This document shows, piece after piece, positions 1-58,530 of a stretch of DNA of 58,530 nt (the stretch's first letter is position 1; each line of letters opens with the position of its first letter). The position numbers were made by a program, and so were the translations under genes. The DNA is taken from contig CALVJN010000007.1 in the NCBI GenBank assembly GCA_944332205.1, forward strand, positions 1 to 58,530, given 5' to 3'. This DNA comes from an uncultured Bacilli bacterium (GTDB lineage Bacteria > Bacillota_I > Bacilli_A > RF39 > UBA660). A model generated the notes under the pieces. The model worked only from the letters and a program-made list of their open reading frames with translations, was not told the origin of the DNA and ran no database searches.

Positions 1-47
1 CATAATAATATTATATTACAAATTAAAACAACCTCAAAGAGGTTGGC

Positions 48-76
48 GAATGAAATTTATTTCATTCTTTTTTTAT
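48..76 (+). terminator. Rho-independent terminator of the gene left of the window
   Basis: GAATGAAA (48-55) can pair with TTTCATTC (60-67) across a 4-nt loop and is followed at once by a run of T. A second small hairpin, AACCTC/GAGGTT, lies just before it at about 30-44. It probably ends a transcript entering from outside the window. Confidence 0.7.
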
Positions 77-402
77 CATAAAGTAAAATTGTAAAACTAT
101 TTTAGATTATACAAAAGATGTTTTCGTCTGCAACATTCAAACTAGCATTAAAACAAAAAACATTAGAGAGTACTGTTATTAAAAATATTTATGATTTGTA
201 TTGGATAATAAATAAACTGATAAATGATATCTTCGATAAAACATTCTAGTAGTATTTATTATAGGATATTTTAAAAACTTTTCTTATAAATAAAAAAACT
301 TTACACTAAAATAAATTAGTAATTAAAAATTCATTTTATAAATATATTATTTATTAAAGAATATTATTAATATAAAAAATATAAGATATAATAGGTGGCT
401 TT

Positions 403-1491
403 ATGAAAAAAAATCTTGGATTATATCTTTTTTTTACTGCAATAATATTAATTTTATTTGGACTTATTATGATATATTCAGCATCTAGCATATGGGCAAT
501 GTATAAATTTTCAGATTCTTTTAAGTACGTTAAACAGCAAGGATTATTTATTTTAGTTGGTGTTATTTTAGTTTTTGTTATAAGAAAAATTGATTATAGA
601 ATATATTATAAAAATGCAACTAAAATATTTTTTTCTTGTATTGTTTTACTTATTTTAGTTTTAATCCCAGGAATAGGTAGTGTTCGAAATGGAAGTAGAA
701 GCTGGTTTGGTATTGGTTCTTTTGGAATCCAACCAAGTGAATTTGCAAAAGTTGGACTTATTATTTTAACTAGTAAATATTTATCAAAATCAAATAAATT
801 TGTGAAAGATATTAAAAGAGGCGTTATTCCTATTTTAAGTGTATTATTTTTAGTATTTGGTTTAATTATGTTGCAACCGGATTTTGGCACAGGAATGATC
901 ATTGTAGTAAGTATTCTTGCTATGCTATTTATAGCAGGAGTAAACATGAAATTTTTTATTGGACTCGGATTAATTGGTGTAATAGGAATAATAATTTTAA
1001 TAGTAATAGCACCTTATCGTATGGATAGAATAACTTCATTTATTGATCCTTGGAGTGATCCTTTAGGAACAGGATTTCAAATTATACAATCACTTTATGC
1101 TATAGGACCAGGTGGACTTTTAGGAATGGGATTTTTAAAATCGAGACAGAAACAATTTTATTTACCAGAACCACAAACAGATTTTATTTTTTCGATTATC
1201 AGTGAAGAATTTGGAGTATTAGGTGTAGTAATTATTTCATCTTTGTTTATTTTACTATTATTATTCGGAATAAAAATAGCACTTAATACTAAAGATAATT
1301 TTGCAAAATTATTATCATTTGGTTTAATTTTTCAGATGCTGATTCAAGCAGTTATGAACTTAATGGTAGTAATTGGCTTAATACCAGTTACGGGTGTAAC
1401 ACTACCTTTTTTATCCTATGGTGGAAGTAGTTTATTGGTAAGCATGGTTGCAATAGGAATTATAATGAACATTTCAAAAAACTCCAATTAA
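403..1491 (+). CDS. SEDS-family peptidoglycan glycosyltransferase (FtsW/RodA/SpoVE)
   Basis: A 362-residue polytopic membrane protein. SEDS proteins polymerise lipid II glycan strands together with a class B penicillin-binding protein during division, elongation or spore cortex synthesis. About ten hydrophobic helices are visible. Typical SEDS signatures are the GSRSWF segment near residue 97, GIQPSEFAK near 108, QPDFGTG near 159 and the PVTGVTLPFLSYGGSS segment near the C-terminus. The length fits the family (360-400). The start follows AGGTGG at 393-398. Sequence alone does not separate FtsW, RodA and SpoVE. No PBP or mur gene is adjacent, so the partner cannot be inferred from context. Confidence 0.9.
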   Translation: MKKNLGLYLFFTAIILILFGLIMIYSASSIWAMYKFSDSFKYVKQQGLFILVGVILVFVIRKIDYRIYYKNATKIFFSCIVLLILVLIPGIGSVRNGSRSWFGIGSFGIQPSEFAKVGLIILTSKYLSKSNKFVKDIKRGVIPILSVLFLVFGLIMLQPDFGTGMIIVVSILAMLFIAGVNMKFFIGLGLIGVIGIIILIVIAPYRMDRITSFIDPWSDPLGTGFQIIQSLYAIGPGGLLGMGFLKSRQKQFYLPEPQTDFIFSIISEEFGVLGVVIISSLFILLLLFGIKIALNTKDNFAKLLSFGLIFQMLIQAVMNLMVVIGLIPVTGVTLPFLSYGGSSLLVSMVAIGIIMNISKNSN

Positions 1492-1573
1492 ATAATGTAA
1501 ATTTTAATTAACCTATTTATATATATATTTATTAATTGAAATAATTCATGATATAATAAAATTAGGTGATAAA

Positions 1574-2080
1574 ATGAATATAGAATTAGATTCATTTTTG
1601 TTAACAAGATATTCAGAAGATAAACATAAAAAATTAAAAGATGAATTAGAAAATGGTGTTTCGCAATCTAACTTTATTCATCAAATTGGTAAAAGACTTG
1701 AAAACTCAAAAGATAATAATAGAAATATATATCAAAGTGCTTTTGTCGTAGAGTTTACTAATATTCCCATAGGATATTTATATATATCGAATATGGTTAA
1801 TGATGAAGTGTTTTTAGAATATTCAATTTTAAAAGAATATCGAGGAAAAGGATATGGAAGTAATATTATAAGGGAAATAACAGATTATTTGTTTGAAAAA
1901 CATAATATTAGATCTATTAGATTAGATATTGATCCAAGTAATAGAAATAGTATTAATGTAGCACAAGCATGTGGTTATGCAGTAGATGAAGATGAATTTG
2001 AATCACGTAATTATATTGGAAGAATGCAATTCGTAAGAGAAAATGCATTTTATGTTTCTAAACGAAGAGCAAGAAAATAA
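1574..2080 (+). CDS. GNAT family N-acetyltransferase
   Basis: A 168-residue protein with the GNAT fold, which transfers an acetyl group from acetyl-CoA to an amine. The acetyl-CoA pyrophosphate loop is visible as EYRGKGYGSNII at about residues 93-104, followed by the helix and the DIDPSNRNSINVAQACGY segment typical of this family. The substrate cannot be told; RimJ/RimL-like protein acetyltransferases are one possibility. It has its own TATAAT at 1552-1557 and an AGGTGAT ribosome site, so it is probably monocistronic and unrelated to the CRISPR locus downstream. Confidence 0.85.
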   Translation: MNIELDSFLLTRYSEDKHKKLKDELENGVSQSNFIHQIGKRLENSKDNNRNIYQSAFVVEFTNIPIGYLYISNMVNDEVFLEYSILKEYRGKGYGSNIIREITDYLFEKHNIRSIRLDIDPSNRNSINVAQACGYAVDEDEFESRNYIGRMQFVRENAFYVSKRRARK

Positions 2081-2102
2081 AATTTAAATATAAATATTTA
2101 AA

Positions 2103-2135
2103 AGTAATTAATTTTAAAAAGTTAATTATTTTTTT
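2103..2135 (+). terminator. Probable terminator of the GNAT gene
   Basis: TAATTAA (2105-2111) pairs with TTAATTA (2122-2128) and is followed by seven T. The stem is entirely A-T, so it is weak, but the position just after the stop codon at 2080 supports the call. Confidence 0.5.
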
Positions 2136-2640
2136 GTTGACAAAAAAAGGGTTATTAATATAGATTTAACAACAATATATAGTACACAAATAGTAAAAAC
2201 TTTGAAGAAATATTAAAATATGGAATAATAGTAATCAAAAAAGCTAATGCAAAAATAAAATTAAAAATTAATAAATTAATAAATTAATAAAATAATAATT
2301 ATTGATAAAAAATTTAAAAATATATCTTCGACAATGATAAGAAGTAACCTAGATAAATATAAAAGTTATTTAGATAAAAATATTTATAAATATATAAAAG
2401 AAAATAAATTATATGAAGTTATATAAAAAAGATATTAAATATTAGAATTAAGTACTTATTTGAATGACCAAATTATAGAAAATATAAGTTCTACTACATA
2501 TGATGAAGAGTTAATGAATAAATACGATTTATTAAGATAAACAAAATCAAAAATATATAATGAATTAGCAAATACTTAGCTAAAATAAATAAATTTGATA
2601 TAGAAACAATATGGTAATTAAGCTAATTAAAAAAGCTACA
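2136..2640. other. Gene-free AT-rich stretch with short coding remnants
   Basis: No ORF of useful length. Short open pieces lie near 2335-2427 (30 codons, lysine/tyrosine-rich) and 2449-2540 (acidic), separated by stops and frame changes. They read like pieces of one decayed helical protein, but no family is recognised. Near 2270-2295 there is a short tandem repeat of TTAATAAA-like units. No anti-repeat to the CRISPR repeat was found here. Confidence 0.4.
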
Positions 2641-2663
2641 ATACATACTTTTTAAATACATTA

Positions 2664-2690
2664 TGTTATAATTTAATAAAGGATGTGATA
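2664..2690 (+). promoter_or_regulatory. Extended -10 promoter and ribosome site of the cas operon
   Basis: TGT-TATAAT (2664-2672) is an extended -10 element. AAGGATGTGAT (about 2679-2689) precedes the cas9 ATG at 2693. No clear -35 box is seen, which is acceptable for extended -10 promoters. The untranslated leader would be only about 13-15 nt. Confidence 0.55.
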
Positions 2691-2692
2691 TT

Positions 2693-5600
2693 ATGTACGA
2701 AAATAAGTATATATTGGGATTAGATATTGGAATATCATCAGTTGGATGGGCATTATTAGCTGTTGATGAAAATAATAATCCATGTCGTATAATCGATGTT
2801 GGAAGCAGAATTTTTACTCCAGGAGAAGAAACAAGTGGCGAGAGTAAAGCTAAAGAAAGAAGAGAAAGAAGAGGAGCCAGAAGAGTAACTAGGAGAAGAG
2901 AATTTAGAATAGATCGTGTTAGAAATTTGTTATATGAAAATAATTATTTAAAAGGAAATATTGATGAAAAAAAATTAATATCAGAAAAAAATATAGAGTT
3001 AACTAAAATATATAGTAAGATGATTGAAAACTATTATAAATCACACCATACTAATCCATATATATTAAAGGTAGAGGCTTTATATAGAAAACTAACTGAC
3101 GAGGAATTATCAATAATATTAGTACATTATGCTAAAAAAAGAGGATATAAATCTAATAGAGATGAAAAATCTAATGAAAAAGATAATGGAAGAGTAATTT
3201 CAGCAATAAAAGAAAATGAAAACATAATTAAAGAAAAAAACTATGAAACAATATCGGAAATGTATATAAAAGATTCAAAATTTAAAAATAAAATTAAAAA
3301 TGGACCAGATGATTATAAAGTATCTGTGACAAGAGAAATGTACGAAAAAGAAATAAATAAAGTATTAGATACTCAAATTAAATTTGGACTTATTAATGAA
3401 AATTTTAAAAATGAATATTTAAATATCTGGAAAAGTCAAAGACATTATTCAGAAGGACCAGGTTATTATTATGAAATAATTGATGGTAAAAAAGAGAAAA
3501 AAAGATCACCATATGGTGGTAACTTGATTGAAAGAATGGTAGGAAAGTGTATATTTGATGAAAATCCTCGTGCACCTAAGTTTGCACCTAGTTCAGAAAT
3601 ATTTGTGGGACTTTCTAAATTAATAAATTTAAGATATAAAGAAAATGAAGATGATTATAAAATTTTAACTAAAGAACAAATTAAAGAAATATTAGAAGTT
3701 GCTAAAGATAAAAATGAAATTAAATATAGTTTAGTTTGTAAAATAATCGGTAATGATAATATTAAATTTAAAAGTTTGCAATTGACTAAAAAAGAATACA
3801 TTAAAGTAATAGATGAATTAAAGAAGAAGTTAGAAATACCTAAAGATAAAAGAGTAGATATAAATTCACTAAGCACAGAAGAGAAAAATATATATGATGA
3901 ATTATATAATAAAGCTTTATATAATAAAACATTATTTGAATTAAAAGGATATCATGAATTAAGAAAATTAATGGAAAAATTCTATACAAAAGAAGAATGG
4001 ATTAATATTAAGGACAATATAGATGTTCTTGATGAATTAGCAAAATTATGTACTAATTACAAAACTAATGATGATATAAAAAATGCTATAGACAATTCAA
4101 CTATTATTCCTAATAAATATAATAATATAGAATTTATAGATAACTTACCAAATTTTAAAGATCATTTAATGTTATCAACTGAATTAATAAAAAAACTTAT
4201 TCCTATAATGTTAGATGGAAAAAAATATGATGAAGCAATGCAAGAGCTAAATTATTCACATTCTAATATATACAAAAACAAAGTAAAACATGATTTATTA
4301 TTACCAATAAATAGTGTTAGTACTATTAAAAATCAAAGAGTAATAAGATCATTATCGCAAGCAAGAAAAATATTAAATGCGATTATAAAAAAGTATGGTT
4401 CTCCTAAAATAATAAATATTGAAACAGCAAGAGAACTCGCAAAGACAGTAAAAGAAAGAAGAGAAATAGAAAAGTATCAATTAGAAAGAAAAGAAGAAAA
4501 TGATAAAAATAAGAAATTTTTAATGGAACTAGGAATATTTACTTCGATAGATAAAATTACTAGTAATGATTTATTAAAATATCGTTTGTGGAAAGAACAA
4601 AAAGAATGTTGTAGTTATAGTCAAAAAATAATATCTATAACGGATTTGTTCAATAATAATAAAGTTCAAATAGATCATATTTTACCATATTCTAGAACAT
4701 TTGATGATAATTATTTAAACAAAACTTTAGTATTTACTAAGGAAAATCAAGATAAAAGAGAAAGAACACCTTATGAATGGTTTGGAAATACAAGTAAATG
4801 GGATAATTATGAAAGCTTTATCAATAGCTTAGAAATACCACCTAGAAAGAAAGATAATTATTTAATGAAAAACTTGGATACTGATACTGAAAGAGCCATG
4901 AGAGAGCAAAATTTAAATGATACAAAATATATAAGTCGTGAATTATCATCTATAATTAAAGCATATTTAAATGTTGAAAAAGTAAATATGTATTCAGGTA
5001 GCTTAACAGCTAAGTTAAGAGCAAGATGGGGATTTAATCGTTTGACACATAGTTATATATCTAAAAATTATATAATGCCTAGAGATATGAAAGAAGACAT
5101 AAATAAAGATAGGGAAAATCATTTACACCACGCTATGGACGCTTTAGTAATTGCTTCAATAACAAAATCATTAGAATATAAAATAACTTTATATGAAAAA
5201 TTTAGTAGACATATTGATGGCTTAACTGAAAATCAAATTAAAAATTTAACAAATGATGATATAGAAAAGTACAAAGGAACTTATTATGATGATGAAACTG
5301 GAGAGATAAAAGAAACAGACTTAAAAGATTATATAAGAAAACAAATAGTAAAAGAACATATTACTTATGGAAAATACAATATTGCCAAACTAGAATTCCC
5401 AACTCCTTATGATAATTTTGTTGAAGAAGCAAAAATAAGAGTATATGAGCAAAATGAACAACTATTAAAAGAACATTTAAAAAAATTCAATACCTATCCG
5501 GATCAAGAAATTAAAAATATAAAAGTTTTAACGCCGTCATTAGCAAAGCCAAAATTATCGGGACAAATGCATGAAGAAACTTATTATGGAATAAAAAAAG

Positions 5601-6331
5601 ATGAAAACAATGTAATATTATATAAAACACTTAAGACACCACTTACAAAAGTTAAAAGAAAAGATTTAGAAAATATCCCAGATAGATTATCTGGATCAAA
5701 AGATATTTATAATGCTTTAGTGAATTGGTTTGGAGATAAAGAAACTGGAGAAGATGCCCTAAAAGCTAACAATGGAAAATATCCAATAAATTCAAATGAT
5801 AAAGAGCAAAAGGAAATAAGAAAAATAAAATTATATTATCCATATAAGAATACAGGTCATTTTATAAATGGTAGTAATGTTGAAAAAGGAGATATTTATC
5901 AAATAGATATATTGAAATCTAAAGATAAAAATGATGATAAACTATATTTTGTTGCTTACGATTTATTTGATTTGAAAAAAATAAAAAATAATGATTATAA
6001 TTTTAATATAAAAGTTGAATATGGGCAAAGTGAAAAATATATTATTACAACTTATAAAAGCATGATGAATGAATATAATAACATTTTAAAATTAAATAAA
6101 AATGATTTAATAAGAATTGAGAACAAAGATGGTAAAGAAAGTATTGGCTATGTGGTTGGAGGATCAAGTGGCACTCTTGAGATTAAAAGCAAAATAGGTG
6201 ATGGTTATGATCTGATAGGAAAAAACAAATTATTTAGTAATATTAATAAACGATATAAAATTACAATATCAACAATTAAATCTATAGATAAGTTATCAAT
6301 TAATTTATTAGGAAAAATAAATGGGATATAG
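2693..6331 (+). CDS. cas9: CRISPR-associated endonuclease Cas9 (type II-A)
   Basis: A 1212-residue RNA-guided DNA endonuclease. All catalytic parts look intact. RuvC-I has Asp11 in LGLDIGISSVGW. The arginine-rich bridge helix lies at about residues 53-80. RuvC-II has Glu577 in INIETARELA. HNH has Asp661-His662 in VQIDHILPYS, with Asn676 and Asn685. RuvC-III has His812-His813 and Asp816 in HLHHAMDALVIA. The C-terminal 350 residues should form the PAM-interacting region. The size lies between the compact (about 1050-1120) and the long (about 1370) type II-A enzymes. It heads a cas9-cas1-cas2 operon and overlaps cas1 by 11 bp, so translational coupling is likely. Confidence 0.98.
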   Translation: MYENKYILGLDIGISSVGWALLAVDENNNPCRIIDVGSRIFTPGEETSGESKAKERRERRGARRVTRRREFRIDRVRNLLYENNYLKGNIDEKKLISEKNIELTKIYSKMIENYYKSHHTNPYILKVEALYRKLTDEELSIILVHYAKKRGYKSNRDEKSNEKDNGRVISAIKENENIIKEKNYETISEMYIKDSKFKNKIKNGPDDYKVSVTREMYEKEINKVLDTQIKFGLINENFKNEYLNIWKSQRHYSEGPGYYYEIIDGKKEKKRSPYGGNLIERMVGKCIFDENPRAPKFAPSSEIFVGLSKLINLRYKENEDDYKILTKEQIKEILEVAKDKNEIKYSLVCKIIGNDNIKFKSLQLTKKEYIKVIDELKKKLEIPKDKRVDINSLSTEEKNIYDELYNKALYNKTLFELKGYHELRKLMEKFYTKEEWINIKDNIDVLDELAKLCTNYKTNDDIKNAIDNSTIIPNKYNNIEFIDNLPNFKDHLMLSTELIKKLIPIMLDGKKYDEAMQELNYSHSNIYKNKVKHDLLLPINSVSTIKNQRVIRSLSQARKILNAIIKKYGSPKIINIETARELAKTVKERREIEKYQLERKEENDKNKKFLMELGIFTSIDKITSNDLLKYRLWKEQKECCSYSQKIISITDLFNNNKVQIDHILPYSRTFDDNYLNKTLVFTKENQDKRERTPYEWFGNTSKWDNYESFINSLEIPPRKKDNYLMKNLDTDTERAMREQNLNDTKYISRELSSIIKAYLNVEKVNMYSGSLTAKLRARWGFNRLTHSYISKNYIMPRDMKEDINKDRENHLHHAMDALVIASITKSLEYKITLYEKFSRHIDGLTENQIKNLTNDDIEKYKGTYYDDETGEIKETDLKDYIRKQIVKEHITYGKYNIAKLEFPTPYDNFVEEAKIRVYEQNEQLLKEHLKKFNTYPDQEIKNIKVLTPSLAKPKLSGQMHEETYYGIKKDENNVILYKTLKTPLTKVKRKDLENIPDRLSGSKDIYNALVNWFGDKETGEDALKANNGKYPINSNDKEQKEIRKIKLYYPYKNTGHFINGSNVEKGDIYQIDILKSKDKNDDKLYFVAYDLFDLKKIKNNDYNFNIKVEYGQSEKYIITTYKSMMNEYNNILKLNKNDLIRIENKDGKESIGYVVGGSSGTLEIKSKIGDGYDLIGKNKLFSNINKRYKITISTIKSIDKLSINLLGKINGI

Positions 6332-7211
6332 ACAAGTTATTATTAAAAAAAGTGAAAAAATACATTTTGAAGATAATCAATTAGTAATAAAAAAAGAAGA
6401 AACTACTACAAAAGTACCTTTAGAAGATATAAATTTTGTTTTAATAGAGGATTCTACTACAATTATAACTACCAGGTTATTAGCAGAATTTGGAAAAAAC
6501 GCAATTTCATTAATTATATGTGATGAAAAATTTGAACCGACTTCAATAATGTATCCTTATAATTACCATTTTAAACAGTTAGATGTATTTAATAATCAAT
6601 TGAAAATAGACAATGACATAAAAAATGAATTATGGAATCAAATTGTTAAAAAGAAAATAGAAAATAGTATTAGAGTATTGGAAATGACTTCAAAAGAAGA
6701 AATTCCAATCTCTAAATTAACTAGTTATTTAGATGAAATAATAGAAGGCGATATAAAAAATAGAGAAGGCATATCTGCCAAAATGTATTTCCGAAGTTTA
6801 TTTGGAAATGAATTTATTAGGTTTTATGATGATGCAATAAATTCTGCATTAAATTATGGATATACAATTATAGTAAGTGCTATAATTAGAAATTTAGCTG
6901 TTTTTGGATTGAATACATACTTGGGAATACACCATAATTCTAAAATTAATAATTTTAATTTGGCATACGATTTATTAGAACCTTATAGAAGTATAGTGGA
7001 TAAATTTGTATATGACTATAAAGATGATATTTGTTGTCCATTAACATTTGAATTTAGAAAAAAATTAATTAATCTTTTAAATAAAGAAATATTACATAAT
7101 AATAAAAAATATACTATTGAATATAGTATAAATTTACTTATAAAAAGCTATATAAAATCTTTTTCTACTGGTGAAATTATTTTGGATTTACCAACTATAA
7201 TATATGAATAA
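6321..7211 (+). CDS. cas1: CRISPR-associated endonuclease Cas1
   Basis: A 296-residue Cas1 of the type II-A kind. With Cas2 it forms the integrase that inserts new spacers at the leader end of the array. The three metal ligands are visible by position and context: Glu149 (in REGISAKMYF), His205 (in GIHHNSK) and Glu220 (in YDLLEPYR). The ATG lies inside the end of cas9 (11-bp overlap) and the 3' end overlaps cas2 by 8 bp, so all three are one translation-coupled operon. Confidence 0.97.
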   Translation: MGYRQVIIKKSEKIHFEDNQLVIKKEETTTKVPLEDINFVLIEDSTTIITTRLLAEFGKNAISLIICDEKFEPTSIMYPYNYHFKQLDVFNNQLKIDNDIKNELWNQIVKKKIENSIRVLEMTSKEEIPISKLTSYLDEIIEGDIKNREGISAKMYFRSLFGNEFIRFYDDAINSALNYGYTIIVSAIIRNLAVFGLNTYLGIHHNSKINNFNLAYDLLEPYRSIVDKFVYDYKDDICCPLTFEFRKKLINLLNKEILHNNKKYTIEYSINLLIKSYIKSFSTGEIILDLPTIIYE

Positions 7212-7524
7212 ATTTATGAGAATAATAGTAATGTTTGACTTACCAGTTATAACTGAAAAAGAAAAAAGTATAGCTACTAAATTTAGAAAGTTTTTATTAG
7301 ATGATGGATATATAATGATGCAATATTCTGTATATTCTAGAATATGCAAAAATAATGATGATTTAAGTAAACATATTAATAGAATAAAATGTCATTGTCC
7401 AAAAAAAGGAAATATTAGATTATTACAAATTACTGAAAAGCAATATAATAACATGATAATATTTTCAGGAATAAAGAAAGTAGAAGAAGAAATATCAATA
7501 GAAAATTTATTGATTTTTGAATAA
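7204..7524 (+). CDS. cas2: CRISPR-associated protein Cas2
   Basis: A 106-residue Cas2 with the ferredoxin-like fold. The first strand IIVMFDLPV carries the conserved Asp12, and the amphipathic helix with FRKFLLDDGY follows. Cas2 dimers bridge two Cas1 dimers in the spacer integration complex. The start overlaps the cas1 stop. A hairpin terminator begins two bases after the stop codon, so the + strand cas operon ends here and csn2 is not part of it. Confidence 0.96.
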   Translation: MNKFMRIIVMFDLPVITEKEKSIATKFRKFLLDDGYIMMQYSVYSRICKNNDDLSKHINRIKCHCPKKGNIRLLQITEKQYNNMIIFSGIKKVEEEISIENLLIFE

Positions 7525-7642
7525 AAAAAAGCAGGATTTAACCTGCTTTTTGTGATCTTTATGGTTAGATCAAACCTAAGGCATTATGCCTTATTACAGA
7601 AACCTGTAAACTTTTAGTAATGTATGTCCTAATTATCAGGAC
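7523..7642 (-). ncRNA. tracrRNA
   Basis: On the - strand, about 120 nt: a 5' hairpin GTCCTGATAATTAGGAC (7642-7626); an anti-repeat (7625-7593) complementary to almost the whole 36-nt CRISPR repeat; the nexus hairpin AAGGCATAATGCCTT (7592-7578); a segment that may fold as a further hairpin; and a terminator hairpin ending in a U tract. Aligned to the repeat, 30 of 36 positions match. Four of the six differences become G-U wobble pairs in RNA. The anti-repeat runs directly into an AAGGC nexus, as in known type II-A tracrRNAs, which fixes the direction. Confidence 0.92.
7526..7551. terminator. Bidirectional terminator shared by the cas operon and the tracrRNA
   Basis: AAAAAGCAGG (7526-7535) pairs with CCTGCTTTTT (7542-7551) across a 6-nt loop. 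Read on + it ends cas9-cas1-cas2. Read on - it ends the tracrRNA with a U-rich tail (complement of the A run at 7523-7530). Confidence 0.85.
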
Positions 7643-7648
7643 AAACTA

Positions 7649-7678
7649 ATTATATAATATTTCTTCTATATTAGTCAA
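7649..7678 (-). promoter_or_regulatory. tracrRNA promoter inside the end of csn2
   Basis: On the - strand TTGACT (7678-7673), an 18-nt spacer and TATAAT (7654-7649) form a near-consensus housekeeping promoter. Transcription should start near 7642, at the first base of the tracrRNA 5' hairpin. The -35 box is built from the last codons and stop of csn2 (ATT GAC TAA). Confidence 0.8.
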
Positions 7679-8711
7679 TAAATTGCTTACATATTTCTAG
7701 AAAAAGTTTTTGTATATTTTTACTATCACATATAATATATTCACATGTTATGTTACTAGGTTTCGATAATACTACTTTTATGTATGTTGAATTGAGAATT
7801 TTACTAATAAAATGAGGATAAATATTAAATATATTTTTCTTAATATTTATAATTTCATCTTGTAATATTAAATTTTCATTTTCCAAACAAAAAATATTAA
7901 AATCAACATCATTATGATATTCATTTTTTAATAAATATAATTTGATTGCCTCATCTATTTTATTAAGTGACAATAATTTATTTGTTAATTTATATACACT
8001 AAATTTTTCAAGGTTTATATATTCAAATATGTTAGAACTAGTTGTTAATATAAAATGACAGTTATCATTAGACATTTTATTAATATCATTTAGCAGATTT
8101 ATTTTTTCATTGGAATTTAAATATGCATCAAAATTATTTATAATAATAATATTTTTCTTATCTAAATTGTTTTTAATATCTAAAAAATATAATTTATATA
8201 ATAATTTTCTCTTAGTAGACTTAGTAACATCATTACTATTTATTAACATATCATCTATATAAATATTTGTAAACTTATCAATAATTGAATTTATATCAGG
8301 AATTTCAATTTCAAAAGAAAGATTATTATCACTAAATTTATTTATTTTCTTATCAAGTAAAGTATTTACTTTATTATCTATAATATCAAAAATTTCATTA
8401 GTATAATTTATTAATTTATCAGTATTAATTTTATTTATTATATCGTTATATATTAGCTGCTTTAAAGTATTATTTTTAGTAAATTTAAATTCTTTTGAAA
8501 AATCATTTTCTTCATCTATATACACTATATTAAAATCATTTGAATTTATTTTATTTCCATTAATAAGAATGTTATTCATTCTACCATTAAATCCATCAAT
8601 TAAATTATTAATAAAATTAATTTTATATAATGAATCTTGACCAAATATAATAGCATTGTTATCTAAATTAATTATAAAATCTTGAAAATTATAGTTAAAA
8701 GTTATTTCCAT
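7671..8711 (-). CDS. csn2: Csn2-like spacer-acquisition protein (long form), on the opposite strand
   Basis: A 346-residue protein between the tracrRNA and the array. Csn2 proteins form ring-shaped tetramers that bind DNA ends and are needed for type II-A spacer acquisition. The fold is a degenerate P-loop ATPase. Here the N-terminal NNAIIFGQDSLYKINFI replaces a true Walker A, and a Walker-B-like strand IIIINNFDAYL with a following HFILTTSS strand is visible near residues 190-230. The length fits the long Csn2 group (about 350) known from Streptococcus thermophilus CRISPR1. The ATG at 8711 follows GGTGATC; the GTG at 8723 overlaps that site and is rejected. Family assignment rests mainly on context, length and these motifs. 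Confidence 0.75.
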   Translation of the reverse strand: MEITFNYNFQDFIINLDNNAIIFGQDSLYKINFINNLIDGFNGRMNNILINGNKINSNDFNIVYIDEENDFSKEFKFTKNNTLKQLIYNDIINKINTDKLINYTNEIFDIIDNKVNTLLDKKINKFSDNNLSFEIEIPDINSIIDKFTNIYIDDMLINSNDVTKSTKRKLLYKLYFLDIKNNLDKKNIIIINNFDAYLNSNEKINLLNDINKMSNDNCHFILTTSSNIFEYINLEKFSVYKLTNKLLSLNKIDEAIKLYLLKNEYHNDVDFNIFCLENENLILQDEIINIKKNIFNIYPHFISKILNSTYIKVVLSKPSNITCEYIICDSKNIQKLFLEICKQFID

Positions 8712-8794
8712 TTTGATCACCAATTAAATTATATATAAAATTTTAAATACTTTAAATATTAAAACTGCTAAAAGTATGATATAATTACTTTAAG
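8712..8794 (+). promoter_or_regulatory. CRISPR leader
   Basis: An 83-bp AT-rich leader lies between the divergent csn2 start and the first repeat. A TGATATAAT (about 8778-8786) just before repeat 1 is a good extended -10 for the array. Repeats decay at the far end, so this side is the leader where new spacers enter. Promoters for csn2 (-) and the array (+) must share these 83 bp. Confidence 0.7.
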
Positions 8795-9622
8795 GTTACA
8801 GGACCCTGTAGATTTTTAGTAATGTATGACGTTTCAGTTTTCGTTCCTAATAATAACTTTGTTACAGGACCCTGTAGATTTTTAGTAATGTATGACTTAA
8901 AGATTTACGAGAGAATAATAAGCAATGTTACAGGACCCTGTAGATTTTTAGTAATGTATGACCTTGTGTCATTATGTTTTGCATTTGTTGAGGTTACAGG
9001 ACCCTGTAGATTTTTAGTAATGTATGACGGCAATTGAGACAGTAAAGCTCAATTTTGACGTTACAGGACCCTGTAGATTTTTAGTAATGTATGACTTAGA
9101 TGGTATGATTATGATACTACTTCTAGTTACAGGACCCTGTAGATTTTTAGTAATGTATGACCTGGCTAGGACTTAAATAATCTATCCCAGAGTTACAGGA
9201 CCCTGTAGATTTTTAGTAATGTATGACCGCACTGCGTTTGTTATGATAGTCGAAAAAGTTACAGGACCCTGTAGATTTTTAGTAATGTATGACCTAGTGT
9301 AGGATTTAATCCAGTAGTAAATGGTTACAGGACCCTGTAGATTTTTAGTAATGTATGACGGGAATTAAGATACTTTAATTTGTTCAAATGTTACAGGACC
9401 CTGTAGATTTTTAGTAATGTATGACGTGGTGTATTTGTACTATCTTCATCAATTGGTTACAGGACCCTGTAGATTTTTAGTAATGTATGACCATTATGTC
9501 TAACAATATGGTTTGCCACATGTTACAGGACCCTGTAGATTTTTAGTAATGTATACCAATTATATTTTTGAAAAAGAAGCACCAGAGTTACAAGACCCTG
9601 TAGATTTTTAGTAATGTATGAC
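8795..9622 (+). CRISPR. CRISPR array, 13 repeats and 12 spacers, type II-A
   Basis: The repeat is 36 bp, beginning GTTACAGGACCCTGTAGA and ending TAGTAATGTATGAC. Starts are 8795, 8861, 8927, 8993, 9060, 9126, 9192, 9258, 9324, 9390, 9456, 9522 and 9587. Eleven spacers are 30 nt and spacer 4 (9029-9059) is 31 nt. Repeats 1-11 are identical. Repeat 12 has lost one G near its end (35 nt) and repeat 13 has one G-to-A change. Direction is + because degeneration is at the right end and because the repeat pairs with the tracrRNA only in this sense. An apparent 71-codon ORF at 8822-9037 is an artefact of the repeats. Confidence 0.99.
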
Positions 9623-10027
9623 TACTGCCTAGCTGTTTATTTTATAGTATAATGTATTATTTTGACTTTCTAGCATAGAATACTTAATGCCAGTATAATT
9701 GTATCTTTGATATTGCCAGTGTCATAATTACAAATGTTGACTTTTTTACTATATCTGATATACTTATATTACTTGGAAATGTTCCACTTAATTGGTATCT
9801 ACTATTAGTGCTTGCCAACGGAATATTTCCATTTTTTGTTTTAAAATTTTTACATTTAAAGAATATAATCTTTTAGAATTTTTCGAAGGGGTATCAATAT
9901 TTTCATTAGAATAAACATTGGAATTTATTACAACCCCCTGTAGATTTTTAGTAAAGTATGGCATTTCCGTGATTTATCTCTTGAACTCTAAGTTACAAGA
10001 CCCTGTAAAATTTTAATAATGTATAAT
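9623..10027 (+). repeat. Decayed CRISPR trailer with two degenerate repeats
   Basis: After repeat 13 comes about 300 bp without intact repeats (9623-9926), then two diverged repeats at 9927-9962 and 9992-10027 separated by a spacer-sized 29 bp. On the - strand the 300-bp part holds an interrupted open stretch near 9690-9830 with no recognised homology. The layout suggests that a longer array was interrupted or partly replaced, and that its old end then decayed. Confidence 0.8.
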
Positions 10028-10069
10028 AGACTCTTTTATTTAATAAAATATGTATTTAAGAGGTATATA

Positions 10070-10321
10070 ATGAAATATATAGTATTTATTAATATGTTAT
10101 CATTTCTTTTATATGGATTTGATAAATTATTAGCTAAAAAGAAGAAATTTAGAATAAGTGAAAAACTTCTCCTTTTTATTTCTATTATGGGTGGACCTTA
10201 TGGAGCTATTTTAGGAAGCAACATTTTTAAACATAAAACAAAAAAATTAAAATTTAATATTTTAAATAAGTCTATGGCTATTATTTGGAGTATTTATTTT
10301 CTATACTTAATTTTAAGATAA
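10070..10321 (+). CDS. DUF1294 family small membrane protein
   Basis: An 83-residue protein with about three hydrophobic segments. It shows the DUF1294 pattern: a first helix ending in YGFDKLLAKK, RISEKLLL, then GGPYGAILGSNIFKHKTKK and a C-terminal helix. The function of the family is unknown. The ATG at 10070 follows AGAGGT. An in-frame ATG at 10019 lies inside the last degenerate CRISPR repeat and lacks a ribosome site, so it is rejected. Confidence 0.8.
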   Translation: MKYIVFINMLSFLLYGFDKLLAKKKKFRISEKLLLFISIMGGPYGAILGSNIFKHKTKKLKFNILNKSMAIIWSIYFLYLILR

Positions 10322-10431
10322 TATATAATTGTATAATAATTATCAAAAAAATCATTATAAAATTATTTGAGTATTGCTATAAAATAAAAAAAATATTAAA
10401 ATATTTTTAGCACTATTTATAGGAGGAACTT

Positions 10432-11856
10432 ATGAAAAACAAAATGATTACGAGCCGTGATGAAGATTTTGCAAAATGGTATACAGATATAGTAAGAGCA
10501 GCACATTTAGCTGATTATTCTTCAGTTAAGGGATGTATTGTAATTGAACCAAACGGTTACGCAATTTGGGAAAAGATGCAAGAAATATTAGATAAAAAAT
10601 TTAAAGAACTAGGACATATTAATTGTCAAATGCCTCTTTTGATTCCAGAAAGTTTATTAAAAAAAGAAGGAGAATTAGTAGAAGGATTTGCTCCAGAAGT
10701 TGCTTGGGTAACAGAAGGTGGAGAAAAAAAACTTGAAGAAAGATTATGTATTCGACCAACTAGTGAAACAATGTTTTCTGATTATTACTCAACACATGTA
10801 AAATCATATCGAGATTTACCATTATTATATAATCAATGGTGTAATGTTTTAAGGTGGGAAAAAGAAACAAGACCTTTTTTACGAAGCAGAGAATTTTTAT
10901 GGCAAGAAGGACATACTATTCATGCAACAGAAGAGGAAGCTATTAAAGAAACTAATCAAATGGTTGAAGTATATCGCTGGTTTCATAATGAAATTTTAGC
11001 AATACCATCTATTTGTGGCAAAAAAACTGAAAAAGAAAAATTTGCAGGAGCAGAATATACTCTTACTAATGAAGCGCTTATGTATAATGGAGTAGCCCTA
11101 CAAGCTGGTACATCACATTATTTTGGTCAGAAGTTTTCTAAAGCCTATGACATTAAATTTACTAATCAAGATAATCAAGAAGAATATGCTTATCAAACTT
11201 CCTGGGGAACTACTACTAGAATGATAGGTGGTTTAATTATGGTTCATAGTGATGATTATGGACTAGTATTACCACCAAGAATAGCCCCAAAACAAGTAGT
11301 TATAATACCAATAGGTAATGATGAAGAAGTAATAAATCTTACTAAAAAATATAAAGAATTATTAAATGAAAACAATATAACAGCATATATTGATGATAGT
11401 AATAAATCACCAGGTTTTAAATTTGCAGAAGCTGAAGTTAATGGGATACCATTAAGAATAGAAATAGGTAAAAGAGATTTAGATCAAGGAAAAATAACAT
11501 TTACAAGACGTGATACTCGTGAAAAAATTCAAAGTGAAATTGAAATAGATATAGTCTCTTATGTTGGAGATTTATTAGAAATAATCCAAAAAGATATGTA
11601 TGAAAAAGCTAAAGAAAGAAGAGATTCTTTAACCTTTGAAGCTCACAATTTAAAAGAAATGGAAAAAATATTAAATACACAACCAGGTTTTATTCATGCT
11701 ATGTGGTGTGGTAATAAAGAATGTGAAGAAAAAATAAAGGAAATTAAAGGATGTAAATCTAGATGTGTTTTAGAAAATGCTAAACCAATAGACGATAAAT
11801 GTGTTTGTTGTGGTAAAAAAGCAAAAGAATTAGTAGTTTGGGGGATTCAATACTAG
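10432..11856 (+). CDS. proS: Prolyl-tRNA synthetase (archaeal/eukaryotic-like type)
   Basis: A 474-residue class II aminoacyl-tRNA synthetase that charges tRNA-Pro in the cytoplasm. Motif 2 and the Pro-binding region are seen in CIRPTSETMF, WEKETRPFLRSREFLWQEGHT and the later TSWGTTTRMIGG. The short length lacks the bacterial editing insertion (about 570 residues). The tail with a Cys cluster (GCKSRC...CVCCG) and a terminal Tyr marks the ProS type 3 group. It has the strong ribosome site AGGAGG. No T-box was found in its 110-bp upstream gap, unlike glyS downstream. Confidence 0.97.
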   Translation: MKNKMITSRDEDFAKWYTDIVRAAHLADYSSVKGCIVIEPNGYAIWEKMQEILDKKFKELGHINCQMPLLIPESLLKKEGELVEGFAPEVAWVTEGGEKKLEERLCIRPTSETMFSDYYSTHVKSYRDLPLLYNQWCNVLRWEKETRPFLRSREFLWQEGHTIHATEEEAIKETNQMVEVYRWFHNEILAIPSICGKKTEKEKFAGAEYTLTNEALMYNGVALQAGTSHYFGQKFSKAYDIKFTNQDNQEEYAYQTSWGTTTRMIGGLIMVHSDDYGLVLPPRIAPKQVVIIPIGNDEEVINLTKKYKELLNENNITAYIDDSNKSPGFKFAEAEVNGIPLRIEIGKRDLDQGKITFTRRDTREKIQSEIEIDIVSYVGDLLEIIQKDMYEKAKERRDSLTFEAHNLKEMEKILNTQPGFIHAMWCGNKECEEKIKEIKGCKSRCVLENAKPIDDKCVCCGKKAKELVVWGIQY

Positions 11857-12821
11857 TGAAAAGATATATCGAAAGAATAATTGGGGGAATTTTTGCTATT
11901 TTAGGTGCAGTATTGATTGTTTATGGAAATTATGAAATGATGGAAAAAAATAACAATAAAACAACTAATATAGATAAAAATAATAATGAAATAACTGAAA
12001 ATTTTGATGATAAAGAAGTCATTGAATATTTAAAAAATAAATATAATCAGGATTTTGAATTAGTAAAAAAAGAAAAAGAATATTGTTTAGCAAATGGAAC
12101 TTATAACTTATATTATACTGATACTTGTGATAATCAAAGCGTTGTAAATAGAATCTACAGAGTAAAATCATTATCTGATGAAATTGAATTTATTGTTAAA
12201 TATGTATCGTATGATAAAAATGTATTAATTCCAGATTCAGAGATAACTAATGAATCAAAAGGATTTTATGATAATTACATTAGTTACATTGTTGCTAAAA
12301 AACTTGAAGAATATTTCTTAAGTGAATATCAAAAAATTTATGGCAATGATATATCCCTTAATATTTATAAAGGAATAGGAATATATGATATAAATCAAGA
12401 AAATTCTTACCAATATTTAGACAATAAGTTTCAAAACATTAGTGATACTAACATTGAGATAAATGATTTTATTGATTTAGTTAGTGACGCAACTATTAGT
12501 ATTTCAATAAAAAATAATAGTGAAATAACAAAAGATAATTTTCAAGATAATGTTGATATGATTTATTTAGTAAAAGATATCAAAATAGTTGGATTGTTTG
12601 TTGATAATATTATAGTTGAATATAAAAATGATGAACGATACATAGAATATGATAATGACTTGAAAATATTAGAATTGAAAAAAGGAAAAGATAAATATAC
12701 TTATGGAAATAAATATGATGTTGTTTATGATAAAAGAATATGTTTAGTTGATAATAAAACTCTAGATTGTATAAATTATAATGATTTTAAACTTTTAGAT
12801 AAAAATAATTTTAATTTTTAA
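11856..12821 (+). CDS. Exported or membrane-anchored protein of unknown function
   Basis: About 321 residues from the GTG at 11856, which overlaps the proS stop by one base and lies 11 nt after a GGGGG ribosome site. An in-frame TTG at 11838 inside proS is less likely. Residues about 8-24 form one transmembrane helix (IIGGIFAILGAVLIVYG), and the rest is charged and Asn/Asp-rich, so it should face outside. Two Cys pairs (near residues 85 and 95; 298 and 306) might form disulfides. No family is recognised. The tight join to proS suggests cotranscription. Confidence 0.7.
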   Translation: MKRYIERIIGGIFAILGAVLIVYGNYEMMEKNNNKTTNIDKNNNEITENFDDKEVIEYLKNKYNQDFELVKKEKEYCLANGTYNLYYTDTCDNQSVVNRIYRVKSLSDEIEFIVKYVSYDKNVLIPDSEITNESKGFYDNYISYIVAKKLEEYFLSEYQKIYGNDISLNIYKGIGIYDINQENSYQYLDNKFQNISDTNIEINDFIDLVSDATISISIKNNSEITKDNFQDNVDMIYLVKDIKIVGLFVDNIIVEYKNDERYIEYDNDLKILELKKGKDKYTYGNKYDVVYDKRICLVDNKTLDCINYNDFKLLDKNNFNF

Positions 12822-12823
12822 TA

Positions 12824-12852
12824 TTGATTAAGCTATAAATTTAAGTTATAAT
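12824..12852 (+). promoter_or_regulatory. Promoter of the glyS T-box leader
   Basis: TTGATT (12824-12829), a 17-nt spacer and TATAAT (12847-12852). Transcription should start near 12859. The promoter begins right after the stop codon of the preceding gene. Confidence 0.7.
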
Positions 12853-12858
12853 AATTTC

Positions 12859-12976
12859 TATAAATGTGATGACTGGCTTGGAAACCACGAGCAATAATAA
12901 AAAGAGATTCTTCTAGAATAAAGTAAGGTGGAACCGTGATAAATTTGCCCTTATAAACTCTAGAAGTTTTATTTTT
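12859..12976 (+). promoter_or_regulatory. Glycine T-box riboswitch, very short
   Basis: The conserved T-box AGGTGGAACCGTG is at 12926-12938. Its bulge UGGA can pair with a tRNA acceptor end UCCA; bacterial tRNA-Gly has U at position 73, which fits the downstream glyS. The terminator form is CTTCTAGA (12910-12917) with TCTAGAAG (12959-12966), extended by GTAAGG/CCTTAT, then a T-rich tail. The inner part uses T-box bases, so terminator and antiterminator exclude each other. Upstream of it only about 50 nt remain for Stem I; Gly codons GGC (12875-12877) or GGA (12880-12882) are specifier candidates. Uncharged tRNA-Gly should switch glyS on. Confidence 0.88.
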
Positions 12977-12990
12977 AAAGGAGAAATAAT

Positions 12991-14364
12991 ATGAATGATT
13001 TAACAATGGAAAAATTAGTTAATTTTTGTAAACAATATGGTTACATTTTTCAAGGAAGCGAAATATATGGAGGACTAGCAAATACTTGGGATTATGGACC
13101 TCTAGGTGTCGAATTAAAAAACAACATAAAAAAAGCTTGGTTAAAGAAATTTATACAAGAAGATATTAATAATGTTGGCCTAGATAGTGCAATTCTTATG
13201 AATCCTAAGACATGGGAAGCATCAGGACACTTATCTACGTTTTCTGATCCACTTATTGATTGTAAAGAATGTAAAACAAGACACAGAGCAGACAAGTTAG
13301 TTGAAGATAGTGGTGTAAGTGATGCTGGAAAAATGTGCAACGAAGAACTTATCAATTACATAAAAGAACACAATATTAAGTGCCCAGAATGTGGTAAATC
13401 AAATTTTACTGATATTAGACAGTTTAATTTGATGTTTAAAACATTTCAAGGAGTAACCGAAGAAGCTAAAAGTACTATTTATTTAAGACCAGAAACTGCT
13501 CAAGGTATTTTTGCAAATTTTTTGAATGTTCAAAGAAGTATGAGATTGAAAATACCTTTTGGTATTGGTCAAGTAGGTAAAAGTTTTCGAAATGAAATAA
13601 CACCTGGTAATTTTATTTTTAGAGTACGTGAATTTGAGCAAATGGAACTAGAATTTTTTTGTAAGCCAGGAACAGAATTAGAATGGTTTGAACACTATAA
13701 AGAATATTGTAAAAACTTTTTAATATCGTTAGGTATTAAAGAAGAAAATATCAGATTAAGAAATCATTCTAAAGAAGAATTATGCTTTTATAGTAATGCC
13801 ACAACAGATATTGAATATAAATTCCCTTTTGGATGGGGAGAATTATGGGGAATAGCTAGTAGAACTGATTATGATCTTACTCAACATCAAAAATTTTCTG
13901 GAGTTAATATGAATTATCTAGATCCAGAAACAAACGAAAAATATATCCCGTATGTAATAGAACCTTCTTTAGGAGTAGAAAGATTAGTACTTACTATTCT
14001 TTGCAATGCATATACTGAAGAGAAGATGGAAGATGGAACAACGAGAGAGATATTAAAATTACACCCTTATCTTGCACCATATAAAGTTACGATATTACCA
14101 CTCATTAAGAAATATCATAGTAATAAAGCTCTTGAAATATATCAAAAATTACAAAAAAAGTTCATGTGCAGCTATGATGATGCTGGAAATATAGGTAAAA
14201 GATATCACAGAAGTGATATTATAGGAACTCCTTTTGTTATAACAGTAGATGATAATACTATAAATAATAATATAGTTACATTAAGAGATAGAGATACTAC
14301 TGAACAAATTACAATTAGCGTTGATGAGATAGAAGGATATATTGAAAAGAAAGTTGGTTTTTAA
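12991..14364 (+). CDS. glyS: Glycyl-tRNA synthetase (dimeric type)
   Basis: A 457-residue class II synthetase of the alpha-2 type that attaches glycine to tRNA-Gly. The N-terminal [17 protein letters not shown], motif 2 [25 protein letters not shown], and motif 3 near [10 protein letters not shown] are visible. An insert has two Cys pairs ([12 protein letters not shown] and CPECGKS) that look like a zinc site. The C-terminal anticodon-binding domain starts near residue 365. It is controlled by the T-box leader directly upstream and joins the next gene in a one-base stop-start overlap (TAATG). Confidence 0.98.
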
Positions 14365-15071
14365 TGTACGATTTTTGTATAATTTTTTCGATGTTCTTTA
14401 TTTATTCAGTATTGGGATTTATTGCTGAACTGTTTTTTTGTAGTTTAGTGGATAAAAAAATAGTATTAAATAGAGGCTTTTTAATTGGTCCATATTGTCC
14501 TATATATGGTGTTGCAGTAGTAATAATGGCAACAACACTTAAAAGGTATGCGTCTGACCCAATTATAGTATTTTCAATGGGAGCATTAATATCTACATTT
14601 TTGGAATATTCAACTAGTTATATTATGGAAAAAATATTTAAAACAAGATGGTGGGATTATTCTAATGAATCTTTTAATGTAAATGGTAGAGTTTGCCTTA
14701 AAAATTCAATATTATTCGGTATAGGATCTCTTTTAGTTATCTATTTAACTGATGATTTGTTTTTAAAATTTATTAGTTATTTTGATTATAAAACTTTTAT
14801 AATTTTGAATTTATTTATAATAGCTATTTTTATTACTGATGTTATTGTATCTACATTTATTATAATAAAAATAAGAAGAAATAGTGAGCTTACTAAAAAA
14901 GATATGACAGAAGAAATAAAAGAAAAGGTTAAATATGAACTTAGCAAAAATTTAATACTTACAAAAAGACTTTTAAATTCTTTCCCGATTGTATTTAAAA
15001 ATATTAGAGGAATTGTAAATAAATTAGATTTGAAAAAAAATATAGTAAAAAATAAAATCTCAAATAAATGA
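14364..15071 (+). CDS. CmpB-type putative ABC-transporter membrane protein (copy 1)
   Basis: A 235-residue protein of the PF06541 type, named putative ABC-transporter type IV; its role is not known. About six helices are predicted. The signature parts are GFLIGPYCPIYG near residue 40, FLEYSTSYIMEKIFKTRWWDYS near 75-96 and NGRVCLKNS near 101. A basic C-terminal tail of 50 residues follows the last helix. It overlaps the glyS stop by one base and is probably cotranscribed with it. A paralogue follows directly. Confidence 0.8.
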   Translation: MYDFCIIFSMFFIYSVLGFIAELFFCSLVDKKIVLNRGFLIGPYCPIYGVAVVIMATTLKRYASDPIIVFSMGALISTFLEYSTSYIMEKIFKTRWWDYSNESFNVNGRVCLKNSILFGIGSLLVIYLTDDLFLKFISYFDYKTFIILNLFIIAIFITDVIVSTFIIIKIRRNSELTKKDMTEEIKEKVKYELSKNLILTKRLLNSFPIVFKNIRGIVNKLDLKKNIVKNKISNK

Positions 15072-15080
15072 GATTTTTTT
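15055..15080 (+). terminator. Terminator after the first CmpB-type gene
   Basis: AAATCTCA (15055-15062) pairs with TGAGATTT (15069-15076) and is followed by T. The left arm lies inside the end of the gene. Confidence 0.75.
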
Positions 15081-15128
15081 ATTATGAATAATATTTAATA
15101 TCAAGTGTATAATTTATTAGGTGATAAT

Positions 15129-15626
15129 TTGAGACTTTTGTTTATGAAGTTTATTATATATTCTATATTGGGATATTTGATAGAATGTATATATACTAGT
15201 AGTATTAAAAAGAGTTTTAATTATAATAGAGGAATGTTGATGGGACCATATTGTCCTATATATGGAATATCGCTTTCAATTACAAATATAGTTATTGAAA
15301 GTGATTTGCTTTTTATATGGAAAGTAATAATTATTTGTATATTTATTTTTTTTATAGAATATAGTACATCTTTTTTCTTAGAAAAATTTCTTCATAGAAG
15401 TTGGTGGAATTATAGTAAAAAAAAATATAATATAAATGGAAGAGTATGCCTTGACAATCTTATATTTTTTGTAGCTGGTTCTATATTTGTAGGAATAAAT
15501 ATAAATCCTAAATTGAATTTAATTTTTAATATAAGTAACAATTTATATGTAATTATAGTATTTTTATTATTTGTTATATTTTTATTAGATTGCTTTTTGT
15601 CATTAAAAAAATATATAAAAGAATAG
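15129..15626 (+). CDS. CmpB-type putative ABC-transporter membrane protein (copy 2)
   Basis: About 165 residues from a TTG at 15129, 5 nt after AGGTGA (15119-15124). A GTG at 15105 is possible but has no ribosome site. It is a shorter paralogue of the preceding gene, with the same landmarks: GYLIECIY, RGMLMGPYCPIYG, IEYSTSFFLEKFLHRSWWNYS and NGRVCLDN. It lacks the basic C-terminal tail of copy 1. Tandem duplication followed by divergence is the simplest origin. Function unknown. Confidence 0.75.
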   Translation: MRLLFMKFIIYSILGYLIECIYTSSIKKSFNYNRGMLMGPYCPIYGISLSITNIVIESDLLFIWKVIIICIFIFFIEYSTSFFLEKFLHRSWWNYSKKKYNINGRVCLDNLIFFVAGSIFVGININPKLNLIFNISNNLYVIIVFLLFVIFLLDCFLSLKKYIKE

Positions 15627-15642
15627 AATAATTATCTATGAA

Positions 15643-15671
15643 TTGACATATAAAAAATATTATAGTACCAT
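15643..15671 (+). promoter_or_regulatory. Promoter of the large pilin-like gene
   Basis: A consensus -35 TTGACA (15643-15648) with a weak -10 TACCAT (15666-15671) 17 nt downstream. The TTG of this box is not the gene start. Confidence 0.5.
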
Positions 15672-15687
15672 AACAATAGGTGGTAAT

Positions 15688-18195
15688 ATGATTAAAAAAA
15701 TAGTGATAAATTTTAAACAAAAAAAAGGCTTTACCTTAATAGAATTATTAGCAGTAATCATAATATTAGGAGTATTAATGATAATAGCAATTCCAAGCAT
15801 AACAAATTATATTTCTGAGTCCAGAAAACAAGCCTATATTACTATAGCTAGCGGATACATAAGTGGTGCAAGAAATAAAGTTAATAGTGGTGATATATCA
15901 GCTTATGAAAAAGACGTTACATATTACATCCCTGGAAGTTGTATATCGCTAGAAAAAGGTGGAGATTCACCATATGGAAAGTTTATTGATTATTATATTG
16001 TTGTGACCTACGATGGGAACGGATATAATTATTATTGGACAAGTAGAGACGAAACAAACACTGGTATATACTTAACTTACGAAGGACATCTTGATACAGA
16101 TAGTATTATGAATGGTGTCAATAAAATAAGTACAAGTATTGGCATAGGTGATAGAAAAAGGATTAAAATAATACAAGATAGCTGTACTGTTGAAGATGCA
16201 ATAGAAACAGAGTCTTCTATAAATATTGTAGATAAAGGAATCTTAGATAATAATTTTAATTTAATATATCATACAAATGGAGGAGGTACGTGTGAATCAA
16301 AAAAACTGGTAATAGAAGAAAAATATGGTGAACTTTGTACGCCAATAAAATCAGGTTATGAATTTATGGGATGGTATTCAGAACCAGAATTTTTAAACGC
16401 TATAACTAAAGACACAATATTTACTGGAGAATTCATTGATTTATATGCGAAATGGAATGTTAATGGATACATAGTAACATTTGATGCTAATGGTGGTAGC
16501 GTAACTGGAGAAAATATCGCTGTTTCATATGATGACTATTATGGTACATTACCAGTTCCAACACAAAATGGTCATGCATTTTCTGGATGGTATACAGAAA
16601 AAGACGGTGGTACCAAAGTAACTGAGACTTCTAAAGTAAATATAGCACAAGATCATACTTTGTATGCACATTGGACAAAGTGTTTAGCAGGAACTTATGT
16701 TGGAGAAGATTCTCTAACTTGTACAACATGTCCAACAGGTTATACAAGTGTTGACGGTGCGAATTCTATTAATGAATGTTACATAGAAGTTTCTGAAGGG
16801 AAATATATAGGAACAGCAAATAGTACAACACAAAATTTATGTGCAGCAGGAACATATAAAGAAGCACATACAGTAAATTATGGAAGTACAAGTAGTTGTA
16901 CAAATTGCCCAAGTGGATATACAAGTAATGCTGGAGCAACTGCACAGAATAAATGCTATATAAGTGTAGCAGCAGGAAAATATATTGGAACTGCAAATAG
17001 TGCAACACAAAGTACATGTCCAGCCGGAAAGTATAAAGGAGCACATACAGTAAATTATGGAAGTATAAGTAGTTGTACAAATTGCCCAAGTGGATATACA
17101 AGCAATGCTGGAGCAACAGCGCAGAATAAATGTTATATAAATGTAGCAGCAGGAAAATATATTGGAACTGCAAATATTGCAACACAAAGTACATGTCCAG
17201 CCGGAAAGTATAAAGGAGCACATACAGTATATTATGGAAGTACAAGTAGTTGTACAAATTGCCCAAGTGGATATACAAGTAATGCTGGAGCAACAGCGCA
17301 GAATAAATGTTATATAAATGTAGCAGCAGGAAAATATATTGGAACTGCAAATAGTGCAACGCAAAGCTCATGTGCCGCTGGAACATATAAAGGCTCTCAT
17401 GTAGTAAATTATGGAAGTACAAGTAGTTGTACAACTTGTGCAGCTGGAACATATTCAACAGGAGGAGCTGCAAGTTGTTCAATCTGCCCATCTGGTTATA
17501 CTAGTAGTACTGGAGCTACTTCTATAAATTCATGTTATACAACGCTTACATATAATAATAATGGCGGAATGGGATGTACTAATAAACCAATTAATTATGG
17601 TGGAACTTATGGAACATTATGTGTACCAACAAGAAGTAATTATGCGTTCCTAGGATGGTATACAGCAGCAAACGGAGGTACTAAAATTACCGCTACAAGT
17701 TCTGTTGGAACAACAGCAAATCCTACATTGTATGCTCATTGGCAAATGTTAGATACGCAAAAGCCAACAATTAATTCAATTACAGTATCAGGTGGAGCAC
17801 CAAATTTAACTATTACTGTTAATGCAACTGATGATGGAACAATTGCTTCCTACGAATTTAGTGGACTTAACAACCAAACATATAAATCAAATGGAACAAA
17901 TAAATCTTATACAATAACTGGTGCAGCAGCTGGTGGAACTTATACAGTATATGTACGTGTAAAAGATACTACGGGAAAATATAGAGTTGGCTATGTACAA
18001 GTAACTTCAAATGCTCAAGAAGAATGTGAAAAGTTTTATTCTACATGTAATGGTGCACCTTGTTTAGATAAATATGAACCACAAGGATGGTTCTATTGTG
18101 GATATTATACTTTAGATATTTGGTATGTATTTTGTAGAAATTGTGTCGCAGCAGGTACATATAGAATAACATCGTATAATTATCAAGCAGGATAA
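15688..18195 (+). CDS. Pilin-like modular surface protein with InlB-type and Cys-rich repeats
   Basis: About 835 residues from the ATG at 15688, preceded by AGGTGG. The N-terminus is a type IV prepilin signal: basic leader ending KKG, then FTLIELLAVIIILGVL, to be cut after Gly14 by a prepilin peptidase. A shared domain (to about residue 175) contains KGGDSPYGKF and YNYYWTSRDE. Then come two InlB B-repeat/Flg_new-type units (about 190-258 and 261-330), a Cys-rich part (about 331-605) with four ephrin-receptor-like units (CPAG or CAAG, CTNCPSGYTSNAGATAQNKCY pattern), a third InlB-type unit (about 619-686), an Ig-like domain and a Cys-rich end. Probably displayed on the surface. Relatives with the same first domain lie at 21745 and 24641. 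Confidence 0.85.
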   Translation: MIKKIVINFKQKKGFTLIELLAVIIILGVLMIIAIPSITNYISESRKQAYITIASGYISGARNKVNSGDISAYEKDVTYYIPGSCISLEKGGDSPYGKFIDYYIVVTYDGNGYNYYWTSRDETNTGIYLTYEGHLDTDSIMNGVNKISTSIGIGDRKRIKIIQDSCTVEDAIETESSINIVDKGILDNNFNLIYHTNGGGTCESKKLVIEEKYGELCTPIKSGYEFMGWYSEPEFLNAITKDTIFTGEFIDLYAKWNVNGYIVTFDANGGSVTGENIAVSYDDYYGTLPVPTQNGHAFSGWYTEKDGGTKVTETSKVNIAQDHTLYAHWTKCLAGTYVGEDSLTCTTCPTGYTSVDGANSINECYIEVSEGKYIGTANSTTQNLCAAGTYKEAHTVNYGSTSSCTNCPSGYTSNAGATAQNKCYISVAAGKYIGTANSATQSTCPAGKYKGAHTVNYGSISSCTNCPSGYTSNAGATAQNKCYINVAAGKYIGTANIATQSTCPAGKYKGAHTVYYGSTSSCTNCPSGYTSNAGATAQNKCYINVAAGKYIGTANSATQSSCAAGTYKGSHVVNYGSTSSCTTCAAGTYSTGGAASCSICPSGYTSSTGATSINSCYTTLTYNNNGGMGCTNKPINYGGTYGTLCVPTRSNYAFLGWYTAANGGTKITATSSVGTTANPTLYAHWQMLDTQKPTINSITVSGGAPNLTITVNATDDGTIASYEFSGLNNQTYKSNGTNKSYTITGAAAGGTYTVYVRVKDTTGKYRVGYVQVTSNAQEECEKFYSTCNGAPCLDKYEPQGWFYCGYYTLDIWYVFCRNCVAAGTYRITSYNYQAG
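16797..17400 (+). repeat. In-frame tandem repeat in the pilin-like gene, about four units
   Basis: Units of about 175-180 bp coding for a GKYIGTAN...CPAGKYKGAH...SCTNCPSGYTSNAG pattern start near 16797, 16975, 17152 and 17329. Neighbouring units differ at only a few bases (for example CCAGCCGG against GTGCAGCAGG). Such near-identity favours unit gain or loss by recombination. Long open frames on the - strand here are shadows of this repeat. Confidence 0.85.
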
Positions 18196-18212
18196 TGAGA
18201 GGAAAGTATCAT

Positions 18213-18866
18213 ATGAAAGCTAAAATTATAGGAATCATTTTTATCATATTATCTATATTGTTATCAATAGTAGCTTATCTATTTTTTATGAAAAATTCTA
18301 ACTATACATATTCAGGAATATACCAGAATGAACAAGGTACCAAAATAAAAATATATGAAGAAGATTCAAAGATTTTACTTCTCATAAATTGTGAATCTTA
18401 TAATCTAGAAAAAAAGTCAAATAAAATAAGCTATCAAGAAGAAGAATATACAATTGAATTTAAAAACGAAAAAATTACAATAAAAGGTAATGATAGATTT
18501 AAAATTTCCGGAATTTATAATAAAAATCAAAATTATGATAAAAATATGTATAATGAAGAAGTAAATAATTGTGAAAAATGGAACGGTACATATGTTGGAA
18601 TGTCAACAACAATAGAATTAAAAAGAGTATCAAAAGATGTCATTTCTCTTTCATATTTTGGAAATACACCAAATGGTATGGAGGAAATAGTATCTTTAGA
18701 CTTAAAAGAAGAAAATAATATTTTAAAAACAACTGTTGTGGAAAATGAAAATAATATAGAAATCAATGTTATAAAGTTAGATGATGGTATTAGAATCAAT
18801 GTAGAACACGATAGCGATAATAGTGGATATGACTATTTAGCAGGCGATTTTTTACTAAATAAATAG
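18213..18866 (+). CDS. Small membrane-anchored exported protein, unknown function
   Basis: About 217 residues from the ATG at 18213, which has AGAGGA 9 nt upstream; an ATG at 18195 overlaps the previous stop but has a poorer site. One N-terminal helix (IIGIIFIILSILLSIVAYLFF) anchors it. The rest is beta-rich, with two sections resembling each other (GIYQNEQGTKIKIYEE and GTYVGMSTTIELKRV), perhaps a duplicated small barrel. It directly follows the large pilin-like gene and is probably cotranscribed, so it may help to assemble or hold that protein. No family recognised. Confidence 0.65.
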   Translation: MKAKIIGIIFIILSILLSIVAYLFFMKNSNYTYSGIYQNEQGTKIKIYEEDSKILLLINCESYNLEKKSNKISYQEEEYTIEFKNEKITIKGNDRFKISGIYNKNQNYDKNMYNEEVNNCEKWNGTYVGMSTTIELKRVSKDVISLSYFGNTPNGMEEIVSLDLKEENNILKTTVVENENNIEINVIKLDDGIRINVEHDSDNSGYDYLAGDFLLNK

Positions 18867-18904
18867 TTAAATTATAAAAAAACTTGATTTATGTAAAAAA
18901 ATAA

Positions 18905-18975
18905 TGTATATTAGTATTGCTATTTTACCTAGGTTTTGGAATTTCCGACCAATACTTGGATAAAATGAATTTATA
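18905..18975 (+). promoter_or_regulatory. rpsO leader, possible S15 autoregulatory element
   Basis: The rpsO leader has a GC-richer patch at about 18928-18960 in an otherwise AT-only gap. TTGG and CCAA (18935-18938 and 18950-18953) and flanking CCTAG/CTTGG can form a short imperfect stem. S15 leaders in other bacteria bind S15 and repress translation. The match is suggestive only. Confidence 0.3.
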
Positions 18976-18987
18976 TAGGAGGAATTT

Positions 18988-19257
18988 ATGGCTTTAACTA
19001 AAGAAAAAAAAGAAAGTATAGTAAAAAGTTTTGCTAAAAATGAAAAAGATACAGGTTCTGCTGAAGTGCAAATTGCTATTTTAACAGAAGAAATAAATGT
19101 ATTGACAAAACATTTAGAAGAGCATAAACATGATTATCATTCAAGAAGAGGATTGCTAAAAAAAGTTGGTCAACGTAAAAATTTACTTACTTATTTAGCA
19201 AAAAAAGATATTAATAGTTATAGAGAAGTAATATCAAAACTTGGATTAAGAAAATAA
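18988..19257 (+). CDS. rpsO: 30S ribosomal protein S15
   Basis: An 89-residue primary 16S rRNA-binding protein of the small-subunit platform. Full family length, with the conserved [38 protein letters not shown] and [20 protein letters not shown] segments. It has a strong AGGAGG ribosome site. It is followed by its own terminator and then by pnp, the gene order also known from Escherichia coli and Bacillus. Confidence 0.99.
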
Positions 19258-19269
19258 TTGATAAAAGTA

Positions 19270-19298
19270 GACACGATTTTTTTCGTGTCTTTCTTTTG
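19270..19298 (+). terminator. rpsO terminator
   Basis: GACACGA (19270-19276) pairs with TCGTGTC (19283-19289) across a T-rich loop and is followed by TTTCTTTT. Confidence 0.9.
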
Positions 19299-19308
19299 TT
19301 ATTAAATA

Positions 19309-19393
19309 GCAGGTAATTTTTTATTATGTTATTGTAATAAAGTTAATAATTAATATTGTTAACTTTATTACAATAATAGAATTTATTACTTGC
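19309..19393 (+). promoter_or_regulatory. Long inverted repeat in the pnp leader
   Basis: TATTGTAATAAAGTTAA (19330-19346) is the exact reverse complement of TTAACTTTATTACAATA (19359-19375): a perfect 17-bp stem with a 12-nt loop. Imperfect outer arms (GCAGGTAAT near 19309 and ATTACTTGC near 19385) extend it to about 85 nt. It ends just before the pnp ribosome site. In E. coli a long pnp leader hairpin is cut by RNase III and used for autocontrol; a similar role is inferred here. Confidence 0.7.
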
Positions 19394-19413
19394 TATAGTT
19401 TGTAGGAGGTAAA

Positions 19414-21564
19414 ATGACAAAAAGAGTTTTTGAATTTGATTTTCGTGGAAGAAAAATTGTAGTAGAAAATGGAGAAATGGCTAAGCAAGCAAATGGTGCT
19501 GTTTTAGTAAGATATGGTGACACTGTTATATTATCGACTGTAGTCGTAAAAAAAGAAGCAAATCTTTTATCAGATTTTTTTCCACTTATGGTAATATATC
19601 AAGAAAAGCTTTATTCAGTTGGAAAAATACCTGGAGGATTTATTAAAAGAGAAGGAAAACCTACTGATGCTGCAACTTTAGCTGCTAGAATGATTGATAG
19701 ACCGATGAGACCATTATTTAAAGAAGGTTTTAAAAATGAAGTCCAAATAGTAAATACTGTATTATCTGTTGACACAGATAATTCTCCTGAGCTTACTGCA
19801 ATGTTTGGGTCTAGTCTTTGTACTTCAATAAGTGAAATACCTTTTGATGGACCTATAGCAGGTGTAAAAGTTGGATATGTCAATAATGAGTTTGTAATTA
19901 ATCCAACTCCACAGCAATTAGAAGAATCAACACTTGATTTAACGGTAGCTGGAACAAAATATGCAATAAACATGGTAGAAGCAGGAGCAAAAGAAGTATC
20001 TGAAGATTTAATGCTTGATGCTTTAATGTATGGACATGAAGCAATTAAAGAATTAATAGAGTTTCAAGAAAAAATTATTGCAGAAATCGGTAAACCTGAT
20101 ATGGAATATGAAACTTTAGAGGTCGAAGATGAATTACGAAAAGAAGTAAGAGAACTTTGTGAAGAAAAACTAAATAAGGCAATGCGCATAAAAGAAAAAC
20201 TTGAAAAATATGAAGCGATAGATAAAATAAAAGAAGAAATAGTAGAAAAGTATAAATCTGAATTTGAAGAAAAGCTTAAAGAAGAAGAATTAGCTAAATT
20301 GCTTACAAAAATTAAATTGATTTTAGAAGAAGTAGAATATGAGATATTTAGACAAATAGTAGTTAAAGAAAAAACTAGGGCTGACGGAAGAAAAATGAAT
20401 GAAGTAAGACCATTATCTACAGATATTGATATTCTTCCAAGAACACATGGGTCAGCTTTATTTACAAGAGGTGAGACTCAAAGTTTAGCTGTAACAACTT
20501 TAGGTGCACTGGGAGAACATCAGATTCTTGATGGCTTAAGTTTAGAAGCGGAAAAAAGATTTATGTTACATTATAATTTCCCAGCATTTTCAGTTGGAGA
20601 AACAGGAAGATATGGAGCCCCTGGACGTAGAGAAATAGGTCATGGTGCTTTAGGAGAAAGAGCATTATTACAAGTTATTCCAAGTGAAGAAGAATTTCCT
20701 TATACGATAAGAGTAGTATCAGAAATCTTAGAAAGTAATGGATCTAGTAGTCAGGCTACAATTTGTGCTGGTTGCTTATCTCTTATGGCCGCAGGAGTTC
20801 CAATCAAAGCTCCAGTTGCTGGTATTGCTATGGGACTTATTACAGCAGGGGATGATTATACAATATTAACAGATATTCAGGGAATGGAAGATCACCTAGG
20901 AGATATGGATTTTAAAGTAGCAGGAACACGAGAGGGTATTTGCGCATTACAAATGGATATCAAAATAAAAGGTATAACAAAAAAAATCTTGAAAGAAGCA
21001 TTAGAACAAGCAAAAAATGCTAGAATGGAAATTTTGGATGTAATGGAAAAACAAATAAAAGAACCACGAAAAGAAGTAAGTAAATATGCTCCTAAAACAT
21101 TTACTTTTATGATAAAACCGGAAAAAATAAAAGATGTTATTGGAAAAGGTGGAGAAATGATTACAAAAATCATTTTAGAAGCAAGTAATGTAAAATCAGT
21201 AACAGACATTAATGCTGTCAAAGTTGATTTAGAAGACGATGGAAGAGTGGTTATTTACCATTCTAATCAAGAAATAATTGATAAAACAGCAGAAATGATT
21301 AAAGATGTAGTTAAAGAAGTAGAAGAAGGGGAAATTTATACTGCTAAGGTAGTAAAAATAGAAGAATTTGGTTGCTTTGTCCAAGTGTGGCCAGGATGTG
21401 AAGGACTTGTACACATATCAGAATTAGCTAAAGAAAGAGTAAATAAAACAGAAGATGTTGTAAAATTAGGTGATGAAATAGTAGTTAAATGTATTGGTTG
21501 GGATAAAAAAGGTAGACTTAATTTTTCAAGAAAAAAAGTATTAGAAAATACTAATAAAAATTAA
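19414..21564 (+). CDS. pnp: Polyribonucleotide nucleotidyltransferase (PNPase)
   Basis: A 716-residue phosphorolytic 3'-5' exoribonuclease of the mRNA decay machinery; it works as a trimer. Two RNase PH domains are seen (about residues 1-215 and 315-545) joined by a helical linker rich in Glu and Lys. [15 protein letters not shown] and [25 protein letters not shown] mark the active second domain. A KH domain (IGKGGEMI near residue 573) and an S1 domain (from about 625) bind RNA. The length is normal. The start has AGGAGG. A long hairpin precedes it. Confidence 0.98.
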
Positions 21565-21683
21565 AAGAATAATATTTAAATATTTTATATTGTCTAATCT
21601 AGAATTAATAAATAAAGTATATTTTTTATAAAAGCGTAATATTTAAAATTTTTAAATGTTTACATTTGCCGTTAAAGAAGTCA

Positions 21684-21712
21684 TTGAAAGAAATATTAAT
21701 TAATGTTAAAAT
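21684..21712 (+). promoter_or_regulatory. Promoter of the short pilin-like gene
   Basis: TTGAAA (21684-21689), a 17-nt spacer and TAAAAT (21707-21712), followed by the AAGGAG ribosome site before 21745. It separates this gene from pnp. Confidence 0.55.
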
Positions 21713-21744
21713 AATAATAGAAATAAAAAAATAAGGAGACTTTA

Positions 21745-22263
21745 ATGATGCATAAATGTAATAAAGCTTTTACATTAGTTGAACTATTAGCTGTTATAAT
21801 TATATTAGGAGTTTTATTAATCATTGCTATTCCAAGTGTCACTAAATATATTGAAGATTCTAGAAAAGAAGTTTATGTCCAAAGTGCCAATGGTTATGTG
21901 GAAAGTGTAAAAGCAATGATAACTAGTCGTGAAATTTCTACTAAAAGAAAAGATACTACATATTACATACCAATTGATTTAATTAAAATAGAAAAAGGCG
22001 GAGATTCTCCATATGGAAATTGGCTAGAAGCTTATGTAGTAGTTATTTATGAAGATAGTGAATATCAATATTTTTGGACGAGTATTGATGATACAGGACA
22101 TAAAATAGAACTAAAAAATATTGAAAATATTACGACGGCAGATATAATAGTTGATTCAACTAAAACGTTAAATAATAGTATTTCTATAGGTTCTAGAGAT
22201 AAAATTTATACTTTAAAAGAAGATGGAACTTTTGATGAAAAAGCACCGCTTAACTATTATTGA
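21745..22263 (+). CDS. Short pilin-like protein
   Basis: A 172-residue protein made only of the module that starts the two large pilin-like proteins of this window. It has the prepilin signal (KAFTLVELLAVIIILGVLLIIAIP; Ala rather than Gly before Phe) and the shared domain with RKEVYVQSANGYVESVKAMI, DTTYYIPIDLIKIEKGGDSPYGNW and YQYFWTSIDDTGHKI. The position before cleavage is normally Gly; Ala is tolerated less well, so processing is less certain. It may be a structural subunit, the other two being decorated forms. Its end overlaps the convergent hydrolase gene by 7 bp. Confidence 0.8.
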   Translation: MMHKCNKAFTLVELLAVIIILGVLLIIAIPSVTKYIEDSRKEVYVQSANGYVESVKAMITSREISTKRKDTTYYIPIDLIKIEKGGDSPYGNWLEAYVVVIYEDSEYQYFWTSIDDTGHKIELKNIENITTADIIVDSTKTLNNSISIGSRDKIYTLKEDGTFDEKAPLNYY

Positions 22264-23021
22264 AAATGAACAAATTCAATTATAATATTGTTTACATAAA
22301 ATGGAACATCCAAATAAGAAAAGTGTGTTCCATTTTTTATTATAATTAAACCGGAATCAACTATGCTATTATTCATTTTAATACCATCTTTAAGCGGAGT
22401 ATCACAATCTTTTTCGCCCCAAATTAAAAGAGTTTCAGAACTAATGTTTTTTAATAAATAACTTAAATCTTCGCTTACTATATTTGAAAAAGTTTTTTTC
22501 ATATTATCATTTAATGATTTATAGTCTGCAGATCCAAAAATATTAACTAATTTTTTTAAATACAATTTTTTAAATTTTTTAGGAAAAATAATGCTTAATT
22601 TTTTTAATAATTTATATAAAAATTGTTTACTTTTTAATAATATACATTTTTTCTTTTTTATTCCAGCACCATCAATTATAATAAGTTTTTTAAATTTAAT
22701 TTTTAACTTAGCATTAAGTATCAAAGCTATTCTAGTTCCAAAAGAATGTGTTATTACTATTGGATCTTTTATATCTAATATATTAATAAAATTTTGCATT
22801 AATTCTGCATAGTCATATATTGTTAAATTACGATTAGGAAAACTAGAGTTACCAAATCCAGGATAATCAAGTATATAGACATTATAATACTTTTTTAAAG
22901 CATCAATCATAAGATTAAAAGTAGGTCTAGTATTTCCCCAACCAGGAAGTATTATAATATTTTCCTTTCCACTTCCAATCTTTTCATAATAAATATTAAA
23001 ATCATTAATAATAATATTCAT
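22257..23021 (-). CDS. Alpha/beta hydrolase
   Basis: A 254-residue alpha/beta-hydrolase fold enzyme. The oxyanion region PGWGN is near residue 26, the nucleophile is probably Ser93 in VITHSFGTR (G-x-S-x-G with the first Gly replaced by His), an acid is likely in WGEKDCDTP and the catalytic His is in NGTHFSYLD. It resembles esterases and C-C hydrolases of the MhpC/BioH type, but the substrate cannot be named. It has no signal peptide, so it acts in the cytoplasm. It converges with the short pilin-like gene and diverges from pyk. Confidence 0.8.
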   Translation of the reverse strand: MNIIINDFNIYYEKIGSGKENIIILPGWGNTRPTFNLMIDALKKYYNVYILDYPGFGNSSFPNRNLTIYDYAELMQNFINILDIKDPIVITHSFGTRIALILNAKLKIKFKKLIIIDGAGIKKKKCILLKSKQFLYKLLKKLSIIFPKKFKKLYLKKLVNIFGSADYKSLNDNMKKTFSNIVSEDLSYLLKNISSETLLIWGEKDCDTPLKDGIKMNNSIVDSGLIIIKNGTHFSYLDVPFYVNNIIIEFVHFQ

Positions 23022-23079
23022 AAAATCACCTATAATAATTTATGAATTAAAAAAAATGATGTTAATTTATTGTCATTGT

Positions 23080-23112
23080 GATATAATCTATAAGAAGTAG
23101 GTGATTTATTGT
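23080..23112 (+). promoter_or_regulatory. pyk extended -10 and ribosome site
   Basis: TGATATAAT (about 23079-23087) is an extended -10 element. AGGTGA (23099-23104) lies 8 nt before the ATG at 23113, which decides that start over a GTG at 23101 that overlaps the ribosome site. Confidence 0.6.
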
Positions 23113-24525
23113 ATGAAAAAAACAAAAATAATATGTAGTATAGGACCAGCTAGTTCAAGCGTTGAAGTTATGAAAAAAATGGTAGAAGCTGGAATGAATG
23201 TAGCAAGAATTAACTTTTCACATGCTACTTTAGAAGAAAATAGACAAGTTCTTGAAACAATAAAAGAAGTAAGAACTTTAACAGGAGAAAATATTGCTAT
23301 TTTGTATGATACCAAAGGACCTGATTTCAGATGCGGAATTATGCAAGAAGGTGGAGTTAACCTATTATCTGGTAATTTTATTAGAATAGTAAAAGAAAAT
23401 GTGATAGGTAATGAAGAAAGATTTTCAGTTAATTGTCCAGATGCTATAGATAAAATAAAAGAAGGAAATACTATTTTACTTGAAGATGCATTGATGAAAT
23501 TACAAGTAGTTTCTAAAGAATTTGATGGAGTAACCTGTGTTGTTGTCGATGGTGGTATTCTTAATTCTAAAAAAGGAATAAATGTTCCTGGTGTAAATTT
23601 GAATTTACCATTTATGAGCAAACAAGATATTGAAGATATAAAGTATGCATGTAATAATGGAGGAGATTTTTTAGCACTTTCTTTTGTTGAATCAAAAGAA
23701 AACATTCTAGAAGCAAGAAAGGTTTTAAAAGAATTTAATCGCGAAGATATGCAAATTATTTCAAAAGTAGAAAGTAGCACAGCTTTAAAAAATCTTGATG
23801 ATATAATTGAATTTAGCGATGGAGTGATGGTTGCACGTGGCGATTTAGGAGTTGAAGTACCAATTCAAGAATTGCCAATAATTCAAAAAAATATGATAAA
23901 GAAGTGTAGAGAAAAAGGAAAATTCGTAATAGTCGCAACAGAAATGTTAGCATCCATGTATACGAATCCAAGACCAACTAGAGCAGAAGTGTCTGATATA
24001 AGCAATGCTGTTTTAGATGGAACAGATGCTGTTATGTTAAGTGGTGAATCAACTATTGGAAAACATCCAATAGAAGCTGTAAAATACATGGCTGATATTT
24101 GTGAAGAAACAGAAAAATATGGAGAATATTCATACAAATTACAGTGTGGTAAATCTACTGATATAACAGAAGCTATAGCAAGTGCTGTATTAACTAGCGT
24201 TTCATCATTGGAAGTAAAAGCAATTGTTGTTCCAACAACAGGTGGACATAGTGCTATGGTGATGAGTAACTTAAGGCCAAATACTATAATCCTTGCAATT
24301 TGTCCTAATGAAAAAATTGCAAGAAAATTATCGCTTAGCTATGGAGTATATCCTAAAATAGTAGAAATTGATGATAATAACATGGATGATGTTGTCCACC
24401 ATTGTAAAAAAGAAGCTAAAGAATTTTTATCTTTAAAAGAAAAAGATGTAATTATTATTACAGGTGGTATTCATGATGATCCTCATATTAAGCAAACTAA
24501 CTTTTTGAAAATTGAAGAAATTTAA
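23113..24525 (+). CDS. pyk: Pyruvate kinase
   Basis: A 470-residue glycolytic enzyme that transfers phosphate from phosphoenolpyruvate to ADP. Recognisable parts: TKIICSIGPAS at the start, MNVARINFSHAT near residue 35, the B domain (about 70-165), IISKVESSTALKNLDDII, VMVARGDLGVEVP with the catalytic region, and ATEMLASM. It has the normal length without the extra C-terminal PEP-utiliser domain found in Bacillus. It is monocistronic, with its own promoter and terminator. Confidence 0.98.
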   Translation: MKKTKIICSIGPASSSVEVMKKMVEAGMNVARINFSHATLEENRQVLETIKEVRTLTGENIAILYDTKGPDFRCGIMQEGGVNLLSGNFIRIVKENVIGNEERFSVNCPDAIDKIKEGNTILLEDALMKLQVVSKEFDGVTCVVVDGGILNSKKGINVPGVNLNLPFMSKQDIEDIKYACNNGGDFLALSFVESKENILEARKVLKEFNREDMQIISKVESSTALKNLDDIIEFSDGVMVARGDLGVEVPIQELPIIQKNMIKKCREKGKFVIVATEMLASMYTNPRPTRAEVSDISNAVLDGTDAVMLSGESTIGKHPIEAVKYMADICEETEKYGEYSYKLQCGKSTDITEAIASAVLTSVSSLEVKAIVVPTTGGHSAMVMSNLRPNTIILAICPNEKIARKLSLSYGVYPKIVEIDDNNMDDVVHHCKKEAKEFLSLKEKDVIIITGGIHDDPHIKQTNFLKIEEI

Positions 24526-24533
24526 TAAATTAT

Positions 24534-24570
24534 AACCTCAGTATTAATCATAAAACTGAGGTTTTTATAT
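24534..24570 (+). terminator. pyk terminator
   Basis: AACCTCAGT (24534-24542) pairs with ACTGAGGTT (24555-24563), followed by TTTATAT. Confidence 0.85.
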
Positions 24571-24581
24571 ATTATTAAATA

Positions 24582-24610
24582 TTGCGAAAGTCAAAAATGT
24601 ATAGTAGAAT
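24582..24610 (+). promoter_or_regulatory. Promoter of the LRR pilin-like gene
   Basis: TTGCGA (24582-24587), a 17-nt spacer and TAGAAT (24605-24610). The ribosome site AGGAAGAAGG precedes the ATG at 24641. Confidence 0.5.
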
Positions 24611-24640
24611 AAAAATATAAAATAGGAAGAAGGTAAAATA

Positions 24641-26596
24641 ATGAAAAACATGAATACAAACAAATATTCGAGTGGGGGGGGGGGCCACTTTACTAAAATA
24701 AAAGGTTTTACATTAATAGAACTATTAGCAGTAATAATAATACTAGGGGTATTAATGATAATAGCAATACCATCAGTAAGTAGTTATATAACAAATGCTA
24801 GAAAAAATGCTTATATAACGACAATAAAAGGGTATCAAAGTGGAATATCTCAAAAAGTAAATAACTTAGAATATTCATTTTTAGATATAGATACAACTTA
24901 TTATGTACATATAGATAATATTAAACTTGAAAAAGGAGGAAAAAGTCCTTTTGGAGAGTGGTTAGATGCATATGTAGTAGTAACTTATAATGGAAACGGA
25001 TATGACTATTATTGGACAAGTGTAGATGAATCTGGACATAAAGTAATTTTAAAAGATATAGAAGATATAACAATTGATGATATAATTACTGATAGCGAAA
25101 AAAAGATAAGTAATAAAAGAGCAATAGATAACAAGAGTAAAATAGTAATAATAGATAAAAATGGAAATTTAATAGAAGAAACTCCTAGTTTAGAATATAC
25201 AAAAATAGAAGCAAGTATTTGTTATAAATATTCAATAGATAATGGAAAAGTAAGTATATTATCATATGATGATACCTGCACTAAAAATGTAAAAATACCG
25301 GATACAATAAGTGATTATCCTGTGGTAACACTTGCAGTTTATGCTTTTTTGAATAAAGGAATAGTAAGTGTAGAATTTCCTGATTCATTAGAGGAAATAT
25401 CGAACTTTGCTTTTCAGGATAACAAATTAGAAAAAGTTGAATTTCCTAATAGCCTAAAAACAATAGGGGCAGGTGCTTTTGCAAATAATTTATTAACTGA
25501 GTTACCGGATCTTTCAATGATAGAAACATTAGGTGGTGGAGCTTTTTCAAATAATAAATTTGATGATAGTAGGGCTTTTATTTATGCCAAGAATGAGGAT
25601 GGAACATATGATTATAGTAAAGTTATAGGTTATGCTGGAACAGAGAAAAATTTAGTTATACCAAGTATTAAAGAAGGTGTTACTTTAAAGGTTATTGGAG
25701 CTGAGGCTTTTAGATGGATACAACTAGATTCTGTCGTTATACCAGAAGGTGTAGAAACTATTGAATCATTTGCATTTAGTGGATGTTATTTATCTAGTGT
25801 AGAATTACCATCTACATTAAAGTATATTGGTGGAGTGGCTTTTGCATCTAATAAATTAACTTCTATAGAAATACCAGAAAGTGTTACATATATTGGAAAT
25901 AGAAGTTTTAATAATAACCAGTTCGAAGATGAAGACGCTTTTATTTATGCAAGAAACAGTGATGGAAGTGTTGACTATTCAACCATTGTTAGTTATGGAG
26001 GAAAAAATAAAAAGGATATAGTTATTCCAGAAGAAAAAAATGGGATAGTTTTAAAAAAAATAAATTCATGGGCATTTTATGGAATAGGCTTAACTAGTGT
26101 AGTAATACCTAGTACAGTAACTACTATTGAGAGTTGTGCATTTAATTCAAATAGTTTATCGGATGAAGACGCTTTTATATATAAAAGAACAGAAGAGGGC
26201 ATAGATTACTCGACAATAATCGGTTATGGAGGAAAAAATAAAGATAATGTAATAGTTCCAAGTGAAAAAAATGGAGTATTATTAACAACAATTGATAACT
26301 CTGCGTTTGAAAGTACTGGTATAAGGAGTATAACATTACCAGAGGGATTGTCAACCATAAAGTATGCTGCATTTTACTTTTGTCAATTAACAGAAGTGAC
26401 AATACCTTCGACTGTTACCACAATAGGCAATTCAGCATTTAGTAAAACATCATCAAATGAGAATCTAGTAAAAATAATAAATAAAACAGGAAAAAGTTTT
26501 GACTGGAGAAGTATAACAGCAGGTAATTATGAAGCAAATTTTGTAACAGGAACTATTAGACATCAATATGGAAATATAACTGTAGTTGATAATTAA
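24641..26596 (+). CDS. Pilin-like surface protein with leucine-rich repeats, poly-G controlled
   Basis: A 651-residue protein. A 22-residue leader containing four Gly from a G tract precedes the prepilin signal (KIKGFTLIELLAVIIILGVL). The shared pilin-like domain follows (to about residue 185; EKGGKSPFGEW, GYDYYWTSVDESGHK). From about residue 200 to 635 there are LRR_5/BspA-type repeats with the IPSTVTTIxxxAF pattern, and inserts that repeat DAFIYxRNxDGxxDYS and YGGKNKxxxVIPxEKNG. BspA-type repeats commonly bind host or neighbour-cell proteins. No LPXTG motif is present, so display depends on the pilin route. The G tract probably switches the gene on and off. Confidence 0.85.
   Translation: MKNMNTNKYSSGGGGHFTKIKGFTLIELLAVIIILGVLMIIAIPSVSSYITNARKNAYITTIKGYQSGISQKVNNLEYSFLDIDTTYYVHIDNIKLEKGGKSPFGEWLDAYVVVTYNGNGYDYYWTSVDESGHKVILKDIEDITIDDIITDSEKKISNKRAIDNKSKIVIIDKNGNLIEETPSLEYTKIEASICYKYSIDNGKVSILSYDDTCTKNVKIPDTISDYPVVTLAVYAFLNKGIVSVEFPDSLEEISNFAFQDNKLEKVEFPNSLKTIGAGAFANNLLTELPDLSMIETLGGGAFSNNKFDDSRAFIYAKNEDGTYDYSKVIGYAGTEKNLVIPSIKEGVTLKVIGAEAFRWIQLDSVVIPEGVETIESFAFSGCYLSSVELPSTLKYIGGVAFASNKLTSIEIPESVTYIGNRSFNNNQFEDEDAFIYARNSDGSVDYSTIVSYGGKNKKDIVIPEEKNGIVLKKINSWAFYGIGLTSVVIPSTVTTIESCAFNSNSLSDEDAFIYKRTEEGIDYSTIIGYGGKNKDNVIVPSEKNGVLLTTIDNSAFESTGIRSITLPEGLSTIKYAAFYFCQLTEVTIPSTVTTIGNSAFSKTSSNENLVKIINKTGKSFDWRSITAGNYEANFVTGTIRHQYGNITVVDN
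24674..24684 (+). repeat. Eleven-G homopolymer inside the coding start (contingency tract)
   Basis: Eleven consecutive G at codons 12-15 of the LRR pilin-like gene, in a chromosome poor in G. With 11 G the frame is open. With 10 or 12 G, translation ends within about ten codons (at TAA in both cases), before the prepilin signal. Confidence 0.9.
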
Positions 26597-26716
26597 AATG
26601 ATAAAAACCACATTTTTATATAAAATGGTGATGTGGACCCTGTTTGGTAGACATCAATTAAAAACCTGTACATTAAAAAGAGAAAAGTTATCTATATAAT
26701 TAAAATTTATATTATT
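26597..26716. other. Intergenic hairpin and possible insertion-sequence end remnant
   Basis: CCACAT (26608-26613) and ATGTGG (26631-26636) form a hairpin. The following segment up to about 26650 (GGACCCTGTTTGGTAGACA) looks like the end of an IS3-type element, but this is from memory of such ends and no transposase is next to it. The rest of the stretch shows nothing. Confidence 0.3.
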
Positions 26717-26851
26717 TTATTTCATCATAACATAAGTAGCTATTTTTTCTTTTAATCCACATTCTGCTAAACAAATAGACATAGCACCTAATAAACATAA
26801 CAGTAAATTTTTTTTATCATATGAAAAATCCTTTTCTGATAAAATCGACAT
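26717..26851 (-). CDS. Possible 44-residue small protein
   Basis: An open frame on the - strand from ATG at 26851 to TAA at 26717, extendable in frame to a GTG at 26887 (56 residues). It has a central hydrophobic stretch with three Cys (LLLCLLGAMSICLAEC). No clear ribosome site is seen at either start. It could be a real small protein or a gene fragment next to the presumed IS remnant. Confidence 0.25.
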   Translation of the reverse strand: MSILSEKDFSYDKKNLLLCLLGAMSICLAECGLKEKIATYVMMK

Positions 26852-26917
26852 ATCACAAAATAAAAAAGCATACACATTTATGTGCACACTTTTCTCTTAT
26901 GAAATTAAATATATTTT

Positions 26918-27667
26918 TTATTTTATTTCTCCCATATTTACAACATCAGAAAGATTTACCCAATTTCCAGTAACATTATCTTTAACTTTTAGACTACCAA
27001 TATTTTGAGTAGATAACACAGAATTTTCTGTTTGTTTTTGTAACTCGCGTGTACCATGCTCAAATGCAATAATTGTGTATTCATTATCAATATTACAACA
27101 AGAATATTGTTTCATAAATACAAGATATGTCTTTCCAACTTCTAAATGTATATCATGTGACATTCTAGAATCTACTACAACGTTTTTCTTATTTTCTTGT
27201 ATAGTTGTAACTTTTTCTAACTTTTCAGGATCGACATCACCTTTAATCCATTCGTTGTAACTAATTTCTGCTCCTAATCTTCTATAATTTATAGTTGCAG
27301 GAAGTTCTCCTTTTAAAGTTTTAACCACTTTTGCAGTACCTTTAGTATATGGTGATACATATTCTTTATTCAAGGTATCCCAATTGCTAGCAGATAATGA
27401 ATCTATAGTAACAATAGCTATGTAGTCTGCTTCATTATTGATTTCTTGTTTTTGAGAATAATCTTTCCCTAAATATAATTCATAATAAGCTTTATATATT
27501 GTTTTATTATCATTGCTAGAAGATTTGATTTGTGTCTCATTATCATTGTTTTTTGACAATAAATCCACATTTTTACTATTTATTCCAAAGACCACTAATA
27601 ATGCTGCTAGTATAGTAAAGTAAATAGTTCCATATTTGATTTTCTTTTTATTATTTTCTAATTTCAT
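26918..27667 (-). CDS. Exported protein of unknown function in the sigma/protease locus
   Basis: About 249 residues from the ATG at 27667, which follows AAGGAG; an ATG at 27697 lies inside the upstream gene. An N-terminal transmembrane segment (IYFTILAALLVVFGI, about residues 16-30) is followed by a Ser/Asn/Asp-rich linker and a globular outside domain with a CC pair. The part from about residue 80 (ADYIAIVTIDSLSAS, GTAKVVKTLKG, HLEVGKTYLVFMK) has the look of small beta-barrel proteins that follow secreted proteases in such loci. It lies 13 bp after the metalloprotease and is surely cotranscribed with it. Confidence 0.65.
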   Translation of the reverse strand: MKLENNKKKIKYGTIYFTILAALLVVFGINSKNVDLLSKNNDNETQIKSSSNDNKTIYKAYYELYLGKDYSQKQEINNEADYIAIVTIDSLSASNWDTLNKEYVSPYTKGTAKVVKTLKGELPATINYRRLGAEISYNEWIKGDVDPEKLEKVTTIQENKKNVVVDSRMSHDIHLEVGKTYLVFMKQYSCCNIDNEYTIIAFEHGTRELQKQTENSVLSTQNIGSLKVKDNVTGNWVNLSDVVNMGEIK

Positions 27668-27680
27668 AATATTCTCCTTT

Positions 27681-28256
27681 CTATCCATATAATGCATTTA
27701 AATCATTTACATCTACTTGTTGAACTGTATTAACCATATGTCCCTCATCATAAGGATACATTATACTATATGGATTAGAATTATGAACTAATCCAAATGC
27801 ATGACCCATTTCATGAATAATCATTCTTCTAATTTTAGTTGCAGATATGTTGTGAACTGCACTATCATTTATATAAATACGTGTAAATATATAATCTACT
27901 GAAGGGCTTTGTTGATTGGCAAACTGATCATAAAATCTTGTTTCGCCCCAAACACTAGTATCTCCACCCCAAAAATTACTATCTTCTGTATAAATATCTA
28001 ACATTGTACCAGCATTTGAACTAGCAGCAACCATACCAACGGGACTAGTGAATCCTGGACTTTCCCAATTATGCTCTGCATCAATTATTAAATATTCATA
28101 ATAACCTGTACCACTATCATAATCAATATAGTAAGAAACTCTTGATATTCCTCTTGTGTATTTTCCACCGAATACAGCGGCATCAGCTGTGAATGGCAAA
28201 ATCATAAAGGCTGCTAAAACCATAAAAAATATTGCAACAAATTTTTTATTTTTCAT
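27681..28256 (-). CDS. Secreted matrixin-like zinc metalloprotease
   Basis: A 191-residue protein from the ATG at 28256 after AGGAGG. A signal peptide (KKFVAIFFMVLAAFMILPFTADA) directs export. The zinc site is HEMGHAFGLVH (His148, Glu149, His152, His158) and the Met-turn is SIMYP with Met166, the signature of metzincins of the matrixin/M10 type. No pro-domain with a Cys switch is seen. It should cut proteins outside the cell. The promoter upstream (28291-28312) has the same -35/-10 pattern as that of the ECF sigma operon next door, so stress-induced secretion is inferred. Confidence 0.88.
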   Translation of the reverse strand: MKNKKFVAIFFMVLAAFMILPFTADAAVFGGKYTRGISRVSYYIDYDSGTGYYEYLIIDAEHNWESPGFTSPVGMVAASSNAGTMLDIYTEDSNFWGGDTSVWGETRFYDQFANQQSPSVDYIFTRIYINDSAVHNISATKIRRMIIHEMGHAFGLVHNSNPYSIMYPYDEGHMVNTVQQVDVNDLNALYG

Positions 28257-28290
28257 ATTTCCTCCTTTTATGCTACAAATATTATTATCA

Positions 28291-28312
28291 CGTTTTGCCA
28301 ATTGCTAAGTTG
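28291..28312 (-). promoter_or_regulatory. ECF-type promoter of the metalloprotease operon
   Basis: On the - strand CAAC (28312-28309), continuing CAACTT, and AACG (28294-28291) are separated by 14 nt. The same CAACTT...AACG arrangement with identical spacing lies before the ECF sigma gene (29643-29622). Confidence 0.6.
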
Positions 28313-28373
28313 TAACATTAAAATTAATTAACTATCTCACCTCCATTTTTCAATTATAAATATCACGAACAAT

Positions 28374-29063
28374 TTATTTCTGATATTTAATTATTTTTTT
28401 TACTAACTCAATATATATAGAACTATCCGTTATATTAGTTTGAATCACATATATTTCCTCATTTTTAATAAATTTTATGAAAATAATTCCTTCATTATCT
28501 ACAATGTAAACTTTTTTATTATTAATTATAGAATTTTGTGCATTTTCAAAAACTGCATTATGAATGAAGCTATTATTATTTTTAGGTGTAATATATAGGT
28601 ATATGAATTTGCTGTGATCTTCTATAGATTTAAAACCTCCAAAATAAATACTTTCCTTTTTCTCATTATATAGTATTTTTTGAATCACAACTTCAAGTGT
28701 TTCTACTTCTTTTAAATATTTATATATCGGAATATTATTAATCAAATTATAATCCTTTGATTCATAATGATAATACATAGAATTATCACCAATATTTCTC
28801 ATTTCATTGATAATTATACTATCCTTAGACAGATTATTGTCACTTGATTTTTCATGTAAAAAATTAAGCATTCCATTATTTTTAATAATAAAACTAGCAG
28901 AACTTAAGAGTATAATTATGGGTACAACTATAGATAGTTTTCTAATAATTTTTTTTTTATTCTGTTTTCTATAAATTTGATACTTTATTTGTTTATAATT
29001 ATTATCAATATCCACATAATCATCCAAAATCGATTTTATTTTCTCCTTATTATTAAACATCAT
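28374..29063 (-). CDS. Probable membrane anti-sigma factor
   Basis: A 229-residue protein overlapping the sigma gene by 11 bp. A 42-residue cytoplasmic N-terminus with basic end, one transmembrane helix (about residues 43-60, LSIVVPIIILLSSASFII) and an outside domain of about 165 residues fit a one-pass anti-sigma factor that holds the ECF sigma factor at the membrane until a signal is sensed. No zinc-binding HxxxCxxC motif is present. The call rests on topology and gene position; no named family is recognised. Confidence 0.65.
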   Translation of the reverse strand: MMFNNKEKIKSILDDYVDIDNNYKQIKYQIYRKQNKKKIIRKLSIVVPIIILLSSASFIIKNNGMLNFLHEKSSDNNLSKDSIIINEMRNIGDNSMYYHYESKDYNLINNIPIYKYLKEVETLEVVIQKILYNEKKESIYFGGFKSIEDHSKFIYLYITPKNNNSFIHNAVFENAQNSIINNKKVYIVDNEGIIFIKFIKNEEIYVIQTNITDSSIYIELVKKIIKYQK

Positions 29064-29598
29064 GTTCTCCTTTCTGAATATCTCTATAACTATTCAAAGT
29101 TCGATATATATAACTTTTTATTGTCGATTCATTGATATTAAGTTCTTTTGAAATTTCTTTCATAGTCATATTGAAGTAAAAATAAAAATAAAATGTTTTA
29201 ATAATTACTTGTTTTTGTTTTAAAAGAAATTTCATAAAATTATCAAGTTCCCATTTTTCAAATAATTTTTTTTCCAAATTATAATCAGATGGTATCAGAT
29301 TTATCAATTCTTTTTCTTTTTCTTTTTCTTCATTATCTTTTATAATGGTAGGAAAAAATAAGAATCTTCTTTTATACCTCGCTCTATAATAATCTTTTAT
29401 TTTCTTATCTGCAATGCCAATAAGGTATGAATAATAATTATTTATTTTTTTACCTTTTTTACAGGAAGTATAAAATCCAACATATGTGTCTTGTATAATA
29501 TCATTAACATCTTGCATATTTGCACAATTACTAATAATGTATTTAAGTACATAATTGTAAGTATCTTTATATATTTGTTCAAATCTTTCATCAGTCAT
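29053..29598 (-). CDS. ECF-type RNA polymerase sigma factor
   Basis: A 181-residue sigma-70 family protein of the extracytoplasmic-function type. Region 2 is visible as DVNDIIQDTYVGFYTS (about residues 31-46) with the basic DYYRARYKRR. Region 4 is a helix-turn-helix in MTMKEISKELNINESTIKSYIYRTL (about 145-169). A long charged linker joins them. Its gene is translationally coupled to the membrane protein downstream. The upstream promoter matches that of the protease operon, so autoregulation is likely. The start has only a weak AGGT site. Confidence 0.88.
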   Translation of the reverse strand: MTDERFEQIYKDTYNYVLKYIISNCANMQDVNDIIQDTYVGFYTSCKKGKKINNYYSYLIGIADKKIKDYYRARYKRRFLFFPTIIKDNEEKEKEKELINLIPSDYNLEKKLFEKWELDNFMKFLLKQKQVIIKTFYFYFYFNMTMKEISKELNINESTIKSYIYRTLNSYRDIQKGEHDV

Positions 29599-29621
29599 TT
29601 CGGTACCTCAATTATATAGTC

Positions 29622-29643
29622 GTTAGTTATGAAAAAAAGTTGC
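29622..29643 (-). promoter_or_regulatory. ECF-type promoter of the sigma operon
   Basis: On the - strand CAAC (29643-29640), as GCAACTTTTTTT, and AACGACTATA (AACG 29625-29622) separated by 14 nt. This -35 AAC motif and -10 CG motif are typical for ECF sigma factors. The promoter lies inside the left arm of the inverted repeat 29625-29732. Confidence 0.6.
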
Positions 29644-29732
29644 ATTTTTTCTAAAAAATTAATTTTTTAACTATACTTAAAAAAATCTAATTACAGTGGA
29701 GTTATAAAATAAATGCAACTTTTTCATAACTA
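29625..29732. repeat. 108-bp element bounded by inverted repeats
   Basis: The left arm TAGTTATGAAAAAAAGTTGC (from 29625, running to 29646) and the right arm ATGCAACTTTTTCATAACTA (29713-29732) are inverted copies that differ only by two A in an A run. The 66 bp between them are AT-rich and non-coding. No target duplication is evident. It may be a small MITE-like element or a pair of divergent ECF promoter copies. Confidence 0.7.
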
Positions 29733-29837
29733 TTCCAAATAATAAAATTAATATTTAACGATTTGTTTTATAATTATTATACTATATAAATGAAATTTCC
29801 TTATAATGATATTGCAAAAAAATTAAAATATATATAA

Positions 29838-30953
29838 TTATATATAGAAAGAGAGCAAGTTCGTAAGCTGTGGCTTAGCCGCTCCTTTTTTTGTTACCTT
29901 CCTAAATGAAGAATTAACAGATTCAATTGCATTTGTTGTATACATAACCTTTCTTATAATACTTGGATAATCAAATAGTTGTTCTACATATTTAAAATTT
30001 CTTTTCCATACATCAACGGCACCAGTATATTTACTCCATGTACTTTTAAACTTTTCAAACTCATTTTGGGCTGTTTTTAAGTTAGGAGCACCATATATCA
30101 ATTTAAGGTTAGATGTGAATTTCTTATAGTCTTTACTTGGCACATATTTTAAAGAGTTTCTTATTAAATGTACAATACATCTTTGTACTATAACACCTTT
30201 AAATATTTCTTTTGCACCATCTTCTAATCCACTTACACCATCCATTGATATAAAGAATATATCTTCCACACCTCTTTGTTTTATTTCATCAAATATTTGC
30301 ATCCATGAATGTTTAGATTCGGTTTCGTTTAACCATATACCAAGAACATCTTTTTTACCATTTATATCATATCCTAGAGTTGTATAAATGGCACTTTCTT
30401 TTGTTTCATATTCGTAACGCATGGTAACGTACATACAATCTACAAATACAAACGGATAACATTTCTTAAGTCTTCTAGACTGCCATTCATTTAACTCTTC
30501 TAATACACAGTCTGTTATGTTTGATATTGTTTCGTGTGATACTTTAAATCCATATATATCTTCTATTGTTTTTGATATATCTCTTTGGCTCATTCCTTTA
30601 GCATACATGGAAAGGACTTTCTTATCTATATCTGATATATCCTTTGTCCTTTTAGGAATAATTTGAGGTTCAAAAGAACCATCTCTATCCCTTGGAACAT
30701 CAATAGTCATTTCACCCATAGAAGTTTTTACGTTTTTTGTTATATAACCATTTCTTCTATTATCGGTTTGTTTTTCATTTTTATTGTTACTGACATAACC
30801 CAAATGTTCATTCATTTCACCTTGAAGCATTGCTTCAAATATTGGTGAAAATACATCTTTTAAGGCGTCCTGTACATCTTTGGCTGTCTCTGGTTGGTAT
30901 GCTTCTATTATTGCTTTTACTAATTCGTTTTTCGTTTTATTTTTACTTCTCAT
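29838..30953 (-). CDS. IS256-family transposase, C-terminally truncated
   Basis: A 371-residue mutator-type DDE transposase. The N-terminal region with LKDVFSPIFEAMLQGEMNEHLGY, the first catalytic Asp in YPFVFVDCMYV (about residue 172), the second in FFISMDGVSGLED, the CIVHLIRNSLKYVPSKDYK block and the final Glu in YTTNAIESVNSSFRK are present. Full-length relatives continue some 25-30 residues beyond TKKGA. Here the frame runs instead through a hairpin-rich segment (29845-29880) and stops. All three acidic residues remain, but the missing tail and missing IS end argue against activity. Confidence 0.88.
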   Translation of the reverse strand: MRSKNKTKNELVKAIIEAYQPETAKDVQDALKDVFSPIFEAMLQGEMNEHLGYVSNNKNEKQTDNRRNGYITKNVKTSMGEMTIDVPRDRDGSFEPQIIPKRTKDISDIDKKVLSMYAKGMSQRDISKTIEDIYGFKVSHETISNITDCVLEELNEWQSRRLKKCYPFVFVDCMYVTMRYEYETKESAIYTTLGYDINGKKDVLGIWLNETESKHSWMQIFDEIKQRGVEDIFFISMDGVSGLEDGAKEIFKGVIVQRCIVHLIRNSLKYVPSKDYKKFTSNLKLIYGAPNLKTAQNEFEKFKSTWSKYTGAVDVWKRNFKYVEQLFDYPSIIRKVMYTTNAIESVNSSFRKVTKKGAAKPQLTNLLSFYI

Positions 30954-31037
30954 TTTTTTCCTCTTTTTCTTTTATTTTATCACACTTAAAAAGTGTATAA
31001 GTTTTTTCTTACTTACACACTTTATTTTACACTCTCT
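29838..31037 (-). mobile_element. IS256-family insertion sequence, truncated at its 3' end
   Basis: The transposase gene and one end are present. The 5' terminal repeat, read on +, ends ATTTTACACTCTCT (to about 31034-31037), a typical IS256-type end. A matching end is missing on the other side, where sequence after about 29870 departs from the family. The element is therefore probably a dead remnant. Its left boundary is uncertain. Confidence 0.8.
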
Positions 31038-31081
31038 AAATAAAAAAAGATTTCTTATAGGAATCTATTAAATAATTTGTT

Positions 31082-32215
31082 CTATTTTTTTATTATTGGT
31101 TTTTGCTTAAATAATTCAAATTTTTCATTCATAATTAAATTGTATATTGAATCGCATTTTATCTCGATTGATAATAAATCAACATTTTCTTTTTTTATAT
31201 TAGTTATTATTGGAACATCACATTCTTTTTTTATGGAGTTTAAATATTTTTTTCCAATATTATCAAATCCTAAGATTCTTATATATTTAAGATCTTTATT
31301 ATTTTTTGCATCTTCTTTAGTAAAAGAACATAAAATATGAGTAAACATTCTGTTTATTTTATTGTACGTATATCGTTTAGTTTTAACAATACTAATTAGT
31401 TCTTCCAAGTTATTTGAATTATAAATACCTTTTAAAATTCTATTTTCTATTCCTTCATCTACTGTTTGATATTTATTTAAATTAGTTTTTTCAGTGATTA
31501 TCTTATATTTTAAAAGATTAAAATAATTTCTTTCCCAACTTTTTTTGTTTAAGTATTTTAAAGTTATATCAGGAATATAATCTTTAATGTCTTTTAATTC
31601 CTTTATTGCTTTTCTAATACTAGTAGCACTTGATATTTCATTATTTAGTTGTGTATCATGATAATTATTAGTTCTTTTTATTGTTAGAGGAACAATATCT
31701 ACATTTTGAATAATAATTTCTTTTATATATGATAATGCTAATATATCATTTGGATTTATTATTGTAAAATTAGAAAAGTCATGTAAAGATTTTGAAAGCG
31801 CTGTTGGATAATTTAATCCGTCTTTCAAATATTTTTTAATTCTTTTGTTATATTCTTTATTATTTAATTGAATTTCTGCAAGTTTTTTAAATAATTCGAT
31901 ATTTGCACTTTCACTACCAAAAACTAATTTATTACATTTTAGCTTTTTTAATATTGAAATAGCACCTTTAGCAAATAAATCTGCATTTTGAGTAGCAAAC
32001 TGAAATGGTAGTTCAATAACTAGATTAATTCCATATTCTAAAGCAATTTTAGTTTTATTATATTTGCTTATGATACTTAAATTTCCACGTTGTAAAAAGT
32101 TCCCACCAAGAATTAAAATTATTTCTTCTCCTTTTGCTAACTCTTTAACTTTATTTAAGTGATATAAATGCCCATTATGAAAAGGATTATATTCACATAT
32201 TATTCCAACAGCCAT
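31082..32215 (-). CDS. tmcAL: tRNA(Met) cytidine acetate ligase (TmcAL)
   Basis: A 377-residue nucleotidyltransferase-like enzyme (older name YlbM, DUF795) that activates acetate with ATP and makes N4-acetylcytidine at the wobble position of elongator tRNA-Met. The nucleotide-binding HxGH motif is in CEYNPFHNGHLYHL at the N-terminus. ILGGNFLQRGNLSIISKY, ELPFQFATQNADLFAKGA and the later SSATSIRKA are family blocks. The ATG at 32215 after GAGGTG gives the canonical MAVGIICEYNPFH start; an upstream in-frame extension to 32317 is rejected. It is divergent from rpmF. Confidence 0.93.
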   Translation of the reverse strand: MAVGIICEYNPFHNGHLYHLNKVKELAKGEEIILILGGNFLQRGNLSIISKYNKTKIALEYGINLVIELPFQFATQNADLFAKGAISILKKLKCNKLVFGSESANIELFKKLAEIQLNNKEYNKRIKKYLKDGLNYPTALSKSLHDFSNFTIINPNDILALSYIKEIIIQNVDIVPLTIKRTNNYHDTQLNNEISSATSIRKAIKELKDIKDYIPDITLKYLNKKSWERNYFNLLKYKIITEKTNLNKYQTVDEGIENRILKGIYNSNNLEELISIVKTKRYTYNKINRMFTHILCSFTKEDAKNNKDLKYIRILGFDNIGKKYLNSIKKECDVPIITNIKKENVDLLSIEIKCDSIYNLIMNEKFELFKQKPIIKK

Positions 32216-32517
32216 AATAACACCTCTAAAGCTATTATACACAACTTTGATAAAAGTACTAGTATTTTTTAGAAATGTAATGTATAATCTTAACAATAAT
32301 AAATTATTAGAAAGCAATACAAAATATAGTAAATTTTATGAAAAAATTAAAATATACTTGATTTACTTGAAGTTTTATGGCAAAATATTGTATTGGAAGT
32401 CTTCCTTTAAGTATATAGTTAATACTAAGAAGATGATTAGAAGTTGGTTAGTGATGAAGAATTATAGAATAATCCTTTTATTACACTATTTTATAAGAAA
32501 GATGGGAGTGATTAATA
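32216..32517. other. Intergenic region between tmcAL and rpmF
   Basis: About 300 bp. An open frame on + at 32247-32534 runs through it but overlaps the rpmF start in another frame and has no ribosome site. Many bacteria have a DUF177 gene (yceD) here; no trace of it was recognised. A TATAAT near 32282-32287 may serve rpmF with a long leader. Confidence 0.4.
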
Positions 32518-32703
32518 ATGGCAGTACCTTTTAGAAAAGTTTCAAAAACTAGAAAAAGAATGAGAAGAAGTCATAATGCTTTGGAAGTTGTAGGAACTGT
32601 TACTTGTAAAGAATGTGGTGCAGTAATTAAACCACATCGCGTTTGCAAAAAATGTGGAAGTTATAAAGGAAATAAAGTTATAGAAACAAAAAAAGCTGAG
32701 TAA
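32518..32703 (+). CDS. rpmF: 50S ribosomal protein L32
   Basis: A 61-residue large-subunit protein. The start [21 protein letters not shown] is typical. Four Cys in CKECG and CKKCG form the zinc ribbon, so this is the Cys+ (zinc-dependent) form rather than the zinc-free paralogue made in zinc starvation. The ribosome site GGGAGTG precedes the ATG. A terminator overlaps its end. Confidence 0.98.
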
Positions 32704-32718
32704 TTAGCTTTTTTTTTG
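32691..32718 (+). terminator. rpmF terminator
   Basis: AAAAGCT (32691-32697) pairs with AGCTTTT (32705-32711) and a run of T follows. The left arm lies in the last codons of rpmF. Confidence 0.75.
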
Positions 32719-33100
32719 CAAAAAATGTTACAAGTTATTGAATAAAAAAGTTACAAAGAACTACTTAGATCGCAATGTAAGAGCAAACATTATAGCATAA
32801 ATAATACATATTTGCTTTTTAAATTATAACAAAGAAAATAATAGTTAGAAAAAAATATGATAGAAATATAACATAATAAATATATATTAATTTAGAATGA
32901 AAATATTAAAAATTAAAATAGGTTTAAATATAGACATAAATATAATTTTAAAGGCAAAAAGAAATTATATTTATGGTGGTAATGTATTCAAGTAAAAAAT
33001 GAGTAGTTAATTGTATTATGTTATTACTAAATACATAAAATTTTATATTTTAATGATAAAACATTTTACTATTTGTTTGTGAAAAAAATATGAAAAAAAA
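32719..33100. other. AT-rich gap without recognised genes
   Basis: About 380 bp after rpmF. Only short open pieces and A/T runs are seen. No hairpin, repeat or RNA gene could be supported. Confidence 0.5.
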
Positions 33101-33103
33101 ACA

Positions 33104-33131
33104 TTGTAAAACAAATTGTATATGATATAAT
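33104..33131 (+). promoter_or_regulatory. Promoter of the lipoprotein gene
   Basis: TTGTAA (33104-33109), a 16-nt spacer, and an extended -10 TGATATAAT (TATAAT 33126-33131). AAGGAG follows at about 33141. Confidence 0.65.
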
Positions 33132-33153
33132 TATAAGTATAAGGAGTGTGTTT

Positions 33154-33591
33154 ATGAAAAATAAGAAGTATTTAGGGTTATTAGGTTTAGGTTGTGGTGT
33201 TCTATTACTTACTGGATGCGGTGGAAAAACTTTAAATTGTGAAATAGATATGAGTGATATGCTTGCAGGTATGGGTAATATGAATGCTGAAATAGAAATA
33301 GACTATAATAGTGATGGTACTGAAGCAGAAAAAGCTACAATGACAATGACAGTTGAAGTTACAAGCGATGATGTAACAGATGAAATGATTGATAGTTTAG
33401 AAGAAAGCTTACAAGGAGAATGTGATAATGAAGATTCAGGATTTGATTCTTGCAAAGTAAAAAGAGATGGTAAAAAGATTGTTATGACTGCAACAGGAAG
33501 TGCTGATTCTATAGAAGGTGAAATAGAAGAACAAACTACTTTAGAAGATGCAAAAAAAGCTTTAGAAGACGCAGGTTATACTTGTGAGTAA
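33154..33591 (+). CDS. Small lipoprotein, unknown function
   Basis: About 145 residues from the ATG at 33154 (AAGGAG 7 nt upstream; a GTG at 33148 is too close to that site). A lipoprotein signal peptide ends in LLLTGC, so the Cys should be lipidated and the mature protein held on the outer face of the membrane. The mature part is acidic (many Asp and Glu) with several Met, and three further Cys. It resembles the short YehR-like/DUF1307-type lipoproteins in outline only. It is monocistronic. Confidence 0.8.
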   Translation: MKNKKYLGLLGLGCGVLLLTGCGGKTLNCEIDMSDMLAGMGNMNAEIEIDYNSDGTEAEKATMTMTVEVTSDDVTDEMIDSLEESLQGECDNEDSGFDSCKVKRDGKKIVMTATGSADSIEGEIEEQTTLEDAKKALEDAGYTCE

Positions 33592-33609
33592 TTAATTGTT
33601 AAATAAAAA

Positions 33610-33639
33610 AATACTAGTTAATCTCTAGTATTTTTTTTT
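33610..33639. terminator. Bidirectional terminator between the lipoprotein and sspI-like genes
   Basis: AATACTAG (33610-33617) pairs with CTAGTATT (33625-33632), with a T run on + and an A run before the left arm that becomes a T run on -. Confidence 0.8.
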
Positions 33640-33649
33640 AAAATTAAAA

Positions 33650-33880
33650 TTAATTTTGTTTCTCAAGTTTTAATCTATCCATAATTATATTTAACATTTT
33701 ATCTTGCAATTCTTTATCAGCGTCTTTCCATATAATTTCAAGAAATACTCCCATCCCAGGAAGAGTTATTTCATCTTGTTCTTCAATACTACCTTCAATA
33801 GCATTTCTTAAGGTTTCTTTTTTATCATTTTTAAAATTATTTATTATATAACTTCTAATATCTTTATTAATGTTCATCAT
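33650..33880 (-). CDS. SspI-like small acid-soluble spore protein
   Basis: A 76-residue protein that by eye matches Bacillus SspI: an N-terminal helix (DIRSYIINNFKNDKKETLRNAI), an acidic EEQDE stretch, then the diagnostic LPGMGVFLEIIW followed by a helix with LQDKML. In Bacillus, SspI is a minor protein of the spore core made in the forespore. The start is either of two adjacent ATG codons (33880 or 33877) after AGGAG; spacing is tight for both. It is convergent with the lipoprotein gene and shares a terminator with it. The match is by memory of the family, not by search. Confidence 0.8.
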   Translation of the reverse strand: MMNINKDIRSYIINNFKNDKKETLRNAIEGSIEEQDEITLPGMGVFLEIIWKDADKELQDKMLNIIMDRLKLEKQN

Positions 33881-33965
33881 CTCCTGCTTTTAGTATTATC
33901 TATAATTAAAAAAATATGCATACTATGTTATAATAAATGAAGAAGTATTATGAGGTGGTATATTT

Positions 33966-34613
33966 ATGAAACTAAAATTAGGAGAAGATATCTATGATAT
34001 TTGTATAACAAAGAAAATTAGTAATAAAAATACCTATTTACGTGTAAAAGATGATTTGAAAATATATATTACAACTAACACTTTTACATCGAATAAAGAA
34101 ATTGAAAATATAATTTTGAAAAATCAAGATGCAATAAAGAAAATGATTACTAAAGTTACAAATAAAAAAAATAAGCAAATGGGATTTTTTTATTTAGGTA
34201 AAAAATATGATATAATAAAGACTAGTAATAGTGGAATAGCATTAGGTCAAGAGAAATTTTTTGTTAATAAAGATTTTAATGATAATGATTTAGAAAAATG
34301 GTATAAGAAAGAAGCATTAAAAATATTTCAGGAAAGATTCGAAATTTGCTATAACAATTTTACTGAAAAAATACCATATCCATCTTTAACTATTAGAAAA
34401 ATGAAAACTAGATGGGGAGTTTGTAATACTAGAAATAAAAGAGTTACTTTAAATTTAGAACTTATAAAAAAACCAGTTTTTTGCTTAGATTATGTTATAA
34501 TCCATGAATTATCGCATTTAATTCATCCAAATCATTCTAAAGAATTTTGGTTATTAGTTGAAGATAATTGTAAAGATTATAAACAAATAAGAAAAATAAT
34601 GAAAGAAGATTAA
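33966..34613 (+). CDS. YgjP-like (M48/WLM-type) metallopeptidase
   Basis: A 215-residue cytoplasmic protein of the YgjP/DUF45 family. The zinc site is HELSHLIHPNHSKEFW, the hallmark of this group, preceded by MKTRWGVCNTRNKRVTLNLELIK. The N-terminal half is a beta-rich domain. Family members often sit beside type I restriction genes or alone; here it stands before rRNA/tRNA modification genes. The substrate is unknown. The ribosome site is GAGGTGG. Confidence 0.88.
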   Translation: MKLKLGEDIYDICITKKISNKNTYLRVKDDLKIYITTNTFTSNKEIENIILKNQDAIKKMITKVTNKKNKQMGFFYLGKKYDIIKTSNSGIALGQEKFFVNKDFNDNDLEKWYKKEALKIFQERFEICYNNFTEKIPYPSLTIRKMKTRWGVCNTRNKRVTLNLELIKKPVFCLDYVIIHELSHLIHPNHSKEFWLLVEDNCKDYKQIRKIMKED

Positions 34614-34642
34614 TTATATTATATAATAATATTGGTGATATT

Positions 34643-35377
34643 ATGCTAATTACAAGTTTAGAAAATGATAAAATAAAAGAATATATTAAATTAAAAGATA
34701 GAAAGCATCGCAAAAAGACAAAGATGTTTATTATTGAAGGAATGCATTTAGTTTTAGAAGCATATAAAAAGGGAATTATTAAAGAATTGATATTAGAAAA
34801 AGATACTGTAATGCCTTTTAATCTACCAACTATTTATGTTACTAATGAAATTATAAATAAAATAACTAATATGGAGTCACCAAGTAAAGTTATGGCACTT
34901 TGTAATATGATAGATAATAATAATCTTGTAGGAAATAAATTCCTATTATTGGATGGTATTCAAGATCCAGGTAATTTAGGTACTATAATAAGAAGTGCAG
35001 TAGCTTTTAATATAGATACCATTGTTTTAAGTCCGGATACTGTTGATTTGTACAATCCAAAAGTAATAAGAGCAACTCAAGGAATGATTTTTCATATTAA
35101 TATTATTGTAAGTGATTTACGAACAATTATTGATAGTTTAAAATCTAAAGAAGTCCCAATATATGGTACTAGAGTTGATTATGGTATTAACTTAAACATA
35201 TTAAAAAGTAAAGATAAAAAAAGGTATGCACTCGTTATTGGTAATGAAGGAAATGGAATTAGTGAAAATGTTATGGAAAAGTGTGATGAATTTTTGTATA
35301 TTGAAACAAATGAAGTAGTTGAAAGTCTTAATGCAGGAGTAGCTGCCAGTATTATTTTATATGAGCTTAATAAGTAG
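34643..35377 (+). CDS. TrmH/SpoU-family RNA 2'-O-methyltransferase
   Basis: A 244-residue SAM-dependent RNA methyltransferase with a knotted SPOUT fold. The N-terminal substrate-binding part is seen in ITSLENDKIKEYIKLKDRKHRKKTKMFIIEG. Motif 1 is LLDGIQDPGNLGTIIRSA, motif 2 YALVIGNEGNGIS and motif 3 VESLNAGVAASIILYE. It resembles RlmB or YsgA, which methylate 23S rRNA; the exact nucleotide cannot be told. It lies 8 bp before rimM and probably forms an operon with rimM and trmD. Confidence 0.92.
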   Translation: MLITSLENDKIKEYIKLKDRKHRKKTKMFIIEGMHLVLEAYKKGIIKELILEKDTVMPFNLPTIYVTNEIINKITNMESPSKVMALCNMIDNNNLVGNKFLLLDGIQDPGNLGTIIRSAVAFNIDTIVLSPDTVDLYNPKVIRATQGMIFHINIIVSDLRTIIDSLKSKEVPIYGTRVDYGINLNILKSKDKKRYALVIGNEGNGISENVMEKCDEFLYIETNEVVESLNAGVAASIILYELNK

Positions 35378-35385
35378 GTGATATA

Positions 35386-35886
35386 ATGGATAACGAATAT
35401 ATTTATATTGGTAAAATAGTTAATACTCACGGAATCAAAGGAGAACTTAGACTCCTTAGCGATTTTAAGTACAAAGATAAAGTGTTTTTAGAAAATAGAA
35501 AAATATATATAAGTGAAGATTATATTTGTGAAACAATAAATACGTATAGACATCACAAAATATTTGATATGATCACTTTAAAAGGATACAACAACATTAA
35601 TCAAGTTTTGAAATATCTTAATCAGACAGTATATGTTAAAAGAAATGATTTACTTTTAAATGATGATGAATTTTTGGACAAGGATATAATTAATTTAAAT
35701 ATAGTTTTTGATAACAAAGAAGTAGGCCGAGTTTTAGCAATAAAAAAAGTAGGAAATAATAATAAAATTATTGAAGCAATTATTAATGATAAAAAGATAT
35801 TGATCCCATATCATAAGGATTTTATAAAAAAAGTGGATATTAATAGTGGTATTATTGAAATGAATCTTATTGGAGGGATGATTTGA
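35386..35886 (+). CDS. rimM: Ribosome maturation factor RimM
   Basis: A 166-residue protein that binds S19 and helps 30S head maturation. The N-terminal RimM domain begins IYIGKIVNTHGIKGELRLLSDF. The C-terminal PRC barrel is seen from about residue 90 with IPYHKDFIKKVDINSGIIEMN. Normal length. The stop TGA overlaps the ATG of trmD (TGATG), a usual rimM-trmD coupling. Confidence 0.95.
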   Translation: MDNEYIYIGKIVNTHGIKGELRLLSDFKYKDKVFLENRKIYISEDYICETINTYRHHKIFDMITLKGYNNINQVLKYLNQTVYVKRNDLLLNDDEFLDKDIINLNIVFDNKEVGRVLAIKKVGNNNKIIEAIINDKKILIPYHKDFIKKVDINSGIIEMNLIGGMI

Positions 35887-36557
35887 TGAAAATAGATATA
35901 TTGACCCTTTTTCCTTCCATGTTTGATGGTTTTCTCTCTTGTTCAATAATAAAAAGAGCAATAGATAAAAAATTAGTCGAAATTAATATCATTAATTTTA
36001 GAGATTATAGTAAAGATCCCCATCATAAAGTAGATGATACACCATATGGTGGTGGTAATGGAATGGTACTTATGGTACAGCCTATATACGATGCTGTGAT
36101 GAGTTTAAAAACAGATGATAGTAAAGTTATACTATTGACACCTGATGGAGAAAAATATAATCAGAAAAAAGCCTATGATTTTAGTAAATTAAATCATTTA
36201 ATAGTTATATGTGGTCATTATGAAGGTTTTGATGAAAGAATAAGAAGTATAGTTGATTTTTCTATAAGCATTGGTGATTATGTTTTGACAGGTGGGGAAA
36301 TTCCTAGTATGATAATTACAGATAGTATAGTTCGTCTTATTCCAGGTGTAATTGAAGAAGGATCACATTTAAATGATTCTTTTAATCCAAATACTAATTT
36401 ATTAGATTATCCAAATTACACGAAACCACGAGAGTTTAATGGAATGAAAGTCCCAGAGGTTTTATTAAATGGTAATCATAAAGAAATAGAAGAATATCGA
36501 AAAAAAGAAAGTTTAAACAAGACAATGCAAAATCGTCCTGATTTGTTAGAAAAGTAG
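35886..36557 (+). CDS. trmD: tRNA (guanine-N1)-methyltransferase
   Basis: A 223-residue SPOUT enzyme that methylates G37 of tRNAs with a G at position 36, preventing frameshifts. Visible: the start KIDILTLFPSMFDGFL, HKVDDTPYGGGNGMVLM, the SAM-binding knot with VICGHYEGFDERI and DYVLTGGEIP, and the C-terminal tRNA-binding tail. ATG at 35886 is chosen over an in-frame TTG at 35883 because of the stop-start overlap and the upstream GGAGGGATG. Confidence 0.97.
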   Translation: MKIDILTLFPSMFDGFLSCSIIKRAIDKKLVEINIINFRDYSKDPHHKVDDTPYGGGNGMVLMVQPIYDAVMSLKTDDSKVILLTPDGEKYNQKKAYDFSKLNHLIVICGHYEGFDERIRSIVDFSISIGDYVLTGGEIPSMIITDSIVRLIPGVIEEGSHLNDSFNPNTNLLDYPNYTKPREFNGMKVPEVLLNGNHKEIEEYRKKESLNKTMQNRPDLLEK

Positions 36558-36565
36558 GTGAGAAT

Positions 36566-37030
36566 ATGGAGATAAATCAAAAGTTCTTAGTTGTAAAAGA
36601 TAATGATTCAAAAGAAATACGATATTTTGATTATGATAAAATAAGAGGATATAACTTATTTGCAAAAGATAATATGCATTTTGAAGATGCGATAGATGTA
36701 AATAGAATTATAATTATAAAGCCTACTTTTATTGAAAAAATAGCAACAAAAAAAATGAATAAAAAGTTTCAAAATTTCATTAATATGGTATCGGTTGTAT
36801 GTGATATGGAGAGTGCTGATGAAACAGGGGAAGCGTATCAAATAGCTTTAGATGAAGCTAATAAATTAAGAATGGAAATACTAAACAAATATAAAAAATA
36901 TATAACTAAAGAGAAGTTAGAACTTATGTTGAAAAAAATATCAATTATAGAAGAAGAATTAAAGTTAAGGGTTGAAATTTTAATTAACACACAAAAAGAC
37001 AATGAAAAAACAGTTCAAAAAGGTAGATAA
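36566..37030 (+). CDS. Hypothetical cytoplasmic protein after trmD
   Basis: A 154-residue protein, charged, with no signal or membrane segment. The first 60 residues are beta-rich; the rest is helical (DEANKLRMEILNKYKKYITKEKLELMLKKI) and probably coiled coil. It follows trmD by 8 bp with the ribosome site AGGTGAG and is cotranscribed with it. In other genomes rplS often follows trmD; here rplS is 6 kb away. No family is recognised. Confidence 0.7.
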   Translation: MEINQKFLVVKDNDSKEIRYFDYDKIRGYNLFAKDNMHFEDAIDVNRIIIIKPTFIEKIATKKMNKKFQNFINMVSVVCDMESADETGEAYQIALDEANKLRMEILNKYKKYITKEKLELMLKKISIIEEELKLRVEILINTQKDNEKTVQKGR

Positions 37031-37042
37031 TAACTACTTTTT
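37016..37042 (+). terminator. Terminator of the rimM-trmD operon
   Basis: AAAGGTAG (37019-37026 region) can pair with CTACTTTT (about 37034-37041), followed by a run of T. Confidence 0.6.
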
Positions 37043-37127
37043 TTAATAATGTTTGTAATTTAGTTGAAAAATAATAAAAAATATTTTACAATATAAATAT
37101 ATGATATTTCAAGGTAGGCGATAATAA

Positions 37128-37907
37128 ATGGAAAATAACACATTAGTAATGCGTGAAGAGGAAATGAATACTGCAATAAGTGGATTAGATAAATGCTATA
37201 CTGATACTGAAGCTACTGGAAAAAATATGACAAATAATTTTGCCAGTATTAGAAAAGCAGGTTTATTTGATGTCGGAATAAATAAAATTAACAAACAAAT
37301 AAGCAGTTTAACTACTTCTTTATTTAACGTAAAAAATATTGTTAATAAAAATTCAAATGAGATGTTTGAAATGGATAGACAACTTGCTAATATTGCAAAT
37401 AATATAGAGATACCTCAAGATTTTGTAAAAAATAATAGTATCTTTACTACTGAATTTAAAGACATGGTTATGGAAAAAAATGATGGAACATCTGTTAATC
37501 AAGGACAAAAAACAACAAACAATGTAGATATTAATACTCAAAGTAATATTATAAAAAATACAATAGAGAATATAAATAATCAAAATATATTAAATAATGC
37601 TCAATATGAAGATAATATTATTGGTAACAAACAAAATTTAGAAAACATAGACAATAATCAAAGTACTGTTGAGCAAAAATTAAATGATAACTTTTCAACG
37701 ACTAATGTTAATTTACAAAATATAAATAATAGTCAAAATATTACCGAGCAAGAAATAAATAATCAATATTCTGTTAGCAAAACAAATCTTAGCAATATAA
37801 AAAATGATCAAGCAATTAACAATAACCAATTAAATGATGAAAATTTTAACTATATTTCAAGTACAAGTGTAGAAATACCAAAACAGTCCAGTGAAGATAG
37901 TCAATAA
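37128..37907 (+). CDS. Helical protein of the WXG100-like cluster
   Basis: A 259-residue protein. The first 100 residues are helical without signal peptide; the rest is a low-complexity, Asn/Gln-rich part with degenerate repeats of NINNxQxxxEQxxN type. It starts a run of four genes whose next members look like WXG100/LXG partners, so it may be a chaperone-like partner or a secreted tail protein of a type VII-like secretion path. It has the ribosome site AGGTAGGCGAT. No family is recognised; the call rests on context. Confidence 0.55.
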   Translation: MENNTLVMREEEMNTAISGLDKCYTDTEATGKNMTNNFASIRKAGLFDVGINKINKQISSLTTSLFNVKNIVNKNSNEMFEMDRQLANIANNIEIPQDFVKNNSIFTTEFKDMVMEKNDGTSVNQGQKTTNNVDINTQSNIIKNTIENINNQNILNNAQYEDNIIGNKQNLENIDNNQSTVEQKLNDNFSTTNVNLQNINNSQNITEQEINNQYSVSKTNLSNIKNDQAINNNQLNDENFNYISSTSVEIPKQSSEDSQ

Positions 37908-37921
37908 TAGAGGTGAATGCT

Positions 37922-38242
37922 ATGTTATTAAAAGTTAAATATGACGAATTGAAAAAGATTACAAATACTATAAAAAATGATTGTTCTTTATTTGATGAAG
38001 AAATTAAAAGAAATTTAGAACAAATTGAAAAACTTAGAGGAATATGGCAAGGAAATGACTCTGATATATTCTGTAATAATGTTCATGATTATTTACAGAA
38101 AATGACAACAATATCTGCCACATTAAGAAATTTAGAAAAATTTATTGACAAAGCTAACAACGGATACAAAGACAATGATGAATCATTTAGTAGAGAGTTA
38201 GATACGGAGGTCGATAATTATGAAGAAAATATTGATAACTGA
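37922..38242 (+). CDS. WXG100-like small helical protein (first of two)
   Basis: About 106 residues from the ATG at 37922 after AGAGGTG; a GTG at 37913 overlaps that site. Two long helices flank a turn with IWQGNDSDIF, where W-x-G is the hallmark of ESX/WXG100 proteins secreted by type VII systems. These proteins work as small helical dimers that pilot or accompany larger LXG substrates. Its 3' end overlaps the next gene by 23 bp. Confidence 0.7.
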   Translation: MLLKVKYDELKKITNTIKNDCSLFDEEIKRNLEQIEKLRGIWQGNDSDIFCNNVHDYLQKMTTISATLRNLEKFIDKANNGYKDNDESFSRELDTEVDNYEENIDN

Positions 38243-38546
38243 TTATGATCAATTTAATGAAGTAATTCTAAATTTTGAAAAATCATTAATTAAGATAAAA
38301 GAGATTTTTGCTAATGAAAATCGAAATTTCGAAGAAATTAATGCAACTAACACATGGACAGGAAAAACTCAAGAAGTAATTTATAATAAGTATAAATTGT
38401 TAGCAAATAATTTTGAACCAATAGAAACTGCATTGCAAATTTACATTGATTTTTTGAAAAATACACTACAAGAATATAAGAATACTAATGAATATTTAAA
38501 TAAGAGTATTGAACTTAATGATGAAAATTTGAATGTTAATAGTTAG
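38220..38546 (+). CDS. WXG100-like small helical protein (second)
   Basis: A 108-residue helical-hairpin protein with NTWTGKTQEVIYNKY at the turn (W-x-G). The start follows GGAGGTCGAT and lies inside the preceding gene, so both are made together and could form a heterodimer, as Lap-type partners of LXG proteins do. It is 11 bp before the large surface protein gene. Confidence 0.7.
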   Translation: MKKILITDYDQFNEVILNFEKSLIKIKEIFANENRNFEEINATNTWTGKTQEVIYNKYKLLANNFEPIETALQIYIDFLKNTLQEYKNTNEYLNKSIELNDENLNVNS

Positions 38547-38557
38547 GAGGTGAAATT

Positions 38558-40795
38558 ATGAATATTAACAATTTAAAATTTGATAGCATTGATTCTGCAG
38601 CTAGTTATCTTTGGGGGCTTCCTAGTCATGGGGGATTTCAAAGTATAGAAAAAGCTAAAGAATCTGCAATAGACATGGCAGAAAGTGGTGTAATATCAGT
38701 TCCCGGATATGAAATTGTTGATACGAATACTGATATGTCAGGTACTATTTATACCAACGCTTCAAAAATTAATCAACCAACAGGTAATGCTGATTTTTTA
38801 AATATTGGAAGTGTAAATGAATTAGAGGATAAAACCGCTGGAACTATGTATGTTGTAAACACAGATATAGGAAGAGGAAATGAAGACTTTATTTTAACAT
38901 ATCAAGATGATGGTAGTTTTACATTAACAGCAACAAGCGATGGAAAAGAAATACCATATTCTTTAGCACCAAGTGATTCATCAATTAAAGTATATAATAT
39001 AAATGCATATAGGACAAAAGCGGACAATTATTCTACTTTGTCTAGTGAAACTTCTGACAGTACTTTAACTGCACGACTTAATGGTATTGGGTCTATTGAC
39101 AGACCAGACATCCATGATATATACATGCACAACACCCATATTACTCAAAGATCAGATTTATTAGATTTGCCATTAGTAGAAACTGGTGGAAGTGATAATA
39201 GAACATATAGTAGTTTTGAGGCAGCTACAAAGCGATATATGACATTAACGGGTGAAAGCGAAGTAATTGCTAAAGAAGAAGTGCAAAAAGCAATAGATTC
39301 AGGGGCAATAAGTATTTCAGATTCTGGTGATTATTCATACGAAACATCACTAACAAGAGAAGAGGCTATTCAGAAACTTACCAATAGTGGACAATGGTTG
39401 AGACAAGATGCGGAAATTTATGTTGATGCGTATGCAAAAGAGCATAATATAACTTATAATACAATACTAAAAGATAAATATTTTACAGGTAAATACGAAG
39501 AATGGTATAATGAATTAAAAGATATTGATTCTAATGCACTAGCTAACCAACTAAGATTAGATGTTGATAATCTTAAAATAGAATTTGAGAATGTAAAAAA
39601 TCAAATGGAAGAATGGCATGGTAATGCTGCCGATAAAGCTAAAGAAGCTATAGCCTGTATTTTAGGAAAATTTATAGTAACGATGGGCAATATTGAAAAT
39701 GCGTTAGAGCCAGCTTGCCTAGCCATAGTAGAAATACTTAAATATTTGGAAGAAATGAAAAAAGAAGATGAAATCTTACAAGAACTCCTTTTGCAATTAT
39801 CTGAGTTAAAAAGTAATGTGCCAGAAAAGACTTTAACATCAACAGAAGATGTCCCAAATGGTACTGATAAAAACGGAAAAACTAAATACAGAACAGTAAT
39901 ACATACATATACTAATCCAGATTATATTGAATGGTCAAATAAAGTTTCAGAATTAGAAAAACAAATTGCTACCCAAAGAGAAAAACTAGATTTAATTGTT
40001 TCAAAAGTAGAAGAATATTATCAATTAATTCAAAATTATCAACAAGTTATAAAAGAGTTTTCATCATTTGTTGCACCTAGTGGATCTAATCATTACATGG
40101 TATCTAGTGCTGATAATATAGTAAATTATCACGATGAAATTATTAATCATTTTGAAGATTATACAAAAATGCCAGTTATTACTAATGCCTCGGATTACTC
40201 TGTAGGAGATTTTGTCTTATTTGATGATAGTTATGGAACTTTATACAAAATTGTTGAAGTGTTCAATGCTGATGGAAATGGATATTTGAAAATTATTGCT
40301 GTAGATAAAGATGGAAATCCATTGCCTGGAGCAGAAGTAATTACAATTTGGGATCCTAGAGAAATCGTTCCAGTTGGTGGAAATAAAGAACAACCTGGTG
40401 TTATAACGACACCGTCAGGTTCAACACCATCAAATCCAAATCCAGATCCAGATCCAGATCCAACACCAACTCCGACACCAACACCAACTCCGACACCAAC
40501 ACCAACGCCAACACCAACACCAACGCCGACACCAACACCGACACCAACACCAACGCCAACACCAACACCAACGCCGACACCAACGCCGACACCAACACCA
40601 ACACCAACGCCAACACCAACACCAACGCCTGAACCACCATTTGTTCCTGATACAGGAATTGGAAGAATTTTTGACAATGGTAAATCAATGTCATCAGTTG
40701 GATTAGCTGGTTTAGCAGGACTAGGTTTAGGTGCAGTAGGTTTGGGTGCAGCTCAATTAGCTGGTAAAAAAGAACATGATGAAAAAGATAACTAA
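38558..40795 (+). CDS. Large WXG-containing surface protein with Thr-Pro stalk and sortase-like tail
   Basis: A 745-residue protein. Residues 1-270 form an unrecognised domain. A helical region (about 310-500) has MEEWHGNAADKAKEAI, a W-x-G turn like that of WXG100/LXG proteins, and long coiled coils. Residues about 635-690 are a Thr-Pro repeat, a likely rigid wall-spanning stalk. The end reads FVPDTGIG, a 20-residue Gly/Ala/Leu hydrophobic segment and a KKEHDEKDN tail: the layout of an LPXTG sorting signal with Val for Leu. No N-terminal Sec signal is seen, which fits type VII-like export. A sortase gene lies 1.2 kb downstream. The function of the first domain is unknown. Confidence 0.75.
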   Translation: MNINNLKFDSIDSAASYLWGLPSHGGFQSIEKAKESAIDMAESGVISVPGYEIVDTNTDMSGTIYTNASKINQPTGNADFLNIGSVNELEDKTAGTMYVVNTDIGRGNEDFILTYQDDGSFTLTATSDGKEIPYSLAPSDSSIKVYNINAYRTKADNYSTLSSETSDSTLTARLNGIGSIDRPDIHDIYMHNTHITQRSDLLDLPLVETGGSDNRTYSSFEAATKRYMTLTGESEVIAKEEVQKAIDSGAISISDSGDYSYETSLTREEAIQKLTNSGQWLRQDAEIYVDAYAKEHNITYNTILKDKYFTGKYEEWYNELKDIDSNALANQLRLDVDNLKIEFENVKNQMEEWHGNAADKAKEAIACILGKFIVTMGNIENALEPACLAIVEILKYLEEMKKEDEILQELLLQLSELKSNVPEKTLTSTEDVPNGTDKNGKTKYRTVIHTYTNPDYIEWSNKVSELEKQIATQREKLDLIVSKVEEYYQLIQNYQQVIKEFSSFVAPSGSNHYMVSSADNIVNYHDEIINHFEDYTKMPVITNASDYSVGDFVLFDDSYGTLYKIVEVFNADGNGYLKIIAVDKDGNPLPGAEVITIWDPREIVPVGGNKEQPGVITTPSGSTPSNPNPDPDPDPTPTPTPTPTPTPTPTPTPTPTPTPTPTPTPTPTPTPTPTPTPTPTPTPTPTPTPTPEPPFVPDTGIGRIFDNGKSMSSVGLAGLAGLGLGAVGLGAAQLAGKKEHDEKDN
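40460..40629 (+). repeat. Thr-Pro coding microsatellite
   Basis: About 28 copies of a 6-bp unit CC(A/G)AC(A/G/T) coding for Pro-Thr. Third-base changes are patchy, as expected after repeated unit duplication and deletion. Units of 6 bp keep the frame, so length but not expression can vary. Long - strand frames here are shadows. Confidence 0.9.
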
Positions 40796-40810
40796 GGATA
40801 ATAAAAATAG

Positions 40811-40835
40811 AAAAACCCTTAAATAGGGTTTTTAT
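40811..40835 (+). terminator. Terminator of the WXG-like cluster
   Basis: AAAAACCCT (40811-40819) pairs with AGGGTTTTT (40825-40833), followed by ATT. It separates the cluster from the glycosyltransferase. Confidence 0.8.
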
Positions 40836-40840
40836 TGTAG

Positions 40841-41953
40841 GTGGTATTTATAAAGGGAAAATATAAAATAGCAGTTTATGCTATTTGTAAAAATGAATCT
40901 AAAAATATAGAAAAATGGTATCAATCAATGAAAGAAGCAGATGTGATTTATGTTTTAGATACTGGATCTACTGATAATAGTATAGATATTTTAAAAAAAT
41001 ATCCTAATGTTATAGTTAATCAAGATATCATTTTTCCTTGGCGATTCGACGTAGCTAGAAATAAATCATTGTCGTATGTAGATGATAAAGTTGATATTTG
41101 CGTATGTAGTGATTTTGATGAGGTTTTTAATAAAGAATGGCGAAAATTATTAGAAGAAAGATGGTTACCTGATACAACAAGTATTAGATATACATATAAT
41201 TGGGATTTTGATAATTTAAATAGACCAACTTTAACATTTCTTTTAAATAAAATCCACAAAAGGCATGGCTTTTCTTGGAAACATATTATTCATGAATACG
41301 TTGAATATAATGGTATAGAAAATGTAATTTATGTTCCAGAAATCATTTTAAATCATTTTCAAGATAAAAAAAAGCCGAGAAATAATTATTTAAGTTTATT
41401 AGAACAAGCTGTAAATGACAATCCTAACGATTTTCGTGATATTTATTTATTGGGAAGAGAGTATTTAGTTTATAAAAGATATCATGATGCAATTAAAATG
41501 TTTAATAAATATCTATTTTTTAACAATCAAATTAGTAATGAAGAAGTAAGTATAGTTATGAATTTACTTGCATCATCATATATGAATTTAAATGATATAG
41601 AAAATGCTATTAAATGGTATAAAAAGGCTATAACAACATTACCAAAAAATAGAAATTCTTATTATGATTTGGCAGTATTATATTTTAATAACAAAGATTA
41701 TAATAACTCATATATATATTTAAAAGAAGCAATTAAAATTTCTAAAGAAGAAGATGTGTATACTAAAAATTCTAATTGTTGGAATGAAATAATTTATGAT
41801 TATCTATCAATTACAGCTTTTAATTTAAAAAAATATGAAGAATCTTATAATTATTCATTAATAGCATTTTTAATAAATCCAAACGATGAGAGAATAAAAG
41901 AAAATTATAATATAATTTTGAATAATTATAAAAAATACAAAGGTGAATTATGA
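40841..41953 (+). CDS. Family 2-like glycosyltransferase with TPR repeats
   Basis: About 370 residues. The GT-A domain starts KIAVYAICKNESKNIEKW and has DTGSTDNSIDIL and a metal-binding-type CSDFDEVF near residue 93. From about residue 200 two to four TPR-like helical repeats follow (DIENAIKWYKKAITTLPKN). It should transfer a sugar in the cytoplasm; with the neighbouring surface protein and sortase, a role in cell-surface glycans or glycoproteins is inferred. The start is doubtful: the GTG at 40841 sits inside AGGTGG, and an ATA at 40850 is at the right distance from it. It overlaps the sortase gene by 4 bp. Confidence 0.82.
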   Translation: MVFIKGKYKIAVYAICKNESKNIEKWYQSMKEADVIYVLDTGSTDNSIDILKKYPNVIVNQDIIFPWRFDVARNKSLSYVDDKVDICVCSDFDEVFNKEWRKLLEERWLPDTTSIRYTYNWDFDNLNRPTLTFLLNKIHKRHGFSWKHIIHEYVEYNGIENVIYVPEIILNHFQDKKKPRNNYLSLLEQAVNDNPNDFRDIYLLGREYLVYKRYHDAIKMFNKYLFFNNQISNEEVSIVMNLLASSYMNLNDIENAIKWYKKAITTLPKNRNSYYDLAVLYFNNKDYNNSYIYLKEAIKISKEEDVYTKNSNCWNEIIYDYLSITAFNLKKYEESYNYSLIAFLINPNDERIKENYNIILNNYKKYKGEL

Positions 41954-42696
41954 GAAAGAAAAAAGTTTTATCCATAGTATTTATATTAATAATAATAGCA
42001 TCAATAAGTTTAATTATTATTGACTTTAATAAGCCTGGAGAAAATGATGAATTGTTTGAAACTGCTCCAGAAGAAATAATAATATCGGAAGAAGAAAAAG
42101 AAAATGTTGAAATAAAAGAAGATACTACAGTTAAATTAGCACCGGATGTAGATTTAAATGCTGCAAGATTAAATTATGGTAATAATGATATAATTGGACG
42201 CTTAGAAATACCAGATTTATTTAATATTCTTATTGTAAGAGGAAATAATAATGAATATTATTTAAATCATTCAATTGAAAGAAAAGAAGATATTCGTGGT
42301 AGTGAATTTATGGATTATCGTTTAAATGTTAATAGCAAACAGATTAACATTTATGGACACAATAGCCGTGATGATAAAATCCAAGTTCCTTTTCTTAGAC
42401 TAGAAAAATTTTTAAATGAACAATTTTTTCTTGATAATCCATATATAGTATTTCAGTACGATGGCGGAAAAAATATATATGAGATTATTTCTATAAAGGA
42501 AGTAACTACTGATTATGAACATATGAATTTTGATACAACAGGAGCCGATTTTGTAAAGCATATTGATAAATTAAAATCCAATTCTATTTTTACAAGAGAT
42601 TTATATTATGATGAAACCTCTGAAATAATTGTATTGCAAACATGCTCACATCATCTTGAGAATGCTTATTATGTAATTACTGCAATAAAGTTGTAA
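41950..42696 (+). CDS. Class B-like sortase
   Basis: A 248-residue membrane-anchored cysteine transpeptidase that should join sorting-signal proteins to the cell wall. An N-terminal helix (VLSIVFILIIIASISLIII) is followed by an acidic linker and the sortase barrel. The catalytic His137 is in NIYGHNS and Cys232 is in VLQTCS. NEYYLNHSIERKEDIRGSEFMDYR is the class B pattern. After the Cys, other sortases have Arg in a (R)(Y/F)VV strand; here it reads AYYVITAIKL, so the Arg seems to be Tyr. Translationally coupled to the glycosyltransferase. The VPDTG protein upstream is the obvious substrate candidate. Confidence 0.88.
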   Translation: MRKKKVLSIVFILIIIASISLIIIDFNKPGENDELFETAPEEIIISEEEKENVEIKEDTTVKLAPDVDLNAARLNYGNNDIIGRLEIPDLFNILIVRGNNNEYYLNHSIERKEDIRGSEFMDYRLNVNSKQINIYGHNSRDDKIQVPFLRLEKFLNEQFFLDNPYIVFQYDGGKNIYEIISIKEVTTDYEHMNFDTTGADFVKHIDKLKSNSIFTRDLYYDETSEIIVLQTCSHHLENAYYVITAIKL

Positions 42697-42728
42697 TAAA
42701 AAAAATCTATTTTGACTATAAATAAGTG

Positions 42729-42812
42729 TTGCATTGATTAGACTGATATGATATAATTTTACTCGTTAGTAATCCGCTGACTATTTGGTTATGATTTCTG
42801 TAAAACAAAGAA
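42729..42812 (+). promoter_or_regulatory. rplS promoter and structured leader
   Basis: TTGCAT (42729-42734), a 17-nt spacer and TATAAT (42752-42757) with the extended TG. The leader after it contains ACTCGTTAGTAATCCGCTGA and other GC-richer bits that may be an L19-type ribosomal leader; folding was not tested. Confidence 0.5.
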
Positions 42813-42824
42813 AGGATGATAGAC

Positions 42825-43169
42825 GTGAATGTAATTGATAAGATTACACAAAAACAGTTAAATCCAAATATCCCAGAGTTTAGGGTTGGTGATACTGTAA
42901 AAGTAAATGTAAAAATAATTGAAGGAAACAAAGAAAGAATTCAAGCATATGAGGGAGTTGTAACAGCTCGTAAAGGTGGAGGAATAAGTGAGACATTTAC
43001 TGTAAGAAAAAATTCTTATGGTGTAGGTGTAGATAGAATTTTTCCTGTTCATTCACCAAAAATTGCTAGTATTGAAGTATTGAGAAAAGGAAAAGTAAGA
43101 CATGCAAAATTAAATTTCCTAAAGAATGTAATTGGTCAATACAGAATTAAAGAAAGAGGACAAAAGTAA
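42825..43169 (+). CDS. rplS: 50S ribosomal protein L19
   Basis: A 114-residue protein at the 30S-50S interface. The GTG at 42825 gives [26 protein letters not shown], close to the usual L19 start, and AAAGGA lies 9 nt upstream; an in-frame ATG at 42816 overlaps that site. The middle [25 protein letters not shown] and the end [12 protein letters not shown] are typical. A terminator follows directly. Confidence 0.97.
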
Positions 43170-43188
43170 GAGACCTAGTCTCTTTTTT
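43168..43188 (+). terminator. rplS terminator
   Basis: AGAGAC (43168-43173) pairs with GTCTCT (43177-43182), then TTTTT. The stop codon of rplS overlaps it. Confidence 0.8.
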
Positions 43189-43192
43189 AATT

Positions 43193-43693
43193 ATGAAAAA
43201 ATTTATAGAAGAAACTTATCCATATTTAATTATATTAGTAATTGTTATATTAATTAAACAGTTCATTGTATCTCCAATTCAAGTTAATGGTGATTCGATG
43301 TATGATACACTTCACAACAACGATATTATGATTTTAAATAAGCTTGCTTATAAATTTAATGACATAGAAAGATTTGACATTGTTGTTATAAATTATGAAG
43401 GTAGATATTTAATTAAAAGAATAATTGGATTACCTGGAGATAAAATTAAAATAGATGGTAATAAATTATATATTAATGATGAATATGTTGAGGAACCTTA
43501 TCTTAATTCTTCTACTATTACAGAAAATTATGAATTACCTAATGTGATTCCGCATGATTATTATTTTGTTTTAGGTGATAATCGTGATGTATCTTTAGAT
43601 AGTAGATCATTAGGATTATTTTCTAAAAAACAAATTGAAGGGAAAGCAAGTTTAACGATTTTTCCGTTTGGAAGATTTGGATCCAAAGAATAA
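43193..43693 (+). CDS. lepB: Signal peptidase I
   Basis: A 166-residue membrane serine protease that removes signal peptides of exported proteins. One N-terminal transmembrane helix is followed by box B with Ser35 in VNGDSMYDTL, box D with Lys75 in RYLIKRIIGLPGD and box E in YFVLGDNRDVSLDSRSLG. The compact size is normal for Gram-positive enzymes. The ATG lies only 10 nt after the rplS terminator stem and has no ribosome site, so the mRNA may be read through from rplS or be poorly translated. Confidence 0.95.
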   Translation: MKKFIEETYPYLIILVIVILIKQFIVSPIQVNGDSMYDTLHNNDIMILNKLAYKFNDIERFDIVVINYEGRYLIKRIIGLPGDKIKIDGNKLYINDEYVEEPYLNSSTITENYELPNVIPHDYYFVLGDNRDVSLDSRSLGLFSKKQIEGKASLTIFPFGRFGSKE

Positions 43694-43720
43694 TATTGAT
43701 ACTTTTATCAATATTTTTTC
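43692..43720 (+). terminator. lepB terminator
   Basis: AATATTGAT (43692-43700) pairs with ATCAATATT (43707-43715), followed by TTTTT. Confidence 0.75.
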
Positions 43721-43766
43721 TTTTCTAAATGAAAAATATTGTTTATAATAAGTTTGGGAGAAACAT

Positions 43767-45233
43767 ATGAAAAAAGATAATTATAAATATTTATTTTTGT
43801 TTATTTTTTTTACATTCATTTTATTTTTAAGCCCAAGATCAGGAGATGATTGGGGAAACTTTCTAGAAGGAAGTCTTGGGATAAAACATATGATTGGCAA
43901 TGCTATTGGAATGTATTTTGATTGGGAAGGAAGATTTGTTAGTCGTTTATTAATAAATTTTTTAACGTTTTATAAACCAATATGGAATATTTTAAATAGC
44001 TTAATGATAGTAGGAATAATTTATTTTATAAATAAAATTACTAATCCTAAAAATAGAAAAGATATTTTTTATTTAACAATATTAATAATCTTAGCAATGA
44101 ATATTTATACTTTTTCACAAGTAGTAGTATGGATTGCAGGAAATATAACTTATTTATTTGTAATTTTTTTGTTGCTTTATTATTTTAATACACTTATTAA
44201 TCAAAAATATAGCAACAAAAAATATAATGTGCTGCTATTGATATTAAACTTTATTATCCCAATGTTTGTAGAACATACAGGAATAGTATTAGTTATAGGA
44301 AATTTATTAATATTGTTTTATGAATATTATAAGACGCATAGAATTAACAAAAAATTGCTTTTTTATCTTATGGTTTCAATAATTGGACTTTTATTAATGC
44401 TTTTAAGCCCAGGAACATATCAAAGAAGCCAAATAGAAAATATTGAGTTTAAAGAATTATCAATTTTTCAAAAAATTTGGTATAATATTCCAAATTTTAT
44501 ATATTATACATATTATATTAATTTCTATATGATTGTGCTAATGACAGTTGGCAACTATTATCTGACAAAAGAAATAATAAAGAATAGAATTTTTAAAGTT
44601 ATAGGATGTTTATATTTGACTTTGTTTCCTATATTTATAACAATTAATTATTTAACTAGTAATTTTTTAAATTTAACTATTTTACAAAGTTTTAATCAAT
44701 ATAATAATTTTGTAATTTTATATTTTATAAGTTATAGCATAGTTGAATTTATTTTAGTAGCTATTTATACTAAGAAAACAAAAGATTTAAAAATCTTCTT
44801 CTTTTTTCTATTAGGAATGCTTGCTAATTTAGCAATGTTAATATCACCAACTTGGGGATCTAGAACAAGCTTTGCTACTTATATTTTTCTTTGCATTTCC
44901 TATTTAATTATTATAGAAAAACAATTAAAATCATTAAATCTAATAAATAATTTTTTATTTTCGATTATAATATGTGGATTTTCATTTTATAGTATTTTAT
45001 ATATAAGTATAGCAAGACAAAGTTATGAAAATGTAAAAAGCATTGAAGAACAAAAAAAATTGGGAAAGGACGTAATAGAAATAAAAAAATTTCCTTATTT
45101 TGCTAATTGTAACATAAATCCAGAAAATTCTTATCATCTAGATAAATTTAAAAAATATTATGGGATTGATTCGAATGTAGAAATTAAACTAATAGATAAT
45201 AATTGGAAGTTTTTAATCTTTTACAATGAATAA
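43767..45233 (+). CDS. DUF6056-type polytopic membrane protein
   Basis: A 488-residue protein with about eleven to twelve transmembrane helices. The first outside loop carries SPRSGDDWGNFLEG, an acidic motif typical of GT-C-like proteins such as DUF6056 members, and WEGRFVSRLL follows. The C-terminus ends in a short soluble tail. The family is thought to act on lipid-linked sugars in surface-glycan or teichoic-acid pathways, but no activity is known. The ribosome site is GGGAGAAA. Confidence 0.7.
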   Translation: MKKDNYKYLFLFIFFTFILFLSPRSGDDWGNFLEGSLGIKHMIGNAIGMYFDWEGRFVSRLLINFLTFYKPIWNILNSLMIVGIIYFINKITNPKNRKDIFYLTILIILAMNIYTFSQVVVWIAGNITYLFVIFLLLYYFNTLINQKYSNKKYNVLLLILNFIIPMFVEHTGIVLVIGNLLILFYEYYKTHRINKKLLFYLMVSIIGLLLMLLSPGTYQRSQIENIEFKELSIFQKIWYNIPNFIYYTYYINFYMIVLMTVGNYYLTKEIIKNRIFKVIGCLYLTLFPIFITINYLTSNFLNLTILQSFNQYNNFVILYFISYSIVEFILVAIYTKKTKDLKIFFFFLLGMLANLAMLISPTWGSRTSFATYIFLCISYLIIIEKQLKSLNLINNFLFSIIICGFSFYSILYISIARQSYENVKSIEEQKKLGKDVIEIKKFPYFANCNINPENSYHLDKFKKYYGIDSNVEIKLIDNNWKFLIFYNE

Positions 45234-45256
45234 TTAATATTACAGATTATAATTAT

Positions 45257-45550
45257 ATGAAAGATAAAGTTTATGATATAGTAAAACAAATCCCATATGG
45301 CAAAGTTATTACTTATTCACAAATTGCAGAAAAGCTAGGTAACAAAAAATTAGCAAGAGTAGTTGGAAATATATTACATAAAAATCCAAATGAAAATCAA
45401 ATACCATGTTATAAAGTAGTGTCTTCTAAAGGCAATTTATCAAATAAATTTGCATTTGGAGGAATAGTAGAGCAAAAAAGAAGATTAGAAAAAGAAAACA
45501 TCATTGTAAATAATTATAAAGTTGATTTAGACAAATATAATTGGTCATAA
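45257..45550 (+). CDS. MGMT-like (6-O-methylguanine methyltransferase fold) protein
   Basis: A 97-residue protein holding only the C-terminal DNA-binding domain of O6-alkylguanine-DNA alkyltransferases. The start VYDIVKQIPYGKVITYSQIAEKLG and the recognition helix LARVVGNILHKNP are clear. The active-site motif is IPCYKVV; the acceptor Cys is kept, but the usual PCHRV has Tyr and Lys in place of His and Arg. It is thus not a Trp-type ATL protein, but whether it repairs alkylation or only flags it is open. No clear ribosome site precedes the ATG. Confidence 0.85.
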   Translation: MKDKVYDIVKQIPYGKVITYSQIAEKLGNKKLARVVGNILHKNPNENQIPCYKVVSSKGNLSNKFAFGGIVEQKRRLEKENIIVNNYKVDLDKYNWS

Positions 45551-45581
45551 AAACTTATATGTAATAGAAAGGAAGTTTATA

Positions 45582-45884
45582 ATGAATAAAAAAGCAAAAA
45601 TTATAACAATATGTGGTAGCTTAAAATTTAAAAATAAAATGATGGAAATTGCAATAAAACTTGAATTAGAGGGAAATGTTGTTTTAACTCCAATATATCC
45701 AATAACAGATAATAATGTATATAATAAAAAAGAAATAATAATGTTAGGAAAGATGCACAAAGAAAAAATTAATTTATCAGATGCAATTTTTGTTGTTAAT
45801 GTAGATGGTTATATTGGTGAAAGCACAAAAAGTGAAATTGAATATGCTAAAGAACATAATAAAGAGATTATATATTTGGAATAA
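45582..45884 (+). CDS. Nucleoside 2-deoxyribosyltransferase-like protein
   Basis: A 100-residue Rossmann-like protein with KIITICGSLKFKNKMMEIA at the N-terminus and the GESTKSEIEYAKEHNKEI segment near the end, both usual in nucleoside 2-deoxyribosyltransferase-like and DUF4406-like proteins. Typical enzymes are about 140-160 residues, so this is a short version. A role in nucleotide salvage is possible. The ribosome site is AAAGGAAG. Confidence 0.7.
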   Translation: MNKKAKIITICGSLKFKNKMMEIAIKLELEGNVVLTPIYPITDNNVYNKKEIIMLGKMHKEKINLSDAIFVVNVDGYIGESTKSEIEYAKEHNKEIIYLE

Positions 45885-45991
45885 AATAAAAATAGAAATT
45901 TGAAATTGCTAATAAAATTCACATAATTGACAAAAATAATTGATAGAAAGTAAATTATAAATATAATATAATTTTTTTCAAGAGGTGATTT

Positions 45992-46444
45992 ATGAAAATC
46001 GGAGATAATTTATTTCAGGCACGGAAAAAATCTGGCTTATCACAAGAAAAAGTTGCTGAAAAATTAGGAGTAAGTAGACAAACAATTTCAAAATGGGAAA
46101 CAGATGAGACTATACCAGATATTTTTCAATCTAAAAAATTAGCTACTCTGTATGACATATCACTTGATAAATTAGTAGATTTTGATATTGAACTAGAAAA
46201 AATAGAAAATGCAATTGAAAAATTTAATGATGATAAAAATTCGAAAATTGATTGGACAAAGACATGGGGAAAAAAATATCCTATTTTAGTTACATATCAA
46301 GAAAAAGTAGATATTGATAAATATGCAAAAGAAATAAGAAGATTATTTAACGAATTACAACATGATTACAACTACAGTGAATTAGATGCAATGTTAGTAT
46401 TAAAAGATATATTAGGGCATGAATATTTGGATAATAAAAAATAG
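45992..46444 (+). CDS. XRE-family transcriptional regulator
   Basis: A 150-residue DNA-binding protein. Residues about 4-58 are a Cro/CI-type helix-turn-helix (LFQARKKSGLSQEKVAEKLGVSRQTISKWETDE). The C-terminal 90 residues are helical and not recognised. It lies 49 bp before the SDR gene, whose promoter contains a perfect 9-bp inverted repeat, a natural operator candidate. The ribosome site is AGAGGTGATT. Confidence 0.88.
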   Translation: MKIGDNLFQARKKSGLSQEKVAEKLGVSRQTISKWETDETIPDIFQSKKLATLYDISLDKLVDFDIELEKIENAIEKFNDDKNSKIDWTKTWGKKYPILVTYQEKVDIDKYAKEIRRLFNELQHDYNYSELDAMLVLKDILGHEYLDNKK

Positions 46445-46480
46445 ACAAATTTTTAATCTTATGTTATATTAAACATAAGA
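46442..46480 (+). promoter_or_regulatory. SDR promoter with palindromic operator candidate
   Basis: TAGACA (46442-46447), a 17-nt spacer and TATATT (46465-46470). TCTTATGTT (46457-46465) and AACATAAGA (46472-46480) form a perfect inverted repeat centred on the -10 box, a position suited to repression. Confidence 0.6.
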
Positions 46481-46493
46481 TAGGAGAGATAAA

Positions 46494-47264
46494 ATGGATA
46501 GATTAAAAAATAAAGTTGCTATTATAACCGGTGCTGGTGCTGGTATGGGAAAAGAAACCAGTATATTATTTGCAAAAGAAGGATGCTCTGTTGCAGTATT
46601 TGAAATTAATGAACAAGATGGAATTGATACTGTTAATCAAATTTCTGCTAACGGTGGTGTAGCAAAGTTTTGGAAAGTAGACGTTTCTAATGAAGAAAAT
46701 GTAAAGCAGGCAGTTCAAGAAGTAGCAGCAACATTTGGAAAAATTGATATATTAATTAATAACGCTGGAATAGTTGGAGTAGATAAGAAAGTTCACGAAC
46801 TAACTAACAGTGAATGGGATCAAGTGTTCAATGTTGATGTTAAAGGAGTGTTCTATTGCACTAAGCATGTTATACCATATATGCTTGAAAATCAAAAAGG
46901 TAGTATTGTAAATCTATCAAGTATTTATGGTACATTAGGATCTCATGAATTAACACCATATCATGCAGCTAAAGGAGCCGTATTTGCTATGACAAAGCAA
47001 GATGCAATAAGTTATGCTAAAAATAATATTAGAGTTAATTCAATTCATCCTGGTACAATAATGACTCCGCTTGTAAAAGAATTAGGATCTAGAATGGAAG
47101 GTGGATTAGAAGCTTATAACAAATTAATGAGTGAAAAGCATCCAATCGGACATGCTGGTGAACCTATTGACGTTGCTTATGGATGCTTATATCTTGCTAG
47201 TGATGAATCCAAATTTGTAACAGGTGCTCAATTATATATCGATGGCGGATATTCAGCAATGTAA
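46494..47264 (+). CDS. Short-chain dehydrogenase/reductase
   Basis: A 256-residue NAD(P)-dependent oxidoreductase. The cofactor loop is TGAGAGMGKE near residue 12, NNAG near 87, the catalytic Ser in VNLSSIYG and Tyr/Lys in YHAAK. VNSIHPGTIMTPL and the C-terminal GAQLYIDGGYSAM are typical of classical SDRs such as FabG or glucose/steroid dehydrogenases. The substrate cannot be named. No fab genes are adjacent, so a role in fatty-acid synthesis is unlikely. Preceded by a palindromic operator candidate. Confidence 0.92.
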   Translation: MDRLKNKVAIITGAGAGMGKETSILFAKEGCSVAVFEINEQDGIDTVNQISANGGVAKFWKVDVSNEENVKQAVQEVAATFGKIDILINNAGIVGVDKKVHELTNSEWDQVFNVDVKGVFYCTKHVIPYMLENQKGSIVNLSSIYGTLGSHELTPYHAAKGAVFAMTKQDAISYAKNNIRVNSIHPGTIMTPLVKELGSRMEGGLEAYNKLMSEKHPIGHAGEPIDVAYGCLYLASDESKFVTGAQLYIDGGYSAM

Positions 47265-47285
47265 TCTAAAATATAAATTAAATTT

Positions 47286-47319
47286 AAAGCTAATTTCTTT
47301 TATGAAATTAGCTTTTTTT
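47286..47319 (+). terminator. Terminator of the SDR gene
   Basis: AAAGCTAATTTC (47286-47297) pairs with GAAATTAGCTTT (47304-47315), followed by T: a 12-bp perfect stem. Confidence 0.9.
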
Positions 47320-47343
47320 AAACTCTACTATGAGTGTGGATAC

Positions 47344-47362
47344 AATATAAAAATTTTATATT
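47344..47362 (+). promoter_or_regulatory. Palindrome before the membrane-anchored XRE gene
   Basis: AATATAAAA (47344-47352) and TTTTATATT (47354-47362) are exact inverted copies around one base. TATAAT (about 47360-47365) overlaps the right arm. It may be an autoregulatory operator, but A/T richness makes chance palindromes common. Confidence 0.35.
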
Positions 47363-47391
47363 ATAATTATAATATATAAAGGAGTGATAAA

Positions 47392-48834
47392 GTGAATCAA
47401 GAAAAAATAGGAAAGTTTATTGCAATGCTTCGAAAAGATAAAAAAATTACTCAACAAGAATTAGCAAATATGTTAAATGTGACCGATAGAGCTGTATCAC
47501 ATTGGGAAAATGGTAGAAGACTTCCAGATATTTCTCTTTTTAAACCAATTTGTGAAATATTCAATATAACAGTAAACGAACTTATTAGTGGGGAACTAAT
47601 ACCAAAAGAAAAAATGATAAAAAAATCAGATGAAAATATAATAGAAACTTTGAATAATAAGATAAAACAAAAGAAAAAAATGCACAAAATAATAATTATT
47701 TTGCTAAGTACAATTATTTTTTTAATAATAGTTATTGTATTTGGTAATAAAGAACTATATCCTAAAATAGATATTGATAATTTTTCTATATCTTTATTGG
47801 ACACAGGAAAAGAACACTTATTGGAAAAGGAACTAACTAAGGATAATAGGACAATATATTTTTATGGCGTTGATACAGCATTTTTTTGTGATAGAAAAGA
47901 TAATTGTTATCAATTAAAAAGTGCTTTAAAAAATAAACAAACTACACTTGATAAATTCCAAGAATATCTTGAAAAAGAAGTGGAATATGAAAACATTGAA
48001 ACTTATAAATTATTTGATGGTGGTACAACAATTTACAAAAAATCTGGATTTTTAGTAGTGTATTGTAATACTATTGATGGAAACCATGACATATATATTG
48101 GAAATAGTGAAATGCTAGATAAATTAAATGGTGAATATTGTGGTCATCCCAAAAGTACTGATAAAAGTTTTATAAGGACTTATAAAATAATAAGTGCAAC
48201 AGTTAATGAAGAAGATTTTGAATTTAATGATATTATTTTAGAACAAAATAACAAAAGAGAGAAAGTTACAATTAGTAATACTTTTAATTTAATCCCTGGA
48301 AAAATTTATGAATTTTCATTTTTAACTTTTAAAAATTTTGAAGATACAATTAGAAATATATTTAAATATTCAACAATAATAAAAGTAGTTGAAACAGATA
48401 AAGAAATAAATGAATATATTAATGAAGATATTTTTGTAAATGAAATATATGATAACGAATCTGAGTTAAATCAATTAGATGACATTATAGTTAAAATAAA
48501 AGAGGGGTCATTAACAACTAAAAGTGCAATAGTAATAGTAAAAGATTATACTAAAAATAAATATTTATATGGTGATTATTTTAGATTAGATAAAAAAGAA
48601 AATGGAAATTGGCAAGAAGTTGAAAATAAATGTGATAATTGTTTCTTTAATTCAATTGGTTATTTACCAGATATAAATGGATATTTACAATTTGAAATTA
48701 ATTGGGAAAAAATGTATGGTCAACTTGAAAAAGGAAAATATAGAATTGTAAAAACAGCACTTATCAATAATGAAGAATGTACGGAAGAAAAGTGTAATAC
48801 TTATTATTTTTCTGTCGAATTTGATATTAATTAA
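47392..48834 (+). CDS. XRE-type DNA-binding protein with transmembrane helix and outside domain
   Basis: A 480-residue protein from the GTG at 47392 (AAGGAGTG upstream). Residues about 5-60 are a Cro/CI helix-turn-helix (ITQQELANMLNVTDRAVSHWENGRRLPD). A single helix (about 98-116, IIIILLSTIIFLIIVIVFG) follows a basic linker. The remaining 360 residues should lie outside; they are beta-rich, with CDRKDNC and CDNC pairs that could be disulfides. A one-component sensor that reads an outside signal and binds DNA at the membrane is the likely role. Its ligand is unknown. Confidence 0.82.
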   Translation: MNQEKIGKFIAMLRKDKKITQQELANMLNVTDRAVSHWENGRRLPDISLFKPICEIFNITVNELISGELIPKEKMIKKSDENIIETLNNKIKQKKKMHKIIIILLSTIIFLIIVIVFGNKELYPKIDIDNFSISLLDTGKEHLLEKELTKDNRTIYFYGVDTAFFCDRKDNCYQLKSALKNKQTTLDKFQEYLEKEVEYENIETYKLFDGGTTIYKKSGFLVVYCNTIDGNHDIYIGNSEMLDKLNGEYCGHPKSTDKSFIRTYKIISATVNEEDFEFNDIILEQNNKREKVTISNTFNLIPGKIYEFSFLTFKNFEDTIRNIFKYSTIIKVVETDKEINEYINEDIFVNEIYDNESELNQLDDIIVKIKEGSLTTKSAIVIVKDYTKNKYLYGDYFRLDKKENGNWQEVENKCDNCFFNSIGYLPDINGYLQFEINWEKMYGQLEKGKYRIVKTALINNEECTEEKCNTYYFSVEFDIN

Positions 48835-49549
48835 AGATATAAAATAATTTTTATATAATGTTTATTGTTAAATTATTTGCCTTATGATAGACTTTTCTTA
48901 TGAGAATTTTATTAAGAGACAAAACTTAATAAAAAATTATATACTAATAGTATAATATTGACAGGATAATCTGGAGCTTAAAAATTTACTATATAAAAAG
49001 AATTAGAACTAATTACAGGAATGCCAAGATTATCGTTAGATAGGAAAAAACAGGTTTTACAAGCCAATTAAAACACGAAAGAATTTAATTGCTATATAAT
49101 CTCTAAATTACTAGAAAATGCTGAAAAAAGTGATTCCCATGAAATTGTTAATTTTAGTCCATGTCATTCAGTATATAATAATTCTAAAATATTTAATTGT
49201 GTTTAAACCATTTGAAAATATTGTTTTATTATTACTAGATCAAGATAGAAAAAAGTCTTTAGAAATAATGAAAAAATAGATCAACAGGAGATACAAGCGA
49301 TAATGAAAGATTTCTTTAAAGTATTTGTAATTATGAATTAGAAACTATTACTATATATGAAAAAGATAGAACATCAGTAGAAACAGCTACAGGAATATTA
49401 CAACAGATAAATAAAAAAACAAAAATAAAAAATTATTAATAATAGCAAATCTAAAATAAAACAAAAATTTAAAAATTTTTTGCTTACGCAAAAATTTTTT
49501 TTGTGCTACAATGTAAAACGTGCTAAAAAGTTTTAAAGAGATGAAATTT
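48835..49549 (+). pseudogene. Decayed coding remnants
   Basis: About 700 bp with coding-like pieces in shifting frames and many stops: near 48998-49070 (ELITGMPRLSLDRKKQVLQA), 49085-49200 (cysteine and serine bearing) and 49268-49440 (RSTGDTSDNERFL, then NYELETITIYEKDRTSVETATGIL). The pieces probably come from one or two lost genes, and the last resembles parts of nucleotide-kinase-like proteins, though not enough to name. Nothing here looks translated. Confidence 0.5.
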
Positions 49550-51499
49550 ATGAAAACTTTAGATTTATGAAAAGAAAAAATTAGCAAATTATTACTTAGT
49601 TTTTCTATTCCTTGTATAATATCAATGCTAGTTGGAGCATTATATAACATTGTTGATCAAATTTTTATAGGAAATGGTGTTGGATATTTAGGAAATGCAG
49701 CTACTAATATTGTATATCCATTTACAGTAATAGCTCTATCTTTATCATTACTTATTGGTGATGGAGCATCTGCTTTGTTCAGTTTAAATCTTGGGAAAAA
49801 AGATTATGAAAAAGCTAATATAGGAATAGGAAATTCTATTACGTTATTATTGATAGTCTCTATATTAATTGCTTTATTTGGTTTTATTTTTACTGAAAGC
49901 ATTTTACATATTTTTGGCGTAACTAGTGGAAGTTATCAATATGCTAAAGATTACTACCAAATTATATTAATAGGTATTCCATTTTCTATTATAACTACAG
50001 GATTGAATGGTATTATAAGAGCAGATGGTTCACCCAAATTTGCTATGTTTGCTACTTTAATTGGTGCACTATTAAATATAGTTTTAGATCCTGTTGCTAT
50101 TTTTATTTTCAACCTAGGAGTTAAAGGTGCAGCAATTGCTACTATTGTTGGACAAATAATATCATGCATAATTACATTATTATATTTTATTAAACCTAAA
50201 AAAGTTAAATTATCAAAAGAAACTTTGAAATTAGACTCATCTATTTGTAAAAATATTATTATGTTAGGAATTTCAAGTTTTATTACTCAAATATCAATTG
50301 TTATAGTAATTGCCGTTGCCAATAATATTATTGTTAAATATGGTGCTTTATCGAAATATGGAGCAGACATTCCACTTTCTGTTGTAGGAATTGTTATGAA
50401 AGTATTTGCTATAGTTATAGCTATAGTTATAGGAATTACAATTGGTAGCCAACCAATAATAGGTTATAATTTTGGTGCAGGAAACAAAGAATGTGTAAAG
50501 AAGACTTTTAGATTAATAATTATTACCAATACAATTATTGGTATAATAGCATTTATAATATTTCAATTTTTTCCACAATATATAATCAATATTTTTGGAA
50601 GCGAAAGTCCTTTATATAATGAATATGCAATAATGTGTTTTCGTATTTATTTAGCAGGTATAATTTTTACTTGTATAACTAAGTGTTGTAGTATTTATCT
50701 TCAGTCAATAGGTAAGCCAGTTAAATCAATGATATTATCACTATTAAGAGATATTGTTATATTTATACCAACATTAATTATTTTAGCTAGACTTTATGGT
50801 GTTGTAGGAATGTTATGGGCAGCTTTAATTGCAGATGTTGTATCGTTTATTATTGCAATAATGATATTAATGAATAATGACAAAAAAGATAAAAAAATTG
50901 TTGTTACTGAAAAGAGTATTAGTTCTGATATTAATAAATTACCTAAACAACTTGTTATTACAATTGCTAGAGAATATGGATCTGGAGGAAGATATGTTGG
51001 CAAGCTATTAGCAGAGAAGTTAAATATAAAATTTTATGATAAAGAAATAATTAGATTAGCATCTAAAGAATCAGGACTAAATAAAGATTACATTGAAGAT
51101 AATGAACAGGTAAAAAATAGTTTTAATATTTTTTATAATAATGACGATGAAATATTTATTGCAGAAAAAAAAAGTTATTAATAACATAGCAAAAGAACCC
51201 TGTGTAATTATAGGAAGATGTGCTGATTATATTTTAAAGGATAAAAAAATGTATATAAAATATTTTTATATAGTAGTTTAGATGATAAAATAAAAAGATG
51301 TATAAAATATTATGGACTTAATAAAGAAGAAGCAATGAAGAAAATAATTAAAACAGATAAAGATCGCTCTAAACATTACGAATATTATACAAATCAGAAA
51401 TGGAAAGAATTTTCTAATTATGATTTGATAATAAATGTAGATACATTAGGAGTAATAGGAACAGTTAATACAATCGAAAAAATAATAAATAACAAATAA
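49550..51499 (+). pseudogene. MATE efflux transporter fused to a cytidylate-kinase-like domain, broken
   Basis: The reading frame starts at ATG 49550 (MKTLDL) but meets TGA at 49568; the same frame then runs open from before ATG 49625 to 51181 (518 residues). It codes for a MATE-type transporter with about twelve helices (LYNIVDQIFIGNGVGYLGNAATN, GLNGIIRADGSPKFAM) and the start of a cytidylate-kinase-like domain (VITIAREYGSGGRYVGKLLAEKLNI). An A9 run (51165-51173) breaks the frame. The domain continues in other frames (VIIGRCADYIL, IFLYSSLDDKIKRCIKYYGL) to TAA at 51499, with a second shift near 51250. At least three lesions are present. A shortened transporter from 49625 might still be made. 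Confidence 0.82.
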
Positions 51500-51511
51500 T
51501 ATACTGTTTTT

Positions 51512-51549
51512 GAGTTATATAATTAACATTATATAGCTCTATTTTTTTT
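51512..51549 (+). terminator. Terminator after the MATE remnant
   Basis: GAGTTATATAAT (51512-51523) pairs with ATTATATAGCTC (51528-51539) with one wobble, followed by TATTTTTTTT. Confidence 0.8.
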
Positions 51550-51578
51550 ACAAATTAAGTTAAATAATAAAATTGAAG

Positions 51579-51607
51579 TTGTTAGGTTTTAAAAGGTTTG
51601 CTATAAT
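51579..51607 (+). promoter_or_regulatory. Promoter of the amylase gene
   Basis: TTGTTA (51579-51584), a 17-nt spacer and TATAAT (51602-51607). AGGGTGG (51614-51620) is the ribosome site for ATG 51626. No catabolite-control (cre) palindrome was recognised. Confidence 0.6.
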
Positions 51608-51625
51608 TAAAATAGGGTGGACGGT

Positions 51626-53479
51626 ATGAAAAGAATAATAGAAAATATTTTATATGATATAGAAGAAAAAAATAAAGATGAAAATGGCTGTGAGTATGAA
51701 ATTACTTTAGAGATACCTATGTCATATGGTTGGATAGATAATGTAAATTTTATTATTCGAGAAAAAAATGAAAATATTTTGTTTCCATTATCTTATAATA
51801 ATAGTAAAGATGATAAAGCAGTTTTTAAAGGGAATATTTATTTACCGACAAAAGCTTTATATAATTATTTTTTATCGTTTAAGGGAAACGATAAAATTTA
51901 TAATGTGACAAAAAATCATGTGAGAACTGATTTTAATCTTTCGGATGGATTTAAACTTAGTGTAAATTTTGGTGTACCAAAATGGGCACAAGGTAAAATT
52001 ATGTATCAAATTTTTATAGATCGGTTTGCAAGAGGCAGTGAAGAAGAATTACCAGAAATGCCTAGGAGAATTATTCATAAATCTTGGAACGAAAATCTTA
52101 AAGATCGACCTGGTGATGATGGAATATGGAATAATGACTTTTTTGGTGGAGATCTTAAAGGAATTACTAAAAATTTAGACTATATTGAGTCTTTAGGAGT
52201 TGAAATTTTATATTTAAGTCCTATTGTTTATAGTCAATCAAATCATCGTTATGATGCTTCAGATTATGAACAAATAGATCCTTATGCTGGAACAAAAGAT
52301 GATTTAAAAGAATTATGTGAAGAAGCACATAAAAGAGGAATGAAAGTAATATTAGACGCTGCTTTTGATCATACAGGCAATGATAGTAAATATTTTAATC
52401 AATATAATACATTTAATACTATTGGAGCTTATCAAAGTCAAGATTCTCTATATATGCCAATGTATCGATATAAAATAAAAAATGGTAAACCAGTATTTGA
52501 CTATTGGTGGAATCAAAAAAATATGCCTCAGTGTAATTGTGATTCAGAAAAATGGCAAGAATATATAACAGGTAAGGGTGGAATTATAGACCAATGGTTC
52601 TCTTTAGGAATTGATGGATTAAGGTTAGATGTTGCTGATGAATTAAGCGATTACTATATAGAACTTATAAGAAAAGCAGTAAAAAGAAATAAAAGTGATG
52701 GCTTTATTATTGGCGAAGTATGGGAAAATCCAATGCGCAAAAATCGTAATTTTTTATCTAGTGGTAAAGGCATGGATACTACAATGAACTATTATTCTAT
52801 GAGTTCACTTATAAAATATTTTCGATATGGAGAAATCGAAGAGTTAAAAAATCGTATAAAAGAAATACAATATGAGTATCCTGAAGAAACAATTAATGCC
52901 TTAATGAATTTTACTTCTACTCATGATATGACAAGAGGTATTAATTTATGGGATGATCAAATATTTGAATATAACGGAGAATGGCCTTGGGATTTAATTA
53001 GTAAAGATTATGATTTTAGTAAAAACTATAAATTAGGTGATAAGTATCAGCAAGCAAAAGAAATTTTTATGGCATATGCATATACATTAACTTTTTTACC
53101 TGGAACATTATCAATTTTTTCAGGAGATGAAGTAGGATTGGAAGGTATAGGAAACTTAAATAATAGAAAACCATTCCCGTGGGACAAGATAGATAAAGAA
53201 TTATTAAACTTTTTTCAAACTATAGGAACAATAAGAAAGAAAGAACCATTTATGGAACAGGCAGAATTGCGCATTATAGATATTAATCCAAATTATTTTT
53301 CATTTGAAAGATTAAATGATAAAGAAAAATTATTTGTTTTAGTAAATAGAACTGAAAATGAAAAAAAGTTTTCTGTTCCAAAAGAATATGAAAATTTAGA
53401 AAGTACTTATACATTAAGGAAAGTAAAAAAATATGTAATAGGACCATATGGTGGAATTGCAATAAAGAAGAAAGAATAA
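51626..53479 (+). CDS. Alpha-amylase-family glycoside hydrolase (GH13, neopullulanase/cyclomaltodextrinase-like)
   Basis: A 617-residue enzyme from the ATG at 51626; a GTG at 51617 overlaps the ribosome site. An N-terminal beta domain (about 1-120, CBM34-like) precedes the TIM barrel. GH13 regions: DAAFDHTG, GLRLDVADE with the nucleophile Asp335, FIIGEVWENP with acid/base Glu364, and FTSTHDMTR with Asp434. The N-terminal domain and the lack of a signal peptide point to a cytoplasmic enzyme that hydrolyses imported maltodextrins or cyclodextrins. The C-terminal beta domain is present. No sugar transporter is adjacent. Confidence 0.92.
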   Translation: MKRIIENILYDIEEKNKDENGCEYEITLEIPMSYGWIDNVNFIIREKNENILFPLSYNNSKDDKAVFKGNIYLPTKALYNYFLSFKGNDKIYNVTKNHVRTDFNLSDGFKLSVNFGVPKWAQGKIMYQIFIDRFARGSEEELPEMPRRIIHKSWNENLKDRPGDDGIWNNDFFGGDLKGITKNLDYIESLGVEILYLSPIVYSQSNHRYDASDYEQIDPYAGTKDDLKELCEEAHKRGMKVILDAAFDHTGNDSKYFNQYNTFNTIGAYQSQDSLYMPMYRYKIKNGKPVFDYWWNQKNMPQCNCDSEKWQEYITGKGGIIDQWFSLGIDGLRLDVADELSDYYIELIRKAVKRNKSDGFIIGEVWENPMRKNRNFLSSGKGMDTTMNYYSMSSLIKYFRYGEIEELKNRIKEIQYEYPEETINALMNFTSTHDMTRGINLWDDQIFEYNGEWPWDLISKDYDFSKNYKLGDKYQQAKEIFMAYAYTLTFLPGTLSIFSGDEVGLEGIGNLNNRKPFPWDKIDKELLNFFQTIGTIRKKEPFMEQAELRIIDINPNYFSFERLNDKEKLFVLVNRTENEKKFSVPKEYENLESTYTLRKVKKYVIGPYGGIAIKKKE

Positions 53480-53528
53480 TATAAAAAATTATTAAGAATA
53501 TTTTTATAGATTATTTAATTAGAATAAG

Positions 53529-53576
53529 AAAGGATTATAATGTATTTTAATATTTAATACATTATGCAGTATATTT
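53529..53576 (+). promoter_or_regulatory. Hairpin and 5-codon ORF between ribosome site and CoA-disulfide reductase start
   Basis: A ribosome site (AAAGGA, about 53529-53534) is followed by a tiny ORF of five codons (ATG 53540 to TAA 53557), not by the main gene. TAATGTATT (from 53538) and AATACATTA (to 53564) can form a 9-10 bp stem that would bring the ribosome site within about 14 nt of ATG 53577. Confidence 0.45.
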
Positions 53577-55211
53577 ATGAGAGTTATTATTGTAGGTGGA
53601 GTTGCAGGAGGTGCTACAACTGCTACGAGATTAAGAAGATTAGATGAATCACTAGAAATTATATTAATAGAGAAAAGTAATTATATTTCATATGCTAATT
53701 GTGGACTACCATATTATATTGGAAATGTAATTAAGGATAAAGAAAATTTATTAATACAAACACCTGAAAATTTAAAAAAAATATTTAATATTGATGTAAG
53801 GGTGAATCAAGAAGTTATATATATAAATAGGAAAAGCAAAAGCGTTATAATAAAAGAATTAAAAAATGGTAACAAATACGAAGAAAAATATGATAAGTTA
53901 GTATTATCACCAGGTGCTATACCAATAAATCCTTTTATAAATTTACCACAAGAAAAAATAAAAACTTTGCATAATATAGATGATGCAATAGAAATAAAAG
54001 AATATATAGAAAGAAATAATGTTAAAAACATTGCAATTATTGGCGGGGGATATATTGGAATAGAGGTAGCCGAAAATCTAATTAATTATAAAAACATTAC
54101 AATTAATATTATAGAAAAAAGTTCACATGTTATCGCATCAATAGATAATGATATGGCTAAATTTGTTCATAAAATTTTAAAAGAACACGGAATAAATACA
54201 ATTTTAAATAATGAAGTAAAAGATATTATTAATCAAAATAATAAGTTAAATATTATTCTAGATTCTAAAGAAATAAGTGTAGACTTTGTAATTTGCTGTA
54301 TTGGTGTTAAGTCAGAAGATAAATTAGCTAAACAATCAGGTATTATTACTTATTCAAAAGGCGGAATAATGGTAAATGAGCAAATGAAAACTAATGATGA
54401 AGATATCTATGCTTTAGGTGATGCAGTTAAAATTAAAAACTTTATTACAGAAGATTATGTAAATATTTCACTTGCAGGACCTGCAAATAAACAAGCCAGA
54501 ATAGTAGCTAATAATATTTGTAATATTAATACAAAATATAGTGGTAGCTTAGGAAGTAGTATTTTAAAAATATTTGATTATAATTTAGGTATAACAGGAA
54601 TAAATGAGAAATATTGTCAAGATTGTAATATAGATTACAAGACTATAATAATATCACCTTTTTCTCATGCCACTTATTATCCTAATGCTAATATGTTAAC
54701 CATAAAAGCTTTATATGAAAAAGTAACGGGAAAAATATTAGGAGCTCAAATATTTGGAAAAGATGGAGTAGATAAAATTACAGATATATTGGCTACAGCA
54801 ATAAAAATGAAAATGACTGCTTATGATTTAGAAGAATTAGATCTATGTTACGCACCACCATTTTCTTCAGCTAAAAGTCCAGTTAATCTATTAGGAAATA
54901 GCATAGTAAATGAAATAGAAGAATTAGTAAGCACTATAACATGGGATGAAGTAACTATTTTAGATAAATTTAACAGTATAGTTGTATTAGATGTTAGATC
55001 AACTGATGAATATATAAATGGAAAATATATAAATGCAATTAATATACCACTAGATGAATTAAGGAATAGATTATACGAATTAGATAAATCTAAAATATAT
55101 TTAGTTTATTGTAAAACTGGTCATAGAAGTTATATTGCATGTAGAATTCTTTTGCAAAATGGGTATATAGTTAAAAATATAATAGGAGGCTATATGTTAT
55201 ATTCAATTTGA
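53577..55211 (+). CDS. CoA-disulfide reductase-like flavoprotein with C-terminal rhodanese domain
   Basis: A 544-residue FAD- and NAD(P)H-dependent pyridine nucleotide-disulfide oxidoreductase. The FAD loop is IIVGGVAGGATTATRLRR, the redox Cys42 is in SYANCGLPYYIG, and the NAD(P)H loop is AIIGGGYIGIEVAENL near residue 152. The dimerisation domain (about 330-450) is normal. The last 90 residues are a rhodanese domain with the active Cys512 in LVYCKTGHRS. Such fusions reduce CoA disulfide, persulfides or polysulfide, and serve in redox balance or sulfur transfer. The start lacks a close ribosome site. Confidence 0.9.
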   Translation: MRVIIVGGVAGGATTATRLRRLDESLEIILIEKSNYISYANCGLPYYIGNVIKDKENLLIQTPENLKKIFNIDVRVNQEVIYINRKSKSVIIKELKNGNKYEEKYDKLVLSPGAIPINPFINLPQEKIKTLHNIDDAIEIKEYIERNNVKNIAIIGGGYIGIEVAENLINYKNITINIIEKSSHVIASIDNDMAKFVHKILKEHGINTILNNEVKDIINQNNKLNIILDSKEISVDFVICCIGVKSEDKLAKQSGIITYSKGGIMVNEQMKTNDEDIYALGDAVKIKNFITEDYVNISLAGPANKQARIVANNICNINTKYSGSLGSSILKIFDYNLGITGINEKYCQDCNIDYKTIIISPFSHATYYPNANMLTIKALYEKVTGKILGAQIFGKDGVDKITDILATAIKMKMTAYDLEELDLCYAPPFSSAKSPVNLLGNSIVNEIEELVSTITWDEVTILDKFNSIVVLDVRSTDEYINGKYINAINIPLDELRNRLYELDKSKIYLVYCKTGHRSYIACRILLQNGYIVKNIIGGYMLYSI

Positions 55212-55356
55212 AAATAAAATGATAAATAATATTTTAGAAGATAGGATATATGCGCCAAATTGTAATATTATTTAAAAATATAGTGTTTAATATAAAATTA
55301 TTAGAAAAGTTGGCAATAATTTAAATTAGTCTCATTAGAATATTGGAGGAGATAGA

Positions 55357-55989
55357 ATGTTAGAAGAAATTGAAATTATAAGTCATAGTGCAATAAAAAT
55401 TAAAAATAAAAATATTATATACATAGACCCATTTAAAATAGAAAAAGAATATAAAGATGCTGATTATATTTTTATAACTCATAGTCATTATGATCATTAT
55501 TCAGAAGAAGATATAAAGAAAGTAAAAAATACTAATACAAAAATAATTGTACCAACTGATTTATACGATAAAGTAAGTAAATTTGGATTTATTAAAGAAA
55601 ATATCGTAGTTGTTGAACCAAATAGAAAATATAAAATCGATAAAATTAAATTTGAAACTATACCAGCATATAATGTAAATAAGGCTTTTCATCCTAAGGA
55701 AAATAAGTGGGTTGGGTATATTATTGATATATGTGATAAAAAGTATTATATTGCTGGTGATACTGATATTACTGAAGAAAACAAAAATGTAAAATGCGAT
55801 ATAGCTTTCTTACCAATAGGTGGAGTATATACAATGAATTATGAAGAAGCTGCAAGTCTTGCAAATATTATAAAGCCAAAAACAGTAATACCAATACACT
55901 ATGGTAGTATTATAGGAACTAAAGAAGATGCTATAATGTTTTCTAAATTAGTAGACAATGATATAGAATGTAAAATTATATTAAAATAA
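55357..55989 (+). CDS. MBL-fold metal-dependent hydrolase
   Basis: A 210-residue protein of the metallo-beta-lactamase fold, resembling the UPF0173/UlaG-like group. The metal motif is THSHYDHYSEED (H-x-H-x-D-H), the next ligand Asp is in YYIAGDTDIT, and the last His is in VIPIHYGSI. The short length and missing extra domains fit small hydrolases of phosphodiesters or lactones, with the substrate unknown. The ribosome site is GGAGGAGAT. Confidence 0.88.
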   Translation: MLEEIEIISHSAIKIKNKNIIYIDPFKIEKEYKDADYIFITHSHYDHYSEEDIKKVKNTNTKIIVPTDLYDKVSKFGFIKENIVVVEPNRKYKIDKIKFETIPAYNVNKAFHPKENKWVGYIIDICDKKYYIAGDTDITEENKNVKCDIAFLPIGGVYTMNYEEAASLANIIKPKTVIPIHYGSIIGTKEDAIMFSKLVDNDIECKIILK

Positions 55990-56047
55990 TATTATAAATT
56001 TTGAAATAATAGATTTATATAATTAAATAAAAAATATGGAGGTAAAT

Positions 56048-56770
56048 ATGAAAACGGTAGTTATAACTGGTAGTGCTAGAGGTCTTGGATTATGTATGGC
56101 TAAAAGATTTAGGCAAAAAAATTTTAATGTGGTTATAAGTGATATTAAAGAAGAAATGTTAATTAAAGCTTATGAAGAGATACTTTCTATGGAAGGAAAA
56201 GGAAAAGTTAGTTATTGCATATGTGATGTTACAAAGACTACTGATATTTCTGAATTAATTAATTTTGCGATAAATGAATATAAGACTATTGATATTTGGA
56301 TTAATAATGCTGGAGTTAATCAGACAGATAAAGCTTTATGGGAATTAAGTGAAAAAGAAATTAATTTGATATTAAATGTTGATTTGAAAGCAACAATTAT
56401 TAGCTCTAAATTAATTATGGGAGAAATGATTAAATGGAATAAAGGTGCTATTTACAATATCGAAGGTTATGGTTCAAATGATGCTATGATGTTAGGTTTG
56501 AATATGTATGGTACAAGCAAAAAGGCCGTTACCCATTTCACAAAAGCCCTAGCTAAAGAAAGTGAAGAAAAAAATACAGGAGTTATTGTTGGAAGACTAT
56601 CTCCAGGAATTATGATTACAGATTTTATTACTACTGCTGGAAATGGTGAAAAAATTAATTTACCAGAAAAAACTAAAAAAGTTTATAATATTTTGGGCGA
56701 TTATCCTGATGTTATTGCAAATTTTTTAGTTAATAAAATGATTAACAATAAAAAAATAACGTGCAAATAA
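56048..56770 (+). CDS. Short-chain dehydrogenase/reductase with frameshifted C-terminus
   Basis: About 240 residues from the ATG at 56048 after GGAGGT; an ATG at 56036 overlaps that site. The cofactor loop TGSARGLGLCMA, NNAGVNQ and the catalytic YGTSKKA are present. YNIEGYGSNDAMMLG matches the group related to chlorophyll b reductase-like SDRs. These end in a W-x-R-type tail; here that tail (WLTNSKAAWRFMTSWLNKRD) lies in another frame at 56773-56847, so one or two bases were lost or gained near 56765. The core is complete and may still work. Confidence 0.83.
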   Translation: MKTVVITGSARGLGLCMAKRFRQKNFNVVISDIKEEMLIKAYEEILSMEGKGKVSYCICDVTKTTDISELINFAINEYKTIDIWINNAGVNQTDKALWELSEKEINLILNVDLKATIISSKLIMGEMIKWNKGAIYNIEGYGSNDAMMLGLNMYGTSKKAVTHFTKALAKESEEKNTGVIVGRLSPGIMITDFITTAGNGEKINLPEKTKKVYNILGDYPDVIANFLVNKMINNKKITCK

Positions 56771-56896
56771 ATTGGCTAACTAATAGTAAGGCAGCATGGA
56801 GATTTATGACATCATGGCTTAATAAACGTGATTTCTTTAATAAATAATAATCATAGTATTTTTATAACAAAATATAAAAAAATACTATATTTACTT

Positions 56897-56930
56897 TAAA
56901 AAGCGGAATAAAATCCACTTTTCTTTTATA
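56897..56930 (+). terminator. Terminator after the SDR gene
   Basis: AAAAGCGGA (56898-56906 region) pairs with TCCACTTTT (about 56913-56921) with one mismatch, followed by CTTTT. Confidence 0.55.
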
Positions 56931-57300
56931 TGATTTTTTTTAAAGTGCGTATAATTTTATAAATAATGTTATATTCAATTTACTAGATATTATTATGAAT
57001 ATGCGATAAAATTTTAGGAGTATACTACAAAATTAAAAACTGTAAAATGCCAGATTAAGTAAATATTTTTATTAAAAGATATTTAAATTATCTAGATAAA
57101 TAAGTTGTAATAATAGAAAATTATTACTATAATTATAAAAAAATTTAACAATAATTGAGTATAAAATCAATAATAATGGTATATGGTTCGTAAATATTAT
57201 TTATATAACATAAAAAGATAGAAATATTTGTAGTCAATAAATTAAGCTATAAAGTAAAGCATTAAAATTTGTTTATTACATAATAATAAAAAAATAAGTG
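56931..57300. other. AT-rich gap without recognised genes
   Basis: About 370 bp with only short frames on both strands. No clear promoter or structure could be supported apart from many A/T runs. Confidence 0.4.
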
Positions 57301-57313
57301 AGTGATTATTGAT

Positions 57314-57982
57314 ATGAAAATAGATGAACTAAAAAAAGCATATGACAAAATGCAATTAAAATATGGGGATAAAAATTTAGATTCTATATATAATGGCGGA
57401 TGTGAAAAAAATCCTAATATATGTTTTGTTTTTATGAATCCCACAGGAAAAAACATTGCAAGTGAAAAGTCTTGGAAAGGAAGAAAATCACCTTGGCTTG
57501 GAACTAAAAATGTATGGAAATTGTTTTATAGTGTCAATTTATTGAGTAAAGATACATTTGATCAAATAATGAAAAAGAAACCTAAAGAATGGAACTATCA
57601 ATTTTGTGATTATGTTTATGATGAAGTAAGTAAAAATAAAATATTTATTACTAACTTAGGGAAATGTACTCAAATTGATGCAAGGCCGCTTTCTAATGAT
57701 GTATTAAAAAAGTATTTAAAGTTATTACGTAAAGAAATAGACATTATTAATCCAAAAGTAATAATTACCTTTGGAAATCAAGTTAGTTCAATAATTTTAA
57801 ATAAAAAAATATCGGTTTCTGAAAATAGAAAGATATTTCATGAAATAAAAATAAAAAATAATAAATATAAAGTATATCCCGTTTATTATCCTGTTGGTAA
57901 TGGAATATTTAATATTGATAAATCAATAGAGGATATTAAATGGATAGTCGAAAACGAAATAAAAGAAAAACAGAAAATATGA
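57314..57982 (+). CDS. Uracil-DNA glycosylase superfamily protein
   Basis: About 222 residues from the ATG at 57314; a GTG at 57302 is also possible. It shows the UDG-superfamily pattern: a first strand and loop NICFVFMNPTGKNIA (motif A, Asn-Pro where family 4 enzymes have Gly-Glu-Pro), a middle KIFITNLGKCTQ, the strand PKVIITFGNQVSSIIL, and a final YPVYYPVGNGIFN in the place of the His-containing motif B. Without a clear catalytic Asp or His it may excise another base or only bind DNA. It stands alone with weak ribosome signals. Confidence 0.65.
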   Translation: MKIDELKKAYDKMQLKYGDKNLDSIYNGGCEKNPNICFVFMNPTGKNIASEKSWKGRKSPWLGTKNVWKLFYSVNLLSKDTFDQIMKKKPKEWNYQFCDYVYDEVSKNKIFITNLGKCTQIDARPLSNDVLKKYLKLLRKEIDIINPKVIITFGNQVSSIILNKKISVSENRKIFHEIKIKNNKYKVYPVYYPVGNGIFNIDKSIEDIKWIVENEIKEKQKI

Positions 57983-58254
57983 AAAAAATTTATTTGTAGT
58001 CAAAAAAATGAAAGTAAAGCAAAAAACAAAAATAAAAAATTAATTATTTAATAGATTATAATTTTTGAAAAGTAAAAAATGATTAATAAATTAGATAGAA
58101 ATATTGTTTATAGTTTATAGAGAATATTTTTGCTGATGAGAATAAAATTGTTGAAATCCATTTAAATATAAAGAAACAATAAAATATCTAAAAATACAAA
58201 AATATGATATACTTATATAAGTCAATTCCTTGAATATTTTAAGGAGGGAGTATT
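57983..58254. other. AT-rich gap before the last ORFs
   Basis: About 270 bp with no gene. A strong AAGGAGGGAG ribosome site ends it at 58241-58250. Confidence 0.5.
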
Positions 58255-58344
58255 ATGAATAGTAAAGACAATGCTATTAGCAAAAATGTAATCAACTGCT
58301 TGATACCGATTTATTCAACCTCTCCAAGAAATCCTTATAAATAA
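58255..58344 (+). CDS. 29-residue ORF with a strong ribosome site
   Basis: ATG 58255 to TAA 58344 with AAGGAGGGAG 4 nt upstream, one of the best ribosome sites in the window. The peptide is MNSKDNAISKNVINC followed by LIPIYSTSPRNPYK. It may be a true small protein, a leader peptide for the following gene, or the start of a broken gene; the sequence after the stop (58345-58480) is open in pieces only. No family recognised. Confidence 0.4.
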   Translation: MNSKDNAISKNVINCLIPIYSTSPRNPYK

Positions 58345-58500
58345 AGGGTTTGCGAGCATATAGATCTTACACGTTTTTCAAAAGAACAGTAAAAAATAAT
58401 AAAAAGCAATCAAAAACAGTTAAAAATTAGGTATTTGTTTTTAGTTGATACCACAAGGTTAACCCCATAATATTTTGACGAGAAAGGAGATGAAAGATAT

Positions 58501-58530
58501 ATGTTAAATGAACAAAATAACTTATTAATT
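58501..58530 (+). CDS. Start of a gene cut by the window end
   Basis: ATG at 58501 after AAAGGAGATG; only ten codons (MLNEQNNLLI) lie inside the window. The product cannot be named. Confidence 0.55.
   Translation, partial: MLNEQNNLLI

Follow-up and report, generated by a model that had tools for sequence, protein, structure and literature searches.

In a type II-A CRISPR-Cas9 locus of an uncultured lineage of Bacilli, the end of csn2 overlaps the predicted promoter of the tracrRNA, and comparison of related loci shows that this overlap has long been kept as DNA, in three reading frames. It is this overlap, conserved through the lineage, rather than the inversion of csn2, that is the special feature of these loci. 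A protein-coding end would here double as the promoter of an essential partner of the guide RNA, and would have been kept in that role despite changes of reading frame and the inversion of a block. In this small-genome, AT-rich lineage the array, the leader, csn2 and the tracrRNA are arranged as a single block. We consider it likely that an autonomous tracrRNA promoter overlaps the end of csn2, and that the resulting tracrRNA is capped and ends at a terminator common with the cas operon.

Gene order and identity of csn2

The window, a stretch of 58,530 nucleotides, comes from a genome assembly of 1.25 Mb (G000) whose close relatives are metagenome-derived uncultured Bacilli, a lineage of uncultured gut bacteria. 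On its plus strand we identified cas9 (1212 aa, 2693..6331; TIGR01865, E 6.9e-171, with HNH_4 and RuvC_III), cas1 (296 aa, 6321..7211; TIGR03639, E 5e-83), cas2 (106 aa, 7204..7524; TIGR01573, E 1.8e-26), and a CRISPR array with the 36-nt repeat GTTACAGGACCCTGTAGATTTTTAGTAATGTATGAC (8795..9622). Elsewhere in the window, positions 29838-30953 hold a gene that, judged from its sequence, resembles a mutator-type (IS256-like) transposase, and positions 38558-40795 encode a protein of 745 aa that carries a long proline-threonine repeat close to the C-terminus.

On the minus strand, an open reading frame at 7671-8723 encodes 346 aa when read from the ATG at 8711 (7671..8711), with its stop codon at 7673-7671. 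An earlier, sequence-only reading of this DNA had taken this gene for csn2 and had named a profile search as the test of that identity; when this search was run, the PADLOC Csn2 profile PDLC01597 matched the protein with an E-value of 2.3e-85. The same profile also draws apparent ABC-ATPase genes at weak E-values, and matches were taken to E ~1e-12. Profile searches gave no match of the protein to any Pfam or NCBIfam model, and no relative of it was found in the viral contigs searched. In an AlphaFold2 model (pLDDT 83), the nearest solved chain, at rank 1, was 3zth_A, the long Csn2 Stu0660 of S. thermophilus (Z 15.2, 296 aligned residues, rmsd 6.2). GajA followed at Z 14.2, which is so close that the profile and the gene neighborhood, not the fold alone, identify the protein as Csn2. 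Its length agrees with that of the long form, Csn2b (~350 aa), and the modeled fold is predicted to be the ABC-ATPase-like fold of Csn2, although this fold is not exclusive to it.

Relatives were gathered by Csn2 and Cas1 searches, followed by gene mapping of their loci. One arrangement (A), with cas9-cas1-cas2 forward, tracrRNA and csn2 backward, then the leader and the array forward, is common to the window and to 15 relatives from the tree set, which together make up a single clade of the Cas1 tree (94/94). In a second arrangement (B), cas9-cas1-cas2 is forward, the array backward, and the leader is followed by csn2 and tracrRNA, both forward; it is carried by L068, in part by L070, and by G006, where it is split over two contigs. 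These loci lie at the base of the lineage in the Cas1 tree. Arrangement B is the block of array, leader, csn2 and tracrRNA flipped relative to cas9-cas1-cas2, with the csn2-tracrRNA tandem kept. Wherever csn2 adjoins the tracrRNA, csn2 comes first and on the same strand in all cases.

The inversion of csn2 noted in the sequence-only reading is real in the window but is no peculiarity of it, as csn2 is also inverted in L080, L081, L082, and L086, which represent three other families of the class; in these four loci the tracrRNA, where found, lies upstream of cas9. In six further loci (L079, L084, L113, L114, L117, and L118) csn2 is collinear. In another family, L083 has cas2, array, csn2 and tracrRNA all forward with a weak promoter match (9/12), which indicates that the tandem order can in some loci do without a promoter overlapping csn2. 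At L027 (G349:C8), csn2 and a tracrRNA stand beside housekeeping-like genes, the csn2 reading contains an in-frame TGA, and neither cas9 nor cas1 was found in this genome, which is 82% complete; this pair is perhaps a relic.

The end of csn2 and the predicted tracrRNA promoter

The predicted tracrRNA promoter of the window (7649..7678, minus strand) consists of a -35 box TTGACT (7678-7673), an 18-nt spacer and a -10 box TATAAT (7654-7649). As had been proposed, the -35 box is formed by the last codons and the stop of csn2: it sits in ATT GAC TAA (Ile, Asp, stop), and the stop codon contributes its first base as the final T. With 11 of 12 consensus positions, this promoter ranked first among the 56 promoter-like sites found in 6000-10500, where 45.8 were expected. 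The abundance of such sites could favor the view that the TTGACT at the csn2 stop arose by accident in A+T-rich DNA. In a control scan of 183 gene ends from the loci, 13 carried a sense promoter that scored 11/12 or better and spanned the stop codon; 12 of these ends belonged to csn2 and one to another gene, the lineage loci compared not being independent of one another. This comparison of csn2 tails with other gene ends, together with the recurrence of the promoter at csn2 tails in three frames, ruled out a chance origin, to which we assign next to no probability.

All csn2 tails read in the lineage carry either TTGACA or TTGACT as the -35 box, and TTGAC was invariant in 13/13 aligned rows. 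Its position relative to the stop varies, with -35 starts at -5 and -11 (frame 1), -30 and -39 (frame 0), and -1 (frame 2). In the subgroup of the window, csn2 terminates in ..ID*, with the final T of TTGACT coming from the stop codon. In L065-L076, csn2 extends for about 10 or more further codons (LLTDYEITDII* and similar), placing TTGACA, a 17-nt spacer and the -10 box wholly or almost wholly within the coding sequence in a different frame; in L068, the csn2 stop TGA itself lies inside TTGACA. Among the Leu codons of sampled window genes, 9% are TTG, the codon that TTGACA requires in this second subgroup. The same promoter plan was found in L027 and L028, whose Csn2 proteins have diverged (33% and 28% identity).

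These observations also bear on pure compaction, in which the csn2 stop drifted in a shrinking AT-rich genome and the overlap was kept only for the sake of the promoter. The genome is small (1.25 Mb), the distance from the start of the -35 box to the csn2 stop behind it varies between 1 and 39 bases while the promoter stays, as though it were anchored and the end of csn2 could move freely, and we found nothing decisive against this reading, which we regard as somewhat probable. It agrees with our explanation of an autonomous promoter overlapping csn2 and denies only that the tandem order brings a benefit.

The tracrRNA and transcription of the block

The tracrRNA of about 120 nt (7521..7642, minus strand; ends predicted) was recognized by a repeat-like match, its fold (z = -6.2 for 7642-7521) and orthologues. 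It sits directly behind the csn2 stop and is read in the same direction as csn2, in agreement with the sequence-only reading. From 5' to 3' it comprises a 5' hairpin, an anti-repeat (7594..7626, recognized as a repeat-like match), a nexus-like hairpin, a second hairpin and a terminator, and the duplex of array repeat and anti-repeat was computed at -44.1 kcal/mol. An Rfam search returned nothing above gathering, with weak matches only (E up to 5). The claim that one hairpin (7526..7551) closes both the cas operon on the plus strand and the tracrRNA on the minus strand was borne out as a prediction: with a 10-bp stem and a T-run on each strand, it scores as a terminator on both, among 4 terminator-like sites found where 0.4 were expected. 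This architecture offers a precise dual-RNA scheme for annotating the Cas9 systems of the lineage. Behind csn2 of L064 (OMVK01000003.1), we observed two tandem anti-repeats, the first without a nexus-like hairpin, which suggests a duplicated or decaying tracrRNA.

A transcript start near 7642 had been anticipated, and this position is base 7 after the -10 box, the predicted +1. The 5'-terminal hairpin GUCCUGAUAAUUAGGAC (7626..7642, minus strand) begins there and has a covarying stem in relatives. With the promoter picked without regard to the hairpin, 14 of 16 loci had a 5/5 stem whose first base was precisely base 7 after the -10 box, and in the remaining 2 the stem started one base earlier; shuffled controls had a mean of 1.0 and a maximum of 6 loci with a stem at base 7. 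Pairs were counted by script because MAFFT alignments misplaced the hairpin arms. Among 8 distinct arm pairs, 39/40 cells were paired (P 0.0002), with stems that vary by subgroup (GTCCT/AGGAC, ACATC/GATGT, ACGTT/AACGT, GCATT/AATGC, GTGTT/AACAC, and ATGCG/CGCAT) and a loop that is often of the GNRA type. Comparable hairpins directly precede the anti-repeat in L080, L082, and L086, and the hairpin is therefore a feature of the tracrRNA, not of the overlap. The tracrRNA of S. thermophilus CRISPR1 likewise begins with a hairpin. The compensating 5' hairpin of the lineage tracrRNA can be tested directly.

On the other side of csn2, its promoter and that of the array were said to share 83 bp, and we indeed found both candidates in the divergent region between the csn2 ATG and the first repeat at 8795 (8712..8794; csn2 on the minus strand, array on the plus strand). 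The csn2 promoter-like site is TTTAAA (8756-8751) and TATAAT (8733-8728) on the minus strand, and the predicted array promoter on the plus strand has an extended -10, TGATATAAT (8777-8785), which puts the predicted start of the pre-crRNA about 3 nt ahead of the first repeat. Relatives also have a conserved -10-like TATAAT here. The leader ends in CTTTAAG in the window (8788-8794), directly at the integration site, and in TTTGAG in most relatives; Yet the window and L059, whose cas genes are 99% identical, have no spacer in common among those compared between their arrays (8795-9622 and 6480-7141, respectively), which points to recent, fast spacer turnover and a system in use. About 300 nt past the array end lie two degenerate repeats (9927-9962 and 9992-10027), also seen in L059.

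In the mechanism that we propose, csn2 and the array would be transcribed in opposite directions from the common 83-bp leader, and the tracrRNA from its own strong housekeeping-type promoter, with the -35 box, and in one subgroup also the -10 box, inside the coding end of csn2. Transcription would start at the base of the short hairpin capping the RNA directly before the anti-repeat, and would end at the terminator that cas9-cas1-cas2 also meets from the opposite side. The 5' hairpin may protect the 5' end of the primary tracrRNA against degradation for as long as the repeat duplex has not been trimmed by RNase III, a step that would also remove the hairpin. In the promoter and terminator scan, the stretch from the csn2 stop to the tracrRNA was free of terminator-like sites, which makes read-through of csn2 likely, and csn2 mRNA running into the tracrRNA would be a second, minor source.

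Such read-through also speaks for regulatory coupling, the sequence-only proposal that csn2 transcription feeds or occludes the tracrRNA promoter. If read-through matters, spacer acquisition would be tied to guide supply, and the csn2-tracrRNA tandem does survive the block flip and is also present in L083 of another family. However, the lineage tracrRNA has its own near-consensus promoter and so should not depend on csn2 transcription, and in L080, L082, and L086 the tracrRNA is distant from csn2, showing that the pairing is no requirement of such systems. We therefore regard coupling as unlikely; our model needs none between acquisition, tracrRNA and crRNA supply, and compaction of a 1.25-Mb genome accounts for the packing equally well as occlusion or feeding. 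A bolder variant, which we hold to be quite doubtful, is that the tracrRNA forms the 3' end of the csn2 mRNA, and that pairing with pre-crRNA and cutting by RNase III in the presence of Cas9 consume the csn2 message and hence curb acquisition. If true, consumption of this message as guide complexes form would give the locus an inherent feedback by which immunity acts on spacer uptake.

Read-through would also yield a 5'-extended tracrRNA, which recalls tracr-L of S. pyogenes, an extended tracrRNA working as a natural single guide (PMC8616872, PMC11417352). The window would resemble the tracr-L / tracr-S locus (PMC11417352) in having a tracrRNA gene that could give transcripts of two lengths. 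A long form repressing the cas genes in this way would, however, need a guide-like and repeat-like upstream part, and the window has only the short hairpin directly upstream of the anti-repeat; beyond the array, the search turned up repeat-like sequence in two places only, the anti-repeat and the degenerate repeat at 9928. We consider such a guide very improbable here, and retain the capped tracrRNA with its own promoter as our explanation.

Comparison with known type II-A systems

The window holds the features that define type II-A, namely cas9, cas1 and cas2 of type II, csn2 and, by sequence, a tracrRNA with an anti-repeat. It lacks the typical, non-defining collinear operon, as csn2 lies on the opposite strand; cas9-cas1-cas2-csn2 is the usual description of such loci (PMC6882279), among which the position and orientation of the tracrRNA vary (PMC3936727). 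Among the papers searched, none was found to describe an inverted csn2 with a tracrRNA promoter in its end; an earlier mention, for instance in the classification literature, is possible.

The inverted csn2 loci of other families (L080, L081, L082, and L086) resemble the window in that cas2 and csn2 stand tail to tail and the array, where found, lies beyond csn2, and differ from it in the tracrRNA, which where found is upstream of cas9. Four Spiroplasma/Mycoplasma-like loci (L079, L113, L114, and L117), a name that we infer on grounds including TGA codons inside genes, have the profile PDLC01597 in common with the window; unlike in the window, their csn2 is collinear with and overlaps cas2, and the anti-repeat, where found, is elsewhere. 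The type II-A system of S. thermophilus CRISPR1 likewise combines cas9-cas1-cas2 with a long Csn2 (Csn2b) of about 350 aa (PMC3936727), whereas the window differs from it in its inverted csn2, in a tracrRNA directly behind csn2, and in a predicted tracrRNA promoter inside csn2.
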